DNA from: Kocuria palustris
GTDB lineage: Bacteria > Actinomycetota > Actinomycetes > Actinomycetales > Micrococcaceae
Direction of reading: 5' to 3'
Assembly: GCF_016907795.1 (NCBI RefSeq)
Contig: NZ_JAFBCR010000001.1
Coordinates: 2,046,001-2,110,000, forward strand
DNA length: 64,000 nt
Numbering within the stretch: position 1 is the first letter of the stretch; every line of letters begins with the position of its first letter. A program made the translations under genes and the position numbers. Below are positions 1-64,000 of the stretch, in pieces. A model generated the notes under the pieces. The model had not been told where the DNA came from. It made no database searches and saw only the letters and a program-made list of their open reading frames with translations.

Positions 1-153
1 AACGGATTACGCAAAGACACGGTCATGCTCGCCCCGATGCAATCCCTGGCCCTGCAACTGCAAGCCGACAATCCCGGGGATTGGATGGTCCACTGCCACA
101 ACCTGTACCACGGCGAGGCCGGAATGATGATCGAGATGAGATACCGCCGATGA
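1..153 (+). CDS. Multicopper oxidase, C-terminal fragment
   Basis: The last 50 codons of a gene that begins left of the window. They end in the C-terminal type-1/type-3 copper signature of multicopper oxidases: DWMVHCHNLYH followed by EAGMM, giving the HCH pair, a downstream His and the axial Met. Such enzymes (CueO/CopA-type) oxidise Cu(I) to less toxic Cu(II) outside the membrane. The stop TGA overlaps the next start as ATGA (150-153), so the two are translationally coupled. The copper genes that follow support a copper-resistance role. The N-terminal domains cannot be seen, so laccase versus CueO-like assignment is open. Confidence 0.88.
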   Translation, partial: NGLRKDTVMLAPMQSLALQLQADNPGDWMVHCHNLYHGEAGMMIEMRYRR

Positions 154-1016
154 CGCTCATGCCCCGACGGGCTCTCCTCGGTTTGGGCCTGGTCACAGGG
201 ACCGGGCTGGCGGTCGCAGCTTGCTCCCCGCAGCCGGGTACCTCCACATCGGCCCCCTCCGGTGAGGGCGCCGGCGAGGCCACGGCGATCACTCATGTCC
301 ATGCCATCACGCGCGCTCCGGCCGACGGGGCCGTGCTGCTGGCCACCCACGAGGGCCTCTACCGTCTCGAGGACGGGGACCTGACCAGAGCCGGGCCCAT
401 CGTGGATCTGATGGGCTTCACCATCGCCGCCGACGGCCGCTACCTGGCCTCAGGCCACCCCGGCCTGGGCGTGGACCTACCCGAGCCATTGGGGCTGGCC
501 GAGTCCGCCGACGGCGGGCAGAGCTGGAGTGTGCTCTCTCGCGGCGGGGAATCGGATTTCCACGCCCTGGCTGCCGGCCCCGCCGGGATCATCGCCTTCG
601 ATGGGCAACTTCGGTTCAGCCCCGACGGGCGCACCTGGCAGATGCGCGCCATTCCCTCGGCCCCGGTTTCTTTGGCCGTGTCCCCGAAATCGGGAGCGGT
701 GCTGGCTGCCACAGAAAACGGCGTGCTGCGCTCCACTGACGACGGCGCCAGCTGGTCCCCCCTGAACACCCCCCAGCTGGCCTCACTGGTGGCCTGGGCC
801 GACGACCGCACCATCGCCGCCACAGGGATTGACGGGCGCCTGCTGACCAGCACCGATGCCGGTGCTAACTGGACCTCCAGTGAAGAACCCCTCGGGGAGA
901 TCACCGCCCTGGGGGCCAGCCGCACCGATGACGGTGACGTAGAAGCGCTGCTGATGGCAAAAAACCAGGTGCTGCGCACGGTCGACGGGGGAGCGACAAC
1001 ACAGCAGCTGCTGTGA
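150..1016 (+). CDS. Tat-exported lipoprotein, F510_1955-type glycosylhydrolase-like beta-propeller
   Basis: The start at 150 is chosen because ATGA overlaps the oxidase stop and because it gives a clean N-terminus: twin arginine (MPRRALLGLG), a hydrophobic stretch, and the lipobox AVAAC. The mature part has repeated S-x-D-x-G-x-x-W motifs (SADGGQSW, SPDGRTW, STDDGASW, STDAGANW) characteristic of BNR/sortilin-type beta-propellers. Proteins of this kind recur beside multicopper oxidases and copper ATPases in actinobacteria and are often annotated as F510_1955 family glycosylhydrolase. A catalytic activity is not evident. An extracytoplasmic partner in copper handling is an inference from the neighbours. 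Confidence 0.75.
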   Translation: MTLMPRRALLGLGLVTGTGLAVAACSPQPGTSTSAPSGEGAGEATAITHVHAITRAPADGAVLLATHEGLYRLEDGDLTRAGPIVDLMGFTIAADGRYLASGHPGLGVDLPEPLGLAESADGGQSWSVLSRGGESDFHALAAGPAGIIAFDGQLRFSPDGRTWQMRAIPSAPVSLAVSPKSGAVLAATENGVLRSTDDGASWSPLNTPQLASLVAWADDRTIAATGIDGRLLTSTDAGANWTSSEEPLGEITALGASRTDDGDVEALLMAKNQVLRTVDGGATTQQLL

Positions 1017-1098
1017 CAGCTGGGCTGTGAGCTGACCAGGGCCGAGAATGCCCACCGGGCGGGACTTACCGCAACAAGACAACTTCAGGGAGACGACC

Positions 1099-1329
1099 AT
1101 GAGCGAGGCCTCTAAGCGCCAGGAGATGGTCCCGGCGATGAGCGCCGAAGGCGCGGCTCTGTCGCGGAAGCGGCTGAGCGGCATCGGCGCAGCTCGGGGG
1201 CTGGCTCTGATCGGGTTGACCGCTATCCACTACCTGCCCGCCCTGGTGGCCGGGGTGGGCTTAGGAAGCATCACAACTTCCCGGAAACCCCTCGCCAAAT
1301 ATACCCCCGGGGGGTACTGTCGAGAATGA
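1099..1329 (+). pseudogene. Truncated DUF418/acyltransferase-like membrane protein
   Basis: An ATG at 1099 with a purine-rich ribosome site (CAGGGAGA) opens a 76-residue frame. Residues around 26-48 (RLSGIGAARGLALIGLTAIH) match the first transmembrane helix of DUF418/DUF1624-type proteins, which normally run to about 350-400 residues. After VAGVGLG the similarity stops, and the frame runs through the copper operator to a chance stop. The rest of the gene seems lost, with the copB promoter region joined at about 1262. A short expressed peptide is possible but unlikely to work. Confidence 0.6.
1302..1316. promoter_or_regulatory. CsoR-type copper operator upstream of copB
   Basis: TACCCCCGGGGGGTA is a G/C-tract palindrome flanked by TA on each side, the form known for CsoR/RcnR-family operators. 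It lies 23 bases before the copB start and directly upstream of its ribosome site (GAGGAGG). Known CsoR biology would have Cu(I) release the repressor and induce the pump. No csoR gene is visible in the window, so the regulator must be elsewhere, perhaps to the left. Confidence 0.65.
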
Positions 1330-1339
1330 GGAGGCAACT

Positions 1340-3478
1340 ATGACGGATTCGCACGCCCACCACCATGGTGGAGCCTCGCCCTTACGCGAGGCCCCCACCC
1401 CCGATCACCCCCACGATTCCCAGGACGAGCACTCGGGTGACGGCGGCCACGAGGGAAACGGTGACCATGGAGGCCATGGTGGACATGACCACGTCGCCAT
1501 GTTCCGCCGCTTGTTCTGGATCTCCCTGGTCATCTCGATCCCCACGATCTTTCTCAGCGGCAGCTTCGCGCACCTGCTGGGCTACCAGTTGCCGGACAAC
1601 GCACTGATCACCTGGGTCCCCGTGATCCTCGGCACCGTGCTCTACGTCTGGGGCGGCCGCCCGTTCCTGACCGGTGCGGTCGACGAACTCCGGCAGCGCA
1701 AACCCGGCATGATGACCCTGATCACCCTGGGCATCTCGGTGGCGTTCTTCGCATCCTGGGGCAGCCACCTCGGGCTGCTGCCACCGGACCTGGAGTTCTG
1801 GTGGGAGCTGGCACTGCTGGTCGTGATCATGCTGCTGGGGCACTGGGTCGAGATGGCGTCTCTGGCCCGCACCTCCAACGCGCTCGATGAGCTCGCGGCC
1901 CTGCTGCCCGACGAGGCTGAGGTGCTCGACCCTGACGGCTCGACGCGAACGGTCGCGCCCTCGGACCTCGCCGTGGGCGACCGCGTGCTGGTCCGTCCGG
2001 GCGGACGCATCCCCGCCGACGGTGAGGTGGTCGAGGGTGCGGCCGACGTGGACGAGTCCATGGTCACCGGCGAGTCGGTGCCCGTCACGCGCGGGCGGGG
2101 TGACCGGGTCGTGGCCGGCACCGTGGCCACCGATCGACCGCTGACCCTCGAGGTCACCGAGATCGGCGAGAACACGGCCCTGGCCGGTATCCAGCGCCTG
2201 GTCCAGGACGCTCAGTCCTCCTCGACCCGCGCCCAGCGCCTGGCCGACAAGGCGGCGAACCTGCTGTTCTGGTTCGCCCTCCTCGCTGCCGCGATCACCG
2301 CCGTCGTGTGGGCGATCCTCGGCACACCCAGCATGGCGCTGGTCCGTGTTGTCACCGTCCTGGTCATCGCCTGTCCCCACGCTCTGGGGCTTGCGATCCC
2401 GCTGGTCGTCTCGATCTCGACCGGACGGGCCGCCCGCCAGGGCATCCTCGTCTCGGACCGCAAGGCCCTTGAGCTCGTGCGCAGCATCGACACCGTCGTC
2501 TTCGACAAGACCGGCACCCTCACCCTCGGCGAGCCCGCTCTGCTGGGCGTGCAGCTGGCACCAAACGCCCCGGCGGGCATGAACGAGGACCGTCTCGTGG
2601 CCCTCGCGGCCGCGACCGAAGCGCAGAGCCAGCACCCTCTGGCGCGGGCGATCGTGGCCGCCGCACAAGACCGTAACCTTGCCGTGCCGCAGGCCACCGG
2701 CCACGACAGCGCGACCGCGGTCGGCGTCTCGGCCACCGTCGAGGGCACCGACATCCGCGTCGGTGGCCCCGCGCTGCTCAGCCAGGCCGGTGCGGAGCCG
2801 CTGTTCACCGACGAATGGGCTCAGGACGGGCGGATCGTTCTGCACGTCCTCGTCGAGGGCCGAGTTGCCGGGGCCCTAGCCTTGGCCGACGAGGTCCGTC
2901 CGGCCGCCCGCGAGGCGATCGAGGCCCTGCACCGCCTGGGGATCGAGACGGCGATGCTGACCGGCGATGCCCACAACGTCGCCGAGGCCGTTGGCCGCGA
3001 ATTGGGCATCGACCGCATCGAGGCTCAGGTCCGTCCCGAGGAGAAGAGCGCCCGGGTCCGCCAGTTGCAGGAACAGGGCAAGAAGGTCGCGATGGTCGGC
3101 GATGGTGTGAACGATGCTCCGGCTCTGGCCCAGGCCGATGTCGGGCTCGCGATCGGCGCCGGAACCGACGTCGCGATCGCCTCGGCCGGGATCATCCTCG
3201 CCTCCGAGGATCCGCGCGCGGTGGTCTCGGTCGTGCGGCTCTCGCGCGCCTCCTACCGCAAGATGGTGCAGAACCTCTGGTGGGCTGCCGGCTACAACCT
3301 GATCTCGGTGCCGCTGGCAGCCGGTGTGCTGGCCCCCATCGGGTTCGTCATGCCCATGGCCATCGGCGCGCTGCTCATGGGCGCCTCTACGGTGGTGGTC
3401 GCGCTCAATGCGCAGACGCTGCGCGGCCTCGACCTCACCGCTGAGGGGTCGGTCGAATGGGCAAAGAATCAGACCTGA
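1340..3478 (+). CDS. copB: Copper-translocating P1B-type ATPase, CopB subtype
   Basis: A 712-residue membrane pump for copper export. It begins with a His-rich cytosolic tail (residues 5-51, many HH/HGG repeats) instead of CxxC metal-binding domains, then helix pairs, the actuator motif TGES (243-246), the ion-path motif CPH (345-347), the phosphorylation site DKTGT (Asp389), HP (432-433), TGD (541-543) and the hinge GDGVND (587-592). CPH with a His-rich N-terminus defines the CopB branch, as opposed to CPC CopA pumps. The start follows GAGGAGG by about 6 bases. The CsoR-like operator just upstream and the copper genes on both sides support copper, though silver is also possible. All catalytic motifs are present, so it should be active. 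Confidence 0.93.
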   Translation: MTDSHAHHHGGASPLREAPTPDHPHDSQDEHSGDGGHEGNGDHGGHGGHDHVAMFRRLFWISLVISIPTIFLSGSFAHLLGYQLPDNALITWVPVILGTVLYVWGGRPFLTGAVDELRQRKPGMMTLITLGISVAFFASWGSHLGLLPPDLEFWWELALLVVIMLLGHWVEMASLARTSNALDELAALLPDEAEVLDPDGSTRTVAPSDLAVGDRVLVRPGGRIPADGEVVEGAADVDESMVTGESVPVTRGRGDRVVAGTVATDRPLTLEVTEIGENTALAGIQRLVQDAQSSSTRAQRLADKAANLLFWFALLAAAITAVVWAILGTPSMALVRVVTVLVIACPHALGLAIPLVVSISTGRAARQGILVSDRKALELVRSIDTVVFDKTGTLTLGEPALLGVQLAPNAPAGMNEDRLVALAAATEAQSQHPLARAIVAAAQDRNLAVPQATGHDSATAVGVSATVEGTDIRVGGPALLSQAGAEPLFTDEWAQDGRIVLHVLVEGRVAGALALADEVRPAAREAIEALHRLGIETAMLTGDAHNVAEAVGRELGIDRIEAQVRPEEKSARVRQLQEQGKKVAMVGDGVNDAPALAQADVGLAIGAGTDVAIASAGIILASEDPRAVVSVVRLSRASYRKMVQNLWWAAGYNLISVPLAAGVLAPIGFVMPMAIGALLMGASTVVVALNAQTLRGLDLTAEGSVEWAKNQT

Positions 3479-3587
3479 CCCGGGTCGTCAGCGTGGCCAT
3501 CAATTCTTCGCCAGTCTGTTGTCGCAGGGTTGGCATAGAGACTTTCAGGCCATCCACGCCTGAAGGAACATCAACGAAGGAGACGAG

Positions 3588-4226
3588 ATGAAGAAGTCCA
3601 TCTGGACTACCAGCATGGCCGCTACCGCAGCGGTGAGCATGCTCGCGCTGACCGCCTGCGGAGGCACCGCGGAGGAGGAAGACGCACAACCCGCACCGTC
3701 GCAGACGGCGTCCGAGGCGGCGGCTGCGCCGTCGACATCGTCCGAGTCATCGAATATGGACATGGGCATGGATCATGGTTCCGGGGGTATGGCCGGGCAC
3801 AATCCCGAGGGCGGGCCCCCGCCCGAGGGCATCGAGGCCGCAGCCGATCCCACCTATCCGATCGACTCGACGGCGGTTCTCACCGCTGACCACATGCCCG
3901 GCATGGCGGGGTCAGAGGCGACGATCACCGGTGCCTTCGATACGACGGCCTACTCGGTGAGCTACACGCCCACAGATGGTGGCGAGCCCGTCGTCGACCA
4001 CAAGTGGGTCGTGCACGAGGAGCTGGAAGATCCGGGTGAGGCGCCTCTTCCGGCGGGTACCGAGGTCGTGCTGGAGGCCGATCACATGCCCGGCATGGAG
4101 GGCGCCGAGGCGACGATCGAGAGCTCGACCGAGGAGACCGTGTACATGGTCGACACCACGATCGATGGCATGGAGATGGCCAACCACAAGTGGTTCGTCG
4201 AAAGCGAGCTCCAGCCCGCCGAGTAA
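3588..4226 (+). CDS. YdhK-type lipoprotein with tandem DUF1541 domains
   Basis: A 212-residue exported lipoprotein. It has a lysine start region, a hydrophobic segment and the lipobox LTAC (Cys at about 24), then an acidic Ser/Ala linker and a Met/His-rich stretch (MDMGMDHGSGGM). Two DUF1541 repeats follow, each with the core ADHMPGM...ATI and ending in HKW (residues about 85-145 and 150-208). The repeated Met/His clusters are suited to Cu(I) binding at the outer membrane face. AAGGAG lies 6 bases before the ATG. It sits between copB and the Cys-rich storage protein, which supports a copper-buffering role; no enzymatic function is known for the family. Confidence 0.8.
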   Translation: MKKSIWTTSMAATAAVSMLALTACGGTAEEEDAQPAPSQTASEAAAAPSTSSESSNMDMGMDHGSGGMAGHNPEGGPPPEGIEAAADPTYPIDSTAVLTADHMPGMAGSEATITGAFDTTAYSVSYTPTDGGEPVVDHKWVVHEELEDPGEAPLPAGTEVVLEADHMPGMEGAEATIESSTEETVYMVDTTIDGMEMANHKWFVESELQPAE

Positions 4227-4316
4227 GCGTGAAAGGGGCGGTGTCCCGGCCCGCGCGTCTTCACGAACTCTTCATGGCTTCGCCCTTCCGCCTCCTGCCG
4301 GTCGCTGTCTATGGTC

Positions 4317-4352
4317 AACGGAGCGGGTTGGTGCCTGCCAGCCCGCTCCGTT
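4317..4352 (+). promoter_or_regulatory. Leader hairpin before the Cys-rich copper protein
   Basis: AACGGAGCGGG (4317-4327) and CCCGCTCCGTT (4342-4352) form a perfect 11-bp stem with a 14-base loop. It ends 24 bases before the start codon at 4377. With no T-tract it is a weak terminator candidate; an mRNA-stabilising leader or a protein-binding site is as likely. Confidence 0.45.
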
Positions 4353-4376
4353 CGGATCGACAGAAAGAGCGAGACC

Positions 4377-4787
4377 ATGACTCATCACGTGAGCTCGATG
4401 CTGGAGACGTACCCGAAGGATCTCGGCGGCATCGACACCCAGAAACTGGCCGAATGCATCGAGGCCTGCTTCGAGTGCGCGCAGACCTGCACCGCCTGCG
4501 CCGACGCCTGCCTGGCCGAGGACATGGTCGCGGAGCTGACCCAGTGCATCCGTCTGAACCTGGACTGCGCCGACCTCTGCGAGACCACCGGGAGGGTGCT
4601 CTCCCGCCAGACCGGCAACAACATCGACGTCAACCGCGCCGCGCTCGAAACGTGCCGGACGGCGTGCCGGTCCTGCGCCGAAGAGTGCGAAAAGCACGTG
4701 GATATGCATGAGCATTGCCGGGTCTGCGCGGAGGCGTGCCGGCGCTGCGAGATCGCCTGCGCGGATCTGCTGGCCTCTCTGGATTGA
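4377..4787 (+). CDS. Four-helix-bundle copper-binding (Csp/DUF326) protein
   Basis: 136 residues with 18 cysteines, placed in helical CxxxCxxC spacing (27, 31, 34, 38, 41, 45, 57, 64, 68, 93, 97, 100, 104, 114, 117, 121, 124, 128). This matches the Csp/DUF326 family, whose four-helix bundles load many Cu(I) ions through Cys lining the core. There is no signal peptide (it starts MTHHVSSMLE), so it resembles the cytosolic Csp3 class that stores or buffers copper. It is the last gene of the copper block. An upstream in-frame ATG at 4311 lies before the leader hairpin and is not preferred. Confidence 0.88.
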   Translation: MTHHVSSMLETYPKDLGGIDTQKLAECIEACFECAQTCTACADACLAEDMVAELTQCIRLNLDCADLCETTGRVLSRQTGNNIDVNRAALETCRTACRSCAEECEKHVDMHEHCRVCAEACRRCEIACADLLASLD

Positions 4788-4942
4788 GACCGGCCTGCTC
4801 AGACCTTTGTTCGCCTTCCAGCAGGCTGAGGCTTGCCGCAGCAAGCTGGGGGCGAACCTCAACCGTGGGGGAGATGCCAACGGCGCCAAGCCACAACCAG
4901 GTGAGGATGACTGCGCGGTCTACCAGTGGCGTCCGGACCCAG

Positions 4943-4980
4943 TAATCCATGGGTCGTGGGTTCGATCCCCACAGGGCCCA
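4943..4980 (+). pseudogene. 3' fragment of tRNA-Lys(UUU), probable attachment site
   Basis: The 38 bases TAATCCATGGGTCGTGGG...GGGCCCA can be read as the last part of an anticodon loop, the 3' anticodon strand, variable loop, a perfect T-arm (GTGGG-TTCGATC-CCCAC) and the 3' acceptor strand GGGCCC plus A. No 5' half exists: no upstream TGGGCCC/GGGCCC partner or D-arm is present. Integrases that use tRNA 3' ends leave such a displaced fragment at one island end, with the intact gene at the other. The isoacceptor is inferred from the usual actinobacterial tRNA-Lys 3' sequence. Confidence 0.6.
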
Positions 4981-4983
4981 CTC

Positions 4984-5047
4984 TGTGATGTCTCAGCGCA
5001 TCGGAAGCACCCCGAACCCTCTTCGGTTCGGGGTGCTTCTCGTCGTG
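4984..5047 (+). repeat. IS481-end-like sequence with hairpin terminator
   Basis: TGTGATGTCTCAG..CATCGGAA and the following 40 bases closely match the left end of the IS481-family element at 23575, including the hairpin AAGCACCCCGAACC / GGTTCGGGGTGCTT (5005-5018 and 5025-5038, perfect 14-bp stem). The hairpin should end transcription of the tRNA side. The stem differs from the copy at 23596 by one base pair (G-C for A-T) changed on both arms. It may be a solo IS end, or a shared tRNA-trailer terminator that the IS acquired. The remaining 5048-5245 shows nothing else recognisable. Confidence 0.6.
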
Positions 5048-5245
5048 TTCGGAAGGCCGCCCAGGGACTGGAGGCTCGTCGCCGGGAGTCCGGGGCGGCG
5101 GGTTGGTGACACGTCGGCGAGGCCGGTTACGGCCCGAGTCTTCGTTCTTGGGGTGCCCGCGACGGGGTGCATAGGTTCGAAAGCAGGCGCGCCTCCGCTG
5201 CCAGCTGGCGTGCGACGAACCTGCCCGACCCGCGAGGGAGCCCCC

Positions 5246-6721
5246 ATGTCCACGTCCGCATCCTCCGAAGAGCCACCCGTCTCGCGCGACGCGTCCTCCG
5301 CCGAGCCGACGCCCCCTGTGGTCGATCCCACCGCCCCGCGGGATCGCTTCCCGCACGTCTACGTCATCCTGATCGTCTTCGCTCTGCTGGCCGCCGTCGC
5401 CAGCTGGATCGTCCCGGCAGGGCAGTACGAGCGGATGGCGGGACCGGGCGGCCAGGAGGTCGTGGATCCGGACAGCTTCTCGTTCATCGAGCAGTCGCCG
5501 GTCACCGCTATGCAGCTGCTCACCGCCATCCCGCGGGGTCTGGTGGATGCCGGGGCCATCGTGTTCTTCGTCTTCACGATCGGCGGCATGTTCGAGGTCA
5601 TCCGCCGCACGGGGCTGGTCGACGTCGCCCTGGCCGCCGTGGCGCGGGCCTTCTCCGGGCGGGGGATCGTGGTGATCCCCGTGCTGATGACGGTCTTCTC
5701 GCTGATCGCCAGCTTCATCGGCGTGCCCGAGCTCTCGCTGGTCTACATCCCGGCGATCATGCCGCTGATCCTCAGCCTGGGCTACGACCGAGTGGTGGCC
5801 GCCGGGATCGCGCTGCTGGGCACGGGCGCGGGCTTCGCCGCAGGTTTCCTCAACCCGATCAACACCGGGCTGGGCCAGCAGATCGCCGGGCTGGAGCCCT
5901 TCTCGGGCATCGGGCTGCGCATCGTGCTCTACGTCTTCTACCTGGCCACGGGCATCGCCTACGTGATGTGGTACGCCCGCCGCGTGGCCGCCGACCCCAC
6001 GCGCTCGGTGCTGCACGGTCATGCGGACACCACCATCCGCGACCGCGATCGCCTGGACCTGGAGTCCACCCCGCGCTTCACCGGGCGCCAGCGCGCGGCG
6101 GCCGTCGCCCTGCTCGTGCTGGCCGGGCTGCTGGTGTGGGGGATCCTCACCCAGGGCTGGTTCTTCCCCGAGTTCGCGGGCATGTTCATCCTCACCGCGA
6201 TCGTCGTCGGGCTGGTCGCGGGGCTGAAGACCCGCGAGATGGCCGAGGGGTTCGACCAGGGCATGCGCGATGTGCTCGCCGGCGCGCTCATCGTCGGTGT
6301 GGCCCGCGGCGTGGCCATCGTCCTCGAGGACGGGCACATCCTGGACACGATCGTCTACGGGCTGGGGGAGTCCGTGGGCTTCCTGCCGCCCGTGCTGTTC
6401 GTCGTCGGGATGTTCCTGATGCAGGCGGTGTTCAACCTGATCGTCCCGTCCGGCTCCGGGCAGGCGCTCGTGACTCTGCCCGTGCTGGCGCCGCTGTCGG
6501 ACATCCTGGGCGTCTCGCGCCAGTCGGCGGTGCTGGCGTATCAGACCGGCGACGGCATGACGAACGTGCTGTACCCGACCTCCGGGTACTTCATGGCGGC
6601 GCTGGTGGTCGGGCGCATCCCGTGGAACCGGTGGGTGCGCTTCTATGCCCCGCTGCTGGGGGTCTGGGTGCTGATCTCGATCGGCTTCCTGATCTTCGCC
6701 CAGGTCACCGGCTGGAGCTGA
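5246..6721 (+). CDS. YfcC-family C4-dicarboxylate/amino-acid carrier
   Basis: 491 residues with a hydrophilic Ser/Pro-rich N-tail of about 35, then 11-13 hydrophobic helices. The first helix ends in IVPAGQYER, the re-entrant signature of DcuC/YfcC/ArcD-type carriers. Other family motifs are GLVDAGAIVFFVF, the PINTGLGQQIAGL stretch (about 205-217) and PSGSGQALVTLPVLAPLSD near residue 410. Members move dicarboxylates or basic amino acids; the substrate cannot be read from sequence. ATG 5246 follows GAGGGAG. The gene stands alone and ends 9 bases before a 31-bp-arm palindrome shared with the opposing operon. Confidence 0.8.
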   Translation: MSTSASSEEPPVSRDASSAEPTPPVVDPTAPRDRFPHVYVILIVFALLAAVASWIVPAGQYERMAGPGGQEVVDPDSFSFIEQSPVTAMQLLTAIPRGLVDAGAIVFFVFTIGGMFEVIRRTGLVDVALAAVARAFSGRGIVVIPVLMTVFSLIASFIGVPELSLVYIPAIMPLILSLGYDRVVAAGIALLGTGAGFAAGFLNPINTGLGQQIAGLEPFSGIGLRIVLYVFYLATGIAYVMWYARRVAADPTRSVLHGHADTTIRDRDRLDLESTPRFTGRQRAAAVALLVLAGLLVWGILTQGWFFPEFAGMFILTAIVVGLVAGLKTREMAEGFDQGMRDVLAGALIVGVARGVAIVLEDGHILDTIVYGLGESVGFLPPVLFVVGMFLMQAVFNLIVPSGSGQALVTLPVLAPLSDILGVSRQSAVLAYQTGDGMTNVLYPTSGYFMAALVVGRIPWNRWVRFYAPLLGVWVLISIGFLIFAQVTGWS

Positions 6722-6730
6722 TCCCCATCC

Positions 6731-6804
6731 CTCTCCCGCCGAGTGGATACCCAGTTGCGCTGTCGGGCGCAATAGCGCAACTGGGTATCCACTCGGCGGG
6801 AGAG
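6731..6804. repeat. Long intergenic palindrome, family 1 copy A
   Basis: Perfect 31-bp arms (6731-6761 and 6774-6804) around a 12-base loop, containing the family core GCCGAGTGGAT..CCAGTTGCGCT. It sits between the convergent yfcC-like and SMR genes, within 10 bases of one stop and 5 of the other. It probably acts as a bidirectional terminator. Related copies are at 8086, 11672 and 26086. Confidence 0.85.
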
Positions 6805-6808
6805 GGCC

Positions 6809-7138
6809 TCAGTGCGCGGCGCCGAGTTCGATGAGCAGCACGCCGCCGATGATCAGGGCGATCCCCAGGCTCATGACCCGGGTGAGCGGCTCCTTGAACA
6901 GGACGCGGCTGAGGATCGCGGTGAGGGCCACGCCGGCTGCGGCCCACACGCCGTAGGCCACGCCCAGCGGCGTGCCCTCGGCGAGGGTCAGCGAGAGCAT
7001 GGAGAAGGCCAGGACGTAGCCGAGGCCGATCGCCAGCCACCACAGTCGGGAGCCGCCGGCGGCCATGCGCAGGCAGAGCGTGGCGCTGACCTCGAAGAGG
7101 ATCGCCAGGACGAGGGATGCGAGCGCGAGCATGGTCAC
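6809..7138 (-). CDS. SMR-family multidrug efflux subunit
   Basis: 109 residues with four transmembrane helices, the small multidrug resistance size. It has the helix-1 glutamate in LFEVSATLCLRMA (Glu16), W-A-A-A-G in helix 3 (GVWAAAGVALTA) and the ending FKEPLTRVMSLGIALIIGGV. SMR proteins are proton antiporters for cationic compounds and often work as heterodimers. It is the last gene of a TetR-SMR-SMR operon: its GTG start overlaps the TGA of the preceding SMR gene as GTGA (7135-7138). An ATG two codons in (7134) is an alternative start. Confidence 0.85.
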   Translation of the reverse strand: MTMLALASLVLAILFEVSATLCLRMAAGGSRLWWLAIGLGYVLAFSMLSLTLAEGTPLGVAYGVWAAAGVALTAILSRVLFKEPLTRVMSLGIALIIGGVLLIELGAAH

Positions 7139-7530
7139 GGGGTCGTCGCCGCCTTCTGCTGATCGTCAGGGGACAGGAGGTCCAGCGGGGCCCTCGACGA
7201 GGTCTCGTGCGCCTCCTGGGAGCCGAGCTCGACCAGCAGCACGCCGCCCATCACGGCGGCGATGCCGATGCCCATGGGCAGGGTGAGGGGCTCGTCGAAG
7301 ATCGCGGCGGACAGGAACGCTGTCAGGGCCACGCCGCAGGCGGCCCAGATGCCGTAGCCCACGCCGAGGCTCAAGCCCTCGCGCAGGGCTTGGAACAGGC
7401 ACAGGAAGGCGCTCGCGTAACCGATCACCACCACGGCGTAGAGCGCGGGCGCCTCGAGCGCCGCCTTCAGGGACAGCGTGGCGGTCACCTCCACCAGGAT
7501 CGCCAGGGTCAGGAAGAGCCATTTCCTCAT
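7135..7530 (-). CDS. SMR-family multidrug efflux subunit with C-terminal tail
   Basis: 131 residues: four helices with the conserved Glu14 (LVEVTATLSLKAA), GIWAACGVALTA in helix 3 and FDEPLTLPMGIGIAAVMGGV before helix 4. An unusual hydrophilic C-terminal tail of about 27 residues (SQEAHETSSRAPLDLL...) follows. Paired SMR genes of unequal length (as in YkkCD/EbrAB) usually form an obligate heterodimer. The start codon overlaps the TetR stop as ATGA and the stop overlaps the next start as GTGA, so all three are coupled. Confidence 0.85.
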   Translation of the reverse strand: MRKWLFLTLAILVEVTATLSLKAALEAPALYAVVVIGYASAFLCLFQALREGLSLGVGYGIWAACGVALTAFLSAAIFDEPLTLPMGIGIAAVMGGVLLVELGSQEAHETSSRAPLDLLSPDDQQKAATTP

Positions 7531-8036
7531 GAGTCGGCCTCCTTCTCGAGCAGGGACAGGGCGACGTCGAGCACGGCCGCGCGCTGGTCGTGATCCTGCG
7601 GGAGGATCCCCAGGCAGCGGTCGATCCAGGCGCCGTCGGCGAGGTAGCGCACAGCGGCCGCGCGCGGGTGGCTCAGCGAGCCGAACCAGGCATCCATCCG
7701 CTCGCCCCAGCGCACGGAGAGCTTCTCGCGCAGTCGGGGGTCGGCGAACAGCGCGAGATCGGCGGTGTCCATCTCGCCGAGCAGCGTGAGCTCCGCGTAG
7801 GCGCGCAGCCGCTGCTCGGGACTCGCGCCAGCGCCGGCCCGCTCCGACAGCTCGGTCTCCCAGCGGGCGAGCACGTGCTCCAGCACCGCGAAGGCCAGCG
7901 CCTCCTTGGTGGGGAAGTGGTGCACGACGCCGGGCTTGGTCAGCTTCGCCCCCTGTGCGACGGCGTCGATCGTCAGGGAGCGGCCATCGCGCAGGACGTC
8001 GAGAGCGGCGTCGAGGATCTGGGGCTTCGTCGTCAT
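7527..8036 (-). CDS. TetR-family repressor of the SMR operon
   Basis: 169 residues. Residues 5-50 hold a TetR helix-turn-helix (QILDAALDVL...TIDAVAQGAKLTKPGVVHHFPTKEALAFAVLEH), followed by a helical ligand domain. It is first in the operon with the two SMR genes, and an 8-bp-arm palindrome 10 bases before its start is a natural autoregulatory operator. Release by a cationic drug exported by the pump pair is an inference from comparable loci. Confidence 0.88.
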   Translation of the reverse strand: MTTKPQILDAALDVLRDGRSLTIDAVAQGAKLTKPGVVHHFPTKEALAFAVLEHVLARWETELSERAGAGASPEQRLRAYAELTLLGEMDTADLALFADPRLREKLSVRWGERMDAWFGSLSHPRAAAVRYLADGAWIDRCLGILPQDHDQRAAVLDVALSLLEKEADS

Positions 8037-8045
8037 GCTTCAAGC

Positions 8046-8065
8046 CATACCATAAGTATGGTATG
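8046..8065. promoter_or_regulatory. TetR operator palindrome
   Basis: CATACCAT-AAGT-ATGGTATG: perfect 8-bp arms around four bases, AT-rich in a GC-rich setting. It lies 10 bases upstream of the tetR start, close enough to cover its promoter or transcript start. Confidence 0.7.
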
Positions 8066-8085
8066 TAGCGATTCCGCCTCCCTCG

Positions 8086-8153
8086 CCCTGCCGAGTGGAT
8101 AGCTGCTTGCGCTGTTCCGCCTCTGAGCGCAACTGGGTATCCACTCGGCGGGG
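8086..8153. repeat. Intergenic palindrome, family 1 copy B (degenerate)
   Basis: CCCTGCCGAGTGGATAGCTGCTTGCGCT and AGCGCAACTGGGTATCCACTCGGCGGGG pair over both ends but mismatch in the middle (AGCTGC against CCCAG). Unlike the other copies it separates co-directional leftward genes, ending five bases before the yeiH-like stop, so it would insulate tetR from that transcript. Confidence 0.75.
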
Positions 8154-8158
8154 TGGGG

Positions 8159-9202
8159 TCAGGGGGTGGCGAGGGCGATCCCCGCTGCGGCGATGCCGGC
8201 GACCAGCAAGGTGGACAGAGCCGCCAGTGCGAACGGACGGACGCCCACGGCGGCCAGCGCCCGGAAGCGGACCCCGCAGCCCAGGCCGAACATCGCCGCG
8301 GCCAGCAGAAGGGTCTGCAGCAGCTGGGCGCCGGCCAGCACGGACTCCGGGAGGGACAGCAGCGAGCGCAGAAGCACCATGGCCAGGAAGCCGACGACGA
8401 ACAAGGGCACGACGGGCGGCAGCGCCCCGGGCGACACGTCGGCATCCTCGGCCTTCAGGGCTCGGCGGCGCTGCAGGCTCAGGATCGCGACGACCGGGGC
8501 GAGCAGGAGCACGCGGGCGAGCTTGACCACGACGGCCGCGCTCAGGGCCCCGCCGCCGACGATCCCTCCGACGGCCACCACCTGCGCGATCTCGTGGATC
8601 GAGGCACCAGCCCACTGCCCGGTCGTCTCCGGCTCCAGCCCCAGGGCGGAGCTGAGCACGGGCACGATGCCGATCATGAGCGTTCCGAACAGCACCACCA
8701 GGGCGATCGCGGTGACGGTGTCCTGCTCGCGCTCGCCGTCGGGATCGGTCGCCCCAGAGGCCCCGGCCACCGCGGCGGCGCCGCAGATCGAGAAGCCGCA
8801 GGCCACCAGCAGGCTCAGATGCCCCGGCACGCCGAGCACACGCCCCAGGGTCAGCGTTCCGGCGATCCCGCCCACGACGACGGCGAGCACGACGACCAGC
8901 AGCGGCGCCCCCAGAGCCAGGATGTCGCCCAGGACCAGCTGCAGGCCCAGCAGCACGATGCCCGCGCGCAGCAGGTGGTGAGAGCTGAAGGCGATGCCCG
9001 TGGCGGCCGAAGCGGGGAGCAGACCCAGGTTGGCTGCGCTCATCCCCAGCACGATGGCGCACAGCAGAGCGGGAAGCCCCGGCATCAGTGCTGCGAGTCC
9101 GAGCGACAGCCCGGCGGCGGCAAGGCACAGCAGGATGCCGGGTGCCAGCGCGTGCACGGCGCCGGTGGGCGCCGGTGCTGCGGTGGTCCGGTGCGGGGTC
9201 AT
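8159..9202 (-). CDS. YeiH-family putative sulfate exporter (UPF0324)
   Basis: About 347 residues with roughly ten helices. Family motifs include LLRAGIVLLGLQLVLGDI, CGFSICGAAAVAGASG (a conserved Gly/Cys stretch) and GASIHEIAQVVAVGG. UPF0324 proteins are putative anion (sulfate/sulfite) exporters. The start at 9202 (MTPHRTT) is chosen to leave the divergent LysR promoter free, although GGAGGG abuts it closely; an upstream in-frame start near 9244 is possible. The divergent LysR mirrors the E. coli yeiE-yeiH arrangement. Confidence 0.82.
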   Translation of the reverse strand: MTPHRTTAAPAPTGAVHALAPGILLCLAAAGLSLGLAALMPGLPALLCAIVLGMSAANLGLLPASAATGIAFSSHHLLRAGIVLLGLQLVLGDILALGAPLLVVVLAVVVGGIAGTLTLGRVLGVPGHLSLLVACGFSICGAAAVAGASGATDPDGEREQDTVTAIALVVLFGTLMIGIVPVLSSALGLEPETTGQWAGASIHEIAQVVAVGGIVGGGALSAAVVVKLARVLLLAPVVAILSLQRRRALKAEDADVSPGALPPVVPLFVVGFLAMVLLRSLLSLPESVLAGAQLLQTLLLAAAMFGLGCGVRFRALAAVGVRPFALAALSTLLVAGIAAAGIALATP

Positions 9203-9294
9203 CCCTCCATCGTCGCGACCCCGGGTGATCGGCAGTAGAGGCATCTGCGGGCCGGGCCACAAGCTATCGTTGTGCCTCGAGCCGAGGAGGGTGC

Positions 9295-10200
9295 ATGGCG
9301 GAGGAGCCCGATCTGGAATCCCTGCGCGCCCTCACGCTGGCCGCGCAGCACGGAAGCATCTCGGCCGCAGCCGCGCAGCAGGACGTCAGCCAGCAGGCGC
9401 TGTCCCTGCGGATCCGCGCCCTGGAGAGGCGGCTGGGCCTCGCCCTGCTGGTGCGCTCGCCCAGGGGATCCCATCTCACCCCGTCGGGCGAGCTGCTGGT
9501 GGGATGGGCCGCCCCTCTGCTGGCGGCAGCCGACGAGTTCGCGGCTGCCACTCGGTCCCTGCGCGAATCTCGAGCGGACACCCTGCGCATCGCGGCCAGC
9601 CTGACCATCGCCGAGCATCTGCTTCCTCCGTGGGTGGCCCGCTGGCGCGCGCAGCGAGGCCAGGAGGGCCCTCTCGTGCAGCTGCGCGCGGCCAACAGCA
9701 GCGCCGTCGTCGAGTCCGTGCGCGAGGGAGCCGCGGACCTCGGGTTCATCGAGACGCCCGATCTGCCGCAGGATCTGGGTCGCGAGCAGATCGGCTCGGA
9801 CACGGTGGAGGTCGTGGTCGACGCCGCGCATCCGTGGGCACGTCGGCCCGCCGTGGGCGCTGACGAGCTCGCCTGGACGCCGCTCGTGCTCCGTGAACCG
9901 GGCAGCGGAACGCGCAGGGCGCTCGAGGAGGCGCTGCTGCGGGCGGGTCATCCGCTCACGGCCGAACCTGCCGTGGTCTCGCCGACGACCCTGGGCGTGC
10001 GCGGCGCGACGATGGCCGGCACGGCTCCGGGCGCCCTCAGCTCGATCGCCGTGGCGGAGGACCTGCGAGCGGGCCGGCTGGTGCGGGTGCCGGTCGAGGG
10101 CCTCGCGATCCCCCGTCCGCTGAGCGCCATCTGGTCGGGGCGGCGTCCGAGCGCGGCAGCCCGTGCCTTCCTGTCGATGCGCACCCTGTCCACCTCCTGA
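9295..10200 (+). CDS. LysR-family regulator, divergent from yeiH
   Basis: 301 residues: N-terminal winged HTH at about 9-65 (LRALTLAAQHGSISAAAAQQ...SLRIRALERRLG), linker helix, then a periplasmic-binding-type effector domain (LRIAASLTIAEHLLPPWV...). It follows GAGGAGG and is transcribed away from the YeiH-type exporter across 92 bases, the standard layout for a LysR activator of its neighbour. The effector may be a sulfur or nitrogen anion, as inferred from the target. The 234 bases after it (10201-10434) hold no gene I can support. Confidence 0.88.
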   Translation: MAEEPDLESLRALTLAAQHGSISAAAAQQDVSQQALSLRIRALERRLGLALLVRSPRGSHLTPSGELLVGWAAPLLAAADEFAAATRSLRESRADTLRIAASLTIAEHLLPPWVARWRAQRGQEGPLVQLRAANSSAVVESVREGAADLGFIETPDLPQDLGREQIGSDTVEVVVDAAHPWARRPAVGADELAWTPLVLREPGSGTRRALEEALLRAGHPLTAEPAVVSPTTLGVRGATMAGTAPGALSSIAVAEDLRAGRLVRVPVEGLAIPRPLSAIWSGRRPSAAARAFLSMRTLSTS

Positions 10201-10434
10201 TGCTGGAGCGGCACGATCCCGTGCGTCATGGCCTTCGTCGGCACCTGGGATCGTCCGTTCCGATGGGGTGGAGGATCTGCTCGACGGCGGCCGTCGAATT
10301 TGCTCGCAGAGCCCTGCTGAGCGGGGGATCGGGGCACGATGGTGCCCTGCGGCACCGCGGACTGTTACCGGGCGATGCAGCGGATGGAGACGGCCGGCGG
10401 ACCCCGCAGCCGAAGACGGTCAGGAGGACTCGCG

Positions 10435-11688
10435 ATGGCAGCAGCACAGGATCCGGCCGCCGGGCAGACAGCCGAGTCGAGGGCTCAGCGCCGCATCCTG
10501 CTGGTGCTCGTGCTGGGGCAGGTCCTCGCCGGGCTCGGCACCGGCGCCACGCTGAGCCTGGGGGCGCTGCTGATCACCGATCTCGCCGGATCGTCGGCGT
10601 GGTCGGGGATGGCGGCCACCATGAGCACCCTGGGCGCGGCCCTATTCGCACTTCCCCTGGCAGGCCTCGCTCAGGCCCGCGGGCGCCGGATCTCCCTGAG
10701 CGGGGGAGTCGTCACGGCCGCCTCGGGAGCGGTCGTCGCGGTGACGGCAGCCGCCCTGGGCTCGGTGCTGCTCCTGCTGGTGGGCATCCTGATGCTGGGT
10801 GCGGCCCAGGCGGTGAACCTCCAGTCGCGCTTCGCCGCCACGGACCTGGCCGATCCGCGCAGCCGGGGACGGGATCTCTCTCTGGTGGTCTGGTCGACCA
10901 CGATCGGGGCCGTCACCGGACCCAACCTGCTCAGCCCCGGTGAGGTCGTGGGCGAGGCCGTGGGAATGCCGCCGCTGACCGGAGCGTTCGCGTTCACGGC
11001 GACGGCGCAGCTGCTGGCGACAATCGTGTACCTAGTGGGGCTGCGCCCCGATCCACTGCTCGCGGCACGGGACCTCGCCGGATCGGGCCCTCAGTCGCCG
11101 CGCGAGAGCCGAGCTGCGGCGGCCCCAGGCAGGCCCTGGAAGGCCATCTTCACGGTGGCGCTGAGCCACGCGGTCATGGTCTCGCTGATGTCCATGACGC
11201 CCGTCCACCTGCGGGATCACGGGTCGGCCCTGAGCCTCATCGGCCTGACCTTCAGCCTGCACATCGCCGGGATGTACGCCTTCTCGCCGGTCTTCGGGAT
11301 CCTGGCGGACCGAATCGGAGCACGCGCCACGGTGCTGCTGGGCCAGGCCCTGCTGGTGGGTGCGATGATCCTGTCGCTGCTCGGCTCGGAGTCCTCAGGC
11401 GCGGTGATCGCCAGCCTGATCCTGCTGGGCCTCGGCTGGTCGGCCTCCACGGTGGCAGGCTCCGTGCAGATCAGCAGCGCCGGGACGCCCGAGACGCGCT
11501 CGCGGATCCAGGGCACCTCGGACATGGTCATGAATCTGATGGGCGCCCTGGGCGGGGCGAGCGCTGGGGTGATCCTCAGCGGGGTCGGCTTCAGCGGTTT
11601 GGCGGGCCTCCTGCTGATGCCCGTGGGGGTCGTCGTGGTGATGCAGCTGATGTACCCGCGCCCCCGAACAACCCCGCCGAGTGGATAG
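10435..11688 (+). CDS. MFS transporter
   Basis: 417 residues with 12 predicted helices. It has an MFS loop motif GLAQARGRRISL between helices 2 and 3 and the second-half equivalent GILADRIGARATVLLG. AGGAGG eight bases before ATG 10435 fixes the start. It resembles drug or metabolite exporters of the DHA type; no substrate clue is present. Its stop codon lies inside palindrome copy C, which it shares with the opposing hydrolase. Confidence 0.82.
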   Translation: MAAAQDPAAGQTAESRAQRRILLVLVLGQVLAGLGTGATLSLGALLITDLAGSSAWSGMAATMSTLGAALFALPLAGLAQARGRRISLSGGVVTAASGAVVAVTAAALGSVLLLLVGILMLGAAQAVNLQSRFAATDLADPRSRGRDLSLVVWSTTIGAVTGPNLLSPGEVVGEAVGMPPLTGAFAFTATAQLLATIVYLVGLRPDPLLAARDLAGSGPQSPRESRAAAAPGRPWKAIFTVALSHAVMVSLMSMTPVHLRDHGSALSLIGLTFSLHIAGMYAFSPVFGILADRIGARATVLLGQALLVGAMILSLLGSESSGAVIASLILLGLGWSASTVAGSVQISSAGTPETRSRIQGTSDMVMNLMGALGGASAGVILSGVGFSGLAGLLLMPVGVVVVMQLMYPRPRTTPPSG

Positions 11689-11739
11689 TCAGTTGCGCTG
11701 ACAGGGCGAACAGCGCAACTGGGAATCCACTCGGCGGGG
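11672..11739. repeat. Intergenic palindrome, family 1 copy C
   Basis: Arms 11672-11700 and 11711-11739 match at 26 of 29 positions around a 10-base loop. It lies between convergent genes and includes the TAG stop of the MFS gene. Confidence 0.82.
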
Positions 11740-11746
11740 GCTGGGG

Positions 11747-12970
11747 TCAGGAGCTCGTGGAGAGCTTGGAGAGCACTGCCGTCATCGCCGCGGCGTACCC
11801 GGTGCTCAGCGTGGGCTCCATGACCGGCAGGAACTGCGGCGAGTGGTTGACCGGGACGTCGTCGGCGGCCATCTGCTCCTCGGTGAAGCCGCCGAAGAAC
11901 CAGAACACCGACGGCACCCCGATCGACTCGGCGAGCGTGCCGAAGTCCTCGGAGCCCATGAACGGCTTGCCGGTGATCATCTTGTCCTCGCCCAGGGCCT
12001 CCACCATGTGCTCGCGCAGCGCCTCGGTCTCGTCGACGTCGTTGAGGTTGCGCGGGAAGCGGTAGAGCTCCTCGATCTCCGGCTCGGGCGCCCCGGAGGC
12101 CGCGGCCTCCGCCGAGATGATCCGACGCACCGCGGCCAGCACGGGCTCGCGGACCTTGTCGTCCAGGGAGCGGATGTTCAGCGTGAACTCCGCCGTGGCC
12201 GGGATGATGTTCTCCTTCAGCCCGGCGTGGAAGGTGCCCACCGTGACGACGGCCGACTGCAGGGCGGAGATCTCGCGCGAGACCACCGTCTGCAGGCGGG
12301 TCACGATGTGCGCGCCCAGCACGATCGGATCCACCGAGTTCTCCGGCTGCGAGCCGTGGGACTGGCGTCCGTGCAGCGTCACCCGCCAGGAATCGGCGTA
12401 GCTCATCACGGGCCCGGCCGTCAGGCGCACCGTGCCCGAGATCCCCGGCATCACGTGCTGGCCGTAGATCACCTCGGGCTTGGGGGCGCGGTCCCACAGG
12501 CCGTCGTCGACCATGGCCCGCGACCCGGCGGCGGTCTCCTCCCCGGGCTGGAAGATCAGCACGACGGTCCCGCTCCACTGCTCGCGCATGCGCACGAGCG
12601 CCCGCGCCGCGGTCAGCAGCGCGGTGATGTGGGTGTCGTGGCCGCAGCCGTGCATCACCGGGACCTCGGTGCCGTCCTCGAGGGCTCCGGTGTCCGTGGA
12701 GGCGTACTCGGCGCCGGTGTCCTCCTGGATGGGCAGGCCGTCGGTGTCGGCGCGGAAGCCGATCACGGGGCCGTCGCCATTGCGCAGGATGCCGACCACG
12801 CCGGTCCCGCCGCAGCGGAAGCTCTCGATCTCGAGCTCGGACAGGGCCGCCTCGATCAGCTCCGCCGTGCGGTGCTCCTGCATGGACAGCTCGGGATGGG
12901 CGTGCAGGTGGCGGTAGAGATCGTGCATCTCGGTGCGCTGGTCGTCGCTCAGGGTCCAGGTGCTGGTCAT
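11747..12970 (-). CDS. M20-family metallo-amidohydrolase
   Basis: 407 residues of the M20D (aminoacylase/hippuricase/IAA-amidohydrolase) group. It has the metal-ligand motif MHGCGHDTH (106-114), the catalytic QPGEE (141-145), the dimerisation lid with GRQSHGSQPE, and GSEDFG near residue 360 carrying a further metal ligand. It should cleave N-acyl amino acids or peptide-like amides in the cytoplasm. It is third in an operon behind two membrane proteins, so the likely sequence is import of a conjugate, then hydrolysis. It starts 31 bases after the preceding stop. Confidence 0.88.
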   Translation of the reverse strand: MTSTWTLSDDQRTEMHDLYRHLHAHPELSMQEHRTAELIEAALSELEIESFRCGGTGVVGILRNGDGPVIGFRADTDGLPIQEDTGAEYASTDTGALEDGTEVPVMHGCGHDTHITALLTAARALVRMREQWSGTVVLIFQPGEETAAGSRAMVDDGLWDRAPKPEVIYGQHVMPGISGTVRLTAGPVMSYADSWRVTLHGRQSHGSQPENSVDPIVLGAHIVTRLQTVVSREISALQSAVVTVGTFHAGLKENIIPATAEFTLNIRSLDDKVREPVLAAVRRIISAEAAASGAPEPEIEELYRFPRNLNDVDETEALREHMVEALGEDKMITGKPFMGSEDFGTLAESIGVPSVFWFFGGFTEEQMAADDVPVNHSPQFLPVMEPTLSTGYAAAMTAVLSKLSTSS

Positions 12971-13001
12971 GTCATGTCCTCTCGGTGCTGTGCGGAAGGT
13001 C

Positions 13002-13745
13002 TCAGGACTGCTCGTCGTCCACGATGATCGCGGAGCCCGGGCGCACGCGCAGGAACCATCCGATGATGATCGTGGCGATCACGGAGATCGCGGTGCCGGC
13101 CAGGGCCAGCGCCGGGACGAGCGGGATGACGACGAACTGCACCACGAGCACGACCGCGAAGGCGATGAGGGTGGGGCGCAGCTGGCGCATGGAGTAGATG
13201 GACTGGACGATGACCGCCCCGATCACGGCCGGAAAGACGTAGAGGCGGATCACGCCGATGACCTCGACCGGGATGATGCTGATCAGCCACGTGCCCAGGA
13301 TGCCCACGAACACCAGCAGCGAGGCCAGGTGCACGGCGGCGGCGCCGCAGATCGCCATGAGGGCCGACAGGCTGCCGCGGTGGGTTCCCGGCTTGGCGCC
13401 GATGCGCGACTGCGCCATGAGCGCAGCCGGCAGAAGCTTGTTGGAGATGTTGCCGATCATGAACGCCTGGTACATGGAGGCCGAGCCCAGGATCGGGAAG
13501 TAGGTCAGCGGCTCGATGATCCAGATGATGAAGAACGTGGCGGCCACGGCCAGGAAGGCGGTGGACAGCTGCGTGACGGTCACGCCGAGGTCGGCGAAGA
13601 AGACCAGGTAGAACGGGCCGGCCAGGGACAGGATCAGGCCGCAGATCATGGTGATCCGGCCCCAGCGGGACGTGGTGCGATCGAACTCCGCCATGCCGGC
13701 GGCGGACTGCTCAGGGGTCAGGGTGCTCTGTGCTGAGACCGACAT
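13002..13745 (-). CDS. Six-to-seven-helix membrane protein, M20 operon
   Basis: 247 residues with about seven hydrophobic helices (for example GLILSLAGPFYLVFFADLG and FFIIWIIEPLTYFPILG) and a short charged C-terminus (VDDEQS). The residues EPLTYFPILG and NISNKLLPAALMAQ stand in loops and look conserved. I recognise it only by position, as the partner of the DUF5058-like protein beside M20 hydrolases. The two may form a transporter for the hydrolase substrate. No known motif assigns a mechanism. Confidence 0.72.
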   Translation of the reverse strand: MSVSAQSTLTPEQSAAGMAEFDRTTSRWGRITMICGLILSLAGPFYLVFFADLGVTVTQLSTAFLAVAATFFIIWIIEPLTYFPILGSASMYQAFMIGNISNKLLPAALMAQSRIGAKPGTHRGSLSALMAICGAAAVHLASLLVFVGILGTWLISIIPVEVIGVIRLYVFPAVIGAVIVQSIYSMRQLRPTLIAFAVVLVVQFVVIPLVPALALAGTAISVIATIIIGWFLRVRPGSAIIVDDEQS

Positions 13746-13834
13746 GGTGGTCTCCTCTCGTGCAGGTCCGGAGGGGCGTCGGGCAGATCGCCGAGCGCTC
13801 CGGAAGGTCAGATGGTGGAGAGAGCGTGGGGGTC

Positions 13835-14593
13835 TCAGGCCGCGGGCGGCGGACCCATGCCGGCGGAGACCGCCAGGTAGGCGGCCACGAGGCCCACGAT
13901 GATCGCGATGCCCAGGCCCCACTCGCGGATCCAGGTCTTCTTCAGCGCCGAGGACAGGGCGAGCATCAGGCCCATGGCGGCGGCGGAGGACAGCAGCGCG
14001 ATAATGTGCACCGAGGACTTGGGGACCTCGGCCATGCCGAGCGAGATGAAGGCGGCCAGCAGGGCAGCGGCCGGGATCACGGTCATGATGGCGGGATTGA
14101 CCTTGGCCAGGCGGGCCTCGCCGCGCTTGAGCAGCGGGGTGAAGATCAGCGTGGCGAGCATCCACATGGCACCGCCCATGGACATGGCGAAGAAGACGAT
14201 CGCGTAGACCTGCTGCGTGTAGTCCGCACCGCCCAGGTGGGCTCCGGCCGAGGTCGCGGCGATGTTCGCCGCTCCGGTCTCGAAGGACACTGAGCCGATC
14301 AGGCCGATGCGCACGAGCGTGGCGGGCGTGCCGAACAGGGCGAGCAGGGCGACGGCCACCATGGCCACGGCCAGCGACGGGCCGATCGCGCCGATGGCGC
14401 CGGTGCGGAAGGAGACGGTCAGCTCCTCCTGGGTGATGCCCGCGGCATCGGCGGCCTTGCGCGCGGCCTTCATGTAGATCACCGACTGGACGATGATCAC
14501 CAGGAAGACGCCGAGGGCGCACAGCCACAGCAGTGGGGAGTTGGCGAGGGCGAGGACGTCGGTGGAGCTGTCGTCCTGGGAGATCATGGGCAT
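13835..14593 (-). CDS. DUF5058-like membrane protein
   Basis: 252 residues with seven or so helices. After the first helix (SPLLWLCALGVFLVIIVQSV) comes a conserved-looking Arg/Lys segment and VSFRTGAIGAIGPSLAV, then ETGAANIAATSAGAHLGG. These fit DUF5058 proteins, which occur next to a second membrane protein and an M20 peptidase. ATG 14593 follows GGAGG; another ATG two codons on is possible. Function unknown; a small-molecule importer is inferred from the operon. A divergent Lrp-like regulator starts 90 bases away. Confidence 0.68.
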   Translation of the reverse strand: MPMISQDDSSTDVLALANSPLLWLCALGVFLVIIVQSVIYMKAARKAADAAGITQEELTVSFRTGAIGAIGPSLAVAMVAVALLALFGTPATLVRIGLIGSVSFETGAANIAATSAGAHLGGADYTQQVYAIVFFAMSMGGAMWMLATLIFTPLLKRGEARLAKVNPAIMTVIPAAALLAAFISLGMAEVPKSSVHIIALLSSAAAMGLMLALSSALKKTWIREWGLGIAIIVGLVAAYLAVSAGMGPPPAA

Positions 14594-14682
14594 GAGGGCC
14601 TCCGGAGGTGATGCGCTGCCCCGGGGACAGCGGGGATCGGTGCTCGTCGGGAGCAGGATCATTTTGATGTGACTCGTATTAC

Positions 14683-15753
14683 ATGACGCTGAATGTGCCG
14701 AAACTGATCATCGGATCGTGCAGAATCGGCAGAGTGATCACCTCGGAGGAGATTCTGGACGAGTTCGATCAGCAGCTGATCGAAGCGCTGCAGATCGCAC
14801 CCCGGCTGAGCTGGGCAGCCCTGGGGGAGGTGCTCGAGCGCAGCCCCGCCGCCCTGGCCTCGCGCTGGGGGCGGCTGGAGCGCGAGGGCCTCGCCTGGAT
14901 CGGCGGGCACCCGGTGGGGCGCCCCGGCGGCATGACCCTGTCCTTCCACGACGTCGTGTGCGACCCGGCTCAGCGCCCGGCCGCCGTCCAGGCGCTGAAG
15001 GAGATCCCCGATGTCTTCAGCATCGAGCGCTGCCATCGCGGTCGGGACATGATGCTGACCGTGATCACGCCGTCGCTGGTGTGGCTCACCGAGCACGTCT
15101 ACCCGCAGCTCGATCAGGTGCCGGGGCTGCAGCGCTACGAGTCCTCGTTCTGCACGCGGCTGCATCACATCGCCGCCGAGTGGCGGCTGGGCGTGCTCGA
15201 TGCCCACCAGCAGCGACGGCTGCGCGAGGCCGCCGGGCAGCGCAGCCCCTACACGGGCCGCGCGCCCTCCCATTTCGCGGCGATCCTGCGCGAGCTCGCC
15301 CGCGACGGCCGGGCCAGCGCCGCTCAGATCGCTGCGGCCACGGGGCTGAATCCGCCCACGGTCCGACGTCAGCTGCGCCAGGTCCTGGACAGCGGAGCCG
15401 TGACGATCCGCTGCGAGACCTCGCATCGCGCCGTCGGCTTCCCCGTTGTGTGCGAGTGGTTCTGCAGGCTGCCCGCCGCCGAGCACGAGGACGCAGCAGC
15501 CGTGCTGCGGAGCATGAGCTCGCTGCGCCTGTGCACGTCGCTGACCGGGCCGGCGAACTTCAGCTTCATGATGTGGCTGCGCTCGCCGGCCGACATCATG
15601 ACGGTCGAGCAGCGGATCGCCGCCCGCATCCCGGGCCTCGAGGTGCTGGAGTCCGTGGTCATCACGGAGATCCCCAAGCGGGTCGGGCGGGTCCTGGATG
15701 TCGACGGCCGCTCCACGGGGCAGGTCGTGCTGCCGGGGCCTGCCTGGGGCTGA
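14683..15753 (+). CDS. Double-domain Lrp/AsnC-family regulator
   Basis: 356 residues, about twice the usual Lrp length, in two Lrp-like halves. Residues about 25-165 hold an HTH (DQQLIEALQIAPRLSWAALGEVL) and a ligand-type domain. Residues 200-340 hold a second HTH (FAAILRELARDGRASAAQIAAATGL) and a second RAM-like domain ending in VVITEIPKRVGRVL. It reads away from the DUF5058/M20 operon and probably controls it in response to an amino acid or its conjugate. The ATG at 14683 lacks a clear ribosome site; GTG 14734 is an alternative. ATGTGACTCGTATTACAT just upstream is a weak palindrome suitable as an operator. Confidence 0.8.
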   Translation: MTLNVPKLIIGSCRIGRVITSEEILDEFDQQLIEALQIAPRLSWAALGEVLERSPAALASRWGRLEREGLAWIGGHPVGRPGGMTLSFHDVVCDPAQRPAAVQALKEIPDVFSIERCHRGRDMMLTVITPSLVWLTEHVYPQLDQVPGLQRYESSFCTRLHHIAAEWRLGVLDAHQQRRLREAAGQRSPYTGRAPSHFAAILRELARDGRASAAQIAAATGLNPPTVRRQLRQVLDSGAVTIRCETSHRAVGFPVVCEWFCRLPAAEHEDAAAVLRSMSSLRLCTSLTGPANFSFMMWLRSPADIMTVEQRIAARIPGLEVLESVVITEIPKRVGRVLDVDGRSTGQVVLPGPAWG

Positions 15754-15857
15754 GCTGTGCGCGCCGCGCGTCGAGCACCGGGTCGGCAGATGGCATGGCA
15801 ACCTTCCGGCGAGCGGATCGACGGCTGTCGTCGGCCCCGTCGTCCAGGAGGACTCCC

Positions 15858-16282
15858 ATGACCGCAGCCCTGCGCCCCTACCTCAACTTCCCCGGCAACG
15901 CCCGCGAGGCCTTCGAGTTCTACGGCGAGGTCCTGGGCGGCACGCCCGAGCTCGCGACCTTCGCCGACTTCGGCGCCGTCCTGGCCGACAGCGAGCACGC
16001 CGACAAGATCATGCACGGCGCCCTGGAGATCGACGACCTGAACCGCCTCTACGTCTCCGACTTCGTCGAGGGCATGGCCCCGGGCGAGTTCGTGAAGGGC
16101 AACGACGTCACCCTGGCGCTGATGGGCGAGGACTCCGATGAGCAGCGCCTCACCGCGATCTTCGACGCCCTCGCCGACGGCGGCACCGTGACCATGCCGC
16201 TGGGCAAGCAGATCTGGGGTGCGATCTACGGCGCCGTGACCGATCGCTCGGCATCTCCTGGCAGTTCAACATCGGGGGCTGA
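15858..16282 (+). pseudogene. PhnB-like VOC protein with a C-terminal frameshift
   Basis: The frame opens MTAALRPYLNFPGNAREAFEFY, the PhnB/3-demethylubiquinone-methyltransferase-like VOC start, after AGGAGG, and continues to GAVTDR at 16248. One base then seems missing in CGATCGCTCGGC: adding a T restores FGISWQFNIGG and a stop at 16280-16282, the normal family ending. As written, the frame reads on for more than 200 codons into the DUF805 gene. This could be a true mutation or a sequencing error. The lost strand is part of the VOC fold, so the product is probably impaired. Confidence 0.75.
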
Positions 16283-16430
16283 GCGCTCCGGTTCCGCTGC
16301 CGTGATCGCCTCACGAGGCCATCACGATCCCGTCACGATCGGGACTGCTGCTGCCTCGTGCGGTGGCGCTGCTCCGGAGTCGATGGTTGCGTGGGGTCCT
16401 CAAGACTTCCGTGCATCGAGGAGGAGCTCC

Positions 16431-16940
16431 GTGAGCAGGTCCGATCCCCGCAGCGTCGGGACCCAGCCCCCGGAGTCCGTGGGCCCTGTCCGCGCGATCC
16501 GGAACTTCTACAGGCGGTTCGGCCGGATCTCCGGGCGGGCCTCGCCCGGCGAGTTCTGGTGGATCGTGCTGTGGGGCATGCTCGCCTCGGCCGCGGCCAC
16601 GATTCTGCTGTGGGCCCTCGGCGGCGGCGAGCTGGTGCGGCTGCGGCACCAGGACCCTGCGTCGCTCAACGGCTTCGGGCGCGGGTTCCTGGCCGTCGGG
16701 GGGCTGATCAGCCTGATTCATGTGATCCCGTGGCTGGCGCTGTGCGTGCGTCGCCTGCACGACGTGAACCGCAGTGGGCTGTGGCTGCTCGCCGGACTGA
16801 TCCCCATCGCCGGCTTCATCTTCTTGCTCATCTGCGCAGTGATGCCCTCGACTCCGGAGGGGGCGCGCTTCGACCGGGAGGTCGCGCAGCGCGGGCGCGA
16901 GCAGGAGGAGCGCCGGAGGATCCGGGCCGGCTTCGCCTGA
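16431..16940 (+). CDS. DUF805-family membrane protein
   Basis: 169 residues from a GTG start with GAGGAG just before it. A hydrophilic N-tail leads to FYRRFGRISGRASPGEFWWIVLW, the DUF805 signature (RISRxxFW-type), then helices and RRLHDVNRSGLWLL near residue 105, the second family motif. Three to four helices are predicted; the C-tail is charged (REQEERRRI). Function of the family is unknown. The frameshift upstream makes the VOC frame run in phase with this gene, so a fused product is formally possible. Confidence 0.82.
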   Translation: MSRSDPRSVGTQPPESVGPVRAIRNFYRRFGRISGRASPGEFWWIVLWGMLASAAATILLWALGGGELVRLRHQDPASLNGFGRGFLAVGGLISLIHVIPWLALCVRRLHDVNRSGLWLLAGLIPIAGFIFLLICAVMPSTPEGARFDREVAQRGREQEERRRIRAGFA

Positions 16941-16951
16941 GGTCTGGATCG

Positions 16952-16998
16952 CGACGACGGCGGGGCCGGTGCGCGATGCACTGGCCCCGCCGTCGTCG
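16952..16998. terminator. Bidirectional terminator hairpin
   Basis: CGACGACGGCGGGGCC and its exact complement (16952-16967 and 16983-16998) form a 16-bp stem, with GTGC/GCAC extending it inward, between the convergent DUF805 and peptide-transporter genes. Confidence 0.8.
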
Positions 16999-17009
16999 TG
17001 CGTGATGCG

Positions 17010-18491
17010 TCAGCGGATGCCGCGCATGCCCCGGGTGATCGTGCGGGACAGTGCCAGGGTGATCACGCCGATGCCGATCGTGATCGCGCCCAGGGTGCCG
17101 AAGTACACGGCTTCGGAATCGGCGCTGTAGAACCCGGCCAGCGAGCCGGACAGCGCGGTGCCTAGGGCGACGGCCAGGTAGTACAGGGAGATCATCAGCA
17201 CCGGCATGGCCTCCGGCGAGAGCTTGGTCGACAGCGACAGCCCCACCGGCGAGACCATCAGCTCGCCCATGGTGGCCACCAGCATGATCAGTGCGATCCA
17301 CCACACGGACACGGCCGCCACCGAGACCTGGGTGAGGAAGATCAGGAACGCCGAGCCCATGAGGATCAGCCCCACGCCGAACTTGGTGGCGGTCACCGGC
17401 TGGCGCTTGCCCAAGGTGGTCCACAGGTAGGCGAAGACTGGAGCCAGCAGGATGATGAACGCCGGGTTGAAGGACTGGACCCAGGGGATCGGGACCTGCC
17501 AGCCGAACACGTCGAGATCCAGTCGCGTGTCGGCATAGACCGTGATGACGGTGAACTGCTGCTGGAACAGCGCGAAGAACGCCGCCGTGCCGATGAACAG
17601 CGGGATGAAGGCGATCACCCGGGAGTGCTCGTCCGCGGTGAGCTTGGAGCTGGTCAGCATGATCGCGAACAGCGCGACGGCCGCGACCACGCACACGGCC
17701 ACGATCGTTCCGGCCAGATTGGCGGCGGTGAGCAGCCCGCTGGCGACGGCGATCACGACCACCGCGACGGCTGCGATCGCGATGGCGATCCACTTGGGGT
17801 AGGCCGAGCGCGGCAGCGGATCCGGCACGACGTGGACCGACGACGGCATGCTGCGGCGGTTCCAGGCGTAGATGCCCAGGCCCAGCGCCATGCCGGCGGC
17901 GGCCAGGCCGAAGGCGAGGTGGAAGCCCCATTCCCGCTGGGCCCAGCCGGTGAGCAGGGGCCCGAGCAGGCCGCCGATGTTCACGGACATGTAGAAGATC
18001 GAGAACCCGCCGTCGCGGCGGGTGTCCTCTCGCGTGTAGAGCGAGCCCACCAGGTTGGTGATGTTCGCCTTGAGCCCGCCCGAGCCGATCGCGATGAGCC
18101 CCAGGCCGATGCCGAGGCCCCAGACGGCAGGGATCAGCGCCAGCGAGATGTGCCCGGCCATGATGAGGATGCCGCTGAGGAACATCGCCCGCTCGGAGCC
18201 GGTCAGGTGATCGGCCACCCAGCCGCCCAGGATGGCGCACAGGTAGACGGTGCCGCCGTAGGCGCCCACGATGCCGGTGGCCACGGCCGAGTCGATGCCC
18301 AGCCCGCCGTCGGCCACCTGCCAGTACATGTAGAGCAGGACGATGCCCTGCATGCCGTAGAAGGAGAAGCGCTCCCACAGCTCGACCGAGAACAGAGGCG
18401 CGAGCAGTCGGGGATGGCCGAAGAATCCGCGGTCCGCCTGCGCCTCAGCGGTCGAGGAGCTGGAATCTGGTAGAGGTGTGGTGGGGGACAT
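17010..18491 (-). CDS. dtpT: POT-family proton-dependent oligopeptide transporter
   Basis: 493 residues, 12 to 14 helices. The first helix has the POT signature ELWERFSFYGMQGIVLLYM (ExxERFxYYG type), followed by GAYGGTVYLCAILGGWVAD. FFALFQQQFTV and SVNIGGLLGP are further family features. These symporters import di- and tripeptides. ATG 18491 (MSPTTPLPD) is chosen since it stands at the edge of the divergent promoter. It shares that promoter region with the acyltransferase gene and ends in a two-way terminator. Confidence 0.9.
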   Translation of the reverse strand: MSPTTPLPDSSSSTAEAQADRGFFGHPRLLAPLFSVELWERFSFYGMQGIVLLYMYWQVADGGLGIDSAVATGIVGAYGGTVYLCAILGGWVADHLTGSERAMFLSGILIMAGHISLALIPAVWGLGIGLGLIAIGSGGLKANITNLVGSLYTREDTRRDGGFSIFYMSVNIGGLLGPLLTGWAQREWGFHLAFGLAAAGMALGLGIYAWNRRSMPSSVHVVPDPLPRSAYPKWIAIAIAAVAVVVIAVASGLLTAANLAGTIVAVCVVAAVALFAIMLTSSKLTADEHSRVIAFIPLFIGTAAFFALFQQQFTVITVYADTRLDLDVFGWQVPIPWVQSFNPAFIILLAPVFAYLWTTLGKRQPVTATKFGVGLILMGSAFLIFLTQVSVAAVSVWWIALIMLVATMGELMVSPVGLSLSTKLSPEAMPVLMISLYYLAVALGTALSGSLAGFYSADSEAVYFGTLGAITIGIGVITLALSRTITRGMRGIR

Positions 18492-18583
18492 CCCTGCACT
18501 GTGCACCTCATGGCATTCCCGATCGAGCATCTCTGGGGTCGGTCGCGTACCGTGTCGCGAACACCACACTGAACTGCTGTTCC

Positions 18584-20710
18584 GTGCATGTATTCGCTTG
18601 TGTAAACTCGTTCTCGATACTGCACTCGACAACGCCCTGGGAGATCCCCATCGCTGCGCCAGTCCTCGCCCCGGTCTCCTCGGCCGGACCCGCTGCCTCC
18701 TCATCGCCTCGTCGCCCCGAGATCCAGGGGCTGCGCGGACTCGCCGTCGTCCTCGTGGTGGCCTTCCACTTGTGGGGCTTCGGCGTCTCCGGCGGCGTCG
18801 ACGTCTTCTTCGTGGTCTCGGCGTATCTGCTGACGATGTCCTTCGCGCGCAAGGCCGAGGAGGGCAGGCCTCTGGCGCTGGTGCGCTACTGGTCGCGCAC
18901 GTTCGTGCGGCTGCTGATCCCCGTGGCGATCGCGCTGCTGGCGGTGCTGGTCGCGATCCTGGCCTTCTACCCGGCCTCGCGCTGGGATTCCCTCTGGACG
19001 CAGCTCTTCGGCGCGGCCACCTACTCGCTGAACTGGGTCCTGGCCGCGGCCTCCGTCGATTACTACGCTGGCGGCGGGGTCGCCTCGAGCCCGGTGCAGC
19101 ACATGTGGTCGCTGGCCGTGCAGGGGCAGGTCTTCGTGCTGTGGCCGCTGGTGATCGCCGTGGCGCTGGGGCTGTCCAAGGCGACGGGTCGTCGCTTCCG
19201 CCCGGTCGCGATCGGGGTTTTCGGCCTCGTGCTGGCGGCCTCGCTGACGGCCTCCGTGATCGTCACCCCGATGGAGCCCGGCCCTGCGTACTTCCACACC
19301 GGGCTGCGGCTGTGGGAGTTCGCGCTGGGCTCGCTGGCCGCGCTGATCTTCACCTCGCGGCTTTCGCGACGGGTCTCGCTGGTGCTGGGCTGGGGCGGAT
19401 TCGCGGCCGTGGTCCTGACGGGCTTCGTGGTCGGCGGCAGCGGCCTCTTCCCTGGCTGGGCGGCGCTGATGCCCACTCTCGGCGCTGTCGCGCTGCTGAT
19501 CTCGCGGGACGGCGGCGGGCGTCGTGGAGTCCACGTCCCCCTGTCCTGGTCCGCTCTGACCTGGCTGGGCGATCGCTCCTACGGCATCTATCTCTGGCAC
19601 TGGCCGCTGATGATCACCTGGCTGCTGCTCTCGGGCGCGCAGACGGCCTCGCTGGGCGCCGGCCTGCTGATCTTCGCAGCATCGGTCGTGCTGACCCTGG
19701 GCACGGAGAGGGCCGTCGTGCTGCTCAGCTCCCCGCAGCGGGCCCGCGCCCGAGCCTCCACACGCAAGGAGCTCGTGCGTCTGGCTGCGATCGTCGCGGC
19801 GGTGACGGTGCCGGTCAGCGCGGCGCAGGCGTGGACGATCTCGCAGTCCGAGCTGCAGGCCTCCTACGAGGTCACTCCGGAGAACTACCCGGGTGCGGCC
19901 GCTGCCATAGATGGGGCGCCCGAGGCCCCGGACCTGAGGCCCGTGCCCCTGTGGTCCGAGGTCGACGACGAGTGGGGCGATCCTGGCGGTGAGGTCTGCG
20001 AGTCCAAGCCGGAGGGCTTCGATGACTCCGCCGAGTGCTACGTCTACGACCCTGCTGCCGGGGATGGGCGAGAGGAGCAGCGCACCGTCGTGCTGCTGGG
20101 CGACTCGCACGCCAAGCAGCTCTCCGAGCCCCTGAAGATCGCGGCCGAGAACCGCGACTGGCGCCTGGTCACCTTCGTCTACGCGGGCTGCCGCTACACC
20201 GGGCACGACGACGCCCTGCCGCCCGAGTGCAATGACTTCAACCGCGCAGCCGAGGCGGCTGTCCTGGAGCTCGACCCGGATGCCGTGATCGCCCAGGGCA
20301 CCCGGTCCCAGATGCCCGATCAGGACCAGCGCGAGATCGTGGTGCCGCAGTGGAGCGAGGGCGTGGCCGGCTTCCAGGAAGCGGGCATCCCGGTCGTGAG
20401 CGTGCGCGACAACCCGCGCTGGGGCCGCGACATGTTCGAGTGCGTCGATCTCTACGGCGAGGACTCCCACCTGTGCGGCGACCCGGTGGACGAGGCGCTG
20501 GGCGGCCAGGCGATCGAGGACCAGTGGGCGGACGAGAATCCCGAGGTGCCGCTCGTAGACCTCACCGATCTCTACTGCCCCGACGGGCACTGCGGCCCCA
20601 CGGTCGGCAACGTGATGATCTATCGCGACCTCGACCACGTCACGGCCATGTTCGGACGGACCACGGCGCCGATGCTCGAGCAGAGGCTCGTGGACGCACT
20701 GGGCTGGTGA
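18584..20710 (+). CDS. Acyltransferase-3 with C-terminal SGNH domain (OafA-like)
   Basis: About 708 residues. The N-terminal half is an acyltransferase-3 membrane domain with IQGLRGLAVVLVVAFHLW (conserved R and catalytic His), GGVDVFFVVSAYLL and GIYLWHWPLMITWLL. A linker leads to an extracytoplasmic SGNH-type esterase domain with VVLLGDSHAKQL (nucleophile Ser in GDSH) and a closing Asp-His pair in YRDLDHVTAMF. Such proteins O-acetylate surface polysaccharides or peptidoglycan. The start is uncertain: GTG 18584 is used, but only a non-standard ATC at 18650 follows a good GGGAG site, and an ATG at 18476 overlaps the neighbour. Confidence 0.83.
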   Translation: MHVFACVNSFSILHSTTPWEIPIAAPVLAPVSSAGPAASSSPRRPEIQGLRGLAVVLVVAFHLWGFGVSGGVDVFFVVSAYLLTMSFARKAEEGRPLALVRYWSRTFVRLLIPVAIALLAVLVAILAFYPASRWDSLWTQLFGAATYSLNWVLAAASVDYYAGGGVASSPVQHMWSLAVQGQVFVLWPLVIAVALGLSKATGRRFRPVAIGVFGLVLAASLTASVIVTPMEPGPAYFHTGLRLWEFALGSLAALIFTSRLSRRVSLVLGWGGFAAVVLTGFVVGGSGLFPGWAALMPTLGAVALLISRDGGGRRGVHVPLSWSALTWLGDRSYGIYLWHWPLMITWLLLSGAQTASLGAGLLIFAASVVLTLGTERAVVLLSSPQRARARASTRKELVRLAAIVAAVTVPVSAAQAWTISQSELQASYEVTPENYPGAAAAIDGAPEAPDLRPVPLWSEVDDEWGDPGGEVCESKPEGFDDSAECYVYDPAAGDGREEQRTVVLLGDSHAKQLSEPLKIAAENRDWRLVTFVYAGCRYTGHDDALPPECNDFNRAAEAAVLELDPDAVIAQGTRSQMPDQDQREIVVPQWSEGVAGFQEAGIPVVSVRDNPRWGRDMFECVDLYGEDSHLCGDPVDEALGGQAIEDQWADENPEVPLVDLTDLYCPDGHCGPTVGNVMIYRDLDHVTAMFGRTTAPMLEQRLVDALGW

Positions 20711-21149
20711 CTGCGCTTGCACGTGTTGGGCCGCAGCTGTCCGCACTTGCGCCCACCTGAATCGAGTGGTGCTGATCATGCGGCGAGTTCCGCCCCCAGG
20801 TCAGAGGCTGGTCGTCATGAATTGAAGATTCATGAGAAGTCAGGTTGCTTCACTGCTCATTTCACGGATGGCCCCGTGCAGAGGACCATGTATGGGGTGA
20901 TCCGACAGTGCAGGATCTCCGGCTCCGCCGCGAGAACCCGCCATCGGGTCCGTCGGCGCGCAGCATCGGGGGGTGCGGCGCGCCGGTTGAGCTCAGCTGC
21001 AGCAGCCCGAGTGGTCTCTGCGGTCGGGCTCTGGGCCGGGTTCGGTCGGGGGGCCGGACCCGGCCCGCTTTCATGCCCGGACCTTCTCCTGCCCATCAGC
21101 GCGACGTTGTGCTCCTTGTGCTGTCGGAGCCGCACGGGAGACTTCCGGC
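20711..21149 (+). other. Gene-free interval with two inverted repeats
   Basis: No supported coding frame. TCATGAAT-TGAAG-ATTCATGA (20815-20835) is an 8-bp-arm AT-rich palindrome that could be an operator. GGGCCGGGT / ACCCGGCCC (21033-21041 and 21058-21066) is a 9-bp stem that could end the acyltransferase transcript. The helicase promoter must also lie here. Confidence 0.5.
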
Positions 21150-23318
21150 ATGACTCAGCAACTCCGCCCAGCTGATGACGTCTCCGGACTCGAGTCGGAG
21201 GCCCTCGAGCTGCTGCGCGCGCTGACCGGCCGCCCGGATGCCGTCTTCCACCCGGGCCAGTTCCAGGCCATCTCCGCGCTGGTGGCGGATTCCCGTCGGG
21301 CTCTGGTCGTGCAGCGCACGGGCTGGGGCAAGTCCGCCGTCTACTTCATCGCGTCCCTGCTGCTGCGCGCCCGCGGGGCAGGCCCCACGCTGATCGTCTC
21401 GCCGCTGCTGGCGCTCATGCGCGACCAGGTCGCCGCCGCCGAGCGGGCCGGCGTGCGCGCCGCCTCCATCAGCTCCGCCAATGCCACCGAGTGGGGACAG
21501 ATCCTCGAGCAGCTGGGCCGGGATGAGATCGACGTCCTGCTCGTGTCACCGGAGCGGCTCAACAACGCGCGCTTCCGGCAGGAGCAGCTGCCGGATCTCG
21601 TGCGGCGCATGGGGCTGCTCGTGGTGGATGAGGCCCACTGCATCTCGGACTGGGGCCATGACTTCCGCCCGGACTACCGCCGGATCCGTGACCTGATCGC
21701 CCAGCTGCCCAGCACCGTGCCCGTGCTGGCCACCACCGCCACGGCCAATGAGCGCGTCGTGCACGATGTCGAGGAGCAGCTCGGCGTGGGGATCGTGGAC
21801 GCGCAGCGCGAGCCCGTGCTGACGCTGCGGGGCCCGCTGGCCCGCGATTCCCTGCGCCTGGGGGTGCTGCGGATGCCGTCGAACACCGTGCGCCTGGCCT
21901 GGCTGATCGAGCACCTGGGGCAGATGCAGGGCTCTGGGATCATCTACGCCCTGACGATCGGGGCGGCGGAGGACACCACCCAGGCGCTGCGGGACGCCGG
22001 GCACGACGTCCGCTCCTACACCGGGCGAACGGACCCCTCGGAGCGCGAGCAGCTCGAGCAGGAGCTCAAGGACAACCGGGTCAAGGCGCTCGTGGCCACC
22101 TCGGCGCTGGGCATGGGCTTCGACAAGCCGGATCTGGGCTTCGTGATCCACCTGGGGGCGCCGTCGTCCCCGGTCGCGTACTACCAGCAGGTCGGTCGTG
22201 CCGGTCGTGCCACGGACAGCGCGGATGTCCTGCTGCTGCCCGGCAGCGAGGACCGGGAGATCTGGGAGTACTTCGCCACGGCCTCCATGCCCACCGAGGC
22301 CAAGGCCGGTGCTGTGCTCACCGCGCTCGAGCAGCACGGCGGGCCGCTGGGGCCGGGGGCGCTGGAGGCGCGCGTGGACATCAAGCGCACCCCGCTGACC
22401 CTGCTGCTGAAGGTCCTGGCCGTGGACGGGGCGGTCGAGCAGGTGCAGGGCGGCTGGCAGGTCACCGGTCAGCCCTGGCACTACGACTCCGAGCGCTACG
22501 ACCGCATCCGCCGAGCCCGGGTGGACGAGCAGAACGCCATGCTCGACTACCAGAACAGCTCCAGGTGCCGCATGCAGATGCTGATCGAGCAGCTCGACGA
22601 CCCCCACGCGGAGCCCTGCGGACGGTGCGACAACTGCGCGGGGCCCTGGTACTCGGATCACGTCAGCGGAGAGGCCTCGCAGGCGGCCACGTCCTCGCTG
22701 CAGAAGGTCGGGGTGCTGATCGAGCCGCGGGCGCAGTGGCCCACCGGCATGGACCGGCTCGGCGTGCAGGTCAAGGGCCGGATCCCGGAGGAGGAACGGG
22801 CGGAGAACGGCCGTGCGGTCGCGCGCCTGACCGATCTGGGCTGGGGCAACCGGCTGCGGGAGATCTTCCACGACGACGCCGAAGGCTGCCCCGTCGATCA
22901 GCAGGTCGATCCCGCCCTGGGCAAGGCGGCGATCGAAGTCCTGGCCGCCTGGGACTGGCAGCGCCGTCCGGCCGGCATCGTGGCCATGCCGTCGCTGTCG
23001 CGGCCGCAGCTGGTCTCCTCGCTCGCCCAAGGTCTGTCCCAGGCCGGGCGGATGCCGCTGCTCGGGCAGCTCGGGCTGGCGGAGGGGCATCCGCGGCAGG
23101 GCTCAGGGGGCAACGGGGCGTATCGGCTGGCGGCTGTGTGGGAGCGCTTCATCGTCACGCCGCAGATCCAGCAGGGGCTCGACCAGCTGCAGGGCCAACC
23201 CGTGCTGCTGATCGACGATCTCGTGGACAGCCGATGGACCCTGACCGTGGCCGCCCGTGCGCTGCGCCGAGCCGGCTCCGGGCCCGTCCTGCCGTTCGTG
23301 CTGGCCTCGCGCGGCTGA
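21150..23318 (+). CDS. RecQ-family helicase with phosphoribosyltransferase-like tail
   Basis: 722 residues. Walker A GWGKS (58-62), DEAH box (160-163) with CISDWGHDFRPDYRRI, motif III TTATAN, and helicase C domain ending SALGMGFDKPDLGFVIHLG...YYQQVGRAGR. A four-Cys RecQ zinc module lies near 473-496 (CRM...CGRCDNC), followed by a winged-helix-like stretch. Residues from about 570 end in VLLIDDLVDSRWTLT (685-699), a degenerate version of the PRPP loop of type-I phosphoribosyltransferases. The helicase half looks complete; whether the tail binds a nucleotide is unknown. Similar fusions exist in actinobacteria. It may act in recombination or repair. Confidence 0.88.
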   Translation: MTQQLRPADDVSGLESEALELLRALTGRPDAVFHPGQFQAISALVADSRRALVVQRTGWGKSAVYFIASLLLRARGAGPTLIVSPLLALMRDQVAAAERAGVRAASISSANATEWGQILEQLGRDEIDVLLVSPERLNNARFRQEQLPDLVRRMGLLVVDEAHCISDWGHDFRPDYRRIRDLIAQLPSTVPVLATTATANERVVHDVEEQLGVGIVDAQREPVLTLRGPLARDSLRLGVLRMPSNTVRLAWLIEHLGQMQGSGIIYALTIGAAEDTTQALRDAGHDVRSYTGRTDPSEREQLEQELKDNRVKALVATSALGMGFDKPDLGFVIHLGAPSSPVAYYQQVGRAGRATDSADVLLLPGSEDREIWEYFATASMPTEAKAGAVLTALEQHGGPLGPGALEARVDIKRTPLTLLLKVLAVDGAVEQVQGGWQVTGQPWHYDSERYDRIRRARVDEQNAMLDYQNSSRCRMQMLIEQLDDPHAEPCGRCDNCAGPWYSDHVSGEASQAATSSLQKVGVLIEPRAQWPTGMDRLGVQVKGRIPEEERAENGRAVARLTDLGWGNRLREIFHDDAEGCPVDQQVDPALGKAAIEVLAAWDWQRRPAGIVAMPSLSRPQLVSSLAQGLSQAGRMPLLGQLGLAEGHPRQGSGGNGAYRLAAVWERFIVTPQIQQGLDQLQGQPVLLIDDLVDSRWTLTVAARALRRAGSGPVLPFVLASRG

Positions 23319-23377
23319 GCCGGCGCCGTTCCTCATCGGGGGCAGGGCTTCCGCGCTGGTCGGCGGCCGCACGTCGA

Positions 23378-23405
23378 CAGGGTCAGAGCATGCGCTTTGA
23401 CCCTG
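23378..23405 (+). terminator. Short hairpin after the recQ-like gene
   Basis: CAGGGTCA and TGACCCTG form an 8-bp stem with a 12-base loop, about 60 bases past the helicase stop and before the tRNA promoter. No T-run follows. Confidence 0.45.
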
Positions 23406-23481
23406 CCCGTAGGGGCCATTAGAGTGTCGTTCGCTGTTTGATCAGGAGAGTGCCGCCGTGCACCCTCTGCCACGACAGCAT

Positions 23482-23570
23482 GGAGACGTGCCAGAGCGGC
23501 CGAATGGACTTCACTGCTAATGAAGGATCCGGGGAAACCTGGATCGGGGGTTCAAATCCCCCCGTCTCCG
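23482..23570 (+). tRNA. tRNA-Ser(GCU)
   Basis: Acceptor GGAGACG pairs with CGTCTCC, discriminator G. The anticodon loop CTGCTAA gives GCT, and a long class-II variable arm (GGATCC...GGATC) identifies serine. The T-arm is GGGGG-TTCAAAT-CCCCC. CCA is not encoded. The gene is intact although an IS481-type element abuts it, because the insertion duplicated the 3' end. Confidence 0.93.
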
Positions 23571-23574
23571 CAGC
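23559..23574 (+). repeat. Left direct repeat flanking the IS
   Basis: CCCCCGTCTCCGCAGC, comprising the tRNA-Ser 3' end plus four bases, is repeated exactly at 24896-24911 on the other side of the element. It is the presumed target duplication. Confidence 0.75.
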
Positions 23575-24895
23575 TGTGATGTCTCAGTACATCGGAAACA
23601 CCCCGAACCCTCAGGTTCGGGGTGTTTTTCGTTGTGGCTGGTACTTCCGCGTGGGGTCCAGGGTGAGCTCGCGGAGGATCTCTCCGGTGGCCTTGGCCAC
23701 GATGGTGATCTCGCGGTCCTCAACGATCAGAACGACGTGGGTTCGGGCGTGGGCTCGGCCGATGCCGATGTGGAAGAGCTGGCCGTCGTAGCGCAGCGTG
23801 ACTTTGCCCGTGGCGTCGATCTTGTCGGTGCGGAACCGGGTCGTGGCCGGTGCCAGGGGCCCTGGGGTGTCCTTCGGTGCGGCGATGTAGGCGGCGTACG
23901 GGGTGGTCTTCTTCGCTGAGTGGATCCGCTGAGTGTTGTAGATCTCGCGGAACTGATCGAGCAGGGCCTGCAGGCCCGGCAGGTCTGCTGGTGGGGGCTG
24001 GGCTGCCAGCCACTTCTTCAGGGTCTGCTGGAAGCGCTCGACTTTGCCCTGGGTCTGCGGGTGGCCTCCGCGGCCGTTGCGCTGTTCGATGCTGCGGGAG
24101 CGCAGCAGCTTCTCGAAGGCGTTGACTCCGCCGCGGTAGCGGGCAGTGTAGACCAGCCCGTTGTCGGTCAGGGTCGAGGCCGGGGGCCCGTAGATCTTGG
24201 TGGTGGCGGTGAAGGTCTCGACCACGATCGCGCCGGTGATGCGCTGGTGAGCCGAGATGTGCAAGGCCATGCGGGAGTAGTCATCCAGCCAGGTGATGAT
24301 CTCCACGTCGTGCTCGCGCCAGGCCTGCGCTGAGGGTCGAGGTGGTGTTGCCGGAGCTGGGGGCGCTGGTGGGGTCAGGGCGGTGTGGGTGAAGTCGGAT
24401 TGCCAGCAGGAGTTGGGCAGGTCGGCTTCGAAGCGGTGCAGCGAGGACTTGGGACGCTTGCGGGGTTCGGCGGTGATGAGTCCTTCGCGCTGCAGGATCC
24501 GGGCGATCGTGGCTCGGGAGGGGATGGGCAGCTCGGGTCGGGTGGTGGCCAGGGTCGCGGCGATGGTGGCCGGGCCGGCGTCGAGGCCTTGGGTGGTGAG
24601 CTCGGTGCGCAGGGCGGTGATCGCGCGGATCGTGGCTGGTGGGGTGGCTGCGGGGTGTCCGTGGGGTGTGGAGGGCTTGGTGTAGTAGGCGGCTGTGCCT
24701 TCGCGGGCCCACTGTCTCAATAGCTTGGAAACCATCGAGGGTGAGACGCCGTAGGCCCGTGCTGCTTGGGCTTGGGTGAGGGTTCCGGTGGTCACGGCGG
24801 TGATGATCTGGCGGCGACGGGTCATGTCTCATCGTGGGTCCGGTGGTGTTGCTGGGGTATTGAGACATGTGGTGACGAGGTATTGAGACTCAACA
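23575..24895 (-). mobile_element. IS481-family insertion sequence, about 1.32 kb
   Basis: Ends TGTGATGTCTCAGTACATCG and (complement of the right end) TGTTGAGTCTCAATACCTCG match at 16 of 20 positions. They enclose one transposase gene reading leftward. The right end carries a second GTCTCAATAC box (24858-24867 complement), a likely transposase site. The left end has a strong 14-bp hairpin with a T-tract (23596-23627), whose loop holds the transposase stop. It should terminate both the tRNA transcript and incoming transcription. Confidence 0.82.
23611..24825 (-). CDS. IS481-family DDE transposase
   Basis: 404 residues. N-terminal HTH (QAARAYGVSPSMVSKLLRQW, about 19-39), a second HTH region, then the rve/DDE core: WQSDFTH with Asp144, LTDNGL with Asp221, and HPQTQGKVERF with Glu263. 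The 41-residue spacing between the last two fits IS481/IS3-like enzymes. All catalytic residues are present and the frame is unbroken, so the element may be mobile. Confidence 0.93.
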   Translation of the reverse strand: MTRRRQIITAVTTGTLTQAQAARAYGVSPSMVSKLLRQWAREGTAAYYTKPSTPHGHPAATPPATIRAITALRTELTTQGLDAGPATIAATLATTRPELPIPSRATIARILQREGLITAEPRKRPKSSLHRFEADLPNSCWQSDFTHTALTPPAPPAPATPPRPSAQAWREHDVEIITWLDDYSRMALHISAHQRITGAIVVETFTATTKIYGPPASTLTDNGLVYTARYRGGVNAFEKLLRSRSIEQRNGRGGHPQTQGKVERFQQTLKKWLAAQPPPADLPGLQALLDQFREIYNTQRIHSAKKTTPYAAYIAAPKDTPGPLAPATTRFRTDKIDATGKVTLRYDGQLFHIGIGRAHARTHVVLIVEDREITIVAKATGEILRELTLDPTRKYQPQRKTPRT

Positions 24896-24911
24896 CCCCC
24901 GTCTCCGCAGC
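24896..24911 (+). repeat. Right direct repeat flanking the IS
   Basis: Second copy of CCCCCGTCTCCGCAGC; only this tRNA fragment exists on the right side. The original tRNA trailer and terminator follow it. Confidence 0.75.
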
Positions 24912-24935
24912 ATCAGCCTCGTCAGAGGCGGCAGG

Positions 24936-24968
24936 ACGACCCCCGTGGCGACACGGGGGTCGTTTTTT
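24936..24968 (+). terminator. Original rho-independent terminator of tRNA-Ser
   Basis: ACGACCCCCGTG-GCGA-CACGGGGGTCGT followed by TTTTTT: a perfect 12-bp stem and T-run. It is now separated from the tRNA by the IS. Confidence 0.88.
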
Positions 24969-25012
24969 CGTCGACGCGGACCTCATCTGGCCTTCCGACA
25001 AGGAGCATCGGC

Positions 25013-26035
25013 GTGAGCACAGCAGCTGATCATCCGTCCTCGTCCGAGCACCACGGGCAGTCCGGATCGCAGGACAGCGGCGGCAGCTCGTTCACCGTCG
25101 TCCTGGCTTTCGCGGCCAACCTGCTGGTGGCCCTGGCCAAGTCCACGGTCGCCGCGCTGAGCGGATCGGCCTCGATGGTCGCGGAGGCTGCCCACTCCTG
25201 GGCCGACACGGGCAATGAGATCTTCCTGCTGGTGGGCGAGCGTCGCTCGCGTCGGGCCCCGGATGCCTCCCACCCGCTGGGCTACGGCCGTGCCGGGTAC
25301 GTCTGGGCGATGTTCGCTGCGATCGGCCTGTTCGCCGTGGGCTCCGGGGTCTCGATCTGGCACGGCATCCAGTCCTTGGGCGGCGAGGGCGAGGACGGCG
25401 GCTACGGCTGGGCCTATCTGGTGCTCGTCGTGTCATTCGTGCTCGAGGGGACGTCGTTCCTGCAGGCGCTGCGCCAGGCCCGTTCCGGCTCCCATGCCCG
25501 CCGCGTCAGCCCGCTGCGCTACATCCGCACCACCTCGGACTCGATGCTGCGTGCGGTGTTCGCCGAGGACTCGGCCGCGCTCGTCGGCCTGCTGATCGCA
25601 GCAGGCGGGATGGTCATGCATCAGATCACCGGCAACGCGATGTGGGATGCCCTGGGCTCCATCCTGGTCGGCGTGCTGCTGGGGGTCGTGGCGGTCGTGC
25701 TGATCCGGCGCAATGTCCAGCTGCTCACCGGCGAGGGCGGCAGCCCGCGCGGGCGCAACCGCCTGCTCTCGATCCTCCTCGAGCACCCCGACATCGAGTC
25801 CGTGAGCTTGCTGCACACCGAGTGGGTCGGTGCCGACAGGCTGTTCGTCGTGGCTTCCGTGGACGTGACCGGCGATGTCCGGGAGTCCGAGCTGCGCGCC
25901 CGGGTCCAGGCCGTCGAAGATCTGCTCGAGCAGGAGCCTGTGGTGCAGCGCGCGCTGCTGACCCTCACCCGGCCCGGAGACCAGACCCGTCTGGGCCTCG
26001 AGCCGCTTCCTGAGTGGTACCGCAACGAGTCCTGA
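25013..26035 (+). CDS. Cation diffusion facilitator (CDF) metal transporter
   Basis: 340 residues with six helices. The start is GTG 25013 after AAGGAG. Helix 2 region SMVAEAAHSWADTGNEIF carries the CDF metal site (H...D type, here HSWAD), followed by HPLGYGRAGYVWA, a family hallmark. A second metal pair HQI...D lies in helix 5, and a C-terminal ferredoxin-like cytosolic domain (residues about 245-335) follows. CDF proteins export Zn, Mn or Fe by proton antiport; HxxxD in helix 2 does not decide which. It is a single gene ending at palindrome copy D. Confidence 0.87.
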   Translation: MSTAADHPSSSEHHGQSGSQDSGGSSFTVVLAFAANLLVALAKSTVAALSGSASMVAEAAHSWADTGNEIFLLVGERRSRRAPDASHPLGYGRAGYVWAMFAAIGLFAVGSGVSIWHGIQSLGGEGEDGGYGWAYLVLVVSFVLEGTSFLQALRQARSGSHARRVSPLRYIRTTSDSMLRAVFAEDSAALVGLLIAAGGMVMHQITGNAMWDALGSILVGVLLGVVAVVLIRRNVQLLTGEGGSPRGRNRLLSILLEHPDIESVSLLHTEWVGADRLFVVASVDVTGDVRESELRARVQAVEDLLEQEPVVQRALLTLTRPGDQTRLGLEPLPEWYRNES

Positions 26036-26085
26036 GCCGGTCGAGGACCCGATCCTCGCCCCAGCCGGGCCGGTTCCCTGTGTGC

Positions 26086-26169
26086 CCCCTCACCCCCGCC
26101 GAGTGGATCCCCAGTTGCGCTATAGGGCCCAATAGCGCAACTGGGGATCCACTCGGCGGGGGTGAGGGG
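26086..26169. repeat. Long intergenic palindrome, family 1 copy D
   Basis: Perfect 38-bp arms (26086-26123 and 26132-26169) around an 8-base loop, between convergent genes. The inner GGATCCCCAG / CTGGGGATCC replaces GGATACCCAG / CTGGGTATCC of copy A, a compensated change. Confidence 0.9.
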
Positions 26170-26173
26170 AGGG

Positions 26174-28288
26174 TCAGAGGGTGGCGGTCACCGCTCGCCA
26201 CATGAAGTCGTAGGACAGCGCGTGCGAGCGTGCGGCCTGGCGGTTGTCGCCGGCGCCTGCGTGCCCGCCCTCGAGCGTCTCGTGGAACCAGACCCGCTCG
26301 TGGCCCTGCCGCAGCATCCGCTCGGCCATCTTGCGCGCCTGCACGGGTCCCACGCGATCGTCGCTCGTGGCGGTCCAGAACAGCACCGGCGGGTACTGCC
26401 GCCCCGATTCGACCAGGTGATACGGGGAGAACGTGCGCAGCCACTGCCACTGCTCCGGGTCCTCCGGATCGCCGTACTCCGCGATCCACGACGTCCCCGC
26501 CGACAGCCTCGTGTAGCGGCGCATGTCCAGCAACGGCACGCCGCACGAGATGCCCGCGAAGAGCTCCGGATACGCGGTGAGCATGTTGCCCACCAGCAGC
26601 CCGCCGTTCGAGCCGCCGGCGCATGCCAGCGTGGACGGGGAGCTCACGCCGCGCTCGTGCAGGTCGCGGGCCACGGCGGCGAAGTCCTCGTAGGCGCGGT
26701 GGCGCTGCGACTGCAGGGCAGCCCGGTGCCATGAGGGTCCGTACTCGCCGCCGCCGCGGATGTTCGCGATGACGTAGACGCCCGTGCGGCCGGGTGCGGC
26801 CCCGTCCGCGCCTGAGGCCTCGACCTTCCGGGTGAGCCACGACCGCCCGATCACCCCGGAGTAGCCGGGGGTGCGCGAGACCTCGAAGCCGCCGTAGCCG
26901 GACAGCAGCGTGGGATTGCGGCCGTCCAGCGGCAGGTCCGAGGGGCCCACCTGGTAGTACGGGATGCGGGTTCCGTCGTCGGAGACGGCCCAGTGCTGCT
27001 CGACGCTCAGCCCGGAGGCGTCGAAGAACGACGGCGCCTGCTTGAGCGGACGCGGCAGCGACTGCTCCAGGGTGCCGCGCAGGATCGTCGTGGGGGTCAG
27101 GAAGCCGCTCGTGGAGACCCAGACGTCGTCGCCGGCCACGGGGTCCTCGTCGTCGACGGCCCACACCGCCGTGGAGCGGTGCTCGCCGGTTCCCTGCATG
27201 GGCTCGGAGCGCCAGGTACCCGGCTCGATCACGCGGATCTCGGAGGAGACGTCCGAGAGCAGCTGCAGCACCAGGTGCGAGGCGGTCCACGACCAGCCCT
27301 GCAGACTCGTGTGCTCATCCGGGGCGAAGACGACCGTCAGGGAGCGGTCGCCGGCCAGGAAGCTCTCGAGCTCGGCCACCAGCAGCGTGCCGGGCGCGTA
27401 GTCGCCCCAGGTCTCCTGCGGCCGCAGCAGCAGCCACTGCCGGTGCGGGTCGGCCTCGACGGTCTCGGGGACGTCGATCAGCACCGGCTCACCGCCGCGA
27501 GCCTCATCCAGCAGATAGGTCCTCGAGCGGAAGAAGTCGATCGCGTCCACGGCCACGGTGCGCTCGAAGCCCTCCGTGTGATCGCGGCCCACCCAAGCCT
27601 GGACGTGATCGGCGGGCACCGAGAACACGACGGGCGCCTCGGCCAGCTCCTGCCCGCGTGACAGCCGGCGCACCTGGGCCGGGTACGACGACGTCGTGGT
27701 CGAGCCCGGACCGGTGTCCGTGCCGACATAGAGCGTGTGCGCGTCGAGCCAGGAGACCGAGGTCTTGGCCGCCGGAAGGTCGAAGCCGCCCTCGTCGGCG
27801 GGGACGAACCTGCGCGAGAGCAGATCGAACTCGCGGTAGCGGCGGGCGTCGCCGCCGTCCGGGGACAGGGCGATCAGCATGCGTCGCCACTGGCCCTCGG
27901 TGTGCTGGGGGCGCAGCAGCCGCACACCGCCCCAGACCCAGGGGACGCCCTCGGCCTCGGCCAGCACGTCCAGGTCCAGGATCACGTCCCACTGCGGGTC
28001 GTCGCTGAGCCATGACTCCCAGGTCGTGCGGCGGAACAGCCCGCGCGGATGCTCGGCATCGCGCCAGAAGCCGTAGTAGTGCTCGCCGTGCTTGGAGACC
28101 ATGGGGATGCGGTCATCGGAGTCCATGACCTCGAGCGCGGCGGCCTCGAGGCGCTCGAGCTGCGGGGTCAGCAGCAGGGATTCGCTGCGCTCGTTCTGCT
28201 CGCGCACCCACTCGAGAGCGGGCTCGCCGTGGATCTCCTCGAGCCACAGGAGGTCGTCGACAGGGTCTTCGGCAGGGGTCTCGGTCAT
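26174..28288 (-). CDS. Prolyl-oligopeptidase-family (S9) serine peptidase
   Basis: 704 residues. An N-terminal seven-blade propeller region (to about 430) precedes an alpha/beta-hydrolase domain with nucleophile Ser560 in GGSNGG, the acid in SDDRV (about 643) and His676 in EGGHAGAG. No signal peptide, so it acts in the cytoplasm on short peptides, possibly those imported by the POT transporter. ATG 28288 is preferred over a GTG three codons upstream. It diverges from the FAD-binding gene across 64 bases. Confidence 0.88.
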   Translation of the reverse strand: MTETPAEDPVDDLLWLEEIHGEPALEWVREQNERSESLLLTPQLERLEAAALEVMDSDDRIPMVSKHGEHYYGFWRDAEHPRGLFRRTTWESWLSDDPQWDVILDLDVLAEAEGVPWVWGGVRLLRPQHTEGQWRRMLIALSPDGGDARRYREFDLLSRRFVPADEGGFDLPAAKTSVSWLDAHTLYVGTDTGPGSTTTSSYPAQVRRLSRGQELAEAPVVFSVPADHVQAWVGRDHTEGFERTVAVDAIDFFRSRTYLLDEARGGEPVLIDVPETVEADPHRQWLLLRPQETWGDYAPGTLLVAELESFLAGDRSLTVVFAPDEHTSLQGWSWTASHLVLQLLSDVSSEIRVIEPGTWRSEPMQGTGEHRSTAVWAVDDEDPVAGDDVWVSTSGFLTPTTILRGTLEQSLPRPLKQAPSFFDASGLSVEQHWAVSDDGTRIPYYQVGPSDLPLDGRNPTLLSGYGGFEVSRTPGYSGVIGRSWLTRKVEASGADGAAPGRTGVYVIANIRGGGEYGPSWHRAALQSQRHRAYEDFAAVARDLHERGVSSPSTLACAGGSNGGLLVGNMLTAYPELFAGISCGVPLLDMRRYTRLSAGTSWIAEYGDPEDPEQWQWLRTFSPYHLVESGRQYPPVLFWTATSDDRVGPVQARKMAERMLRQGHERVWFHETLEGGHAGAGDNRQAARSHALSYDFMWRAVTATL

Positions 28289-28352
28289 GGTCCCCACCCT
28301 AGGGCCCGGCTCCGGGGCCTCAGGCCGGGTCCGCAGTTCCTATGCTGGGACC

Positions 28353-30437
28353 ATGACCCCACCGATGCACCCCACCGAGACCCCTGACGACGAGCCCCGC
28401 TCCCGCCCCGTGCCCCGTGTGGTCATCGTGGGCTGCGGGCCGCGCGGGCTCTCGGCGCTCGAGCGGGTCGTGGCGCATGCGGCGTCCACGGGGCGGCGGG
28501 TGAAGGTCGACGTCGTGGACCCGTTCCCTCCGGGGGCGGGCCACGTGTGGCGCACCCGGCAATCGCCGCGGTTCCTGATGAACACCCCGTCGCTGTTCCC
28601 CACCGTGATCGCGGCCGACGGCGCCCTGGAGGTGCCGCCGCTGGAGCCGCTGCGCGGGATGAGCTTCGACGGCTGGCGTCGGGCGGTCGTGGAGCAGGGT
28701 CTTCCGGTGGAGCTGGACGAGCAGGACCGGGAGGCGCTGGAGCAGCTGGGGGCTGCGGACTTCCCGCAGCGGCGTCTGTACGGCGCCTATCTCGAATGGG
28801 TGTTCCGCACGCTGGTCGAGGACGCGCCGCCCACGCTCGAGCTGAGGGTGCACCGCGACGAGGCCGTGGCCGCGCGCCGGGTCGAGACCGGTCGGCACCG
28901 CTACGCCGTGGAGATCGGCGGTCAGCAGGAGCTGCTGGCCGATCATGTGGTGCTCGCCCTGGGCCACCTGGACGCGCACCTGAGCCGGGGGCAGAAGGAG
29001 CTCGTGGACGGCGCCGCCCAGAACGGGCTGGACTTCCGCCCGCCCGTTGTCCCGGCCGACGGCCACTGGGACACGCTGCCACCGGGTGAGACCGTGCTCG
29101 TGCGCGGCATGGGCCTGAACTTCCACGACGTCCTGGCCGAGGTCACCGAGGGCCGCGGCGGCGTGTTCGAGCCCGCCGACGACGGCACCGACCGGCTGGT
29201 CTACCGGCCCTCCGGCCAGGAGCCCTTCGTGGTGGCGGGCTCGCGCCGCGGGACGCCGTACCGCGCCAAGCCGGAGATCGGCTCCTACTACGCCCGCAGC
29301 CTGGAGCACCGCTTCCTGACCCCGGAGACGATCGAGCAGCTCAGGGGCCAGGGCCCGCTGTCCTTCGAGCGCGTGCTGCTGCCGCTCGTGCAGCGCGATG
29401 CCCACCGCACCTACTACCGCACGTACGCGCGCGTGCACGCCGATCGCCTGGGCATGCCCGCCGAGGACTTCCTGGTCGAGCTCGACCGGGCGCTGGGGGT
29501 TCCCGACGACGACGCCCCCTCCGGGCCCGCGCGCACCGCACCGGCCGCCCGCAGGGGTGCCGAGCGCGAGTGGGCCCAGGACTCGCAGGAGCGCCTGGCC
29601 GAGGACACCGCCGAAGGGCTGCCGTGGGAGGTGCGCCTGGAGCGGCTCGTGCAGACGTCGGTGCCGGCTCCCGATCGCTTCGACCCCGTGCGCTCGGCCA
29701 AGCCGTTCCGCGGGGAGGACTTCGGCTCGCACGAGGAGTATGCGGCCGCCGTCGTGCATCTGCTGGACCGCGATGCCGCAGGCTCAGCCCAGGGTGAGGA
29801 CGACCCGGCCAAGATGGCCTTCTCGTCGATGAACTGGTCGCGCACCCTGCTCAAGCAGATCATCGCCGAGGTGGGGCTGAGCGATGCCTCCTGGCACGAC
29901 GAGCTCCTGCGCACGTTCGCGCCGCTGGCCGAGGGGCTGAGCTCGGGGCCGCCCGCTCTGCGGATCCGTCAGCTGGCGGCGCTGGCCCGGGCCGATGTGG
30001 TGCGCTTCCTGGGGCCCGATCCGGTGTTCCGGGTGGACGACGAGCGCGGCTGCTTCGAGGCCAGCTCCCCGTGGGTGGCCGCCGAGCCGTACCGGGCGGG
30101 CATCATGCTCGAGGCGATGTCCCCGCCCAACGAGGTCCGGCGCAACATCTCGCCGCTGCTGCAGTCCATGCACGACGCAGGGCTGGTGCGCTCCAAGCCC
30201 ATGGACACCCGCGACGGCGCCGTGCGGATGCCCGGTGCGGGCCTGGACGTCTCGGAGATCCCCTACCGCACGATCGGCACGGATGACCGGGTCCAGGAGG
30301 GCGTGTGGGTGCTGGGGCTGCAGCTGACCTCGGTGCAGTGGGGCACCGCGATCGCCGCCGAGGCCGATGCCCCGGCCGAGCTGGGTGCCCGCACCCTGGC
30401 CGACGCCGACCGCGCCGCCCAGCAGATCCTGGACTGA
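28353..30437 (+). CDS. FAD/NAD(P)-binding protein (PF13454-like)
   Basis: 694 residues. RVVIVGCGPRGLSALERV (about 22-39) is a Rossmann dinucleotide motif; DVVDPFPPGAGHVWR and FLMNTPS are typical of the FAD-NAD(P)-binding family PF13454. A second region (VLALGHLDAHL) and a C-terminal part with GLQLTSVQWGTAIAAEA complete it. Members are predicted flavin oxidoreductases or monooxygenases, and some serve in secondary metabolism; the substrate is unknown. It is divergent from the S9 peptidase and single. Confidence 0.78.
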   Translation: MTPPMHPTETPDDEPRSRPVPRVVIVGCGPRGLSALERVVAHAASTGRRVKVDVVDPFPPGAGHVWRTRQSPRFLMNTPSLFPTVIAADGALEVPPLEPLRGMSFDGWRRAVVEQGLPVELDEQDREALEQLGAADFPQRRLYGAYLEWVFRTLVEDAPPTLELRVHRDEAVAARRVETGRHRYAVEIGGQQELLADHVVLALGHLDAHLSRGQKELVDGAAQNGLDFRPPVVPADGHWDTLPPGETVLVRGMGLNFHDVLAEVTEGRGGVFEPADDGTDRLVYRPSGQEPFVVAGSRRGTPYRAKPEIGSYYARSLEHRFLTPETIEQLRGQGPLSFERVLLPLVQRDAHRTYYRTYARVHADRLGMPAEDFLVELDRALGVPDDDAPSGPARTAPAARRGAEREWAQDSQERLAEDTAEGLPWEVRLERLVQTSVPAPDRFDPVRSAKPFRGEDFGSHEEYAAAVVHLLDRDAAGSAQGEDDPAKMAFSSMNWSRTLLKQIIAEVGLSDASWHDELLRTFAPLAEGLSSGPPALRIRQLAALARADVVRFLGPDPVFRVDDERGCFEASSPWVAAEPYRAGIMLEAMSPPNEVRRNISPLLQSMHDAGLVRSKPMDTRDGAVRMPGAGLDVSEIPYRTIGTDDRVQEGVWVLGLQLTSVQWGTAIAAEADAPAELGARTLADADRAAQQILD

Positions 30438-30456
30438 GCCTCCCTCGTCAGCCCAC

Positions 30457-30533
30457 TCGCGCACGATCCCGCGCCTGCGTGCCCGGATGCGCCGTTCGCG
30501 GGGTGGCGACGCATCCGCGCACGCAGGTGCGAG
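30457..30533. repeat. Intergenic palindrome, family 2 copy E
   Basis: CCTGCGTGCCCGGATGCG pairs with CGCATCCGCGCACGCAGG (one mismatch) around a 15-base centre, with outer CTCGC/GCGAG. It lies between convergent genes. Shares GCGCCTRCGTGCC..ATGCGCC with the copy at 41421. Confidence 0.78.
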
Positions 30534-30550
30534 AGAAGGGGCTGGGCGGA

Positions 30551-33298
30551 TCAGCGGGTCGAGGTGAAGCGGTCCCGCTGCTGCTGGACCCACTCGCGCA
30601 GATCGCCGGACGGGCGGCCGCGCTCGGACTTGCGCTCCTCGGCCAGATCGCGGCCGTGCCCGAAGGTCGGCTGATCGGTGGGTTCAGGGCTGGGCTCCGG
30701 TGAAGGATCGGTCGGGTCCGTCGGATCAGTGGGCTCGGGCGACGGCTCCTCCGACCCGCTCAGCTCGATCCCCACCAGCGCCGGGTTGTGGTCCGAGGCG
30801 CGGAACTGATCCGGGGCGTAGAGATCCACCACGTTGTAGTTCGCCCGCGAGTACTCCATGCCCACGGACTCGTTCGCGTTGATCTCCCAGATATCCGATC
30901 CGGTCACGGCCTCGGCGGCAGCTGGGGAGGCCAGGACGTGGTCCAGCGAGCCGGCCTGCCCGTCGAACGAGTAGCTGTGCTGGCCCTCCGGAGCCAGGTT
31001 CACGTACCCGTCCTCGTAGAGCCCGAGCATGGGGTCCTCGTGGGTGTAGGAGTTGAAGTCGCCCACCAGGAACGTGCGATCGGTGTCGGCCTCCTCCGCG
31101 AAGGACTCGGCGAAGTCCTGCATGGACTCGGCCTGGCGGGTGCGGTCGCCGTTCCAGGAGCCCTGGCCGGTGTCGGCGTTGTCGCCGGAGCCGGAACCGC
31201 CCTTGGACTTGAGGTGATTCACGACCACCACGAAGTCATCGGCCTCCGTGCCGCCCACCGGGCGGAACTCCTGGGCCAGCGGCTCACGGGCATTGTCGAA
31301 GTTCGCCTCGTCGTCGCGGATCGCGGACTCACCCACGGTCTCGACCTCGCCCGGCTGGTAGATGAATCCGGTGCGGATGACGTCCTCGGCGGCCGGCAGC
31401 TCGGACGGGGAGGCCACGTAGGCCCACTTCTCGGCTCCGGCATCGGCGTTGAGCGCATCCACCAGGGCGGAGAGCGCCTGATCGCGGTCCTTGCCGAAGG
31501 CGGCGGAGTTCTCGATCTCCTCGAGCGAGACCACCGAGGAGTCCAGGCCGTTGATCGCCGCGACGATCTTCTCCTGCTGCTGGGCGAACGAGTCCTGGTC
31601 GTAGGCCCCGCGCACGTCGCAGTAGTCGGCGGTCGTGGGATCGCCCGCGCGGTCCGAGTAGGCCTCGCAGCCGGGCTCGTCCTCGCCCAGAGAGGTGAAG
31701 TAGTTGAGCACGTTGAACGTGCCCAGCGTGTAGTCGCCGCCCACGGAGGCCGGGGCGGCATGCTCCGACCGGTCGTTCTCGAACACGGCGGGCACGGCTT
31801 CGGGGGTGTCTCCCGTGACCTGCTCGAGTGGCTGGAAGCGCCAGGCATCGTGGCCGTAGCCCAGCACGACCGGCTGATCGAAGCTGACGGTCGAGCCCGT
31901 GCGCACCGGATTCTCCAGGGCGAGGTAGGGCAGCGGCTGATCGCCGTAGCGCTCCAGATTCGTGTAATTCCACGTCGAGCCGTCGTCGAGCAGGACGCCG
32001 CGGGCGGCATTGTCGGCCTCGACCGCGGCGGCCTCGGCGGAGCCGTGCGGGGCCACGTCGGTCGGTGTGCGCAGCGGGCCCTCGCCGGAGGCCAGCCCGA
32101 TCTCGCCGTAGGAGTTCAGGCTGTAGTTGTCCGAGACGGTGAACTCCCCGCTGGGCTGCAGCAGCATGCCCTCGAGGTCCTCGCGGGACTCCTCGTCGGC
32201 GGGCCAGGCCACGTCGGCGGGCTTCACGGCCTCGGCGGGCTCGCCGAGCACCTCGATGCCGCCGGCCGGCACGGAGATCTGGGTCTGGCCGTAGTACTCG
32301 TCCGCTGTGCCGGTGACCTCCACGTGATCGCCGAGCTGGGCCGCGTCGAGGGCCTCGGGGGCGTAGACGAAGATGCCGTCGGAGGCGTCGTGATCGGCGG
32401 CCAGATCGCCTCCGGTGCCCTCGGTCTGGATCTGGTAGCCGTTCAGCCCGCCGGTCTTGTAGGCGGCCGTGACGACGCCGCGGGTGGTGACCTGCTGGCC
32501 CTGGTACGGGGTCGTGTCGGCCTCGCCCTGGATCTCGGCGATCGACAGCTGCTTGCCGGGCTCGGTCGGCTCGGGCGTGGGCTCCGGCGTGGGCTCGGGC
32601 TCAGGCGTCGCGGATCCGTCTCCGGACTGCGGCGTGACCTGGCTCGACAGCGAGAAGTCGGCGGAGTTGTCGTCGGTATCCGCGGCGTCCGAGCGGTTCA
32701 TCGACCGCGGATCCGCATTCGACGACGGGCTGGTGGCCCCGGCGGACTCGAAGGTGTTGGAGTCGCCGTAGCCCAGCAGGTCCACGACCGACTCCGCGCC
32801 CGCCGTGCCCTCCACGACGGAGCCGGTCGGCAGGCTCAGGGGCTGGGAGCCGTTGGAGAGCACCAGGGTGCCGCGGGTGCCCGACGGGTTCAGGCTGCCG
32901 CCGGCCTCCACATCGGCCGCGGGCAGCGCTGCCCCGTTGGTGCCGTTGGAGGCTCCGCTGACCAGGAAGTGCTCGCCGGGCTGGATGGTCCCGGACAGGC
33001 GCACGGTGTTCGACGTCCCCGCTGTTCCGGTCGCGGAGCGGTACTGCAGCGACCAGCCGTCCAGGCTCACGGGCGCATCAGTCGGGTTGTAGAGCTCCAC
33101 GAACTTGTGCGAGTAGACCGCGTTGGCCGAGCCGCCGCTGAGATAGGCCTCGTTGATGACGACCTCGTCGCCGGCCGGTGAGGCGCTCGCCGGCGCCAGC
33201 GTGCTGAGCCCGGCGGGGATGGCCAGCAGGGCGGCCAGGGGAAGAGCGGCCGAGCGCAGGCGCCCGGTGCGATGCTGGGGGGTCTTCTGGGCAGTCAT
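30551..33298 (-). CDS. ExeM/NucH-family extracellular endonuclease
   Basis: 915 residues, secreted. The signal peptide ends ASASPAGD (about residue 40). In order: a lamin-tail domain (VVINEAYLSGGSANAVYSHKFVELYNP, 44-170), a Pro/Glu/Thr linker, an OB-fold region (about 225-340), and an endonuclease/exonuclease/phosphatase domain from about 520 with TLGTFNVLNYF, SLEEIENSA, VNHLKSKGG, GDFNSY and SDHNPALV. The C-terminus is a Ser/Pro/Glu linker and a 39-residue tail (30551-30670) also found in the 5'-nucleotidase encoded just upstream. It should degrade environmental DNA, feeding the nucleotidase. No LPXTG or membrane anchor. Confidence 0.9.
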   Translation of the reverse strand: MTAQKTPQHRTGRLRSAALPLAALLAIPAGLSTLAPASASPAGDEVVINEAYLSGGSANAVYSHKFVELYNPTDAPVSLDGWSLQYRSATGTAGTSNTVRLSGTIQPGEHFLVSGASNGTNGAALPAADVEAGGSLNPSGTRGTLVLSNGSQPLSLPTGSVVEGTAGAESVVDLLGYGDSNTFESAGATSPSSNADPRSMNRSDAADTDDNSADFSLSSQVTPQSGDGSATPEPEPTPEPTPEPTEPGKQLSIAEIQGEADTTPYQGQQVTTRGVVTAAYKTGGLNGYQIQTEGTGGDLAADHDASDGIFVYAPEALDAAQLGDHVEVTGTADEYYGQTQISVPAGGIEVLGEPAEAVKPADVAWPADEESREDLEGMLLQPSGEFTVSDNYSLNSYGEIGLASGEGPLRTPTDVAPHGSAEAAAVEADNAARGVLLDDGSTWNYTNLERYGDQPLPYLALENPVRTGSTVSFDQPVVLGYGHDAWRFQPLEQVTGDTPEAVPAVFENDRSEHAAPASVGGDYTLGTFNVLNYFTSLGEDEPGCEAYSDRAGDPTTADYCDVRGAYDQDSFAQQQEKIVAAINGLDSSVVSLEEIENSAAFGKDRDQALSALVDALNADAGAEKWAYVASPSELPAAEDVIRTGFIYQPGEVETVGESAIRDDEANFDNAREPLAQEFRPVGGTEADDFVVVVNHLKSKGGSGSGDNADTGQGSWNGDRTRQAESMQDFAESFAEEADTDRTFLVGDFNSYTHEDPMLGLYEDGYVNLAPEGQHSYSFDGQAGSLDHVLASPAAAEAVTGSDIWEINANESVGMEYSRANYNVVDLYAPDQFRASDHNPALVGIELSGSEEPSPEPTDPTDPTDPSPEPSPEPTDQPTFGHGRDLAEERKSERGRPSGDLREWVQQQRDRFTSTR

Positions 33299-33350
33299 TT
33301 CTGGATTCCCTTCGGAGGATGGGGGCAGGGGGTGAGGACGGAGAGGGGAG

Positions 33351-33381
33351 GGGCCCGTCGGGAGGGGTTCCCGACGGGCCC
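33351..33381 (-). terminator. Terminator hairpin between nucleotidase and nuclease genes
   Basis: GGGCCCGTCGGG-AGGGGTT-CCCGACGGGCCC: perfect 12-bp stem, 30 bases past the nucleotidase stop and 52 before the nuclease start. It may reduce read-through, so the two genes may be only partly co-transcribed. Confidence 0.75.
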
Positions 33382-33411
33382 CGGGAGATGAGCTGGGCAG
33401 GCGGCTGCGGC

Positions 33412-35550
33412 TCAGCGACCCGAGCGGCGCTCGCGCTGCTCGAGCACCCACTCGCGCAGATCGCCGGAGGGGCGCCCGCGGTCGGCCTTGCGCTGATCGG
33501 CCAGATCGCGGCCGTGCCCGAAGGTCGGGCGATCGGTGGGCTCCGGTGAGGGCTCCGGGCCGCTGGCGACGAAGAGCTCGGCGGGCAGCTGCATAGTGGT
33601 GCCGGCGGGGGAGACGACCAGGTAGGCGGGCCCGCCCTCCAGATCGGCGACCTGGACCTCGAGGCTCGCGGCACCGCCCACCTGACCGGAGGCGTCCTTC
33701 GCGGGCTCGCCGGTGACCTCGGCGGAGGCCACGACCTCGCCCTCCGGCGAGCCCTTCCGGATCTCGACGGTCTCGTTGGCCACCGCTCCCAGCGAGGTCA
33801 TGTTCAGCTCGGAGAGTTCGAGGGTCGTGGTGCCGCCCTCGGTCGTGGAGCCGGTGACGTTGACCGCTCGGCGGTCGAACGCGGGCTCCAGAGGAGCGTC
33901 GAAGGAGCCGAGGTAGTCCTGGAAGGCCTCGCGGTCGATGCGGCCTGTGTCGGTGCTGGCCCCGCCCTCGGTGAAGGCCGTGAAGCCGTCGCCGCCCTCG
34001 AGCAGGAAGGAGACCGAGCCGGCGGTGTAGGTGGCGGCCGGGTCGAGCGGCTGGCCGTCGATCGTGATCGAGGTGATGCGATCACCTGCGGGGCGGGACT
34101 CGTCCATCGTGTACTGGACGTTGTCCGACAGCCCCAGGTGCAGGAACGCCCGCGAGGAGCCCTCCGGCTGCCACTGCTGCTCGAGCGCCTTCTCGAACTG
34201 GGCGCCGGTCAGCTCGACCGTGTTGAGGTTGTTGGCGAAGGGCAGGACGTTGTTGATCTCGGCCTCGGTGACCACGCCCTCGGCATCGCCGTCGATGATC
34301 TCCTCCGGGTCGTCGACGTAGTACAGCTCGTTGCGCAGCCCGCCCGGGTTGATCACGCCGATGTCCACGCCGTGGGACTCCGCCAGCGCGGAGCGGAAGC
34401 CCTCGGCCACCGCATTGCCCAGCGCCGACTCGTTCTGGCGGTCGTCGCGGGTGGCGCCGGTGAAGGCGGTGGTGAGGTCGCCGGTGATCCGCCCGGCAGG
34501 CGTGGAGCCGATCTGCTCCGCTGTGGCGGTGGCCTCGTCGACGATGCGGTCCACCTCGGCGGTGCGCGGCGAGGAGGCCACGAGCTGCTCGGGGGTCTGG
34601 CCCGCGATGAACTCGTCGTAGGAGGTCAGGGTGGGGACCAGGTCGACGTCATCGGCCTCGGCGTCGTAGGTGACCTCCACCTTGCCCAGGTTCGCCATGT
34701 AGGAGCCGGTCTGCATGTAGGCGCGGTCGTCGGTGCCGTCGCCGTCCACGTCCTCGCTCACGGTGTACTCGGCGTGGGTGTCGCCGCCGAAGATGACGTC
34801 GACCTCCTCGGAGGTCTCGGTCCAGAAGCGGTCCGATTCGGCCTGGGTCTGGCTCGCGGAGCCGTCGTGGTAGGCGGCGATGATGACGTCGGCCTCGCCC
34901 GAGGCGGCCAGGTCCTCGGCCACCGCGTTGACCTCGGCGACCGGGTCGGTGAAGACCAGGCCCTCCGTGGCCGACGGGGCCAGCTTGGACGGCGTGGCCT
35001 GGGTGACCGCACCGATCACGGCGAAGCTCACTCCGTCGCGCTCGAACAGCTCGTAGGCGCCATTTCCGTCGTGGCCCTCGCCCTCCATGAGCAGCGGGCC
35101 GGTCTCCGAGCCCACCCGCACGTTGGCGGCCAGGTAGGGGAACTCGGCCCGGTCGACCACGCGCTCGGTGAGGTCGTCGCGGCCCTGATCGAACTCGTGG
35201 TTGCCCACGGCGGAGGCGTCCAGCTCGAGCGCGTTGAGCATGTCCAGCGTGGGGTTGTCGTCCTGAGCGGCCGACGTGTACTGCGAGGCGCCGATGTTGT
35301 CCCCGCCCGAGAGCAGGAGGTCCTCGGGCCCGCGCTGCGACTCGATGGCTCCGGCGAAGCCCACGGGGTCCTCGTCCAGACGGCCGTGGAAGTCGTTGAA
35401 GTACAGCAGGTCGGTGGTGGCCGTGGCGCTAGCGGCGTCGGGGGCGGGCTCCACGGCCTGGGCCGGGACGACGAACGAGGAGGTGACCACGACGCCTGCG
35501 ACGACGGCGGCGGACAGCGACGAGGCGCGGGAGGGCTTCAGGGCAGACAT
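33412..35550 (-). CDS. Secreted 5'-nucleotidase / UDP-sugar hydrolase family
   Basis: 712 residues. The signal peptide ends VVPAQA (32). The metallophosphoesterase domain has DFHGR (53-57), LSGGDN, VGNHEFDQG, AAYHDGS and GGDTHAEY, all metal or catalytic sites. The 5'-nucleotidase C domain follows with GVINPGGLRNELYY and LPFANNLNTVELTG, which binds the base. After a Ser/Pro/Glu linker comes the 38-residue tail (33412-33528) nearly identical to the one on the neighbouring nuclease. It releases phosphate and nucleosides from extracellular nucleotides; with ExeM it forms a DNA-scavenging pair. A phosphate-responsive promoter is plausible but not visible. Confidence 0.92.
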   Translation of the reverse strand: MSALKPSRASSLSAAVVAGVVVTSSFVVPAQAVEPAPDAASATATTDLLYFNDFHGRLDEDPVGFAGAIESQRGPEDLLLSGGDNIGASQYTSAAQDDNPTLDMLNALELDASAVGNHEFDQGRDDLTERVVDRAEFPYLAANVRVGSETGPLLMEGEGHDGNGAYELFERDGVSFAVIGAVTQATPSKLAPSATEGLVFTDPVAEVNAVAEDLAASGEADVIIAAYHDGSASQTQAESDRFWTETSEEVDVIFGGDTHAEYTVSEDVDGDGTDDRAYMQTGSYMANLGKVEVTYDAEADDVDLVPTLTSYDEFIAGQTPEQLVASSPRTAEVDRIVDEATATAEQIGSTPAGRITGDLTTAFTGATRDDRQNESALGNAVAEGFRSALAESHGVDIGVINPGGLRNELYYVDDPEEIIDGDAEGVVTEAEINNVLPFANNLNTVELTGAQFEKALEQQWQPEGSSRAFLHLGLSDNVQYTMDESRPAGDRITSITIDGQPLDPAATYTAGSVSFLLEGGDGFTAFTEGGASTDTGRIDREAFQDYLGSFDAPLEPAFDRRAVNVTGSTTEGGTTTLELSELNMTSLGAVANETVEIRKGSPEGEVVASAEVTGEPAKDASGQVGGAASLEVQVADLEGGPAYLVVSPAGTTMQLPAELFVASGPEPSPEPTDRPTFGHGRDLADQRKADRGRPSGDLREWVLEQRERRSGR

Positions 35551-35779
35551 GCAGGATCCTTGCGAGGCCGAGGATGTGCCCCGCTGCTGGAGCGGCCGGA
35601 GCACCTGACCAGGCCAGACGATCATTCCTGGGTGAACCCTGAGTTACCGCTCAGTGCATATTGTGAAGTCAGGTTCGTGGCTCATGTCACAGATGGGTCT
35701 CGGAGCGAGTACTGTCTCGGTTTGTTCAACAATGACCCGAGGACGAGGCATCACTGCTCCTCACCTTGAGAAGGTGCAC

Positions 35780-37318
35780 ATGTCACACCCCACCACCGAT
35801 CCTGCCCCACAGGACGCCTACGCCCACGAGCAGGAGGGCTTCCACAAGTCCCTCAGCGGTCGCCAGGTCCAGATGATCGCGATCGGCTCGGCCATCGGCA
35901 CGGGTCTGTTCCTGGGTGCAGGTGGTCGCCTGGCCACGGCCGGCCCGTCGCTGTTCATCCTCTACGCGCTGTGCGGGTTCTTCGGCTACCTCATGCTGCG
36001 CTCCCTGGGCGAGCTGGTGCTGCACCGCCCGTCCTCCGGCTCGTTCGTCTCCTACGCCCGCGAGTTCTACGGCGAGAAGGCGGCCTACGTCTCCGGCTGG
36101 CTCTACTGGATGTTCTGGTCCTTCACAGCCGTGGCCGACGCCACCGCCCTGGCCCTCTACTTCCGCTGGTTCAGCCGCTACATGCCGCTGGAGTGGATCT
36201 CCGCGATCCCGCAGTGGGCCATCGCCTTCGCGGTCGTGATCCTGGTCGTGTCCTTGAATCTCGTCTCCGTGAAGGTCTTCGGCGAGATGGAGTTCTGGTT
36301 CTCGCTGATCAAGGTCGGGGCCATCGTGCTCTTCCTCGTGGTGGGCCTCTTCTTCGTCATCTTCGGAACGCCGACCGGGGCGCCCGTCGGGTTCTCCCTC
36401 ATCGCCGAGAACGGCGGCATCCTCCCCAGCGGCGTCGTGCCGGCTGCGGTCATGATCGGCGGCGTGGTCTTCGCCTACGCGGGCATCGAGCTCGTGGGCA
36501 CCACCGCCGGGGAGGCTGCCGACCCGCACAAGGAGATCCCGCGCGCGGTGAACTCGGTGGTCTTCCGCATCGCCGTCTTCTACTGCGGCTCGGTGCTGCT
36601 GCTGTGCCTGCTGCTGCCGTACACGGCATACTCCGGCGACGAGTCCCCGTTCGTGACGTTCTTCTCCTCGATCAACGTTGGCGCGGCCGGCCCGCTCATG
36701 CAGCTCGTGGTGATCACCGCGGCCATGTCGTCCATGAACGCCGGCATCTACTCGACCGGTCGCATCCTGCACTCCATGTCCGTGGCGGGCTCCGCGCCCA
36801 AGCTGGCCGGCAAGCTCAACGCCCAGGGCGTCCCGGTCGGCGGCATCCTGCTGACCGCCGTCATGGCGTTCATCGGCGTGGCCCTGAATATCTTCGTGCC
36901 GGAGCAGGCCTTCGAGATCGTCATGAACATCGGCGCGGTCGGCGTGATGGCCGCCTGGGTCACCATCGTGATGTCGCACCGGAAGTTCGTGAAGCTCTCC
37001 GAGCAGGGCCTGTACCAGCGCCCGTCGTTCCGCAGCCCGCTGGGGGTCTTCGGCGACTGGCTCGTGGTCGGGTTCGTCGTCGTGGTACTCTTCCTCATGG
37101 CGATCGACTACCCCGTGGGCAGCTGGACGCTCGGCCTGGCGGTCGTCGTGGTCGTGCCCGGCCTGGTGATCGGCTGGTTCGTCGTGCGCGATCGCGTCAT
37201 GGAGATCTCCCGGACCCGAGACAGCTACACCGATCTCATCCCGATCGGCACGCTGGCCATGCGCGACGACGAGCTCGCGCCGCGCCCGCTGGAGGGCCCG
37301 GACGGCGACGGCCGCTGA
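35780..37318 (+). CDS. APC-family amino-acid permease (AnsP/CycA-like), copy 1
   Basis: 512 residues, 12 helices. IAIGSAIGTGLFLGAG near residue 33 is the first-helix substrate motif of the amino-acid transporter family; GELVLHRPSSGSFVSY and FAYAGIELVGTTAGEA are diagnostic of the D-Ser/D-Ala/Gly and asparagine permease group. It ends in a charged tail (RDDELAPRPLEGPDGDGR). The start ATG follows GAGAAGG. It is a tandem paralog of the next gene with long identical stretches. The 229 bases before it hold the promoter for it and for the divergent nucleotidase. Confidence 0.87.
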   Translation: MSHPTTDPAPQDAYAHEQEGFHKSLSGRQVQMIAIGSAIGTGLFLGAGGRLATAGPSLFILYALCGFFGYLMLRSLGELVLHRPSSGSFVSYAREFYGEKAAYVSGWLYWMFWSFTAVADATALALYFRWFSRYMPLEWISAIPQWAIAFAVVILVVSLNLVSVKVFGEMEFWFSLIKVGAIVLFLVVGLFFVIFGTPTGAPVGFSLIAENGGILPSGVVPAAVMIGGVVFAYAGIELVGTTAGEAADPHKEIPRAVNSVVFRIAVFYCGSVLLLCLLLPYTAYSGDESPFVTFFSSINVGAAGPLMQLVVITAAMSSMNAGIYSTGRILHSMSVAGSAPKLAGKLNAQGVPVGGILLTAVMAFIGVALNIFVPEQAFEIVMNIGAVGVMAAWVTIVMSHRKFVKLSEQGLYQRPSFRSPLGVFGDWLVVGFVVVVLFLMAIDYPVGSWTLGLAVVVVVPGLVIGWFVVRDRVMEISRTRDSYTDLIPIGTLAMRDDELAPRPLEGPDGDGR

Positions 37319-37333
37319 TCCTCCGCGACGACG

Positions 37334-37380
37334 ACAGCCCCTCTCCAGCGCGCCTGCACGGCGTGCGGGGGAGGGGCTGT
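37334..37380 (+). terminator. Terminator between the two permeases
   Basis: ACAGCCCCTC and GAGGGGCTGT (37334-37343, 37371-37380) plus inner CC/GG pairs form a 10-bp stem followed by CCTTC. Each permease probably has its own transcript. Confidence 0.7.
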
Positions 37381-37537
37381 CCTTCATGGAGCAGCGCGTT
37401 CTCAGCTGTGATGTACGCTATATCTCGGCTGATGACGGTCGCTGCTGCACCGGTTGTTCCGTCCGGCCCTCCCGCCGCGTCCCCGTGGTGCTTGTCGGCG
37501 CCTGGGGCCGATGGCGCCTGAGCAGAAGAAGGCAGTC

Positions 37538-39106
37538 ATGTCGCACGAGAGCAATGCCCCGGTGCAGCAGCCGGATGATCCCTTCGCCTATGAGCAGGAG
37601 GGTTTCCACAAGGGCCTCGGGGCGCGTCAGCTCCAGATGATCGCGATCGGCTCGGCCATCGGCACCGGCCTGTTCCTGGGCGCCGGCGGGCGGCTCGAGA
37701 CCGCCGGCCCGTCGCTGTTCATCCTGTACGCGGTCTGCGGCTTCTTCGGCTATCTGATCCTGCGCGCCCTGGGCGAGCTGGTGCTGCACCGTCCGTCCTC
37801 GGGCTCGTTCGTCTCCTACACCCGCGAGTTCTACGGGGAGCGCTCGGCCTTCGTCTCCGGCTGGCTCTACTGGCTGAACTGGGCCATGACGGCGGTCGCC
37901 GATGCCACGGCGCTGGCGATCTACATCGCCTGGTTCGGGCAGTACGAGTCCATGGCCTTCCTGGGGGAGATCCCGCAGTGGGTCGTGGCGCTGATCGTGG
38001 TCGTCGCGGTGGTCTCTCTGAACCTCGTCTCGGTCAAGGTCTTCGGCGAGATGGAGTTCTGGTTCTCCCTGGTCAAGGTCGGGGCGCTGCTGCTGTTCCT
38101 GGTCATCGGCATCATCTTCGTGATCTTCGGGACCCCCACGGGCAGCGAGGTGGGCTTCTCCCTGATCACGAGCGAGGGCGGCCTGTTCCCGAACGGCTTC
38201 CTCCCGGCCATCATCGTCACGCAGGGCGTCGTGTTCGCCTACGCCGGCATCGAGCTCGTGGGCACCACCGCCGGCGAGACCAAGGATCCAGAGAAGGTCA
38301 TCCCGCGGGCGATCAACTCCGTGATCCTGCGCATCGCGGTCTTCTACGTGGGCTCCGTGGTCCTGCTGTGCATGCTCATGCCGTACACGGCATACTCCGC
38401 CGACGAGTCCCCGTTCGTGACCTTCTTCTCCTCGATCGGCGTGGAGGCCGCAGGTCCGCTCATGCAGCTCGTGGTGATCACCGCGGCCATGTCCTCCATG
38501 AACGCCGGCATCTACTCGACCGGTCGCATCCTGCACTCCATGTCGGTGGCGGGCTCCGCGCCGAAGTTCGCCGGGACCATGAACAAGGCCGGTGTGCCGG
38601 TGGGCGGCATCCTCCTCACCGCGGTGGTGGCGCTGTTCGGCGTGGCCCTGAACTTCTGGGTCCCCGCCCAGGCCTTCGAGATCGTGCTGAACATCGCCGC
38701 GATCGGCACCATGGCCTCATGGGCCGCGATCGCGATGTCGCACCAGAAGTTCCTGCAGCTCGTGAAGCTCGGGCAGTACACCCGCCCTGGCTACCAGGCC
38801 CCGGGCGGCCGCTTCGCCGACTGGCTCGTGATCGCGTTCATCGCAGCCGTGATGGTGCTGATCGCCTTCGACTACCCCGTGGGCACCTACACGCTGGTCG
38901 CTATGGTGGCCGTCATCCCGTTCCTGGTCATCGGCTGGTTCGTGGTGCGCGATCGCGTCCGCGAGATCGCCGCGGCCCGCGACGGCTACACCGGCACTTA
39001 TCCCGTGGTGGGCACCAGCCCCGGTCAGGAGCTGCTCACCCAGCGCTCGCACCGGCCGGAGGATCCGCGCGGGGGTGCCTCGGGGGACCCCGACGGGTCC
39101 CGCTGA
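37538..39106 (+). CDS. APC-family amino-acid permease (AnsP/CycA-like), copy 2
   Basis: 522 residues, strongly similar to the preceding permease along the whole length (shared AIGSAIGTGLFLGAGGRL, FYGE..A.VSGWLYW, SVKVFGEMEFWFSL, MSSMNAGIYSTGRILHSMS). Differences cluster in helix 5-6 loops and in the longer charged C-tail (HRPEDPRGGASGDPDGSR), which could alter substrate range. ATG 37538 with GAAGAAGG before it is preferred over an ATG nine codons upstream. Confidence 0.87.
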   Translation: MSHESNAPVQQPDDPFAYEQEGFHKGLGARQLQMIAIGSAIGTGLFLGAGGRLETAGPSLFILYAVCGFFGYLILRALGELVLHRPSSGSFVSYTREFYGERSAFVSGWLYWLNWAMTAVADATALAIYIAWFGQYESMAFLGEIPQWVVALIVVVAVVSLNLVSVKVFGEMEFWFSLVKVGALLLFLVIGIIFVIFGTPTGSEVGFSLITSEGGLFPNGFLPAIIVTQGVVFAYAGIELVGTTAGETKDPEKVIPRAINSVILRIAVFYVGSVVLLCMLMPYTAYSADESPFVTFFSSIGVEAAGPLMQLVVITAAMSSMNAGIYSTGRILHSMSVAGSAPKFAGTMNKAGVPVGGILLTAVVALFGVALNFWVPAQAFEIVLNIAAIGTMASWAAIAMSHQKFLQLVKLGQYTRPGYQAPGGRFADWLVIAFIAAVMVLIAFDYPVGTYTLVAMVAVIPFLVIGWFVVRDRVREIAAARDGYTGTYPVVGTSPGQELLTQRSHRPEDPRGGASGDPDGSR

Positions 39107-39184
39107 CCCTCAGCGCTTCAGCATCCAGCCGCTGCCGGGCGGAGCCGGGACATGCCGGCCACGCCCGGCGGCCGCGTGCTCCGC

Positions 39185-39613
39185 TCAGCGCACGACCGAG
39201 CTGAGCAGCAGGGAGGTCTCCGAGTTCACGACGCCCTTGATCGAGCGCATCCGGCGCAGCAGGTCGTCGAAGGCGCGCAGGTTCCGGCAGGAGATCTCCG
39301 CGACCAGGTCCCAGCCGCCGTTCGTGGTGTGCAGGCCCATGATCTCGGGCAGCCCGCGCAGCGAGCCGATGACCTGGTCCGTGGTGAAGCCCTGGACCTC
39401 GATGAACGAGATGGCCCGGACCTCGTCGTCGGACGCCGAGCGAGTGCGCACGGTGAAGCCGATGATCACGTCGCGGGCCGTCAGGCGCTCGATGCTGCGG
39501 CTGATCGTGGTGCGCGAGACCCCCAGCCGCTCGGCGAGCGCGGCGATGGGGGCTCGGCCGTCGGCGCGCAGCTCGGCGATCAGGCGCCGCTCCAGCTCGG
39601 TGATCTCCGTCAT
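39185..39613 (-). CDS. Lrp/AsnC-family regulator of ornithine cyclodeaminase
   Basis: 142 residues: N-terminal HTH (LIAELRADGRAPIAALAERLGVSRTTISRSIERL, 10-43) and a RAM ligand domain. It reads away from the ornithine cyclodeaminase gene, the usual layout for a self-controlled Lrp activator induced by its neighbour's substrate (ornithine or arginine). Repeated CAGAYTGC boxes lie between them. Confidence 0.87.
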   Translation of the reverse strand: MTEITELERRLIAELRADGRAPIAALAERLGVSRTTISRSIERLTARDVIIGFTVRTRSASDDEVRAISFIEVQGFTTDQVIGSLRGLPEIMGLHTTNGGWDLVAEISCRNLRAFDDLLRRMRSIKGVVNSETSLLLSSVVR

Positions 39614-39634
39614 GCGCAGAATGCTACGCGTCGC

Positions 39635-39677
39635 TGTGCAGACTGCGGCTCAAGTGAGCAGATTGCACACAGATTGC
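39635..39677. promoter_or_regulatory. Probable Lrp operator with CAGAYTGC boxes
   Basis: TGTGCAGACTGC (39635-39646) is matched by GCAGATTGCACA (39658-39669), a 10-of-12 inverted repeat. A third box CAGATTGC starts at 39670, so boxes occur at 39639, 39659 and 39670. The site lies in the 168-bp divergent promoter. Confidence 0.65.
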
Positions 39678-39781
39678 GGCTTATCCGCGCACTTCTCTGC
39701 GCATACTGTGGAAAGGGTTACCCGACGAACCGTGCAGCAGCTCGTCAGCAGCAGTTCCTCAACACGTCAGAAGGAGGCCGT

Positions 39782-40810
39782 ATGCCGCAGCTCGTGGATG
39801 TTCCGTCTATGGCGCAGTGGATCCAGCGCGAGGGCGTCGGATCGATCATCGAGAGGATGGTCGGCTACATCGAGGAGGACTTCCGCAAGTGGGAGCGCTT
39901 CGACAAGATCCCGCGCGTGGCCACGCACACCCCGGTGGGCGTCATCGAGCTCATGCCCACCTCCGACTTCGAGACGTACAGCTTCAAGTACGTCAACGGG
40001 CACCCGTCGAATCCCGCCCGCGGGTACCAGACGGTGACCGCCTACGGGATGCTCTCGGATGTCGACAACGGCTACCCCACGTTCTTCGCCGAGATGACCC
40101 TGCTGACCGCGCTGCGCACCGCGGCGAACTCGGTCATGTTCGCCCGTCAGCTGGCGCGCAAGGACTCCAAGGTGATGGCGCTGATCGGCGCCGGAAGCCA
40201 GTCCGAGTTCCAGGCCCTGGGCTTCCGCTCGGTGCTCGGCATCGAGGACCTGCGGGTCTACGACGTCGATCCAGCCGCCATGGAGAAGCTTCGCCGCAAC
40301 CTGGAGCCGCTCGGCTTCCGGATCACCCTGGCCGATTCGGTCGACGAGGCCGTCGAGGGTGCCGACATCATCACCACCTGCACCGCCGACAAGGCGCAGA
40401 ACAAGGTGCTCTCGGATCATCAGGTGCGCCCCGGCGTGCACCTGAACGCGGTGGGCGGCGACTGCCCCGGCAAGACGGAGCTCGAGGCGGACATCCTGCG
40501 CCGGGCCAGCGTGTTCGTGGAGTTCACGCCACAGACCCGCATCGAGGGCGAGATCCAGCAGATGGAGCCCGACTTCCCGGTCGTCGAGTTCTGGCAGGTC
40601 CTCACCGGTGCTGCTCCGGGCCGCAGATCGGACGACGAGATCACGCTCTACGACTCCGTGGGCTTCGCGATCTCTGACTTCTCCGCGCTGCGCTGCGTCC
40701 GCGACGCCACGGCGGACACCGATCTGCAGCAGCACATCGACCTGATCGCCGATCCCGATGACCCCAAGGACCTGTACTCCCTGGTCAAGGCGCCGGTCCC
40801 TGTGGGCTGA
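39782..40810 (+). CDS. ocd: Ornithine cyclodeaminase
   Basis: 342 residues of the ornithine cyclodeaminase/mu-crystallin family. FKYVNGHP (with the Lys and Asn of the active site), TVTAYGMLSDVDNGYP, the NAD-binding ALIGAGSQSEFQALGF, and LNAVGGDCPGKTEL. The GGDCPGK...and long N-terminal form match true cyclodeaminases that turn ornithine into proline and ammonia. AGGAGG stands before ATG 39782. Single gene ended by a strong hairpin, controlled by the divergent Lrp protein. Confidence 0.9.
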   Translation: MPQLVDVPSMAQWIQREGVGSIIERMVGYIEEDFRKWERFDKIPRVATHTPVGVIELMPTSDFETYSFKYVNGHPSNPARGYQTVTAYGMLSDVDNGYPTFFAEMTLLTALRTAANSVMFARQLARKDSKVMALIGAGSQSEFQALGFRSVLGIEDLRVYDVDPAAMEKLRRNLEPLGFRITLADSVDEAVEGADIITTCTADKAQNKVLSDHQVRPGVHLNAVGGDCPGKTELEADILRRASVFVEFTPQTRIEGEIQQMEPDFPVVEFWQVLTGAAPGRRSDDEITLYDSVGFAISDFSALRCVRDATADTDLQQHIDLIADPDDPKDLYSLVKAPVPVG

Positions 40811-40836
40811 CCTGCAACGACTCCCGCAGCGCCTCA

Positions 40837-40868
40837 GGACGGCCGACAGCACCCGCTGTCGGCCGTCC
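40837..40868 (+). terminator. Terminator after ocd
   Basis: GGACGGCCGACAGC-ACCC-GCTGTCGGCCGTCC: perfect 14-bp stem with a 4-base loop, 27 bases past the stop; no T-run. Confidence 0.8.
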
Positions 40869-40886
40869 CCCTATGTGGGAGCTGAC

Positions 40887-41384
40887 ATGACCGGTCATCC
40901 GGATGGCGCAGCGATCTGTGTGCGATTGAATGTATTCATGCTTCGAGCACCGCTGATCGCGACCCCGGCCATCGTGGTGGTCGTCGCTGTCATGGTGCCG
41001 CTGGTGAGCAGCGAGTTCGTCTCGGTCAGCATCGTGGCCGGGCTGATCGCCGTCATCGGCGCCTGGTGCGTGCCGGCGACCTACACGCAGGGCGAGATCG
41101 GCTCGCTGCTGACGGTCGGCCAGGACGTCTGGACCCAGCGGCTCGCTCGCCTCAAGACCCTGCAGCTCGTGGTGGCCGGCGGCGTGCTGGTGGGACTCGT
41201 GGGCCTCGAGCTGCTGAGTGCGGCCATGGCGGCCATGTTCGGCATCGGGGTCGCCCTGGCGATCGGCGCCTTCACCGGGGCCTCGTCCGGAGCCGCCGCC
41301 TCGGATTCTGCGGTTCCCGGTGCGGGCTCGACGGGACCCGGAAGCGCGTCCCACATCGCCCGGCACGCGCACCACACTCACTGA
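40887..41384 (+). CDS. Small membrane protein, paralog 1 of a local cluster
   Basis: 165 residues from ATG 40887 (ATG 40938, MLRAPLIATP, is an alternative that starts directly at the first helix). Four helices arranged as two pairs around a loop with WCVPATYTQGEIGSLLTVGQDVWTQRLARLKTLQL. The tail is Ser/Gly/Ala-rich and ends in His (ARHAHHTH). The same loop pattern (WCMP...REVWTRQ.AVLKSRQL) occurs in the gene at 42321 and as a fragment at 42163. I do not recognise the family. Confidence 0.65.
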   Translation: MTGHPDGAAICVRLNVFMLRAPLIATPAIVVVVAVMVPLVSSEFVSVSIVAGLIAVIGAWCVPATYTQGEIGSLLTVGQDVWTQRLARLKTLQLVVAGGVLVGLVGLELLSAAMAAMFGIGVALAIGAFTGASSGAAASDSAVPGAGSTGPGSASHIARHAHHTH

Positions 41385-41420
41385 CACTCGGCACTCTCGC
41401 CGAGTAGTGCCCTCTTCTGT

Positions 41421-41484
41421 CCGCGCCTACGTGCCTTAATGCGCCCTGAGTATCACGTGGCGCATCTAGGTACGTAGGCGCGGG
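41421..41484. repeat. Intergenic palindrome, family 2 copy F
   Basis: CCGCGCCTACGTGCCTTAATGCGCC (41421-41445) pairs with the stretch at 41459-41484 at 22 of 25 positions. Between convergent genes. CCTACG/CGTAGG here replaces CCTGCG/CGCAGG of copy E, a compensated pair. Confidence 0.78.
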
Positions 41485-41513
41485 AGGGGGCTCAAGCCTC
41501 CCTTACGGCTGTG

Positions 41514-41894
41514 TCAGCCCCAGCAGAGGCAGAACGGGTGGCCGGCGGGATCGGCGTAGACCTGGAATCCGCGCGCGGCGGCGGGATCCTCGGCCGGCTG
41601 CAGCAGTTCGGCGCCCAGCCCCGTGATCTCCGCGTGGGCGTCCTCGAGGTCGGCGATGTAGAGGTCCAGGTGCATCTGCTGGTGCTGGGGGCCGTCGGGC
41701 CACTGCGGGCGGACGTGATCGGGGGCCAGCTGGATGCCCAGCACCTCGCGGCCGTCCACCACGATCGTGCGCCACCCGCCGGCCGCGCTCTGGAAGTCCG
41801 GCTCGGCAGTTCCGCCGAGCACTGCGGCCCAGAAGTCGGCCTCGGCGTCGACGTCGTCGGTGTCCAGCACCGGGTACTGCTTGAGGATCTCCAT
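41514..41894 (-). CDS. VOC (glyoxalase-fold) protein
   Basis: 126 residues: MEILKQYPVLDTDDVDAEADFWAAVLGG at the start, HLDLYIADLEDAHAEITGLGA in the middle and QVYADPAGHPFCLCWG at the end, the pattern of actinobacterial VOC proteins. His/Glu ligand positions are present. Function beyond the fold is unknown. ATG 41894 is used; a TTG at 41906 would overlap the upstream stop. Confidence 0.85.
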   Translation of the reverse strand: MEILKQYPVLDTDDVDAEADFWAAVLGGTAEPDFQSAAGGWRTIVVDGREVLGIQLAPDHVRPQWPDGPQHQQMHLDLYIADLEDAHAEITGLGAELLQPAEDPAAARGFQVYADPAGHPFCLCWG

Positions 41895-41902
41895 GGGGCC
41901 AG

Positions 41903-42175
41903 TCAATCGCGCGCGAGCTCATCTGTCGCCCCCGGCGCCGTCGTCGAGCGGTGCCGGGACGGGCCCCGACGGGAGCGGACCAGGCCGATGACCAGGACGA
42001 TTCCCCACGCGTCGAACCAGGGATCCCACAGCCAGGCATGGCCCAGCATCGAGCTGCGGTCGAAGCCGCCGTCCGGCTGGATGGCCCCGGCGAGCACGAG
42101 CTGGGCGGTCACGGTGCTGAGCCCTCCCCAGAGGATGAGCACAGCGGCACCGAGCCAGCAGACCGCGCGGCTCAA
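41903..42175 (-). pseudogene. Truncated two-helix membrane protein
   Basis: About 90 codons encode two hydrophobic helices (LGAAVLILWGGLSTVTAQLVLAG and a segment with GHAWLWDPWFDAWGIVLVIGLV). This resembles the last part of a longer actinobacterial membrane protein in which GHA.LWDPWF precedes the final helix. No ATG/GTG start is present; the frame runs back into a piece of an unrelated gene on the other strand at about 42160-42175. Only TTG 42175 could start it. Probably a remnant. Confidence 0.5.
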
Positions 42176-42320
42176 GGCGCTGCAGCTGTACGTGGCGGGC
42201 GCGGCAACGCTCGGTCTGGTCCTCCTGAACGTCTTCGACCCGGGGGTTGCTGTCGTCGTCGTCATCGCCCTGGCGCTCGGCACCGGCGCCGCCGGATCTG
42301 GGGAGCGCTCGCGGGACTGA
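42163..42320 (+). pseudogene. 3' fragment of a small-membrane-protein paralog
   Basis: Translates as TARLKALQLYVAGAATLGLVLLNVF..., aligning with LARLKTLQLVVAGGVLVGLVGLELL of the gene at 40887. Only the last two helices remain; the frame upstream is unrelated. The stop is immediately followed by paralog 3 at 42321. Confidence 0.65.
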
Positions 42321-42707
42321 GTGCAAGGCTGCATCGCCGTGCTCGCCGTGCTCGCCGTGGCTCTGCTGCCTCCCCTGCTCGGGAACGAGCTGGTCATCCC
42401 CTCCGTGATCATGGCGCCCATGCTGGCTGCCGGCGTGTGGTGCATGCCGACCTCGATGCTGCGCAAGCCCTATGGATCGGTGCTCACCCTGTCGCGCGAG
42501 GTGTGGACCCGCCAGGTGGCGGTCTTGAAGTCGCGGCAGCTGCTCGTCAGCGCGGCGACGGCAGTGATCCTGGTGCTCATGGATCTCATCGAGCTCCAGG
42601 TCGCGGGCGCCGCCGGAATGGCCATCGCGCTGGGCATGAGCCTGATCTCGGGCGATACCAAGGACAAGGCCGCGCCGGAGTCCACCGAGGACGCGCCCGC
42701 GAGCTGA
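42321..42707 (+). CDS. Small membrane protein, paralog 3 of a local cluster
   Basis: 128 residues from GTG 42321. Two helix pairs; loop WCMPTSMLRKPYGSVLTLSREVWTRQVAVLKSRQLLV aligns with paralog 1. The C-tail is acidic (KDKAAPESTEDAPAS) instead of His-ended. Family and role unknown; tandem copies suggest recent duplication. Confidence 0.62.
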   Translation: MQGCIAVLAVLAVALLPPLLGNELVIPSVIMAPMLAAGVWCMPTSMLRKPYGSVLTLSREVWTRQVAVLKSRQLLVSAATAVILVLMDLIELQVAGAAGMAIALGMSLISGDTKDKAAPESTEDAPAS

Positions 42708-42753
42708 CGGCGATCGGGCAGGGGCCGGCGGCAGGGCTCAGGCTGCCGCCGCG

Positions 42754-43716
42754 TCAGAAGGGCAGCCAGCCCAGGGCGCCGACCACGAAGAGCCAGGCGG
42801 TCAGCGTCGTGAACGAGGCCACCGTGGAGAGCAGAAGCGCCGCGGCTCCGAACTCGCCCTCCCCGTGCTGCTCGGCCAGGGCTGCGGCGATCGACATCGA
42901 CGGCAGCGCGCAGGTCAGCAGCGCGGCCGCCGCCAGGTCCGGGGCCAGCTCGGGCAGCCCGAGCGCGGGAAGCAGCAGGATCAGGCCGAGTGCGGTCGCC
43001 GGCATGACCAGCAGCTTCGCGATCACCGTGGCCGAGAGATCCGCGAGCTGACCGCGCAGCTGCAGGCCCACGAGCATGCCGCCGATGGACAGCAGCGCTA
43101 CCGCGGACGACGACTGCGCGACCAGCTGGACGGCGTCGTCGAGCATGGCGGGCAGGCTCACGCCCAGACCGGTCATCACCAGGGCCACGGCGATCGCGAT
43201 GATCAGCGGGTGCGTGAGCACGCTGCGCACGATGCCGCCGATCCGGCGCCCTAGGGGAGCGCCGCGGCCGGAGGCGGCCTCGAACAGGATCAGCGCCACA
43301 GGGATGATCACCACGTTGTCCACGAGCATGGACATGCCGATGGCCAGGCCCGCAGACTCCGGGATCAGCAGCAGGAACAGGGGAGCGCCCACGAACCCGT
43401 TGTTGGTGCCGCTGGCGGACAGGGACATCGACGCCGCCCGCTGGGGCGGCATGGAGCGCGAGCGCGACCACGCGCGCGCCAGCACCACCATGACCATGCC
43501 CGCGAGCGCATAGACCAGCAGGTACGTGGGGTTCAGGATCTCGCCCAGCGAGCGCTCGTGGACGTTGACGAACACGAGCGCGGGCAGAGCGGCCTTGACC
43601 ACGTAGGCGGCCAGCACGCTCATGTGCTCGCGCTGGAAGACGCCCGCGCGGGTCAGCGCATAGCCCAGGCCCACGATCAGGAAGATCGGCGCGATCGCCG
43701 AGAGGATCCCGCTCAT
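42754..43716 (-). CDS. AEC-family transporter
   Basis: 320 residues, ten helices in two five-helix halves. Opening ILSAIAPIFLIVGLGYALTRAG and central SASGTNNGFVGAPLFL with the helix-break Asn/Gly are typical of auxin-efflux-carrier-type permeases. Bacterial members carry malate or other carboxylates. ATG 43716 is used. It is 111 bases downstream of the sulfur cluster's last gene on the same strand, so read-through is possible. Confidence 0.85.
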   Translation of the reverse strand: MSGILSAIAPIFLIVGLGYALTRAGVFQREHMSVLAAYVVKAALPALVFVNVHERSLGEILNPTYLLVYALAGMVMVVLARAWSRSRSMPPQRAASMSLSASGTNNGFVGAPLFLLLIPESAGLAIGMSMLVDNVVIIPVALILFEAASGRGAPLGRRIGGIVRSVLTHPLIIAIAVALVMTGLGVSLPAMLDDAVQLVAQSSSAVALLSIGGMLVGLQLRGQLADLSATVIAKLLVMPATALGLILLLPALGLPELAPDLAAAALLTCALPSMSIAAALAEQHGEGEFGAAALLLSTVASFTTLTAWLFVVGALGWLPF

Positions 43717-43827
43717 CTCGAGCCCATTCTGCAGCAGCGCCGCCGCGCGCCTGTGTGCTTGTCCTCGCTCTCGCAGGCGAAGAGCGCGCGGAGGCACGCT
43801 GGCGCGCGGCGGGGAAGGAGCGTCAGC

Positions 43828-44322
43828 TTAGGCGGTGACCTGTCGCTTGGACGAGATGACGCCCGTGTTGAAGCCGGCCAGGTGCAGCCCGCCGTGGAAG
43901 CGGGCGTGCTCGATCTTCACGCAGCGGTCCATCACGGCGTTGAGCCCGGCGTCCTCGGCGATCCGCGCGGCTTCCTCGTTCCAGGAGCCCAGCTGCATCC
44001 ACACCGTCTTGGCGCCGATGTCCACGGCCTCCCGGGCCACGCCGGGCAGGTCGGCGTCCTTGCGGAAGACCTCCACCAGGTCCGGGACCACGGGCAGGTC
44101 GGCCAGCGAGGGGTAGACCTTCTGCCCCAGCACCTCGTCGAGCACGGGGTTCACGAAGTAGACGTCGTACGGCGACGATGACAGCAGGTAAGTCGCCACG
44201 AAGTATGACGCGCGCGAGGGCTTGTTCGACATCCCGACGATCGCGATGGACTTCGTGGAGCGCAGGATGTTCAGGCGCTCGGGGGCGCTGGGGCCCACCC
44301 AGGTGCGGTTCTGGCTGCTCAT
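43828..44322 (-). CDS. CoA-binding-domain protein (YccU-like)
   Basis: 164 residues with a single Rossmann CoA-binding domain: SIAIVGMSNKPSRASYFVATYLL (27-49), FVNPVLDEVLGQKVYPSLADLP, and KTVWMQLGSWNEEAARIAEDAGLNAVMDRCVKIEH. Proteins like this often sit beside metY. The start overlaps the metY stop as ATGA. It may sense acyl-CoA; function unproven. Confidence 0.87.
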   Translation of the reverse strand: MSSQNRTWVGPSAPERLNILRSTKSIAIVGMSNKPSRASYFVATYLLSSSPYDVYFVNPVLDEVLGQKVYPSLADLPVVPDLVEVFRKDADLPGVAREAVDIGAKTVWMQLGSWNEEAARIAEDAGLNAVMDRCVKIEHARFHGGLHLAGFNTGVISSKRQVTA

Positions 44323-45644
44323 GCGGAGGCTCCTTCGCGGGTGATGCCCGTGGCGGTGGTGAGGGCCTGATCGAGGTCCCACAGGATGTCGTCGGCGTCC
44401 TCGAGACCCACGGAGATGCGGATGAGGTCCGGGCCCACGCCTCCTGAGACGAGCTGCTCGGCGGTGAGCTGCTGATGCGTGGTGGAGGCCGGGTGCAGCA
44501 CCAGGGTGCGGGCGTCGCCGATGTTGGCCAGATGGGAGGCCAGCTGCAGGCCCTCGATGAACCGGCCGCCCACCTCGCGGGCGTCGAGCTCGGCGGTGGC
44601 GGCCACGCCGAAGGCGAAGACCGAGCCGGGGCCCTGCGGCAGGTACTTCTGCGCGCGCTCGTGATGCGGGTGCCCGGGCAGCCCCGCGTAGTTCACGTAG
44701 GAGATGCGCGGGTCCGATTCCAGCCACTCGGAGACGGCCTGGGCGTTGGCCACGTGGGCGTCGATGCGCTGCGGCAGCGTCTCCACGCCCTGGAGCAGGT
44801 TCCAGGCCGACTGCGGGGACAGGGCCGGGCCGATGTCGCGCAGCTGCTCGGAGCGCAGCTTGGTCAGGAAGCCGTACTCGCCGAAGTTCCCCCACCAGCT
44901 CACGCCGTTGTAGGACGGCACCGGCTCCGTCATGGAAGGGAACTTCCCGCTGCCCCAGTCGAAGCGCCCGGACTCGACGACGACGCCGCCCAGCGTGGAG
45001 CCGTGCCCGCCCAGGAACTTGGTGGCCGAGTGGATCACGATGTCCGCACCGTGCTCGAAGGGCCGGTTCAGGTACGGGGTGTTCAGCGTGGCGTCCACGA
45101 CCAGCGGGATCCCGGCCTCGTGGGCCACGGCCGCCAGCCCCTCCAGATCGGCGATCTCGCCCGACGGGTTCGCGATCAGCTCGGTGTACACGGCCTTGGT
45201 CTGCGGCGTGAGGGCGGCCCGGAAGTCGGCGGGGTCGGTGCCCTGCACGAACGTGGTCTCCACGCCGAAGCGGCGCAGGGTGACGTCGAGCTGGGTGACC
45301 GTGCCGCCGTAGAGCTGGGACGAGGCCACGATGTGATCGCCCTGCCCGCACAGCGCGGCGAAGGTGATGAACTCGGCGGCCATGCCCGAGGCGGTGGCCA
45401 CGGCGCCGATGCCGCCCTCCAGGGAGGCCACGCGCTCCTCGAAGGCCGCGACCGTGGGGTTGCCGATGCGCGAGTAGATGTTGCCGTACTTCTGCAGGGC
45501 GAACAGGTTGGCGGCGTCATCGGCGTCCTTGAACACGAACGAGCTGGTCTGGTAGATCGGCACGGAGCGGGCCCCGTGCTGGGCATCGGGAGTCCCGCCT
45601 GCGTGCAGCGCACGGGTGCGGAATCCGAACTGGTGCTCGGCCAT
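44319..45644 (-). CDS. metY: O-acetylhomoserine sulfhydrylase
   Basis: 441 residues. PLP enzyme of the Cys/Met metabolism family; the 430-440 length and TRALHAGG start fit MetY. YSRIGNPT (58-65), ATASGMAA, and the PLP lysine in SATKFLGGHGS (Lys209). It joins sulfide with O-acetylhomoserine to give homocysteine. It is encoded in the leftward sulfur cluster downstream of acetyl-CoA synthetase and the ssu genes, whose 5' leader carries a SAM-I riboswitch. Repression by its pathway end product is therefore expected if co-transcribed. Confidence 0.92.
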   Translation of the reverse strand: MAEHQFGFRTRALHAGGTPDAQHGARSVPIYQTSSFVFKDADDAANLFALQKYGNIYSRIGNPTVAAFEERVASLEGGIGAVATASGMAAEFITFAALCGQGDHIVASSQLYGGTVTQLDVTLRRFGVETTFVQGTDPADFRAALTPQTKAVYTELIANPSGEIADLEGLAAVAHEAGIPLVVDATLNTPYLNRPFEHGADIVIHSATKFLGGHGSTLGGVVVESGRFDWGSGKFPSMTEPVPSYNGVSWWGNFGEYGFLTKLRSEQLRDIGPALSPQSAWNLLQGVETLPQRIDAHVANAQAVSEWLESDPRISYVNYAGLPGHPHHERAQKYLPQGPGSVFAFGVAATAELDAREVGGRFIEGLQLASHLANIGDARTLVLHPASTTHQQLTAEQLVSGGVGPDLIRISVGLEDADDILWDLDQALTTATGITREGASA

Positions 45645-45751
45645 GTGTCCTCCTCGTGGGGCGCGCCCCTGGTGTGGGTCCTGCTGGAGAGTCTGTGCCG
45701 CCGGGTGGGGCCCCGCAAGCAGGGCGACGCGGCGGCGATGGTGGGTGCGGG

Positions 45752-47884
45752 TCAGCCGCGCGCCGAGAAGATCTGCTCGATCGCCTCGAGCGACCCCTCG
45801 TTCTGCAGCGACGAGCGATCGCCCAGCGGCCGCCCCTCGTAGAGCTGGGCGAGCAGGCGCCGGGTGATCTTCCCGGAGCGGGTCTTGGGCAGATCGGGCA
45901 CGGGGATCACCTCGCGCGGCTTGGCGATCGGGCCGATCTCCTGCGCCACATGGGCGCGCAGGGTCTCGCGGACCTCGGCCTCGGGCAGGGCACGGCCTTC
46001 CGAGGTGAGCACCACGCAGGCCAGAACGGCATGGCCGGTCAGCGCATCGGCCACCGGAGCGGTCCCGGCCTCGACGACCAGCGGATGCGTGACCAGCGCC
46101 GACTCGATCTCGATCGTGGACAGCCGGTGCCCCGAGATGTTGATGACGTCGTCGACCCTGCCGAGGATGTAGAGATCGCCCTCCTCGTCGAGCCGGGCGC
46201 CGTCGCCGGCCAGGAACCAGCCGCGCTCGCCGTACTCCGCCCAGTACGAGCTCAGGTAGCGCTGCGGGTCTCCCCACACGGTCCGGGCCATGGACGGCCC
46301 GATCGCATCCACCACGACGAGGCCCTGCTCGCCCGCAGCGACCTCCTCGCCGGCCGCGTCCACCACGCGGGTCGAGACCCCGGGAACGGGGCGCACCGCG
46401 CAGCCCGGCTTGGCCGCGGTGTGCGGGGTGCCCTCGGGGAACGTCCCGGAAGGGGCGAACTGCGGATCGTGGGGCCGGGGCGAGGCCACGCAGGAGCCGG
46501 TCTCGGACTGCCACCAGGTGTCCACGAACGGGACCTCGCCGCGGCCCACCTGCTCGCGCAGCCACCGCCAGGCCTCGGGATTGATGGACTCGCCCACCGA
46601 GCCCAGCAGGCGGATCGAGGACAGGTTCCAGACCTTGGGCAGGCCCTTGGGGAACGCGCCCATGAGCGAGCGGATCAGCGTGGGGGCGGTGTAGTAGGTC
46701 GTCACGCCGTAGCGCTCGATGATGTCGAAGTGCCGGCCGAAGTCCGGGGTGCTCGGAGTGCCCTCGTAGATGACCTCGGTGACGCCGTTGACCAGCGGGC
46801 CGTAGATCTCGTAGGTGTGCGCGGTGACCCAGGCCAGATCGGCGGTGCACCAGTGGACCGCCGAATCCACCTTGGCGGGGTCGTTGACAGCGGAGAGCTC
46901 CTGCGGGCGCAGCACGCCGTGGTCGTCCGGGGCATCCGGCAGCAGGTCGAAGAGCAGCGCGTGCGTGTAGGCGGCCTGGACCAGGTAGCCGCTCATGGTG
47001 TGCACCAGGCCCTTGGGCCTGCCGGTGGTCCCGGAGGTGTAGATGATGAACAGCGGCGTCTCGGCGTCGAAGGCCTGCGCCTCGTGGACGTCGGAGACCG
47101 ACTCGAGCAGCTCGTGCCACCACAGGTCCCGGCCCTGGGTCCAGGGCAGCTCCATCTGGTCCTTGGAGCGCGCCCCGCGCTTGCCGGCCGGCAGCTTCGC
47201 GTTGCCGGGCCGGGAGGTCCGGCGCACCACGAGCACGTGCTCGATCGCGTTGGTGCCGGCACACGCTTCATCTGCCTGGGCCTTGACCGGCACCACCTTG
47301 CCGCGGCGGTTCTGCCCGTCGGTGGTGACCAGGACCTTGGCGCCGGTGTCCTCGACGCGGAAGCGCAGCGCCTCGGCGGAGAAGCCTCCGAAGACCAGTG
47401 AGTGCACCGCCCCGATCCGGGCGCAGGCCAGCGTGATGATCACGGTCTCCGGGATCACCGGCAGGTAGATCACCACGCGGTCGCCCTGGACCACGCCCAG
47501 CGACTCCAGCGCGTTCGCAGCCCGGGCCACGGCCTTCTGCAGGTCGGCGTAGGTCCAGGTCTGGCGGTCGCCGGGCTCGCCCTCGAAGTGCAGGGCCACG
47601 TGCGAGCCGCGCCCGGCCTCCACATGGCGGTCCACGCAGTTGACGGCGACGTTGAGCTTGCCGCCCTCGAACCAGGCGATCTCGGGTACCGAGTAGGTGG
47701 GGCTGCCGTCGTCGTCGGTGCCGATCCGCTGCGGCTTGTCGAAGCGGTGCGTCGTGTGCCACGGCTGCGCCCAGTCCAGGCGGGAGGCCTGCTCGGCCCA
47801 GAAGGCCACGCGCGCCTCATCGGAGATCCGCGCGGGATTCGGCGTGGGGGCCAGGGGATCGGAGTAGGACTGCGTTGCGCTCAT
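45752..47884 (-). CDS. acs: Acetyl-CoA synthetase (AMP-forming)
   Basis: 710 residues, about 60 more than usual. YTSGTTGRPKG (282-292) binds ATP; WWQSETGS, RVDDVINISGHR and the C-terminal PKTRSGKITRR, whose last Lys is the acetylation-controlled residue, are present. An added stretch of about 25 residues (LLPDAPDDHGVLRPQELSAVND) lies before WCTADLAW. It makes acetyl-CoA, which can be used to acetylate homoserine. Gaps of 73 and 107 bases connect it to ssuC and metY on the same strand. Confidence 0.92.
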   Translation of the reverse strand: MSATQSYSDPLAPTPNPARISDEARVAFWAEQASRLDWAQPWHTTHRFDKPQRIGTDDDGSPTYSVPEIAWFEGGKLNVAVNCVDRHVEAGRGSHVALHFEGEPGDRQTWTYADLQKAVARAANALESLGVVQGDRVVIYLPVIPETVIITLACARIGAVHSLVFGGFSAEALRFRVEDTGAKVLVTTDGQNRRGKVVPVKAQADEACAGTNAIEHVLVVRRTSRPGNAKLPAGKRGARSKDQMELPWTQGRDLWWHELLESVSDVHEAQAFDAETPLFIIYTSGTTGRPKGLVHTMSGYLVQAAYTHALLFDLLPDAPDDHGVLRPQELSAVNDPAKVDSAVHWCTADLAWVTAHTYEIYGPLVNGVTEVIYEGTPSTPDFGRHFDIIERYGVTTYYTAPTLIRSLMGAFPKGLPKVWNLSSIRLLGSVGESINPEAWRWLREQVGRGEVPFVDTWWQSETGSCVASPRPHDPQFAPSGTFPEGTPHTAAKPGCAVRPVPGVSTRVVDAAGEEVAAGEQGLVVVDAIGPSMARTVWGDPQRYLSSYWAEYGERGWFLAGDGARLDEEGDLYILGRVDDVINISGHRLSTIEIESALVTHPLVVEAGTAPVADALTGHAVLACVVLTSEGRALPEAEVRETLRAHVAQEIGPIAKPREVIPVPDLPKTRSGKITRRLLAQLYEGRPLGDRSSLQNEGSLEAIEQIFSARG

Positions 47885-47957
47885 ACGGGTGCTCCTTGCG
47901 GGGTGCCCGCGGCTGCGGGCGGGTTCTCGGAACGGGTCGAGGACGGCTTCCAGGGTC

Positions 47958-48854
47958 TCAGGTCCGGCGCACTGCGCCCCAGCGGGCCTGGACCCAGCGC
48001 TCGAACAGCCCGAGCAGGGCGTCGGTGAGCTTGCCCAGGATCGCCAGCAGGACGATGGCCAGCAGCAGGCGGTCGGTGCGCCCGTTGTTCTGGGAGTCGG
48101 TGAGCAGGAAGCCCAGGCCCATCGAGGAGCCGAGCAGCTCGGCGGCCACCAGGAACAGCCAGGCCTGGGCCAGGGCCAGGCGCAGGCCGGAGATCACAGA
48201 GGGCATGACCGCCGGCAGCTGGACGGTCAGCAGCAGGCGCAGACCGGAGAAGCCGAAGGATCGGGCGGCCTCCACGAGATGGCGGTCGACCTCCCGCAGA
48301 GCGGCCGAGACCGTGGTGAACACGGGGAAGAACGCGCCGATGGCCACCAGGGTCACCTTGGAGTTCTCGCCGATCCCGATCCACAGCAGCAGCAGCGGCA
48401 CCCACGCCAGCGACGGCACAGCGCGCAGCGCCCCGATCAGCGGCGAGCCCAGGGCGCTGGCCCAGGGGGAGAGCCCGATCAGGGCGCCCACGGCCAGCCC
48501 GAGCAGCGAGCCGATCACGAATCCGACGACCACGCGCTGGGTCGAGATCCCGATGTGGGTCCACAGCGCCCCGTCGGCCAGCAGCTCGCCACCGGCCTGC
48601 AGGACCGCCAGGGGACGCGGCAGCTGCACCGGGGAGAACGTGCCGTTCGTGGACAGCAGCTGCCACAGCGCGAGCAGTGCCACCGGCAGCAGCAGGCCCA
48701 GGCCGACCCGGGCCCAGGGGCTGCGCAGGATGGAGCCCCGCGGGGCGGGGGTGCGGACCGAGCGCTGCGAGTCCGGACGCTGGGAGCCGGGACGGTCGGA
48801 GCCCGCGGGCTCCGGAGCCTCGGAGGCTGGTGCGGAGGTGGTCGTGACGCTCAT
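47958..48854 (-). CDS. ssuC: Sulfonate-type ABC transporter permease
   Basis: 298 residues with six helices and the BPD inner-membrane motif EAARSFGFSGLRLLLTVQLPAVMPSVISGLR (EAA loop, about 175-205). FLVAAELLGSSMGLGFLL is typical of the SsuC/TauC group. Start overlaps the binding-protein stop by ATGA. Substrate (sulfonate, taurine, nitrate-like) is inferred from the SAM riboswitch and monooxygenase beside it. Confidence 0.85.
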   Translation of the reverse strand: MSVTTTSAPASEAPEPAGSDRPGSQRPDSQRSVRTPAPRGSILRSPWARVGLGLLLPVALLALWQLLSTNGTFSPVQLPRPLAVLQAGGELLADGALWTHIGISTQRVVVGFVIGSLLGLAVGALIGLSPWASALGSPLIGALRAVPSLAWVPLLLLWIGIGENSKVTLVAIGAFFPVFTTVSAALREVDRHLVEAARSFGFSGLRLLLTVQLPAVMPSVISGLRLALAQAWLFLVAAELLGSSMGLGFLLTDSQNNGRTDRLLLAIVLLAILGKLTDALLGLFERWVQARWGAVRRT

Positions 48855-49897
48855 GCGCTGTGCCCTTCGATGATCTCGGCCGCGCGATGGGCGCTGGCCT
48901 CCTGCGCGAACCGCGCGTCGAGGATGGTGTCGATGGCCTTCTGGACGGTCTCCAGGTCGGGGACGTCACCGGTCTCCACGAGGATCGGGGCGATGCGCTC
49001 GAGGACCTCGAGCTGGTCGTCGCCGGGGACCGGGTCGATGTCAAGGTGCGTGCGCTCCCAGACCCGCTCGGCCGTCGTCGTCTCGATCTCGGAGGCCTCG
49101 GCCAGGATCGCGATGCCCTCCTGGGGGTTCTCCAGCGCCCAGGCGCGGGCGTGGGCGTAGACGTCCACGACCATCTGGGCCCCGCGCGGGTTGATCTCCA
49201 GGAACAGCTCGCGGGCGTTGAGGAAGCAATAGGTGTTGAAGGCCAGGTCGCGCTGGAACAGCACCGCCCCGTCCTGCTCGGCGCCGGCCATGATCGGGTC
49301 GAGCCCGGACCAGGCGTCCACCTGCCCGCTGGTCAGGGCGGAGCGGCCGTCGGCGTGCTGGAGGTTGACCACGGTGGTCTCGTCGAAGCCCATATCCGCC
49401 GCTGATAGCGCCTGCAGCAGGAAGAAGTAGGGATCCGTGCCCTTGGTGGCCGCCACCGACCTGCCGCGCAGATCCTCGACCGAGCGCAGGGGCGAGTCCG
49501 CGGTGCGCACGAGTGCTGCCCACTCCGGCTGGGAGCAGATGTCGATCGCGCGGATGGGGGAGCGGTTGGTGCGCGCCAGCAGCGCGGCCGAGCCCGCGGT
49601 CGAGCCGATGTCGATCGCCCCGCCGCGCAGGAACTCGTTGGCCTTGTTGGACCCGGCCGAGAACGTCCAGTGGACCTCCTGGCCGCCCTCGGCGGCGACG
49701 GTCTCCAGCCAGCCCTTCTCGCGGATGATCAGCGACAGCGGGTTGTAGGTCGCGTAGTCCAGGTAGATCTCGGTGTCCGAGCCGGCGGCCATGCCGCGGC
49801 CCGGGCCCTCGCCCTCCATGACGCACCCGGACAGGGGCGCGGCGGCGGCCCCGACGGCGGCCAGGCCCAGCAGGCGACGACGCGTCAGCCCGCTCAT
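48851..49897 (-). CDS. ssuA: Sulfonate-type ABC substrate-binding lipoprotein
   Basis: 348 residues. Twin-arginine lipoprotein start (LTRRRLLGLAAVG, lipobox LSGC, Cys about 25). The mature part is SsuA/NMT1-like: IYLDYATYNPLSLIIREKGWLE, GSNKANEFLRGGAIDIGSTAGSA and AATKGTDPYFFLLQAL. It captures the substrate outside the membrane for SsuC/B. Overlaps both neighbours by ATGA. Confidence 0.85.
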   Translation of the reverse strand: MSGLTRRRLLGLAAVGAAAAPLSGCVMEGEGPGRGMAAGSDTEIYLDYATYNPLSLIIREKGWLETVAAEGGQEVHWTFSAGSNKANEFLRGGAIDIGSTAGSAALLARTNRSPIRAIDICSQPEWAALVRTADSPLRSVEDLRGRSVAATKGTDPYFFLLQALSAADMGFDETTVVNLQHADGRSALTSGQVDAWSGLDPIMAGAEQDGAVLFQRDLAFNTYCFLNARELFLEINPRGAQMVVDVYAHARAWALENPQEGIAILAEASEIETTTAERVWERTHLDIDPVPGDDQLEVLERIAPILVETGDVPDLETVQKAIDTILDARFAQEASAHRAAEIIEGHSA

Positions 49898-50694
49898 GCC
49901 TCCACGCCCAGCAGGCCGAGCAGGTGCCTGCGGGCACCCGTCAGCTCGGGATCATCGCGATGGCGCGGGCGCGGCGAGTCGACCGTGAGGATCTCCTGGA
50001 TGCCCGCCGGCCCGCCCTCCGGCGGCGTCCCGAGCACGACCACGCGGTCGGAGAGCACCAGGGCCTCCTCGACGTCGTGGGTGACCAGCAGGACCGTCGT
50101 GGGATCGGCGGCGTGGATCTCCAGCAGCAGGTCCTGCATCTTCAGGCGCGTCAGTGCGTCGAGCGCGCCGAACGGCTCGTCGAGCAGCAGCACCTGCGGG
50201 TTGCGCGCCAGCGCCCGAGCCAGCGAGGCCCGCTGCGCCATGCCTCCGGAGATCTCCGACGGGCGATCCTCCGCATGCCTGGACAGCCCGACCAGCTCGA
50301 GCAGGTGGGCCACCCGCTGCTCGGCCTCGAGGCCGCGCACGCCGCGCGGCAGTCCGAGCGCCACGTTGCGGGCCACGGTGCGCCACGGCAGCAGCCGCGG
50401 CTCCTGGAAGCCCACCGCGCAGCGGGGGTCCAGGCCGCGCACGGGCGCGTCGTCGATCAGGACCCGGCCGGCCGTGGCGGTGCCGAGACCGGCCACCGCG
50501 CGCAGCAGGGTGGACTTGCCGCAGCCCGACGGGCCCAGCACGGAGACGATCTCCCCGGGGCGGACCTCGAAGCTGACATCGGCCAGGACGTCGCGCCGGC
50601 GGCCCCCGGAAGACGGGAAGGACTTGCCGACCCGGTCGAAGGTCAGGGAGGCGGCATCGACCGTGCTCAGGGCGGACGGGGGTGCAGAGATCAT
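49894..50694 (-). CDS. ssuB: Sulfonate-type ABC transporter ATPase
   Basis: 266 residues. Walker A GPSGCGKST, Q-loop VGFQEPRLLPWRT, signature ISGGMAQR, Walker B VLLLDEPFGALDALT and H-loop LVTHDVEEAL. ATG 50694 is chosen because GGAG lies 7 bases before it; a GTG one codon upstream is possible. That GGAG is part of the 3' strand of the SAM riboswitch base stem, so translation can be blocked by SAM. First gene of the leftward operon. Confidence 0.9.
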   Translation of the reverse strand: MISAPPSALSTVDAASLTFDRVGKSFPSSGGRRRDVLADVSFEVRPGEIVSVLGPSGCGKSTLLRAVAGLGTATAGRVLIDDAPVRGLDPRCAVGFQEPRLLPWRTVARNVALGLPRGVRGLEAEQRVAHLLELVGLSRHAEDRPSEISGGMAQRASLARALARNPQVLLLDEPFGALDALTRLKMQDLLLEIHAADPTTVLLVTHDVEEALVLSDRVVVLGTPPEGGPAGIQEILTVDSPRPRHRDDPELTGARRHLLGLLGVEA

Positions 50695-50702
50695 CACATC
50701 AC

Positions 50703-50797
50703 TCCATCGGTCCTGGCATTAGCACCTTGTGCCGCGGATGGACGGCACTGGTTGCTGCGGCGTCGACGAGCCAGGTCTCTCGGCCGCTCCGGATGGG
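50703..50797 (-). promoter_or_regulatory. SAM-I (S-box) riboswitch
   Basis: On the minus strand: CCATCCGG, P2 GCGGC with the kink-turn CGAGAGA, CCTGGCTCG loop, GCCGC-AGCAACC, a P3 hairpin (GTGCCG...CGGCAC), AAGGTGCTAATGCCAGG and the closing CCGATGG. These match SAM-I in order, with CCTGG able to pair with CCAGG as the pseudoknot. The closing stem directly abuts GGAG, the ssuB ribosome site, so control is probably translational. Confidence 0.85.
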
Positions 50798-50913
50798 AAC
50801 CGGGGGTCATTCAATGCCCTGGTCCGGGGAGACAGCAAATCGGAGGACGAGCGGGGCAACGCGCGGCACGGGCTTCGCACTGTCGCCTCAGGTGTGCATG
50901 TGATGACGCTCAC

Positions 50914-50995
50914 ACGATCAAGAGTTCCGGCCCACAGCCCTGGCTGGCCGGACGGCAACCCTCTCCCGTAGCGGGGTGCCCCAGGTGAGGATCGG
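50914..50995 (+). promoter_or_regulatory. SAM-IV-type riboswitch
   Basis: P1 CGATC/GATCG (50915-50919, 50990-50994). GAGTTCCGGCC pairs with GGCCGGA around AGCCCTGGCT; then CGGCAACCC, a small P3 (CTCCCGTAGCGGGG) and GTGCCCCAGGTGA. The ACGGCAACCC...GGGGTGCCCCRGGTGA frame is that of actinobacterial SAM-IV RNAs. It precedes the monooxygenase by 118 bases; GCGTGC...GCACGC (51018-51041 region) could belong to the expression platform. Confidence 0.8.
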
Positions 50996-51112
50996 GCCGC
51001 TCGCTAGACCGCGTGCGGCAAGTACGGCGCACGCACGCGCTGGACCCGCAGGTTGGCCGCGGTATGAGCGGCGCACGGGGCGTGGGTCTGTACTTCTCAG
51101 GAGCAGCCTTCT

Positions 51113-52534
51113 ATGGCCAAGCGGATCTCCCTGAACGCCTTCGACATGACCTGCGTGGATCACCAGAGCTTCGGGCTGTGGCGCCACCCGCGCTCGCGGG
51201 CCACGGAGTACAACACGATCGAGTACTGGACGCACCTGGCCCAGGTGCTCGAGCGGGGCCGCTTCGACGCCCTGTTCCTGGCCGATGTGGTTGGCATCTA
51301 CGACATCTACCGCAACTCGGCCGCCCCCTCGATCGCCGACGGCGCGCAGGTCCCGGTCAACGATCCGTTCATGCAGATCTCCGCCATGGCCGCGGTGACC
51401 CAGAACCTCGGCTTCGGCGTGACCAGCGCGGTCACTTACGAGCAGCCGTACACGCTGGCCCGCAAGTACGCGACGCTGGATCATCTGACCCGCGGGCGCG
51501 TGGGCTTCAACGTGGTGACCTCCTACCTGCCCTCGGCCGCCGAGAACCAGGGTCTGCCCACGCAGATCGAGCACGACGAGCGCTACGAGCTCGCCGAGGA
51601 GTTCCTCGACGTCTGCTACAAGCTGTGGGAGGGCTCCTGGGAGGACGACGCCGTCGTGAAGGACGTGGAGCGCGGGATCTACGCCGATCCGGCCAAGGTC
51701 CACCCGATCCAGCACCAGGGCAAGCACTTCTCGGTGCCGGGTGCGGCGCTCACCGAGCCCAGCCCGCAGCGCACGCCGCTGATCTTCCAGGCCGGGGCGT
51801 CCTCGCGCGGTCAGGCCTTCGCCGGCAAGCACGCAGAGGCCGTGTTCATCGGCGCCCTGCGCCCGGACCTCACCCGGTACATGACCGACCGGATCCGCGA
51901 CAAGGTCGAGGCCGAGGGGCGCGATCGGAACGACGTGAAGATCTACGCGATGCTCTCCGTCGTGGTCGACGAGACCGACGAGAAGGCCCAGGCCAAGTAC
52001 CGCGAGTACCAGAGCTATGCCAACCTGGAGGCCTCGCAGGCCATCATCGGCGGCTGGTCCGGGCTGGATCTGTCCAAGTTCCAGGAGGACGAGGTCCTGA
52101 ACTACGTCAAGACCGAGGCCATCCAGTCCTTCCTCACTCCGTTCACCATGCAGGACGGGGCCAAGCAGTGGACCCGCGAGGAGATCGCCCGCCACTGCGC
52201 GATCGGCGGCATGGGCGATGTGGTCGTGGGCTCGCCGCAGACCGTGGCCGATCAGCTCGAGACCTGGATCGACGAGGGCGGGCTGGACGGGATCAACCTG
52301 GCCTACCACGTGTCCCCGGGCTCGTTCGAGGACTTCGTGGAGCACGTGGTCCCGGAGCTGCAGAAGCGCGGCCGCTACCGCACGGACTACGACGGGCCCA
52401 CCCTGCGCGAGAACGTCTACGGCGCCGGGCAGACCAAGGTGCTCGACACCCACCCGGCGGCCAAGTACCGCGGGGCCTACGTGGGCAGGCCGTCCACGGC
52501 GGACACCCCGTCGCGGGATCTGTCGCAGAGCTGA
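51113..52534 (+). CDS. LLM-class flavin-dependent monooxygenase (NtaA/SnaA/DszA-like)
   Basis: 473 residues. Bacterial-luciferase-like TIM barrel of the NtaA/SnaA/DszA group: RISLNAFDMTCVDHQSFGLWRHP, FDALFLADVVGIYD, VTYEQPYTLARKYATLDHLTRGRVGFNVVTSYLPSAA, and LIFQAGASSRGQAFAGKHAEAVF for FMN binding. Members use FMNH2 and O2 on organosulfur or chelator substrates. With a SAM-IV riboswitch upstream and the ssu operon on the other side, desulfonation or sulfone cleavage is the likely job. It needs a flavin reductase, not seen in the window. Confidence 0.87.
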   Translation: MAKRISLNAFDMTCVDHQSFGLWRHPRSRATEYNTIEYWTHLAQVLERGRFDALFLADVVGIYDIYRNSAAPSIADGAQVPVNDPFMQISAMAAVTQNLGFGVTSAVTYEQPYTLARKYATLDHLTRGRVGFNVVTSYLPSAAENQGLPTQIEHDERYELAEEFLDVCYKLWEGSWEDDAVVKDVERGIYADPAKVHPIQHQGKHFSVPGAALTEPSPQRTPLIFQAGASSRGQAFAGKHAEAVFIGALRPDLTRYMTDRIRDKVEAEGRDRNDVKIYAMLSVVVDETDEKAQAKYREYQSYANLEASQAIIGGWSGLDLSKFQEDEVLNYVKTEAIQSFLTPFTMQDGAKQWTREEIARHCAIGGMGDVVVGSPQTVADQLETWIDEGGLDGINLAYHVSPGSFEDFVEHVVPELQKRGRYRTDYDGPTLRENVYGAGQTKVLDTHPAAKYRGAYVGRPSTADTPSRDLSQS

Positions 52535-52550
52535 GCAGGCCGGCAGATAG

Positions 52551-52593
52551 AGGGCCCCTGGCGAGCATCTTCTGGATGTCCATCAGGGGCCCT
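52551..52593. terminator. Bidirectional terminator hairpin
   Basis: AGGGCCCCTG and CAGGGGCCCT, perfect 10-bp stem with a 23-base loop, between the convergent monooxygenase and fic genes. Confidence 0.72.
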
Positions 52594-52609
52594 TCGCTAA
52601 GGAGGGGCC

Positions 52610-53758
52610 TCAGTCATGATCGCGGAGGATCGCTGGGAGCATCCCGAGCTCGTCCAGCCGGCGTACGACGTGGATCGTGATCGGGCTCCGGCGCAGGTCC
52701 ACGGCGTAGCGCCGCGGATTCGAGAGGATCTGAAGGTGTCCGGTGCTGACGAGTCTGCGCAGGCGCTGACTGCGCGTCGAAGAGCTTCCGGGGATCACCT
52801 CCGAGAAGTCGCCGGCGCGACAGGTCCCTCTGCGCGCGGCGTATTCGATGATGTCGGCCTCTTCTGAGGTGATCACCGCGGCGGAGACCGCGGCTCTCAG
52901 CGCAGGCACGATGATTCCGTCCACGACGAATGCCAGGTCGGCCAGTTGGACGACGGTGCTGAGATCAGCGCGCAGGCCGTGGATGACATAGGCGCACCAG
53001 GCAAAGAGATCATCGGGCTCCAGGCTGTCGGCGCGAGCGAGATGCTCGTAGTACGACTGCCGATCCGCTCCGAAGACGGCGGTGGGGTTCACGGGACGTG
53101 CACTGGCGGAGGATGTGTACCCCTGGTTCACCAGCATGGCGTAGGTGAGCAGACGAGAGACTCGCCCGTTCCCATTGCTGAAGGGGTGGATCCAGGCGAA
53201 CCTGTGATGCACCAGCGCGATCTGCAGGAGTTGCTGCTGCGGTGGCACTTCGCACTGCGCGAAGTCCAGGAGCTGGTCCATGTCTGCTTGAACGGCTTCC
53301 GGGCCGGGAGGCTGATGCTCAGCGCCTGAGATCGCGACAGGGATCCTCCGGTATGCGCCGGGCGTCCGATCGCCCTCCCGCTGGAGATCTGCGACTGCCA
53401 GATGATGGAGGTCTCGAACAAGCTGGTGGTTGAGACGCAGTCGACCTTCGCGCGCCAGCTTGTCGATGTGATCCGTTGCATCCTCGAGCTGGAGGATCTC
53501 CTGGATGGCGTCGTCTGCTCGCTGGCCAGTGACGCGAGCGGTTCGGGTGCCCTGGATCGCCTCGGCCACGGTGGTCCGATTCCCCTCGATCCGTGCGGAC
53601 ATCATGCTGGTCAGGTGCTGGAACAGCCCCCGAAGCTCCAGGGTGAGCGGGTCCAGGGAGTGCTCCGTGCGGAAGTCCACGCGGACCCGCTCCACCTGGA
53701 TCAGGTCTGTGACCAGCTCATGGTCGAACGGGACATCGGGGAAGACGATCGGCTGCAT
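52610..53758 (-). CDS. Fic-domain protein with intramolecular inhibitory helix
   Basis: 382 residues. SARIEGN (54-60) is the (S/T)xxxE(G/N) inhibitory motif, so it is a class II Fic enzyme. The active loop HPFSNGNGRVSR (191-202) is complete, and a C-terminal winged-helix module (SEEADIIEYAARRGTCRAGDF...) follows. It should transfer AMP to a protein target when the inhibitory Glu is displaced. No separate antitoxin is seen. Its upstream 144 bases are AT-rich (TTTTAAATTT) and codon use is looser than in neighbours, hinting at transfer. Confidence 0.9.
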   Translation of the reverse strand: MQPIVFPDVPFDHELVTDLIQVERVRVDFRTEHSLDPLTLELRGLFQHLTSMMSARIEGNRTTVAEAIQGTRTARVTGQRADDAIQEILQLEDATDHIDKLAREGRLRLNHQLVRDLHHLAVADLQREGDRTPGAYRRIPVAISGAEHQPPGPEAVQADMDQLLDFAQCEVPPQQQLLQIALVHHRFAWIHPFSNGNGRVSRLLTYAMLVNQGYTSSASARPVNPTAVFGADRQSYYEHLARADSLEPDDLFAWCAYVIHGLRADLSTVVQLADLAFVVDGIIVPALRAAVSAAVITSEEADIIEYAARRGTCRAGDFSEVIPGSSSTRSQRLRRLVSTGHLQILSNPRRYAVDLRRSPITIHVVRRLDELGMLPAILRDHD

Positions 53759-53902
53759 GCGCGAAATTTTACCGCGCCCCTCTGAGAGTTTAAGAGTGTC
53801 GCCACGACTTCCCTGCTATGGCAGTGATGCAGGGCCGAAGCATGCGTCCGGAATTTTAAATTTCAGGTTCCGAGAGTTGTGTCAGCGGCTCTGCGCGGTG
53901 CC

Positions 53903-55870
53903 TCACGTCACGTGCACGAACGGGCGGTCCTGCTTGCGCGGCACAGCCCGGCGCAGGACCTCGTGCACGGCCGTCGCCGTCTGACCGCGACCGAGGAGCA
54001 GGAAGCGCAGGGAGTTCACCAGCGGTGAGCCGTCGGACCACTCGAGGTAGAGGTGCGACGGCTGCCCCGTCCGGTCCCGGACGGCCAGGGCCACGCCGGC
54101 CAGGCAGGTGGGCACCGACGAGCCCTCGGCGCGCAGGACGCGGTGGCCGTCGATCTCGTGGGCGCTCACGCGCAGCCGGTCCTCGAAGTCCGATGGATCG
54201 CGCAGGGTCACCTCCACGAACAGGACGCCGTCGGCCGAGGGAAGGCGATGCCATTCGCGCTCGTCGCGCAGCTTTTCGGCCAGGTCGGGGTCGCTGAGCA
54301 GGAGCTGCTGGGCCTGGGCCCCTGCTGCGCCCAGCTGGGTGCGCGGCCGGTGCGCGATCAGCCGCACCGTGCGGCCGCGGCAGCTGCGCAGCCAGTCCTG
54401 GGAGGTCTCGTCGAAATCGATGCTGCGGATCCGCAGCTCCGAGGCCCGCCAGACCCGGGAGGCGAACGACGCCGCCAGCAGGGCCGCGATGAACACGAGG
54501 GCCACGTGGAGGCCATCGGGGCGGCTGATCATGTTGTCGGCGGTCGTGTAGGCGATCACCACGGTGATCGCCGCGAATCCCAGGGCGGCGCGTCGGTGCC
54601 CCCGCTTTCCGGCCGACAGGGTCGAGGCGAAGGAGGCCGAGAGCATCAGTACCAGCACCCCGGTCGCGTAGGCCCCGCCCTGCGCATCCACGTCGGCGCG
54701 GAAGACCGCCGTGACGACCAGGGCGGCAGCCAGGATCGTGAGCACCAGCGGCCGCGGAGCGCGGGTCCACTCGGGCGCCATGCCGTAGCGCGGCAGGTAG
54801 CGCGGGATGAGGTTGAGCAGACCGGCCATCGCCGAGGCGCCCGCGAACCACAGGATCAGCACCGTCGACAGGTCGTAGACCGACCCGAAGGTCTCGCCCA
54901 GCAGGCTGTGCGCCAGGTAGGCCAGGGCCCGCCCGTTGGCAGCGCCGCCGGGCTCGAAGTCCCCGGCCGGGATCAGGATCGTGCACACCAGCGACGAGGT
55001 CAGCAGGAACCCGGCCATGATCAGCGCAGCGGTCGTGAGCAGTCGTCGGGTGCCCTCCACGCGGCCCCGCAGGCCCCGCGAGGTGCGCACCAGGGGCATC
55101 ACGGAGACCCCGGTCTCGAAGCCGGACAGGCCCAGCGCCAGCTTGGGGAACACCAGTGCAGCCACGGCGACCGCCGCCCAGGGCGAGGAGTGCTGGCTCA
55201 GCGCCGCATGCCACCACTGCGCGAATCCGATCTCCTGCGAGCGGGCGATCTGCCACCAGCCCACCGCCAGCACCACGGCGTTGAGGCTCAGGTACACGGG
55301 GACCAGGACGACGGCCACGCTGATGGCCTCCGAGAACCCGGCCATGAACACCGCGCCCAGCAGCAGGAGCAGCCCGACGGTCACCCAGAACTGCCAGTGA
55401 TGCGCCTCGGCTGGCACGTGCGGATTCTCGACGATGTGCACGGCGGCATCGGCCGAGGACAGGGTCATGGTGATGACGAAGTCCGTGATCGCGAAGCCGA
55501 GCAGGCACAGGACCAGCACCTTGCCGCTCCAGCGCGGCAGCAGCGTCTCGAGCATCCGGATGGAGCCGGCGCCGTGCGGGGAGGCCACCGACACCCACCG
55601 GTAGACCGGCAGCGCGCCGAAGAGTGTGACGGCCACCAGCACCAGGGTGGCCAGCGGAGAGATCAGCCCGGCGGCCAGGATCGCGATGCCGGGCTGATAG
55701 CCCAGGGTGGAGAAGTAGTCCACGCCGGACAGGCACATGACCTTCCACCAGGGATGGGTCTTCTCGTCGCGATCGGGGCGACGATGCGGGGCGCCGTAGG
55801 AGGCGGAGGGGGATCCGGCCAGCAGCCAGGCGGCGGCGCGGGAGGGCGGTGCGATCACGGCGTACATCAT
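53903..55870 (-). CDS. APC-superfamily permease with cytoplasmic C-terminal domain
   Basis: 655 residues. About 12 helices: GVDYFSTLGYQPGIA near residue 50 is the helix-1 break motif, and LALGLSGFETGVSVMPLV the helix-6 equivalent. From about 470 a soluble domain of some 180 residues follows (RSIDFDETSQDWL...VALAVRDRTGQPSHLYLEW). It is an APC/KUP-related transporter of unknown substrate. It lies 76 bases behind the TPP-riboswitch MFS gene on the same strand and may share its transcript. Confidence 0.78.
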   Translation of the reverse strand: MMYAVIAPPSRAAAWLLAGSPSASYGAPHRRPDRDEKTHPWWKVMCLSGVDYFSTLGYQPGIAILAAGLISPLATLVLVAVTLFGALPVYRWVSVASPHGAGSIRMLETLLPRWSGKVLVLCLLGFAITDFVITMTLSSADAAVHIVENPHVPAEAHHWQFWVTVGLLLLLGAVFMAGFSEAISVAVVLVPVYLSLNAVVLAVGWWQIARSQEIGFAQWWHAALSQHSSPWAAVAVAALVFPKLALGLSGFETGVSVMPLVRTSRGLRGRVEGTRRLLTTAALIMAGFLLTSSLVCTILIPAGDFEPGGAANGRALAYLAHSLLGETFGSVYDLSTVLILWFAGASAMAGLLNLIPRYLPRYGMAPEWTRAPRPLVLTILAAALVVTAVFRADVDAQGGAYATGVLVLMLSASFASTLSAGKRGHRRAALGFAAITVVIAYTTADNMISRPDGLHVALVFIAALLAASFASRVWRASELRIRSIDFDETSQDWLRSCRGRTVRLIAHRPRTQLGAAGAQAQQLLLSDPDLAEKLRDEREWHRLPSADGVLFVEVTLRDPSDFEDRLRVSAHEIDGHRVLRAEGSSVPTCLAGVALAVRDRTGQPSHLYLEWSDGSPLVNSLRFLLLGRGQTATAVHEVLRRAVPRKQDRPFVHVT

Positions 55871-55946
55871 GCGCCTGTCCCGCTCACGGCCCCGCCGCCG
55901 AGGGCCTCAGGCGGCTGGCAGTTGCCTGTGAGCCGCGATCTGCCGA

Positions 55947-57263
55947 TCAGTCGGGCAGCGGACCCGACCGATCTGGCTCGGGGCCGAGCAGCCCGCCGAA
56001 GGCCACCAGGAGCCCGCCCACCGCGAGCACCGCGGCGATCGCCGCGTGCGGCCCGAGCAGCTGCTGCAGCGGCGGCAGGTAGTAGGGGTAGAGCGCGGGC
56101 AGCACGATCGAGATGCTGTAGGCCACCCCGTATCCGCTGGCCCGGATCTCGTCGGGGAAGCGCTCCGTCAGATAGGCGCCCACCGGCCCGTAGCCGGTCA
56201 CCGTCGTGACCTGCAGCGCGGCTGCCAGCAGCAGCACCGTGCCGATGCCGGCTCCGAGGGCCCCGGACAGCAGCGCCAGGAGGATGACGGGGGAGACCGC
56301 TGCGCAGAGCAGCCCGAAGCCCACGAAGAACCGGCGTCGCCCGATCCGACTGGACAGCGCCCCCGCCCCGGCCATGGCCAGCGCGGACACGGCCGTCGCG
56401 CCCAGCATGACGAGGGAGACGGTCTGCGGCTCGAGCTGCGGCATGCGCGAGAGCTGGGCGGTCAGGGTGGGCACTGCCATGTAGGTGAGCAGCCACAGCC
56501 CGGTCATCAGCACGAGGACCTGCCACAGCGACCGGCGGCTGCTGCCCCTGACGAGCTGCGCCAGCGGGTGCGCCGAACGGGCCGGGCGCCGGCGCTGCGG
56601 AGCCTCCTCGACCATGAGGCGGTAGTAGATCAGCATGGCAGCGGCCAGGGCGGCGCCGAGCAGGAACGGCAGCCGCCAGCCCCAGGCGGCGTACTCGCTG
56701 TCGTCCAGCAGCAGCAGGAGGAGGAAGGTGACGGCGGCGATGCTGGCGTTGGCCAGCGGCGACATCGCCATGATCATCCCGCTGAGACGACCGCGTGAGC
56801 GCGGGCGCGCCCACTCCATGGCCAGCGGGATCGCCGAGGTGTACTCCCCGCCCAGGAAGATCCCGCCCAGGAGGCGCAGCGCCAGCACCGCCAGGAACGT
56901 GCCCGCGCCGAGCACCTCGTGCCCGGGGACCAGGGCGATCAGCAGGGTCGTGAGGCAGATGCCGGCGAGGGCGACCTGGGTGATGAGCACCCGGCCCGCG
57001 CGGTCGGCGATCGGACCGAAGATCATGGCCCCGAGCGGGCGGCCCAGCAGGGTGGCCACGAAGATCAGGCCGGCATTGCGCACGATGTCATGATCGCCGA
57101 ACAGCTGCGCCGACACCGGAGCCAGGGCGATCACGGGCAGGAAGATGTCGAACTGGTCGACGTAGTTGCCCATGATCCCGCCGCGGATCGCGCGGCGAGT
57201 CGGTGCGGGAGGGCGCCCGTCGGAGGATGCGGTCGCGGGGGCGGACAGGGGTGCAGAAGGCAT
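55947..57263 (-). CDS. MFS transporter of the MHS type, predicted thiamine-related
   Basis: 438 residues, 12 helices. GNYVDQFDIFLPVIALAPVSAQLF replaces the usual WxDFY opening; GRPLGAMIFGPIADRAGRVLIT and GGIFLGGEYTSAIPLAMEWARPRSRG are metabolite-H+-symporter motifs. Its leader is a TPP riboswitch, so it is predicted to import thiamine or a precursor such as HMP or the thiazole. No known thiamine transporter family matches, making it a candidate new carrier. Confidence 0.85.
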   Translation of the reverse strand: MPSAPLSAPATASSDGRPPAPTRRAIRGGIMGNYVDQFDIFLPVIALAPVSAQLFGDHDIVRNAGLIFVATLLGRPLGAMIFGPIADRAGRVLITQVALAGICLTTLLIALVPGHEVLGAGTFLAVLALRLLGGIFLGGEYTSAIPLAMEWARPRSRGRLSGMIMAMSPLANASIAAVTFLLLLLLDDSEYAAWGWRLPFLLGAALAAAMLIYYRLMVEEAPQRRRPARSAHPLAQLVRGSSRRSLWQVLVLMTGLWLLTYMAVPTLTAQLSRMPQLEPQTVSLVMLGATAVSALAMAGAGALSSRIGRRRFFVGFGLLCAAVSPVILLALLSGALGAGIGTVLLLAAALQVTTVTGYGPVGAYLTERFPDEIRASGYGVAYSISIVLPALYPYYLPPLQQLLGPHAAIAAVLAVGGLLVAFGGLLGPEPDRSGPLPD

Positions 57264-57271
57264 CGAGCTCT

Positions 57272-57357
57272 CACTTCCTTCGCCGGTATGAACCGGAGCA
57301 GGTTCGACGGTCGAAGCCGCGTCAGCTTCCTCTCAGCCCGTGCCCGGGCTCCCGTGT
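57272..57357 (-). promoter_or_regulatory. TPP riboswitch (THI element)
   Basis: On the minus strand: CACGGGAGCCCGGGCACGG, GCTGAGAGG (pyrimidine-sensor CUGAGA), GACCGTCGAACCTG (pyrophosphate-sensor arm), CTCCGGTTCATACCGG and CGAAGGAAGTGAG. These are the THI conserved blocks in order. The GGAAG end overlaps the ribosome site 8-13 bases before the ATG, pointing to translational repression by thiamine pyrophosphate. Confidence 0.92.
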
Positions 57358-57466
57358 GGGGTCATTCAGCGGTGCAGGTCCCACGACCTGCGCGCCGCAC
57401 CGTCGATCCTAGCGGTGCGACGGGCTCGCGTGGCCGAGACCCGAGCATGTGAGGCACAGTGAGGGC

Positions 57467-58624
57467 GTGCCCCTCATCGCCTCCGAGCCCTCGAGCTCCC
57501 CGACGCGCCCGGACCCGGGAGCCCGCATGCTCGGCATCGATCTGGCGCGGGCCGTCGCCCTGCTCGGGATGATGGCCACCCACACGATGGACCTGGTGGA
57601 TGCGGCTGGTGATCCGCAGCCCGTCGGTCTGATCGCGGGCAAGGCGGCAGCCCTGTTCGCGGTGCTGGCTGGGTTCTCCGTCGAGCTGTCCACGCGGCGC
57701 TATGGGCGCTGGCGCGACGCGGCTGCCTCACTGGCGGTGCGCGGCGTGCTGATCGCGATCCTCGGACTCGTGCTGGGATCGCTGTCGAGCTCGATCGCGG
57801 TGGTCCTGGTGAACTACGGGGTGCTGTTCCTGCTCGCCCCGCTGGTCCTGCGGCTTCCGGCCCGATGGCTGGCGGCCACGACCGTGATCTGGCTGGCGGT
57901 CTCACCGGTGGCGTCCCACCTGATCCGCGGCGGGCTCGGCCTCCAGCGCGCCGCCGAAGCGCCCGAGCTCTCCCACCTGGCTCAGCCGGGTGAGCTGGTC
58001 ATCGGCGTGCTGCTCACCGGCTACTACCCGGTGCTGCAGTGGATGGGCTACCTCCTCGTGGGGCTGCTCCTGGCCAGGCTCGACTGGCGCAGCGCCGCCA
58101 CGGCCGCCTGGGCAGGGGCCGTCGGCGCCCTGCTGGCCGCTGCGGCCTGGGTGAGCTCGCAGCTGCTGCTGGCCGCAGGCGGGCACGAGGCCCTCGAGCG
58201 TGCCGGCTCCGGTCTGTCGCCGCTGGCCTGGGGCTCGCCGTATGCCGCACAGACCATCGGCAGCCACGGGACCACGCCCACGACCACGTGGTGGTGGCTG
58301 ATCACGGTCGGTCCGCACTCGTCGACGACCTTCGACCTGGTCTTCACCTCGGGCATCGCGGCGGCGGTCATCGCCGTGTGCGTTCTGATCTGCCTGGCGA
58401 TAGGGGAGCGCACCCGCCTGCTGATGCCCGTGCTCGCGGCCGGCTCCATGCCGCTGAGCATGTACACGCTGCACGTGATCCTGTCCGAGCTCACCGACCT
58501 GTACGTTCTGCATGTGCTCCTGCTGCTGGGGCTCGCCGCGCTGTGGCGGGCCGGCGGGGAGGGGCCTGGACCGCTCGAGTCGCTGGTCTCCGGGGCCGTG
58601 CGGCTGGTCGTGCCGCGGCGCTGA
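57467..58624 (+). CDS. DUF418/DUF1624-like membrane protein
   Basis: 385 residues, about ten helices. RMLGIDLARAVALLGMMATHTMDL opens it, the heparan-acetyltransferase-like or DUF418 start; PLSMYTLHVILSEL near the end is the second family motif. GTG 57467 is preferred over GTG 57449 because GAGGG precedes it. It reads away from the TPP-controlled gene. Function unproven, perhaps acyl transfer to a surface sugar. Confidence 0.78.
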   Translation: MPLIASEPSSSPTRPDPGARMLGIDLARAVALLGMMATHTMDLVDAAGDPQPVGLIAGKAAALFAVLAGFSVELSTRRYGRWRDAAASLAVRGVLIAILGLVLGSLSSSIAVVLVNYGVLFLLAPLVLRLPARWLAATTVIWLAVSPVASHLIRGGLGLQRAAEAPELSHLAQPGELVIGVLLTGYYPVLQWMGYLLVGLLLARLDWRSAATAAWAGAVGALLAAAAWVSSQLLLAAGGHEALERAGSGLSPLAWGSPYAAQTIGSHGTTPTTTWWWLITVGPHSSTTFDLVFTSGIAAAVIAVCVLICLAIGERTRLLMPVLAAGSMPLSMYTLHVILSELTDLYVLHVLLLLGLAALWRAGGEGPGPLESLVSGAVRLVVPRR

Positions 58625-58645
58625 GCCTCCCGGCGCCGCGTGGCC

Positions 58646-59662
58646 TCAGGCGGGCGTCGTCGACTCGCCGGACTCCTCCAGCAGGTGATTCGGCAGCCGA
58701 TTGCCCTGGGCGCGGCTGCGGATCTCGAGCAGCGTGCGTGCGTGCTGCCACAGCCGCTTATCCGCCTCGGTCACCGGCTCCCAGGCGGGGACGGGCACGG
58801 AGGTGCCCTCCTCGTCGCGGGCCACCATGACTGTCAGGCAGTTGGTGGTGACCTCCAGCTCGCGGGACTTCGGATCCCCGGAGCGGACCTCCACGGCGAT
58901 GTGCATGCCCTTGGTCCCGGTGTAGATCAGGCGGGCGTCGACCTCGACCAGATCCCCGATGTGCAGGGGGCGCATGAAGCGGATGCCGCCGGAGAACACG
59001 GCCACGGTGTCCCGGCCGCAGTAGCGGGTCGCGCAGAGGTAGGCGGCCTCGTCGATCCATTCCATGACGATGCCGCCGTGGACCTTGCCGCCCCAGTTCA
59101 CATCGGTGGGGGCGGCCAGGAAGCGCAGGACCTCGCGCTCGCCGGTGCCCTCCGCGCTGAAGTCCTGGCGGGCGATCTCGGCGGTGATCTCCTCGCGGAT
59201 CGGGATGCGCGAGAGCGCGTAGTCACGGGCCAGCTCCTGCTCCAGGCCCCGCGGCTCGAAGCTCGGCACGGGCGTGGACTTCCCGCTGCCGTCGACGGCC
59301 ACGAAGATCGTCAGGCACCGGGCCCGCTCCTCGAGCTCGCCCGTCTTGGGATCGCCCGAGCGCACCACGGTGTTGATGTGCATGGAGGACCGGCCCGTGG
59401 TCAGCACCGTGCCGGTCACCTCGACCATCTCGCCGACCTGCACGGGGTACTCGAAGTGGATGTTGCCCACGTAGGCAGTCACGCAGTAGGAGCCCGACCA
59501 GGCGGCGGCCGCGGCGAAGGCGGCCTTGTCCACCCACTCCAGGACTCGGCCGGCGTCGACGGTCCCGGAATGCCCCTCATCGGTGGGCGATGCCAGGAAG
59601 CGAAGTGTCACCTCGTGGCGTCGGGAGCGGCTGTCGGCGGGGGCGGGCGTCGTCTGGTCCAT
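58646..59662 (-). CDS. Acyl-CoA thioesterase with two hotdog domains
   Basis: 338 residues, two similar hotdog halves. Each has a core with D/N and the helix: HSGTVDAGRVLEWVDKAAFAAA (28-50) and VNWGGKVHGGIVMEWIDEAAYLCA (about 190-213), and each is followed by SMHINTVVRSGDPKT or GMHIAVEVRSGDPKS. It is of the BFIT/ACOT type (YciA-like) and hydrolyses acyl-CoA in the cytoplasm. The conserved Asp/Asn is present in both halves. Confidence 0.87.
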   Translation of the reverse strand: MDQTTPAPADSRSRRHEVTLRFLASPTDEGHSGTVDAGRVLEWVDKAAFAAAAAWSGSYCVTAYVGNIHFEYPVQVGEMVEVTGTVLTTGRSSMHINTVVRSGDPKTGELEERARCLTIFVAVDGSGKSTPVPSFEPRGLEQELARDYALSRIPIREEITAEIARQDFSAEGTGEREVLRFLAAPTDVNWGGKVHGGIVMEWIDEAAYLCATRYCGRDTVAVFSGGIRFMRPLHIGDLVEVDARLIYTGTKGMHIAVEVRSGDPKSRELEVTTNCLTVMVARDEEGTSVPVPAWEPVTEADKRLWQHARTLLEIRSRAQGNRLPNHLLEESGESTTPA

Positions 59663-59691
59663 GGCGATGAAACTACCGCAGGTGATGCGGC

Positions 59692-59722
59692 GAGAGCCCC
59701 GACCGTGGGGGTCGGGGCTCTC
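59692..59722 (-). terminator. Terminator of tRNA-Ser(UGA)
   Basis: GAGAGCCCCGAC and GTCGGGGCTCTC, perfect 12-bp stem, 13 bases past the tRNA 3' end and also 29 bases before the thioesterase start. Confidence 0.82.
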
Positions 59723-59734
59723 AGCTGCTCTGCG

Positions 59735-59822
59735 CGGAAGGTAAGGGATTCGAACCCTTGGTGCAGGGTCGCTGCACAACGGTTTTCAAGACCGTCTCCT
59801 TCGGCCGCTCGGACAACCTTCC
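59735..59822 (-). tRNA. tRNA-Ser(UGA)
   Basis: Minus strand: GGAAGGT...ACCTTCC acceptor with discriminator G, D-arm with GAGCGGCCGAA, anticodon loop CTTGAAA (TGA), a long variable arm GTGCAGCG...CTGCAC, and T-arm AAGGG-TTCGAAT-CCCTT. CCA not encoded. Confidence 0.95.
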
Positions 59823-59963
59823 CGTGACGGGTCGGCATGCACCGCCCGCACATCGGCTCATTCTTCCACTGGCATGCGCTGGGAGCCGAATCGACGCGGC
59901 GGGCGTCTGCCCGCCTCCGTAGCCTGGGCACGACACACCCCGACGATCAGCAGGAGGCCCACC

Positions 59964-60959
59964 ATGCGCGCAGTCGCCGAAGCCGACCACGGAGGACCCG
60001 AGGTCCTGACCGTGACCGATCAGCCCGTCCCCGAGCTCACCGCCGACGGGATCCGCATCCGCGTGGAGCATGCCGGGATCAACCGGGCCGACGTCCTCCA
60101 GAGAACCGGTCATTACAAGGTTCCCGACGGCGGCTCCGCGATCTACGGACTCGAGATCTCCGGCCGCGTGCTCGAAGTCGGAGGCGAGGTCCCGCAGCAC
60201 GCTCTGTCCGGAGACGTCCTGGTGCCCGGGGCCCGAGTCTGCGCCCTGGTGGACTCGGGAGGCTACGCCGAGGAGGTCGTCGCCCCGGCGGCGAACGTCC
60301 TGCCAGTGCCGGATGCCCTGTCCATGACGGATGCCGCCGCGCTGCCCGAGGTGCTGGCCACCGTCTGGTCGAATCTCGTGATGGAGGCCGGTGCTCGGTC
60401 CGGGCAGACGCTGCTGCTGCACGGCGGCACGGGCGGCGTCGGCACGGCGGCCATCCAGATCGCACGTTCGATCGGCATGCGCGTGATCACCACCGTGAGC
60501 TCCGAGGCCAAGGCCGAGTTCGTCCGCGAGCTCGGCGCGGAGGCCATCCGCTACGACCAGGAGGACTTCGTGGGCCGGGTGAAGGAGCTGACCGATGGCC
60601 GCGGACCGGAGATCATCTTCGACGTCGTCGGCGCCAAGTACCTCGAGCCGAACCTCAAGGCGCTGGCGGTGGACGGGACGCTGATCATCATCGGGCTGCA
60701 GGGCGGTCGGAAGGCCGAGATCGATCTGGGCTCCTTCATGGTGAAGCGCCAGCATCTCGTGGCCACCACGCTGCGTGCTCGGCCGGCGGATCAGAAGGCT
60801 CGGATCATGGCGCAGGTCCACGAGCACGTCTGGCCGCTCGTGGCCTCCGGCCAGATCCGCGCTGTGGTCGACAGGGAGTTCCCGCTCGATCAGGCCGCGC
60901 AGGCGCATGAGCACTTCGACTCGGGGACGCACATCGGCAAGATCCTGCTGACCCCGTGA
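59964..60959 (+). CDS. NADPH:quinone oxidoreductase (zinc-free MDR)
   Basis: 331 residues. GroES-like N-domain (VEHAGINRADVLQRTGHYK), then the NADPH domain with LLHGGTGGVGTAAIQIAR (AxxGGVG type), and FDVVGAKYL. No zinc-ligand cysteines, so QOR/PIG3-like. It reduces quinones or enones. AGGAGG precedes ATG 59964. Confidence 0.88.
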   Translation: MRAVAEADHGGPEVLTVTDQPVPELTADGIRIRVEHAGINRADVLQRTGHYKVPDGGSAIYGLEISGRVLEVGGEVPQHALSGDVLVPGARVCALVDSGGYAEEVVAPAANVLPVPDALSMTDAAALPEVLATVWSNLVMEAGARSGQTLLLHGGTGGVGTAAIQIARSIGMRVITTVSSEAKAEFVRELGAEAIRYDQEDFVGRVKELTDGRGPEIIFDVVGAKYLEPNLKALAVDGTLIIIGLQGGRKAEIDLGSFMVKRQHLVATTLRARPADQKARIMAQVHEHVWPLVASGQIRAVVDREFPLDQAAQAHEHFDSGTHIGKILLTP

Positions 60960-60976
60960 TCGAGGACCGGCGAGGC

Positions 60977-61098
60977 CATCGAGAAGCCGATTCCCCACCG
61001 CACCTTCATCGAGCGGCCGGATCCTCACCACTTCCGTCGGCTAGCGGTGAGGAATTGGCCTCCGGATGAGCTGGCAGTGGGAAATCGGCCACTCGATG
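60977..61098. repeat. Nested intergenic inverted repeat
   Basis: CATCGAGAAGCCGATTCCCCACCG pairs (20 of 24) with the stretch ending 61098. Inside, CCTCACC and GGTGAGG (61023-61029, 61046-61052) form a hairpin. It lies between co-directional genes, in the 278-bp gap before cstA. TTAGACT at about 61157 may be a -10 box. Confidence 0.6.
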
Positions 61099-61237
61099 CG
61101 CCTGCGGGGCGGCGGCCCGCCCGCGGCACCCGCCCCGTGAAGCGGATCACCTCGGCTTAGACTCCCGGTGACAAGTGCGCGGCCCCGGCCCTCCAGTCGA
61201 GGCCGCGCCTTCCCCTCTCCCTCACCAGGAGCCTTCC

Positions 61238-63559
61238 ATGAGCACCACCGTCACACCGCCCGGATCCGGCGGATCCGGCACCCCGGATCCGCGCACCGAC
61301 CTTCCTCCGGCCGCCGTCGAACCCGAGGTCCTCGAGGCCGAGCAGGCCAAGTGGACCCCGGCCAAGATCGCCCTGTGGGTCGCCATCGCCCTGGTGGGCG
61401 GACTGGCCTGGGTCATGCTGGCGATCGTGCGCGGCGAGACCGTCAACGCGATCTGGTTCGTGCTGGCAGCGGTCTGCAGCTACTTCATCGCCTACCGGTT
61501 CTACTCCAAGTTCATCGAGCGCAAGCTCGCCCAGCCCGACGACTTCCGCGCCACCCCGGCGGAGTACAAGGCCAACGGCCGCGACTACCTGGCCACGGAC
61601 CGCCGCGTGCTCTACGGCCACCACTTCGCCGCGATCGCAGGCGCCGGCCCGCTGGTCGGCCCCGTGCTGGCCGCCCAGATGGGCTACCTGCCCGGGACCA
61701 TCTGGATTATCGTCGGCGTGATCCTCGCCGGTGCGGTCCAGGACTACCTGGTGCTGTTCTTCTCCATGCGCCGCGGCGGCCGCTCCCTGGGCCAGATGGC
61801 CAAGGACGAGCTCGGACCGGTCGGCGGCTGGGCGGCGATCATCGCGACCCTCGTGATCATGATCATCATCGTGGCCATCCTGGCCCTGGTGGTCGTCAAC
61901 GCTCTGGGCGAGTCCCCGTGGGGCGTCTTCTCGGTGGGCATGACCATCCCGATCGCCCTGTTCATGGGCCTCTACCTGCGCTACATCCGCCCGGGCAAAG
62001 TCCTGGAGATCTCCATCGTCGGCTTCGCGCTGCTGATGCTCGCGATCGTGGGCGGCGGCTGGGTCGCCGACACCGACTGGGGCGTCGCGCTGTTCACCCT
62101 GGACCGCGTGACGCTGGCGTGGTTCGTGATCATCTACGGCTTCGTGGCAGCCGTGCTGCCCGTGTGGCTGCTGCTGAGCCCGCGCGACTACCTCTCGACC
62201 TTCATGAAGGTCGGCACCATCCTCCTGCTGGCGGTGGCCATCGTCGTCGTCCGTCCGGAGATCTCGGTGCCGGCGGTCTCGGAGTTCGCCGGGCGCACCG
62301 ACGGCCCCGTGTTCTCCGGCGCGCTGTTCCCGTTCCTGTTCGTCACGATCGCCTGCGGCGCCCTGTCCGGGTTCCACGCGCTGATCGCCTCGGGCACCAC
62401 CCCCAAGATGATCGAGAAGGAGCGCCAGACGCGCCTGATCGGCTACGGCGGCATGCTCATGGAGTCCTTCGTGGCGATCATGGCGCTGGTCGCTGCGATC
62501 TCGATCGACCGGGGCATCTACTTCGCCATGAACTCCTCGCCCGCCGCCACCGGCGGCACGGTCGAGGGTGCCGTGGCCTGGGTGAACTCGCTGGGACTGG
62601 CCGGTGTGGACGTCACACCGGAGCAGATCCAGGGCACGGCAGACGCCGTGGGCGAGGAGTCGATCGTCTCGCGCACCGGCGGCGCGCCCACCCTCGCTGT
62701 GGGCCTGGCCGGGATCATGAACCAGTGGTTCGGCGGAGCCTCCATGATGAGCTTCTGGTACCACTTCGCGATCATGTTCGAGGCGCTGTTCATCCTCACC
62801 GCCGTCGACGCCGGCACCCGTGTGGCCCGCTTCATGCTCAGCGATTCGCTCGGCAACTTCATCCCGCGCTTCCGCGACCCGGACTGGCGGCTGGGAGCGT
62901 GGCTGACCACGGCGCTCATGGTGGCCGGCTGGGGATCGATCCTGATCCTCGGCGTCACCGACCCGCTGGGCGGCATCAACACCTTCTACCCGCTGTTCGG
63001 CATCGCCAATCAGCTGCTGGCCGCGATCGCGCTGGCGGTCTGCCTGACGATCGCCGCCTCCCGGGGCCGCTTCGGCTACCTGTGGATCATCATCGTCCCG
63101 CTGGCCTTCGACTTCGCCGTGACGGTCACGGGCTCGTGGCAGAAGATCTTCTCCTCGAACCCCGCGATCGGCTACTGGGCGAACAACGCGGCCTTCCGCA
63201 AGGCGCTGGCCGATGGCGAGACGAGCCACGGCACCGCGCAGACGACGGAGGCGATGGAGGCGGTCGTGCGCAACACGACCGTGCAGGGCACCCTGTCCAT
63301 CCTGTTCGTGGTGCTGACGATCACGGTCGTGGTCATGGCCGTCATCCGCACCATCCAGCACTACCGCGCGCACGGGAAGATCGGCATGCAGGATCTCAGC
63401 GGGCAGGCCGTCGGGCACGAGGACCCGTACGTCGAGTCACGGTTCTATGCTCCGGCCGGCTTCATCATGACGCCGTCGGAGAAGCAGCTGGCCCAGCGCT
63501 GGGAGCAGATCCCGATCGAGCAGCGCACTCCCGGCGGACTGTCGGGGCACGGGCACTGA
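61238..63559 (+). CDS. cstA: Carbon starvation protein A (peptide/pyruvate transporter)
   Basis: 773 residues, about 16-18 helices. GHHFAAIAGAGPLVGPVLAAQMGYLPG (about 128-155) is the CstA signature, followed by LLSPRDYLSTFMK, FSGFHALIASGTTPKM and a C-terminal CstA domain. Family members import peptides or pyruvate when carbon is scarce. AGGAGC precedes ATG 61238. It pairs with ybdD downstream, as in other bacteria. Confidence 0.95.
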   Translation: MSTTVTPPGSGGSGTPDPRTDLPPAAVEPEVLEAEQAKWTPAKIALWVAIALVGGLAWVMLAIVRGETVNAIWFVLAAVCSYFIAYRFYSKFIERKLAQPDDFRATPAEYKANGRDYLATDRRVLYGHHFAAIAGAGPLVGPVLAAQMGYLPGTIWIIVGVILAGAVQDYLVLFFSMRRGGRSLGQMAKDELGPVGGWAAIIATLVIMIIIVAILALVVVNALGESPWGVFSVGMTIPIALFMGLYLRYIRPGKVLEISIVGFALLMLAIVGGGWVADTDWGVALFTLDRVTLAWFVIIYGFVAAVLPVWLLLSPRDYLSTFMKVGTILLLAVAIVVVRPEISVPAVSEFAGRTDGPVFSGALFPFLFVTIACGALSGFHALIASGTTPKMIEKERQTRLIGYGGMLMESFVAIMALVAAISIDRGIYFAMNSSPAATGGTVEGAVAWVNSLGLAGVDVTPEQIQGTADAVGEESIVSRTGGAPTLAVGLAGIMNQWFGGASMMSFWYHFAIMFEALFILTAVDAGTRVARFMLSDSLGNFIPRFRDPDWRLGAWLTTALMVAGWGSILILGVTDPLGGINTFYPLFGIANQLLAAIALAVCLTIAASRGRFGYLWIIIVPLAFDFAVTVTGSWQKIFSSNPAIGYWANNAAFRKALADGETSHGTAQTTEAMEAVVRNTTVQGTLSILFVVLTITVVVMAVIRTIQHYRAHGKIGMQDLSGQAVGHEDPYVESRFYAPAGFIMTPSEKQLAQRWEQIPIEQRTPGGLSGHGH

Positions 63560-63563
63560 GGCG

Positions 63564-63600
63564 GCGCTCGTCGTCGGGAGACGACCCCGACGACGAGCGC
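63564..63600 (+). terminator. Strong hairpin between cstA and ybdD
   Basis: GCGCTCGTCGTCGGG-7-CCCGACGACGAGCGC, perfect 15-bp stem five bases past cstA, no T-run. It could stop some transcripts or protect the cstA mRNA end, lowering ybdD level. Confidence 0.7.
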
Positions 63601-63638
63601 GGCCATCGCACGGCACGACGAGAGGAGGAGAGGACCAG

Positions 63639-63833
63639 ATGACGTCGATCCTCGAGGCGGTGTCCTCGTTGAAGCGGTTCGCCGACGGTGTGCTGGGCGC
63701 CGACAAGTACCAGCGCTATCTGGAGCACCACCGCGCCCACGGGTGCGAGGGGGAGAAGCCCATGACCGAGCGCGAGTTCTGGCGCAGCTGGCAGGACTGG
63801 CAGGAGCGCCACCCGGAGGGCCGCTGCTGCTGA
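63639..63833 (+). CDS. YbdD/YjiX-family small protein
   Basis: 64 residues: YQRYLEHHRAHGCEGEKPMTEREFWRSW is the YbdD core (Y..Y..H.....P.....F), ending in CC. Always linked to cstA and thought to aid the transporter. AGGAGG precedes ATG 63639. Confidence 0.93.
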   Translation: MTSILEAVSSLKRFADGVLGADKYQRYLEHHRAHGCEGEKPMTEREFWRSWQDWQERHPEGRCC

Positions 63834-63855
63834 AGCGGGGCGCCAGGTTCTGCCT

Positions 63856-63911
63856 CCAGTGGCCCTGTGGTGTGCGTCTCGAGCTCGAGAAGCACACCGC
63901 GGGGCCACTGG
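63856..63911 (+). terminator. Long terminator hairpin after ybdD
   Basis: CCAGTGGCCC...GGTGTGC-TCTCGAGCTCGAGA-GCACACC...GGGCCACTGG, an almost continuous 56-base palindrome with two small bulges. Confidence 0.78.
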
Positions 63912-63971
63912 TTCGTGGGGCGCCGGAATCGCATCGTCCCGGATGGTGACGACGTGTCATCATGGAGGTCT

Positions 63972-64000
63972 ATGGGATTCCTCAGCGAGCATCGGGCACA
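63972..64000 (+). CDS. Start of a gene cut by the window edge
   Basis: ATG 63972 with GGAGG 4 bases before it opens MGFLSEHRA. Too short to identify. Confidence 0.4.

Follow-up and report, generated by a model that had tools for sequence, protein, structure and literature searches.

Divergent SAM-I-type and SAM-IV riboswitches at an organosulfur-scavenging locus of Kocuria palustris: two classes, one expected ligand and a probably historical difference

The divergent sulfur locus of Kocuria palustris considered here lies in a stretch of 64,000 nucleotides (RefSeq assembly GCF_016907795.1, contig NZ_JAFBCR010000001.1, positions 2,046,001 to 2,110,000 of the forward strand), hereafter called the window, and raises the question of why one locus should employ two classes of SAM riboswitch. 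A preliminary description had placed a SAM-I-type aptamer on the minus strand before ssuB and a SAM-IV-type aptamer on the plus strand before a flavin monooxygenase, had regarded them as unlike RNAs, and had seen no reason for one locus to use both.

The search with cmscan (Rfam 15, gathering thresholds) gave one full-length match to each class at the locus (Table 1). SAM-IV (RF00634) was matched on the plus strand with 98.9 bits (cut-off 38 bits; E 6.8e-17), and SAM-I (RF00162, the S box) on the minus strand, at 50693-50799, with 57.1 bits (cut-off 44.4 bits; E 1.5e-10). A search of the whole genome (one contig, 2.90 Mb) with an E limit of 0.001 returned three matches to SAM-I and four to SAM-IV, each site of the window being matched by one model only, and the SAM-I-IV model (RF01725) gave no match in this genome up to E 10. 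The two classes at one divergent locus, the 116 bases between them, which equal the gap between the Rfam matches, and the identity of the flanking genes, which was confirmed by protein family searches, therefore all stand as first described. The binding pocket of the two classes was reportedly recognized as shared by Weinberg in 2008. Rfam places SAM-I and SAM-IV in one clan, and a binding pocket in common is described in PMC6890682, so that the RNAs are less unlike than had been supposed and the same ligand is expected for both.

Table 1. Coordinates of the genes and RNA elements of the divergent locus within the window
Feature	Position	Strand	Basis or remark
O-acetylhomoserine/O-acetylserine sulfhydrylase (metY-like)	44319..45644	-	TIGR01326 above cut-off
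Acetate--CoA ligase (acs-like)	45752..47884	-	NF001208 above cut-off
SsuC-like permease	47958..48854	-	Best match SsuC model, below its cut-off
SsuA-family substrate-binding protein	48851..49897	-	TIGR01728 above cut-off
SsuB-like ABC transporter ATPase	49894..50697	-	ABC_tran; best matches nitrate and sulfonate ATPase models, below their cut-offs
ssuB Shine-Dalgarno GGAG, first two bases within P1	50702..50705	-	Sequence
P1 3' strand GATGG	50704..50708	-	36-site alignment
SAM-I-type aptamer, P1 to P1, without P4 helix	50704..50796	-	Rfam match; P1 register from 36 aligned sites
PK-1 3' strand CCAGG	50712..50716	-	3 bases from P1 in the window
PK-1 5' strand CCTGG, P2 loop	50771..50775	-	36-site alignment
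P1 5' strand CCATC	50792..50796	-	Paired in every cell of 36 sequences
Spacer of 116 bases between Rfam matches; both promoters expected inside	50800..50915	.	Rfam coordinates
SAM-IV aptamer	50916..51030	+	Rfam
PK-2 5' strand CCGTA, P3 loop	50966..50970	+	Sequence comparison of SAM-IV sites
PK-2 3' strand TACGG, 3' tail	51023..51027	+	Sequence comparison of SAM-IV sites
Possible hairpin 5' strand GACCCGC, downstream of aptamer	51043..51049	+	Weak support
Possible hairpin 3' strand GTGGGTC	51082..51088	+	Weak support
Monooxygenase Shine-Dalgarno AGGAG	51099..51103	+	Sequence
NtaA/DmoA-family FMN-dependent (luciferase-like) monooxygenase	51113..52534	+	TIGR03860 above cut-off; Bac_luciferase

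The spacer contained no match to the sigma-70 consensus, and a consensus scan of 50600-51200 for promoters and terminators found neither. The closest named relative of the monooxygenase is a 92 % identical protein of Kocuria palustris, and no relatives were found among viral contigs. Judged by eye from N-terminal letters, the genes behind the other two SAM-I sites of the genome are metF and a metE-like gene, and those behind its other three SAM-IV sites encode two PLP enzymes of Cys/Met metabolism and a binding lipoprotein of the methionine type.

The architecture of the minus-strand element was established by aligning 36 sites chosen from Micrococcaceae, which showed that the 3' end of the Rfam match is about 11 bases too long and reaches the start codons. 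Like the canonical S box, the element possesses P1 (CCATC/GATGG), P2a, P2b, PK-1 and the core letters, and of the 648 cells at the positions of these helices 99.5 % hold standard pairs, a value that falls to 33–34 % when the partner is slid by one column. In PK-1, 98.9 % of the cells are paired and two of the five pairs are changed on both sides. The 17 cells changed on both sides were not equalled in any of 500 shuffles; the number of pairs so changed (three) and the number of pair types (ten) are unexceptional, as 77 and 73 of 500 shuffles, respectively, were as high. The covariation is located in P2a and PK-1 and is absent from P1, which is nearly invariant and is backed by its constancy.

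What distinguishes the element from canonical SAM-I is the lack of P4, a helix that, according to PMC6890682, belongs to SAM-I and is missing from SAM-IV. Only five bases lie between the PK-1 letters GCCA and P1 (three to six in relatives), and the PK-1 3' strand ends so close to P1 that there is no room for this helix. P4 is likewise absent from 79 of 81 Micrococcaceae SAM-I sites (distinct sequences, some below the Rfam cut-off); 68 show the corresponding spacing by pattern, 11 of the remaining 13 have the same layout by eye, and the two left over (L192:8431 and L202:2578) both score below the cut-off. The hairpin was recovered in five of six Bacillaceae controls, the sixth not being placed by the search, and an insert of hairpin size was seen by eye at the P4 position in all 30 phylum-wide SAM-I loci, which are the best-scoring matches and thus favour P4, and of which two printed stretches begin inside the insert. 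One Kineococcus site also lacks P4.

Since P4 is missing, the minus-strand RNA could be envisaged as a SAM-clan relative with altered affinity or a different ligand, and not as SAM-I in function, a view to which the contrast between the Micrococcaceae sites and the Bacillaceae and phylum-wide loci lends some weight. However, P1, P2, PK-1 and the GCAACC/GGUGC core are all intact, and the adjoining genes (ssu, acs and metY, as well as metF and the metE-like gene at the other sites of the genome) belong to sulfur and methionine metabolism, which makes such a functional departure very improbable. The element also differs from SAM-I/IV (RF01725), a further relative that shares the ligand pocket and, according to PMC6890682, has no PK-1. 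The RNA is best termed SAM-I-type, being an Rfam SAM-I match without the canonical peripheral helix. A literature search, several parts of which yielded mainly unrelated papers, found neither a divergent SAM-I/SAM-IV locus nor a P4-less actinobacterial SAM-I; as far as that search goes the P4-less aptamers are new, although they may already be known. A compact SAM-I of this kind would show how little periphery SAM sensing requires.

The proposal that the closing stem of the SAM-I element runs into the ssuB ribosome site was borne out, as P1 ends on the two bases with which GGAG begins. In-frame ssuB starts are found at GTG 50697 and ATG 50694, the latter 7 bases after GGAG. The placement of a Shine-Dalgarno sequence in the 3' side of P1 is a design of SAM-I already documented in PMC2258182. 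Of the 34 listed leaders before ssuB or acs, GATGG merges with GGAG in 33 and with GGAAG in the remaining one; at other SAM-I sites of the genus, such as the one before the metE-like gene, the sequence after GATGG is often AAAGGA or lacks a clear site, and the overlap is not universal across the SAM-I sites of the genus. In constrained folding, which ignores tertiary contacts and ligand energy, enforcing the aptamer lowered Shine-Dalgarno access in 14 of 34 SAM-I leaders (mean unpaired 0.28 free vs 0.33 bound) and in 11 of 31 SAM-IV leaders (0.44 free vs 0.48 bound; a 32nd leader with no recognized Shine-Dalgarno was left out). No consistent drop of access on binding was thus obtained for either class by this method; the anatomy of the SAM-I element fits occlusion.

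The plus-strand aptamer shows no notable difference from SAM-IV. PK-2, the hallmark of the class, can form in 30 of the 31 sites examined (the exception being L007), in the complementary versions CCGCG:CGCGG (26 sites), CCGTA:TACGG (three, including the window) and CCGTG:CACGG (one). The aptamer of the window ends 82 bases before its gene. A candidate platform hairpin in this interval (GACCCGC/GCGGGTC) is complete, at seven pairs, in 16 of the 18 Kocuria rows, with one paired change, in L101; it was set aside, as 8 to 89 of 100 shuffles within single sequences do as well, and the five non-Kocuria rows of its alignment are poorly aligned. Two further observations concern these platforms. A CACGGGG-like stretch (51074-51080 in the window) is retained in many Kocuria rows, and its ACGGG could rival the tail in pairing with the P3 loop (CCCGT). 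In Rothia sp. P100 (L012), inspection by eye showed a hairpin and then a run of U after SAM-IV.

Whether the pair is maintained in relatives, as the preliminary description had asked, was answered affirmatively for Kocuria. The orthologous monooxygenase (at least 73 % identity) occurs in 21 of 27 genomes of the genus, in pieces in one of them (G308), and in all 21 it is directly preceded by SAM-IV (20 detected by cmscan, that of G308 separately) and accompanied, less than 3 kb away, by a divergent SAM-I on the opposite strand. The gap between the two elements is 95–208 bases in nine genomes, 630–886 in four and 1435–2892 in eight, and where other DNA intervenes each leader stays beside its own operon. 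The divergent SAM-I heads ssuB in 14 of the 21 genomes and acs in seven, where acs directly follows; these seven include G243, the closest relative of the window. Both classes are also common in the family, as SAM-IV was matched in 394 of 395 Micrococcaceae genomes (all 394 over the cut-off) and SAM-I in 311 (270 over the cut-off). A second divergent pair was noted in G281 (L182), in which SAM-I at 2616-2714 (-), with 40.7 bits and below the cut-off, precedes metY and SAM-IV at 2823-2937 (+) precedes another gene, with a gap of 108 bases. Separate SAM-I leaders for acs and for metY within a single module are seen in several genera (L188, L192 and L202, some below the cut-off), and on this evidence one sulfur module can apparently carry four or more SAM switches.

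Such constancy might reflect selection for the combination itself, in line with the idea advanced earlier; differing SAM thresholds or regulatory steps would then turn off uptake and oxidation in order. The occurrence of the pair at all 21 Kocuria monooxygenase loci is in keeping with this idea, as are the pairs in Rothia sp. P100 and G002 (gap 175), a pair in G032 (gap 231; SAM-I 39.5 bits, below the Rfam cut-off) that adjoins a different monooxygenase clade, and the dissimilar platforms, one aptamer ending in the Shine-Dalgarno sequence and the other well ahead of its gene. On the other hand, among 31 other genera, each represented by one genome, a divergent pair within 300 bases occurs in only two (G002 and G032), and even in Kocuria the elements are 630–2892 bases apart in 12 of 21 genomes. 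At two of the three g3 loci (L205 and L207), SAM-IV has no Rfam SAM-I for about 1.5 kb around it, and in L010 and L013 it stands alone in 7.4 kb. Conversely, six genomes (G001, G007, G016, G021, G027 and G030) carry SAM-I on the ssuB side as well as on the monooxygenase side, at varying distances and not always adjacent, although in G007 the ssuB-side match reaches only 35.0 bits, below the cut-off. In Rothia santali (L011 2680-3010), ssuB is led by SAM-I and the orthologous monooxygenase by no Rfam riboswitch. Taken together, these loci render a selected combination unlikely.

The riboswitch class that precedes this monooxygenase family changes between lineages, which, as far as is known here, is a new observation. 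SAM-I stands directly before the gene (within about 320 bases) in nine genera (g2, g4, g5, g7, g11, g16, g21, g27 and g30) and SAM-IV in four (g1, g3, g31 and g32); the others have no riboswitch in that position, including g25 and g15, in which SAM-IV lies about 1.4–1.5 kb upstream, before a transporter-like gene. A tree of 62 monooxygenases (29 with SAM-IV, 14 with SAM-I, 19 with none) requires four changes of the SAM-IV label, three of them forced by starred branches, and a single SAM-IV clade was rejected both for all 62 rows (p-AU 6.15e-8) and for the 43 riboswitch-led rows (5.1e-5). The tree leaves out duplicates or near copies (L008, L009, L014, L018, L096, L104, L105 and L238), a fragment (L108), a protein of 45 % identity (L234), additional monooxygenases in some genomes, and the other outside relatives, of which only part were scanned for RNAs. 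The clade of the window protein comprises Kocuria, g3, Rothia and one Canibacter record and is led by SAM-IV except in Rothia santali; its next relatives have no riboswitch. Members of the other clade, about 50–57 % identical to the window protein, have mostly SAM-I or none, and SAM-IV in g31 and g32, whose rows fall within a well supported group of 23 in which the other members have SAM-I (11 rows) or no riboswitch (six rows). As G030, G038, G062 and G116 hold both clades, these are probably paralogues, and the second clade gives the clearest view of a change of class.

One way in which such a change could come about is conversion in place, whereby the SAM-IV leader of the monooxygenase would have evolved from a SAM-I leader by gaining P5 and PK-2, a route suggested by the shared cores and by local SAM-I elements that already lack P4. 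The clan and pocket common to both classes (PMC6890682 for the pocket) and the nesting of the g31/g32 SAM-IV monooxygenases in a group rich in SAM-I leaders are compatible with it. Against it, a donor is readily at hand, given the near-universal SAM-IV of Micrococcaceae and the three other SAM-IV places in the genome of the window. Moreover, the SAM-IV leaders of the g31 monooxygenases do not group with those of g32 in an aptamer tree (47 SAM-IV sequences) but, with support of 98/96, with g25 and g5 SAM-IV leaders that are not directly before a monooxygenase, a related one lying about 1.4 kb further down; only this grouping was used, the tree being otherwise poorly resolved (8 of 44 inner branches starred, bootstrap unsettled). 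Conversion in place is accordingly considered improbable. In L281 and L238 (G025 and G015), SAM-IV precedes the transporter-like gene and a related monooxygenase follows about 1.4–1.5 kb downstream; these leaders are a possible source of the SAM-IV leaders of g31.

The locus is probably best understood as an organosulfur-scavenging module that is co-repressed by two SAM-responsive OFF switches, one per operon, with a class difference that is historical and arose from leader exchange. On the minus strand, SAM binding would close P1, and with it half of the ssuB Shine-Dalgarno sequence, so that the uptake operon would not be translated; SAM bound to the SAM-IV aptamer of the plus strand would turn down the flavin monooxygenase via its putative expression platform, so that high SAM would silence both the uptake and the oxidation arms. 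SAM-clan leaders would act as exchangeable modules in Micrococcaceae, the monooxygenase having presumably acquired a SAM-IV leader beside an ssu/acs operon that has SAM-I. Under co-repression with leader exchange, the combination as such would have no special role. The earlier puzzlement over the use of both classes is much reduced, because each leader is tied to its own operon, both classes occur widely in the family, the ssuB and monooxygenase sides are each provided with SAM-I in six genomes, and the class before the monooxygenase varies by lineage. Confidence in this reading is slightly lowered, and that in a selected combination slightly raised, by the fact that the putative g25/g5 donors also have a monooxygenase further downstream. 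In addition, the riboswitch-free nearest relatives of the window's clade give no sign of an earlier SAM-I state, and the presence of the pair in every Kocuria genome with the orthologue would fit selection for the pair as well.

A broader formulation, which can be offered only tentatively, is that a P4-less SAM-I subclass, whose P1 doubles as the ribosome site before ssu and acs, and SAM-IV replace one another as plug-in leaders of a common set of sulfur genes. If so, a single monooxygenase family under SAM-I, SAM-IV or none would amount to a natural swap experiment on riboswitch class. Leader exchange, if true, would mean that the class is partly interchangeable and informs on history as well as on function, and would provide matched natural cases, namely monooxygenases under SAM-I, SAM-IV or none, some of them beside a constant SAM-I ssu operon.

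The service of one locus by two SAM-binding classes has a precedent in tandem riboswitches, of which PMC9481103 lists 149 that join SAM-II and SAM-V and nine that join SAM-II with SAM-I/IV. Whereas those tandems are arranged in series on one transcript, the aptamers described here lie on opposite strands and diverge, so they do not share a transcript and do not constitute a tandem riboswitch; they serve two operons and are both members of the SAM-I clan. The accessible text of a survey of contiguous riboswitches (PMC12452182) names no divergent SAM-I/SAM-IV pair. What remains special about the locus is that it offers a natural series for testing leader exchange. Outside the locus, the window also contains a TPP riboswitch at 57258-57365 (-), with 64.6 bits, which heads an MFS transporter gene (55947-57263) and makes the latter a candidate thiamine-related transporter.
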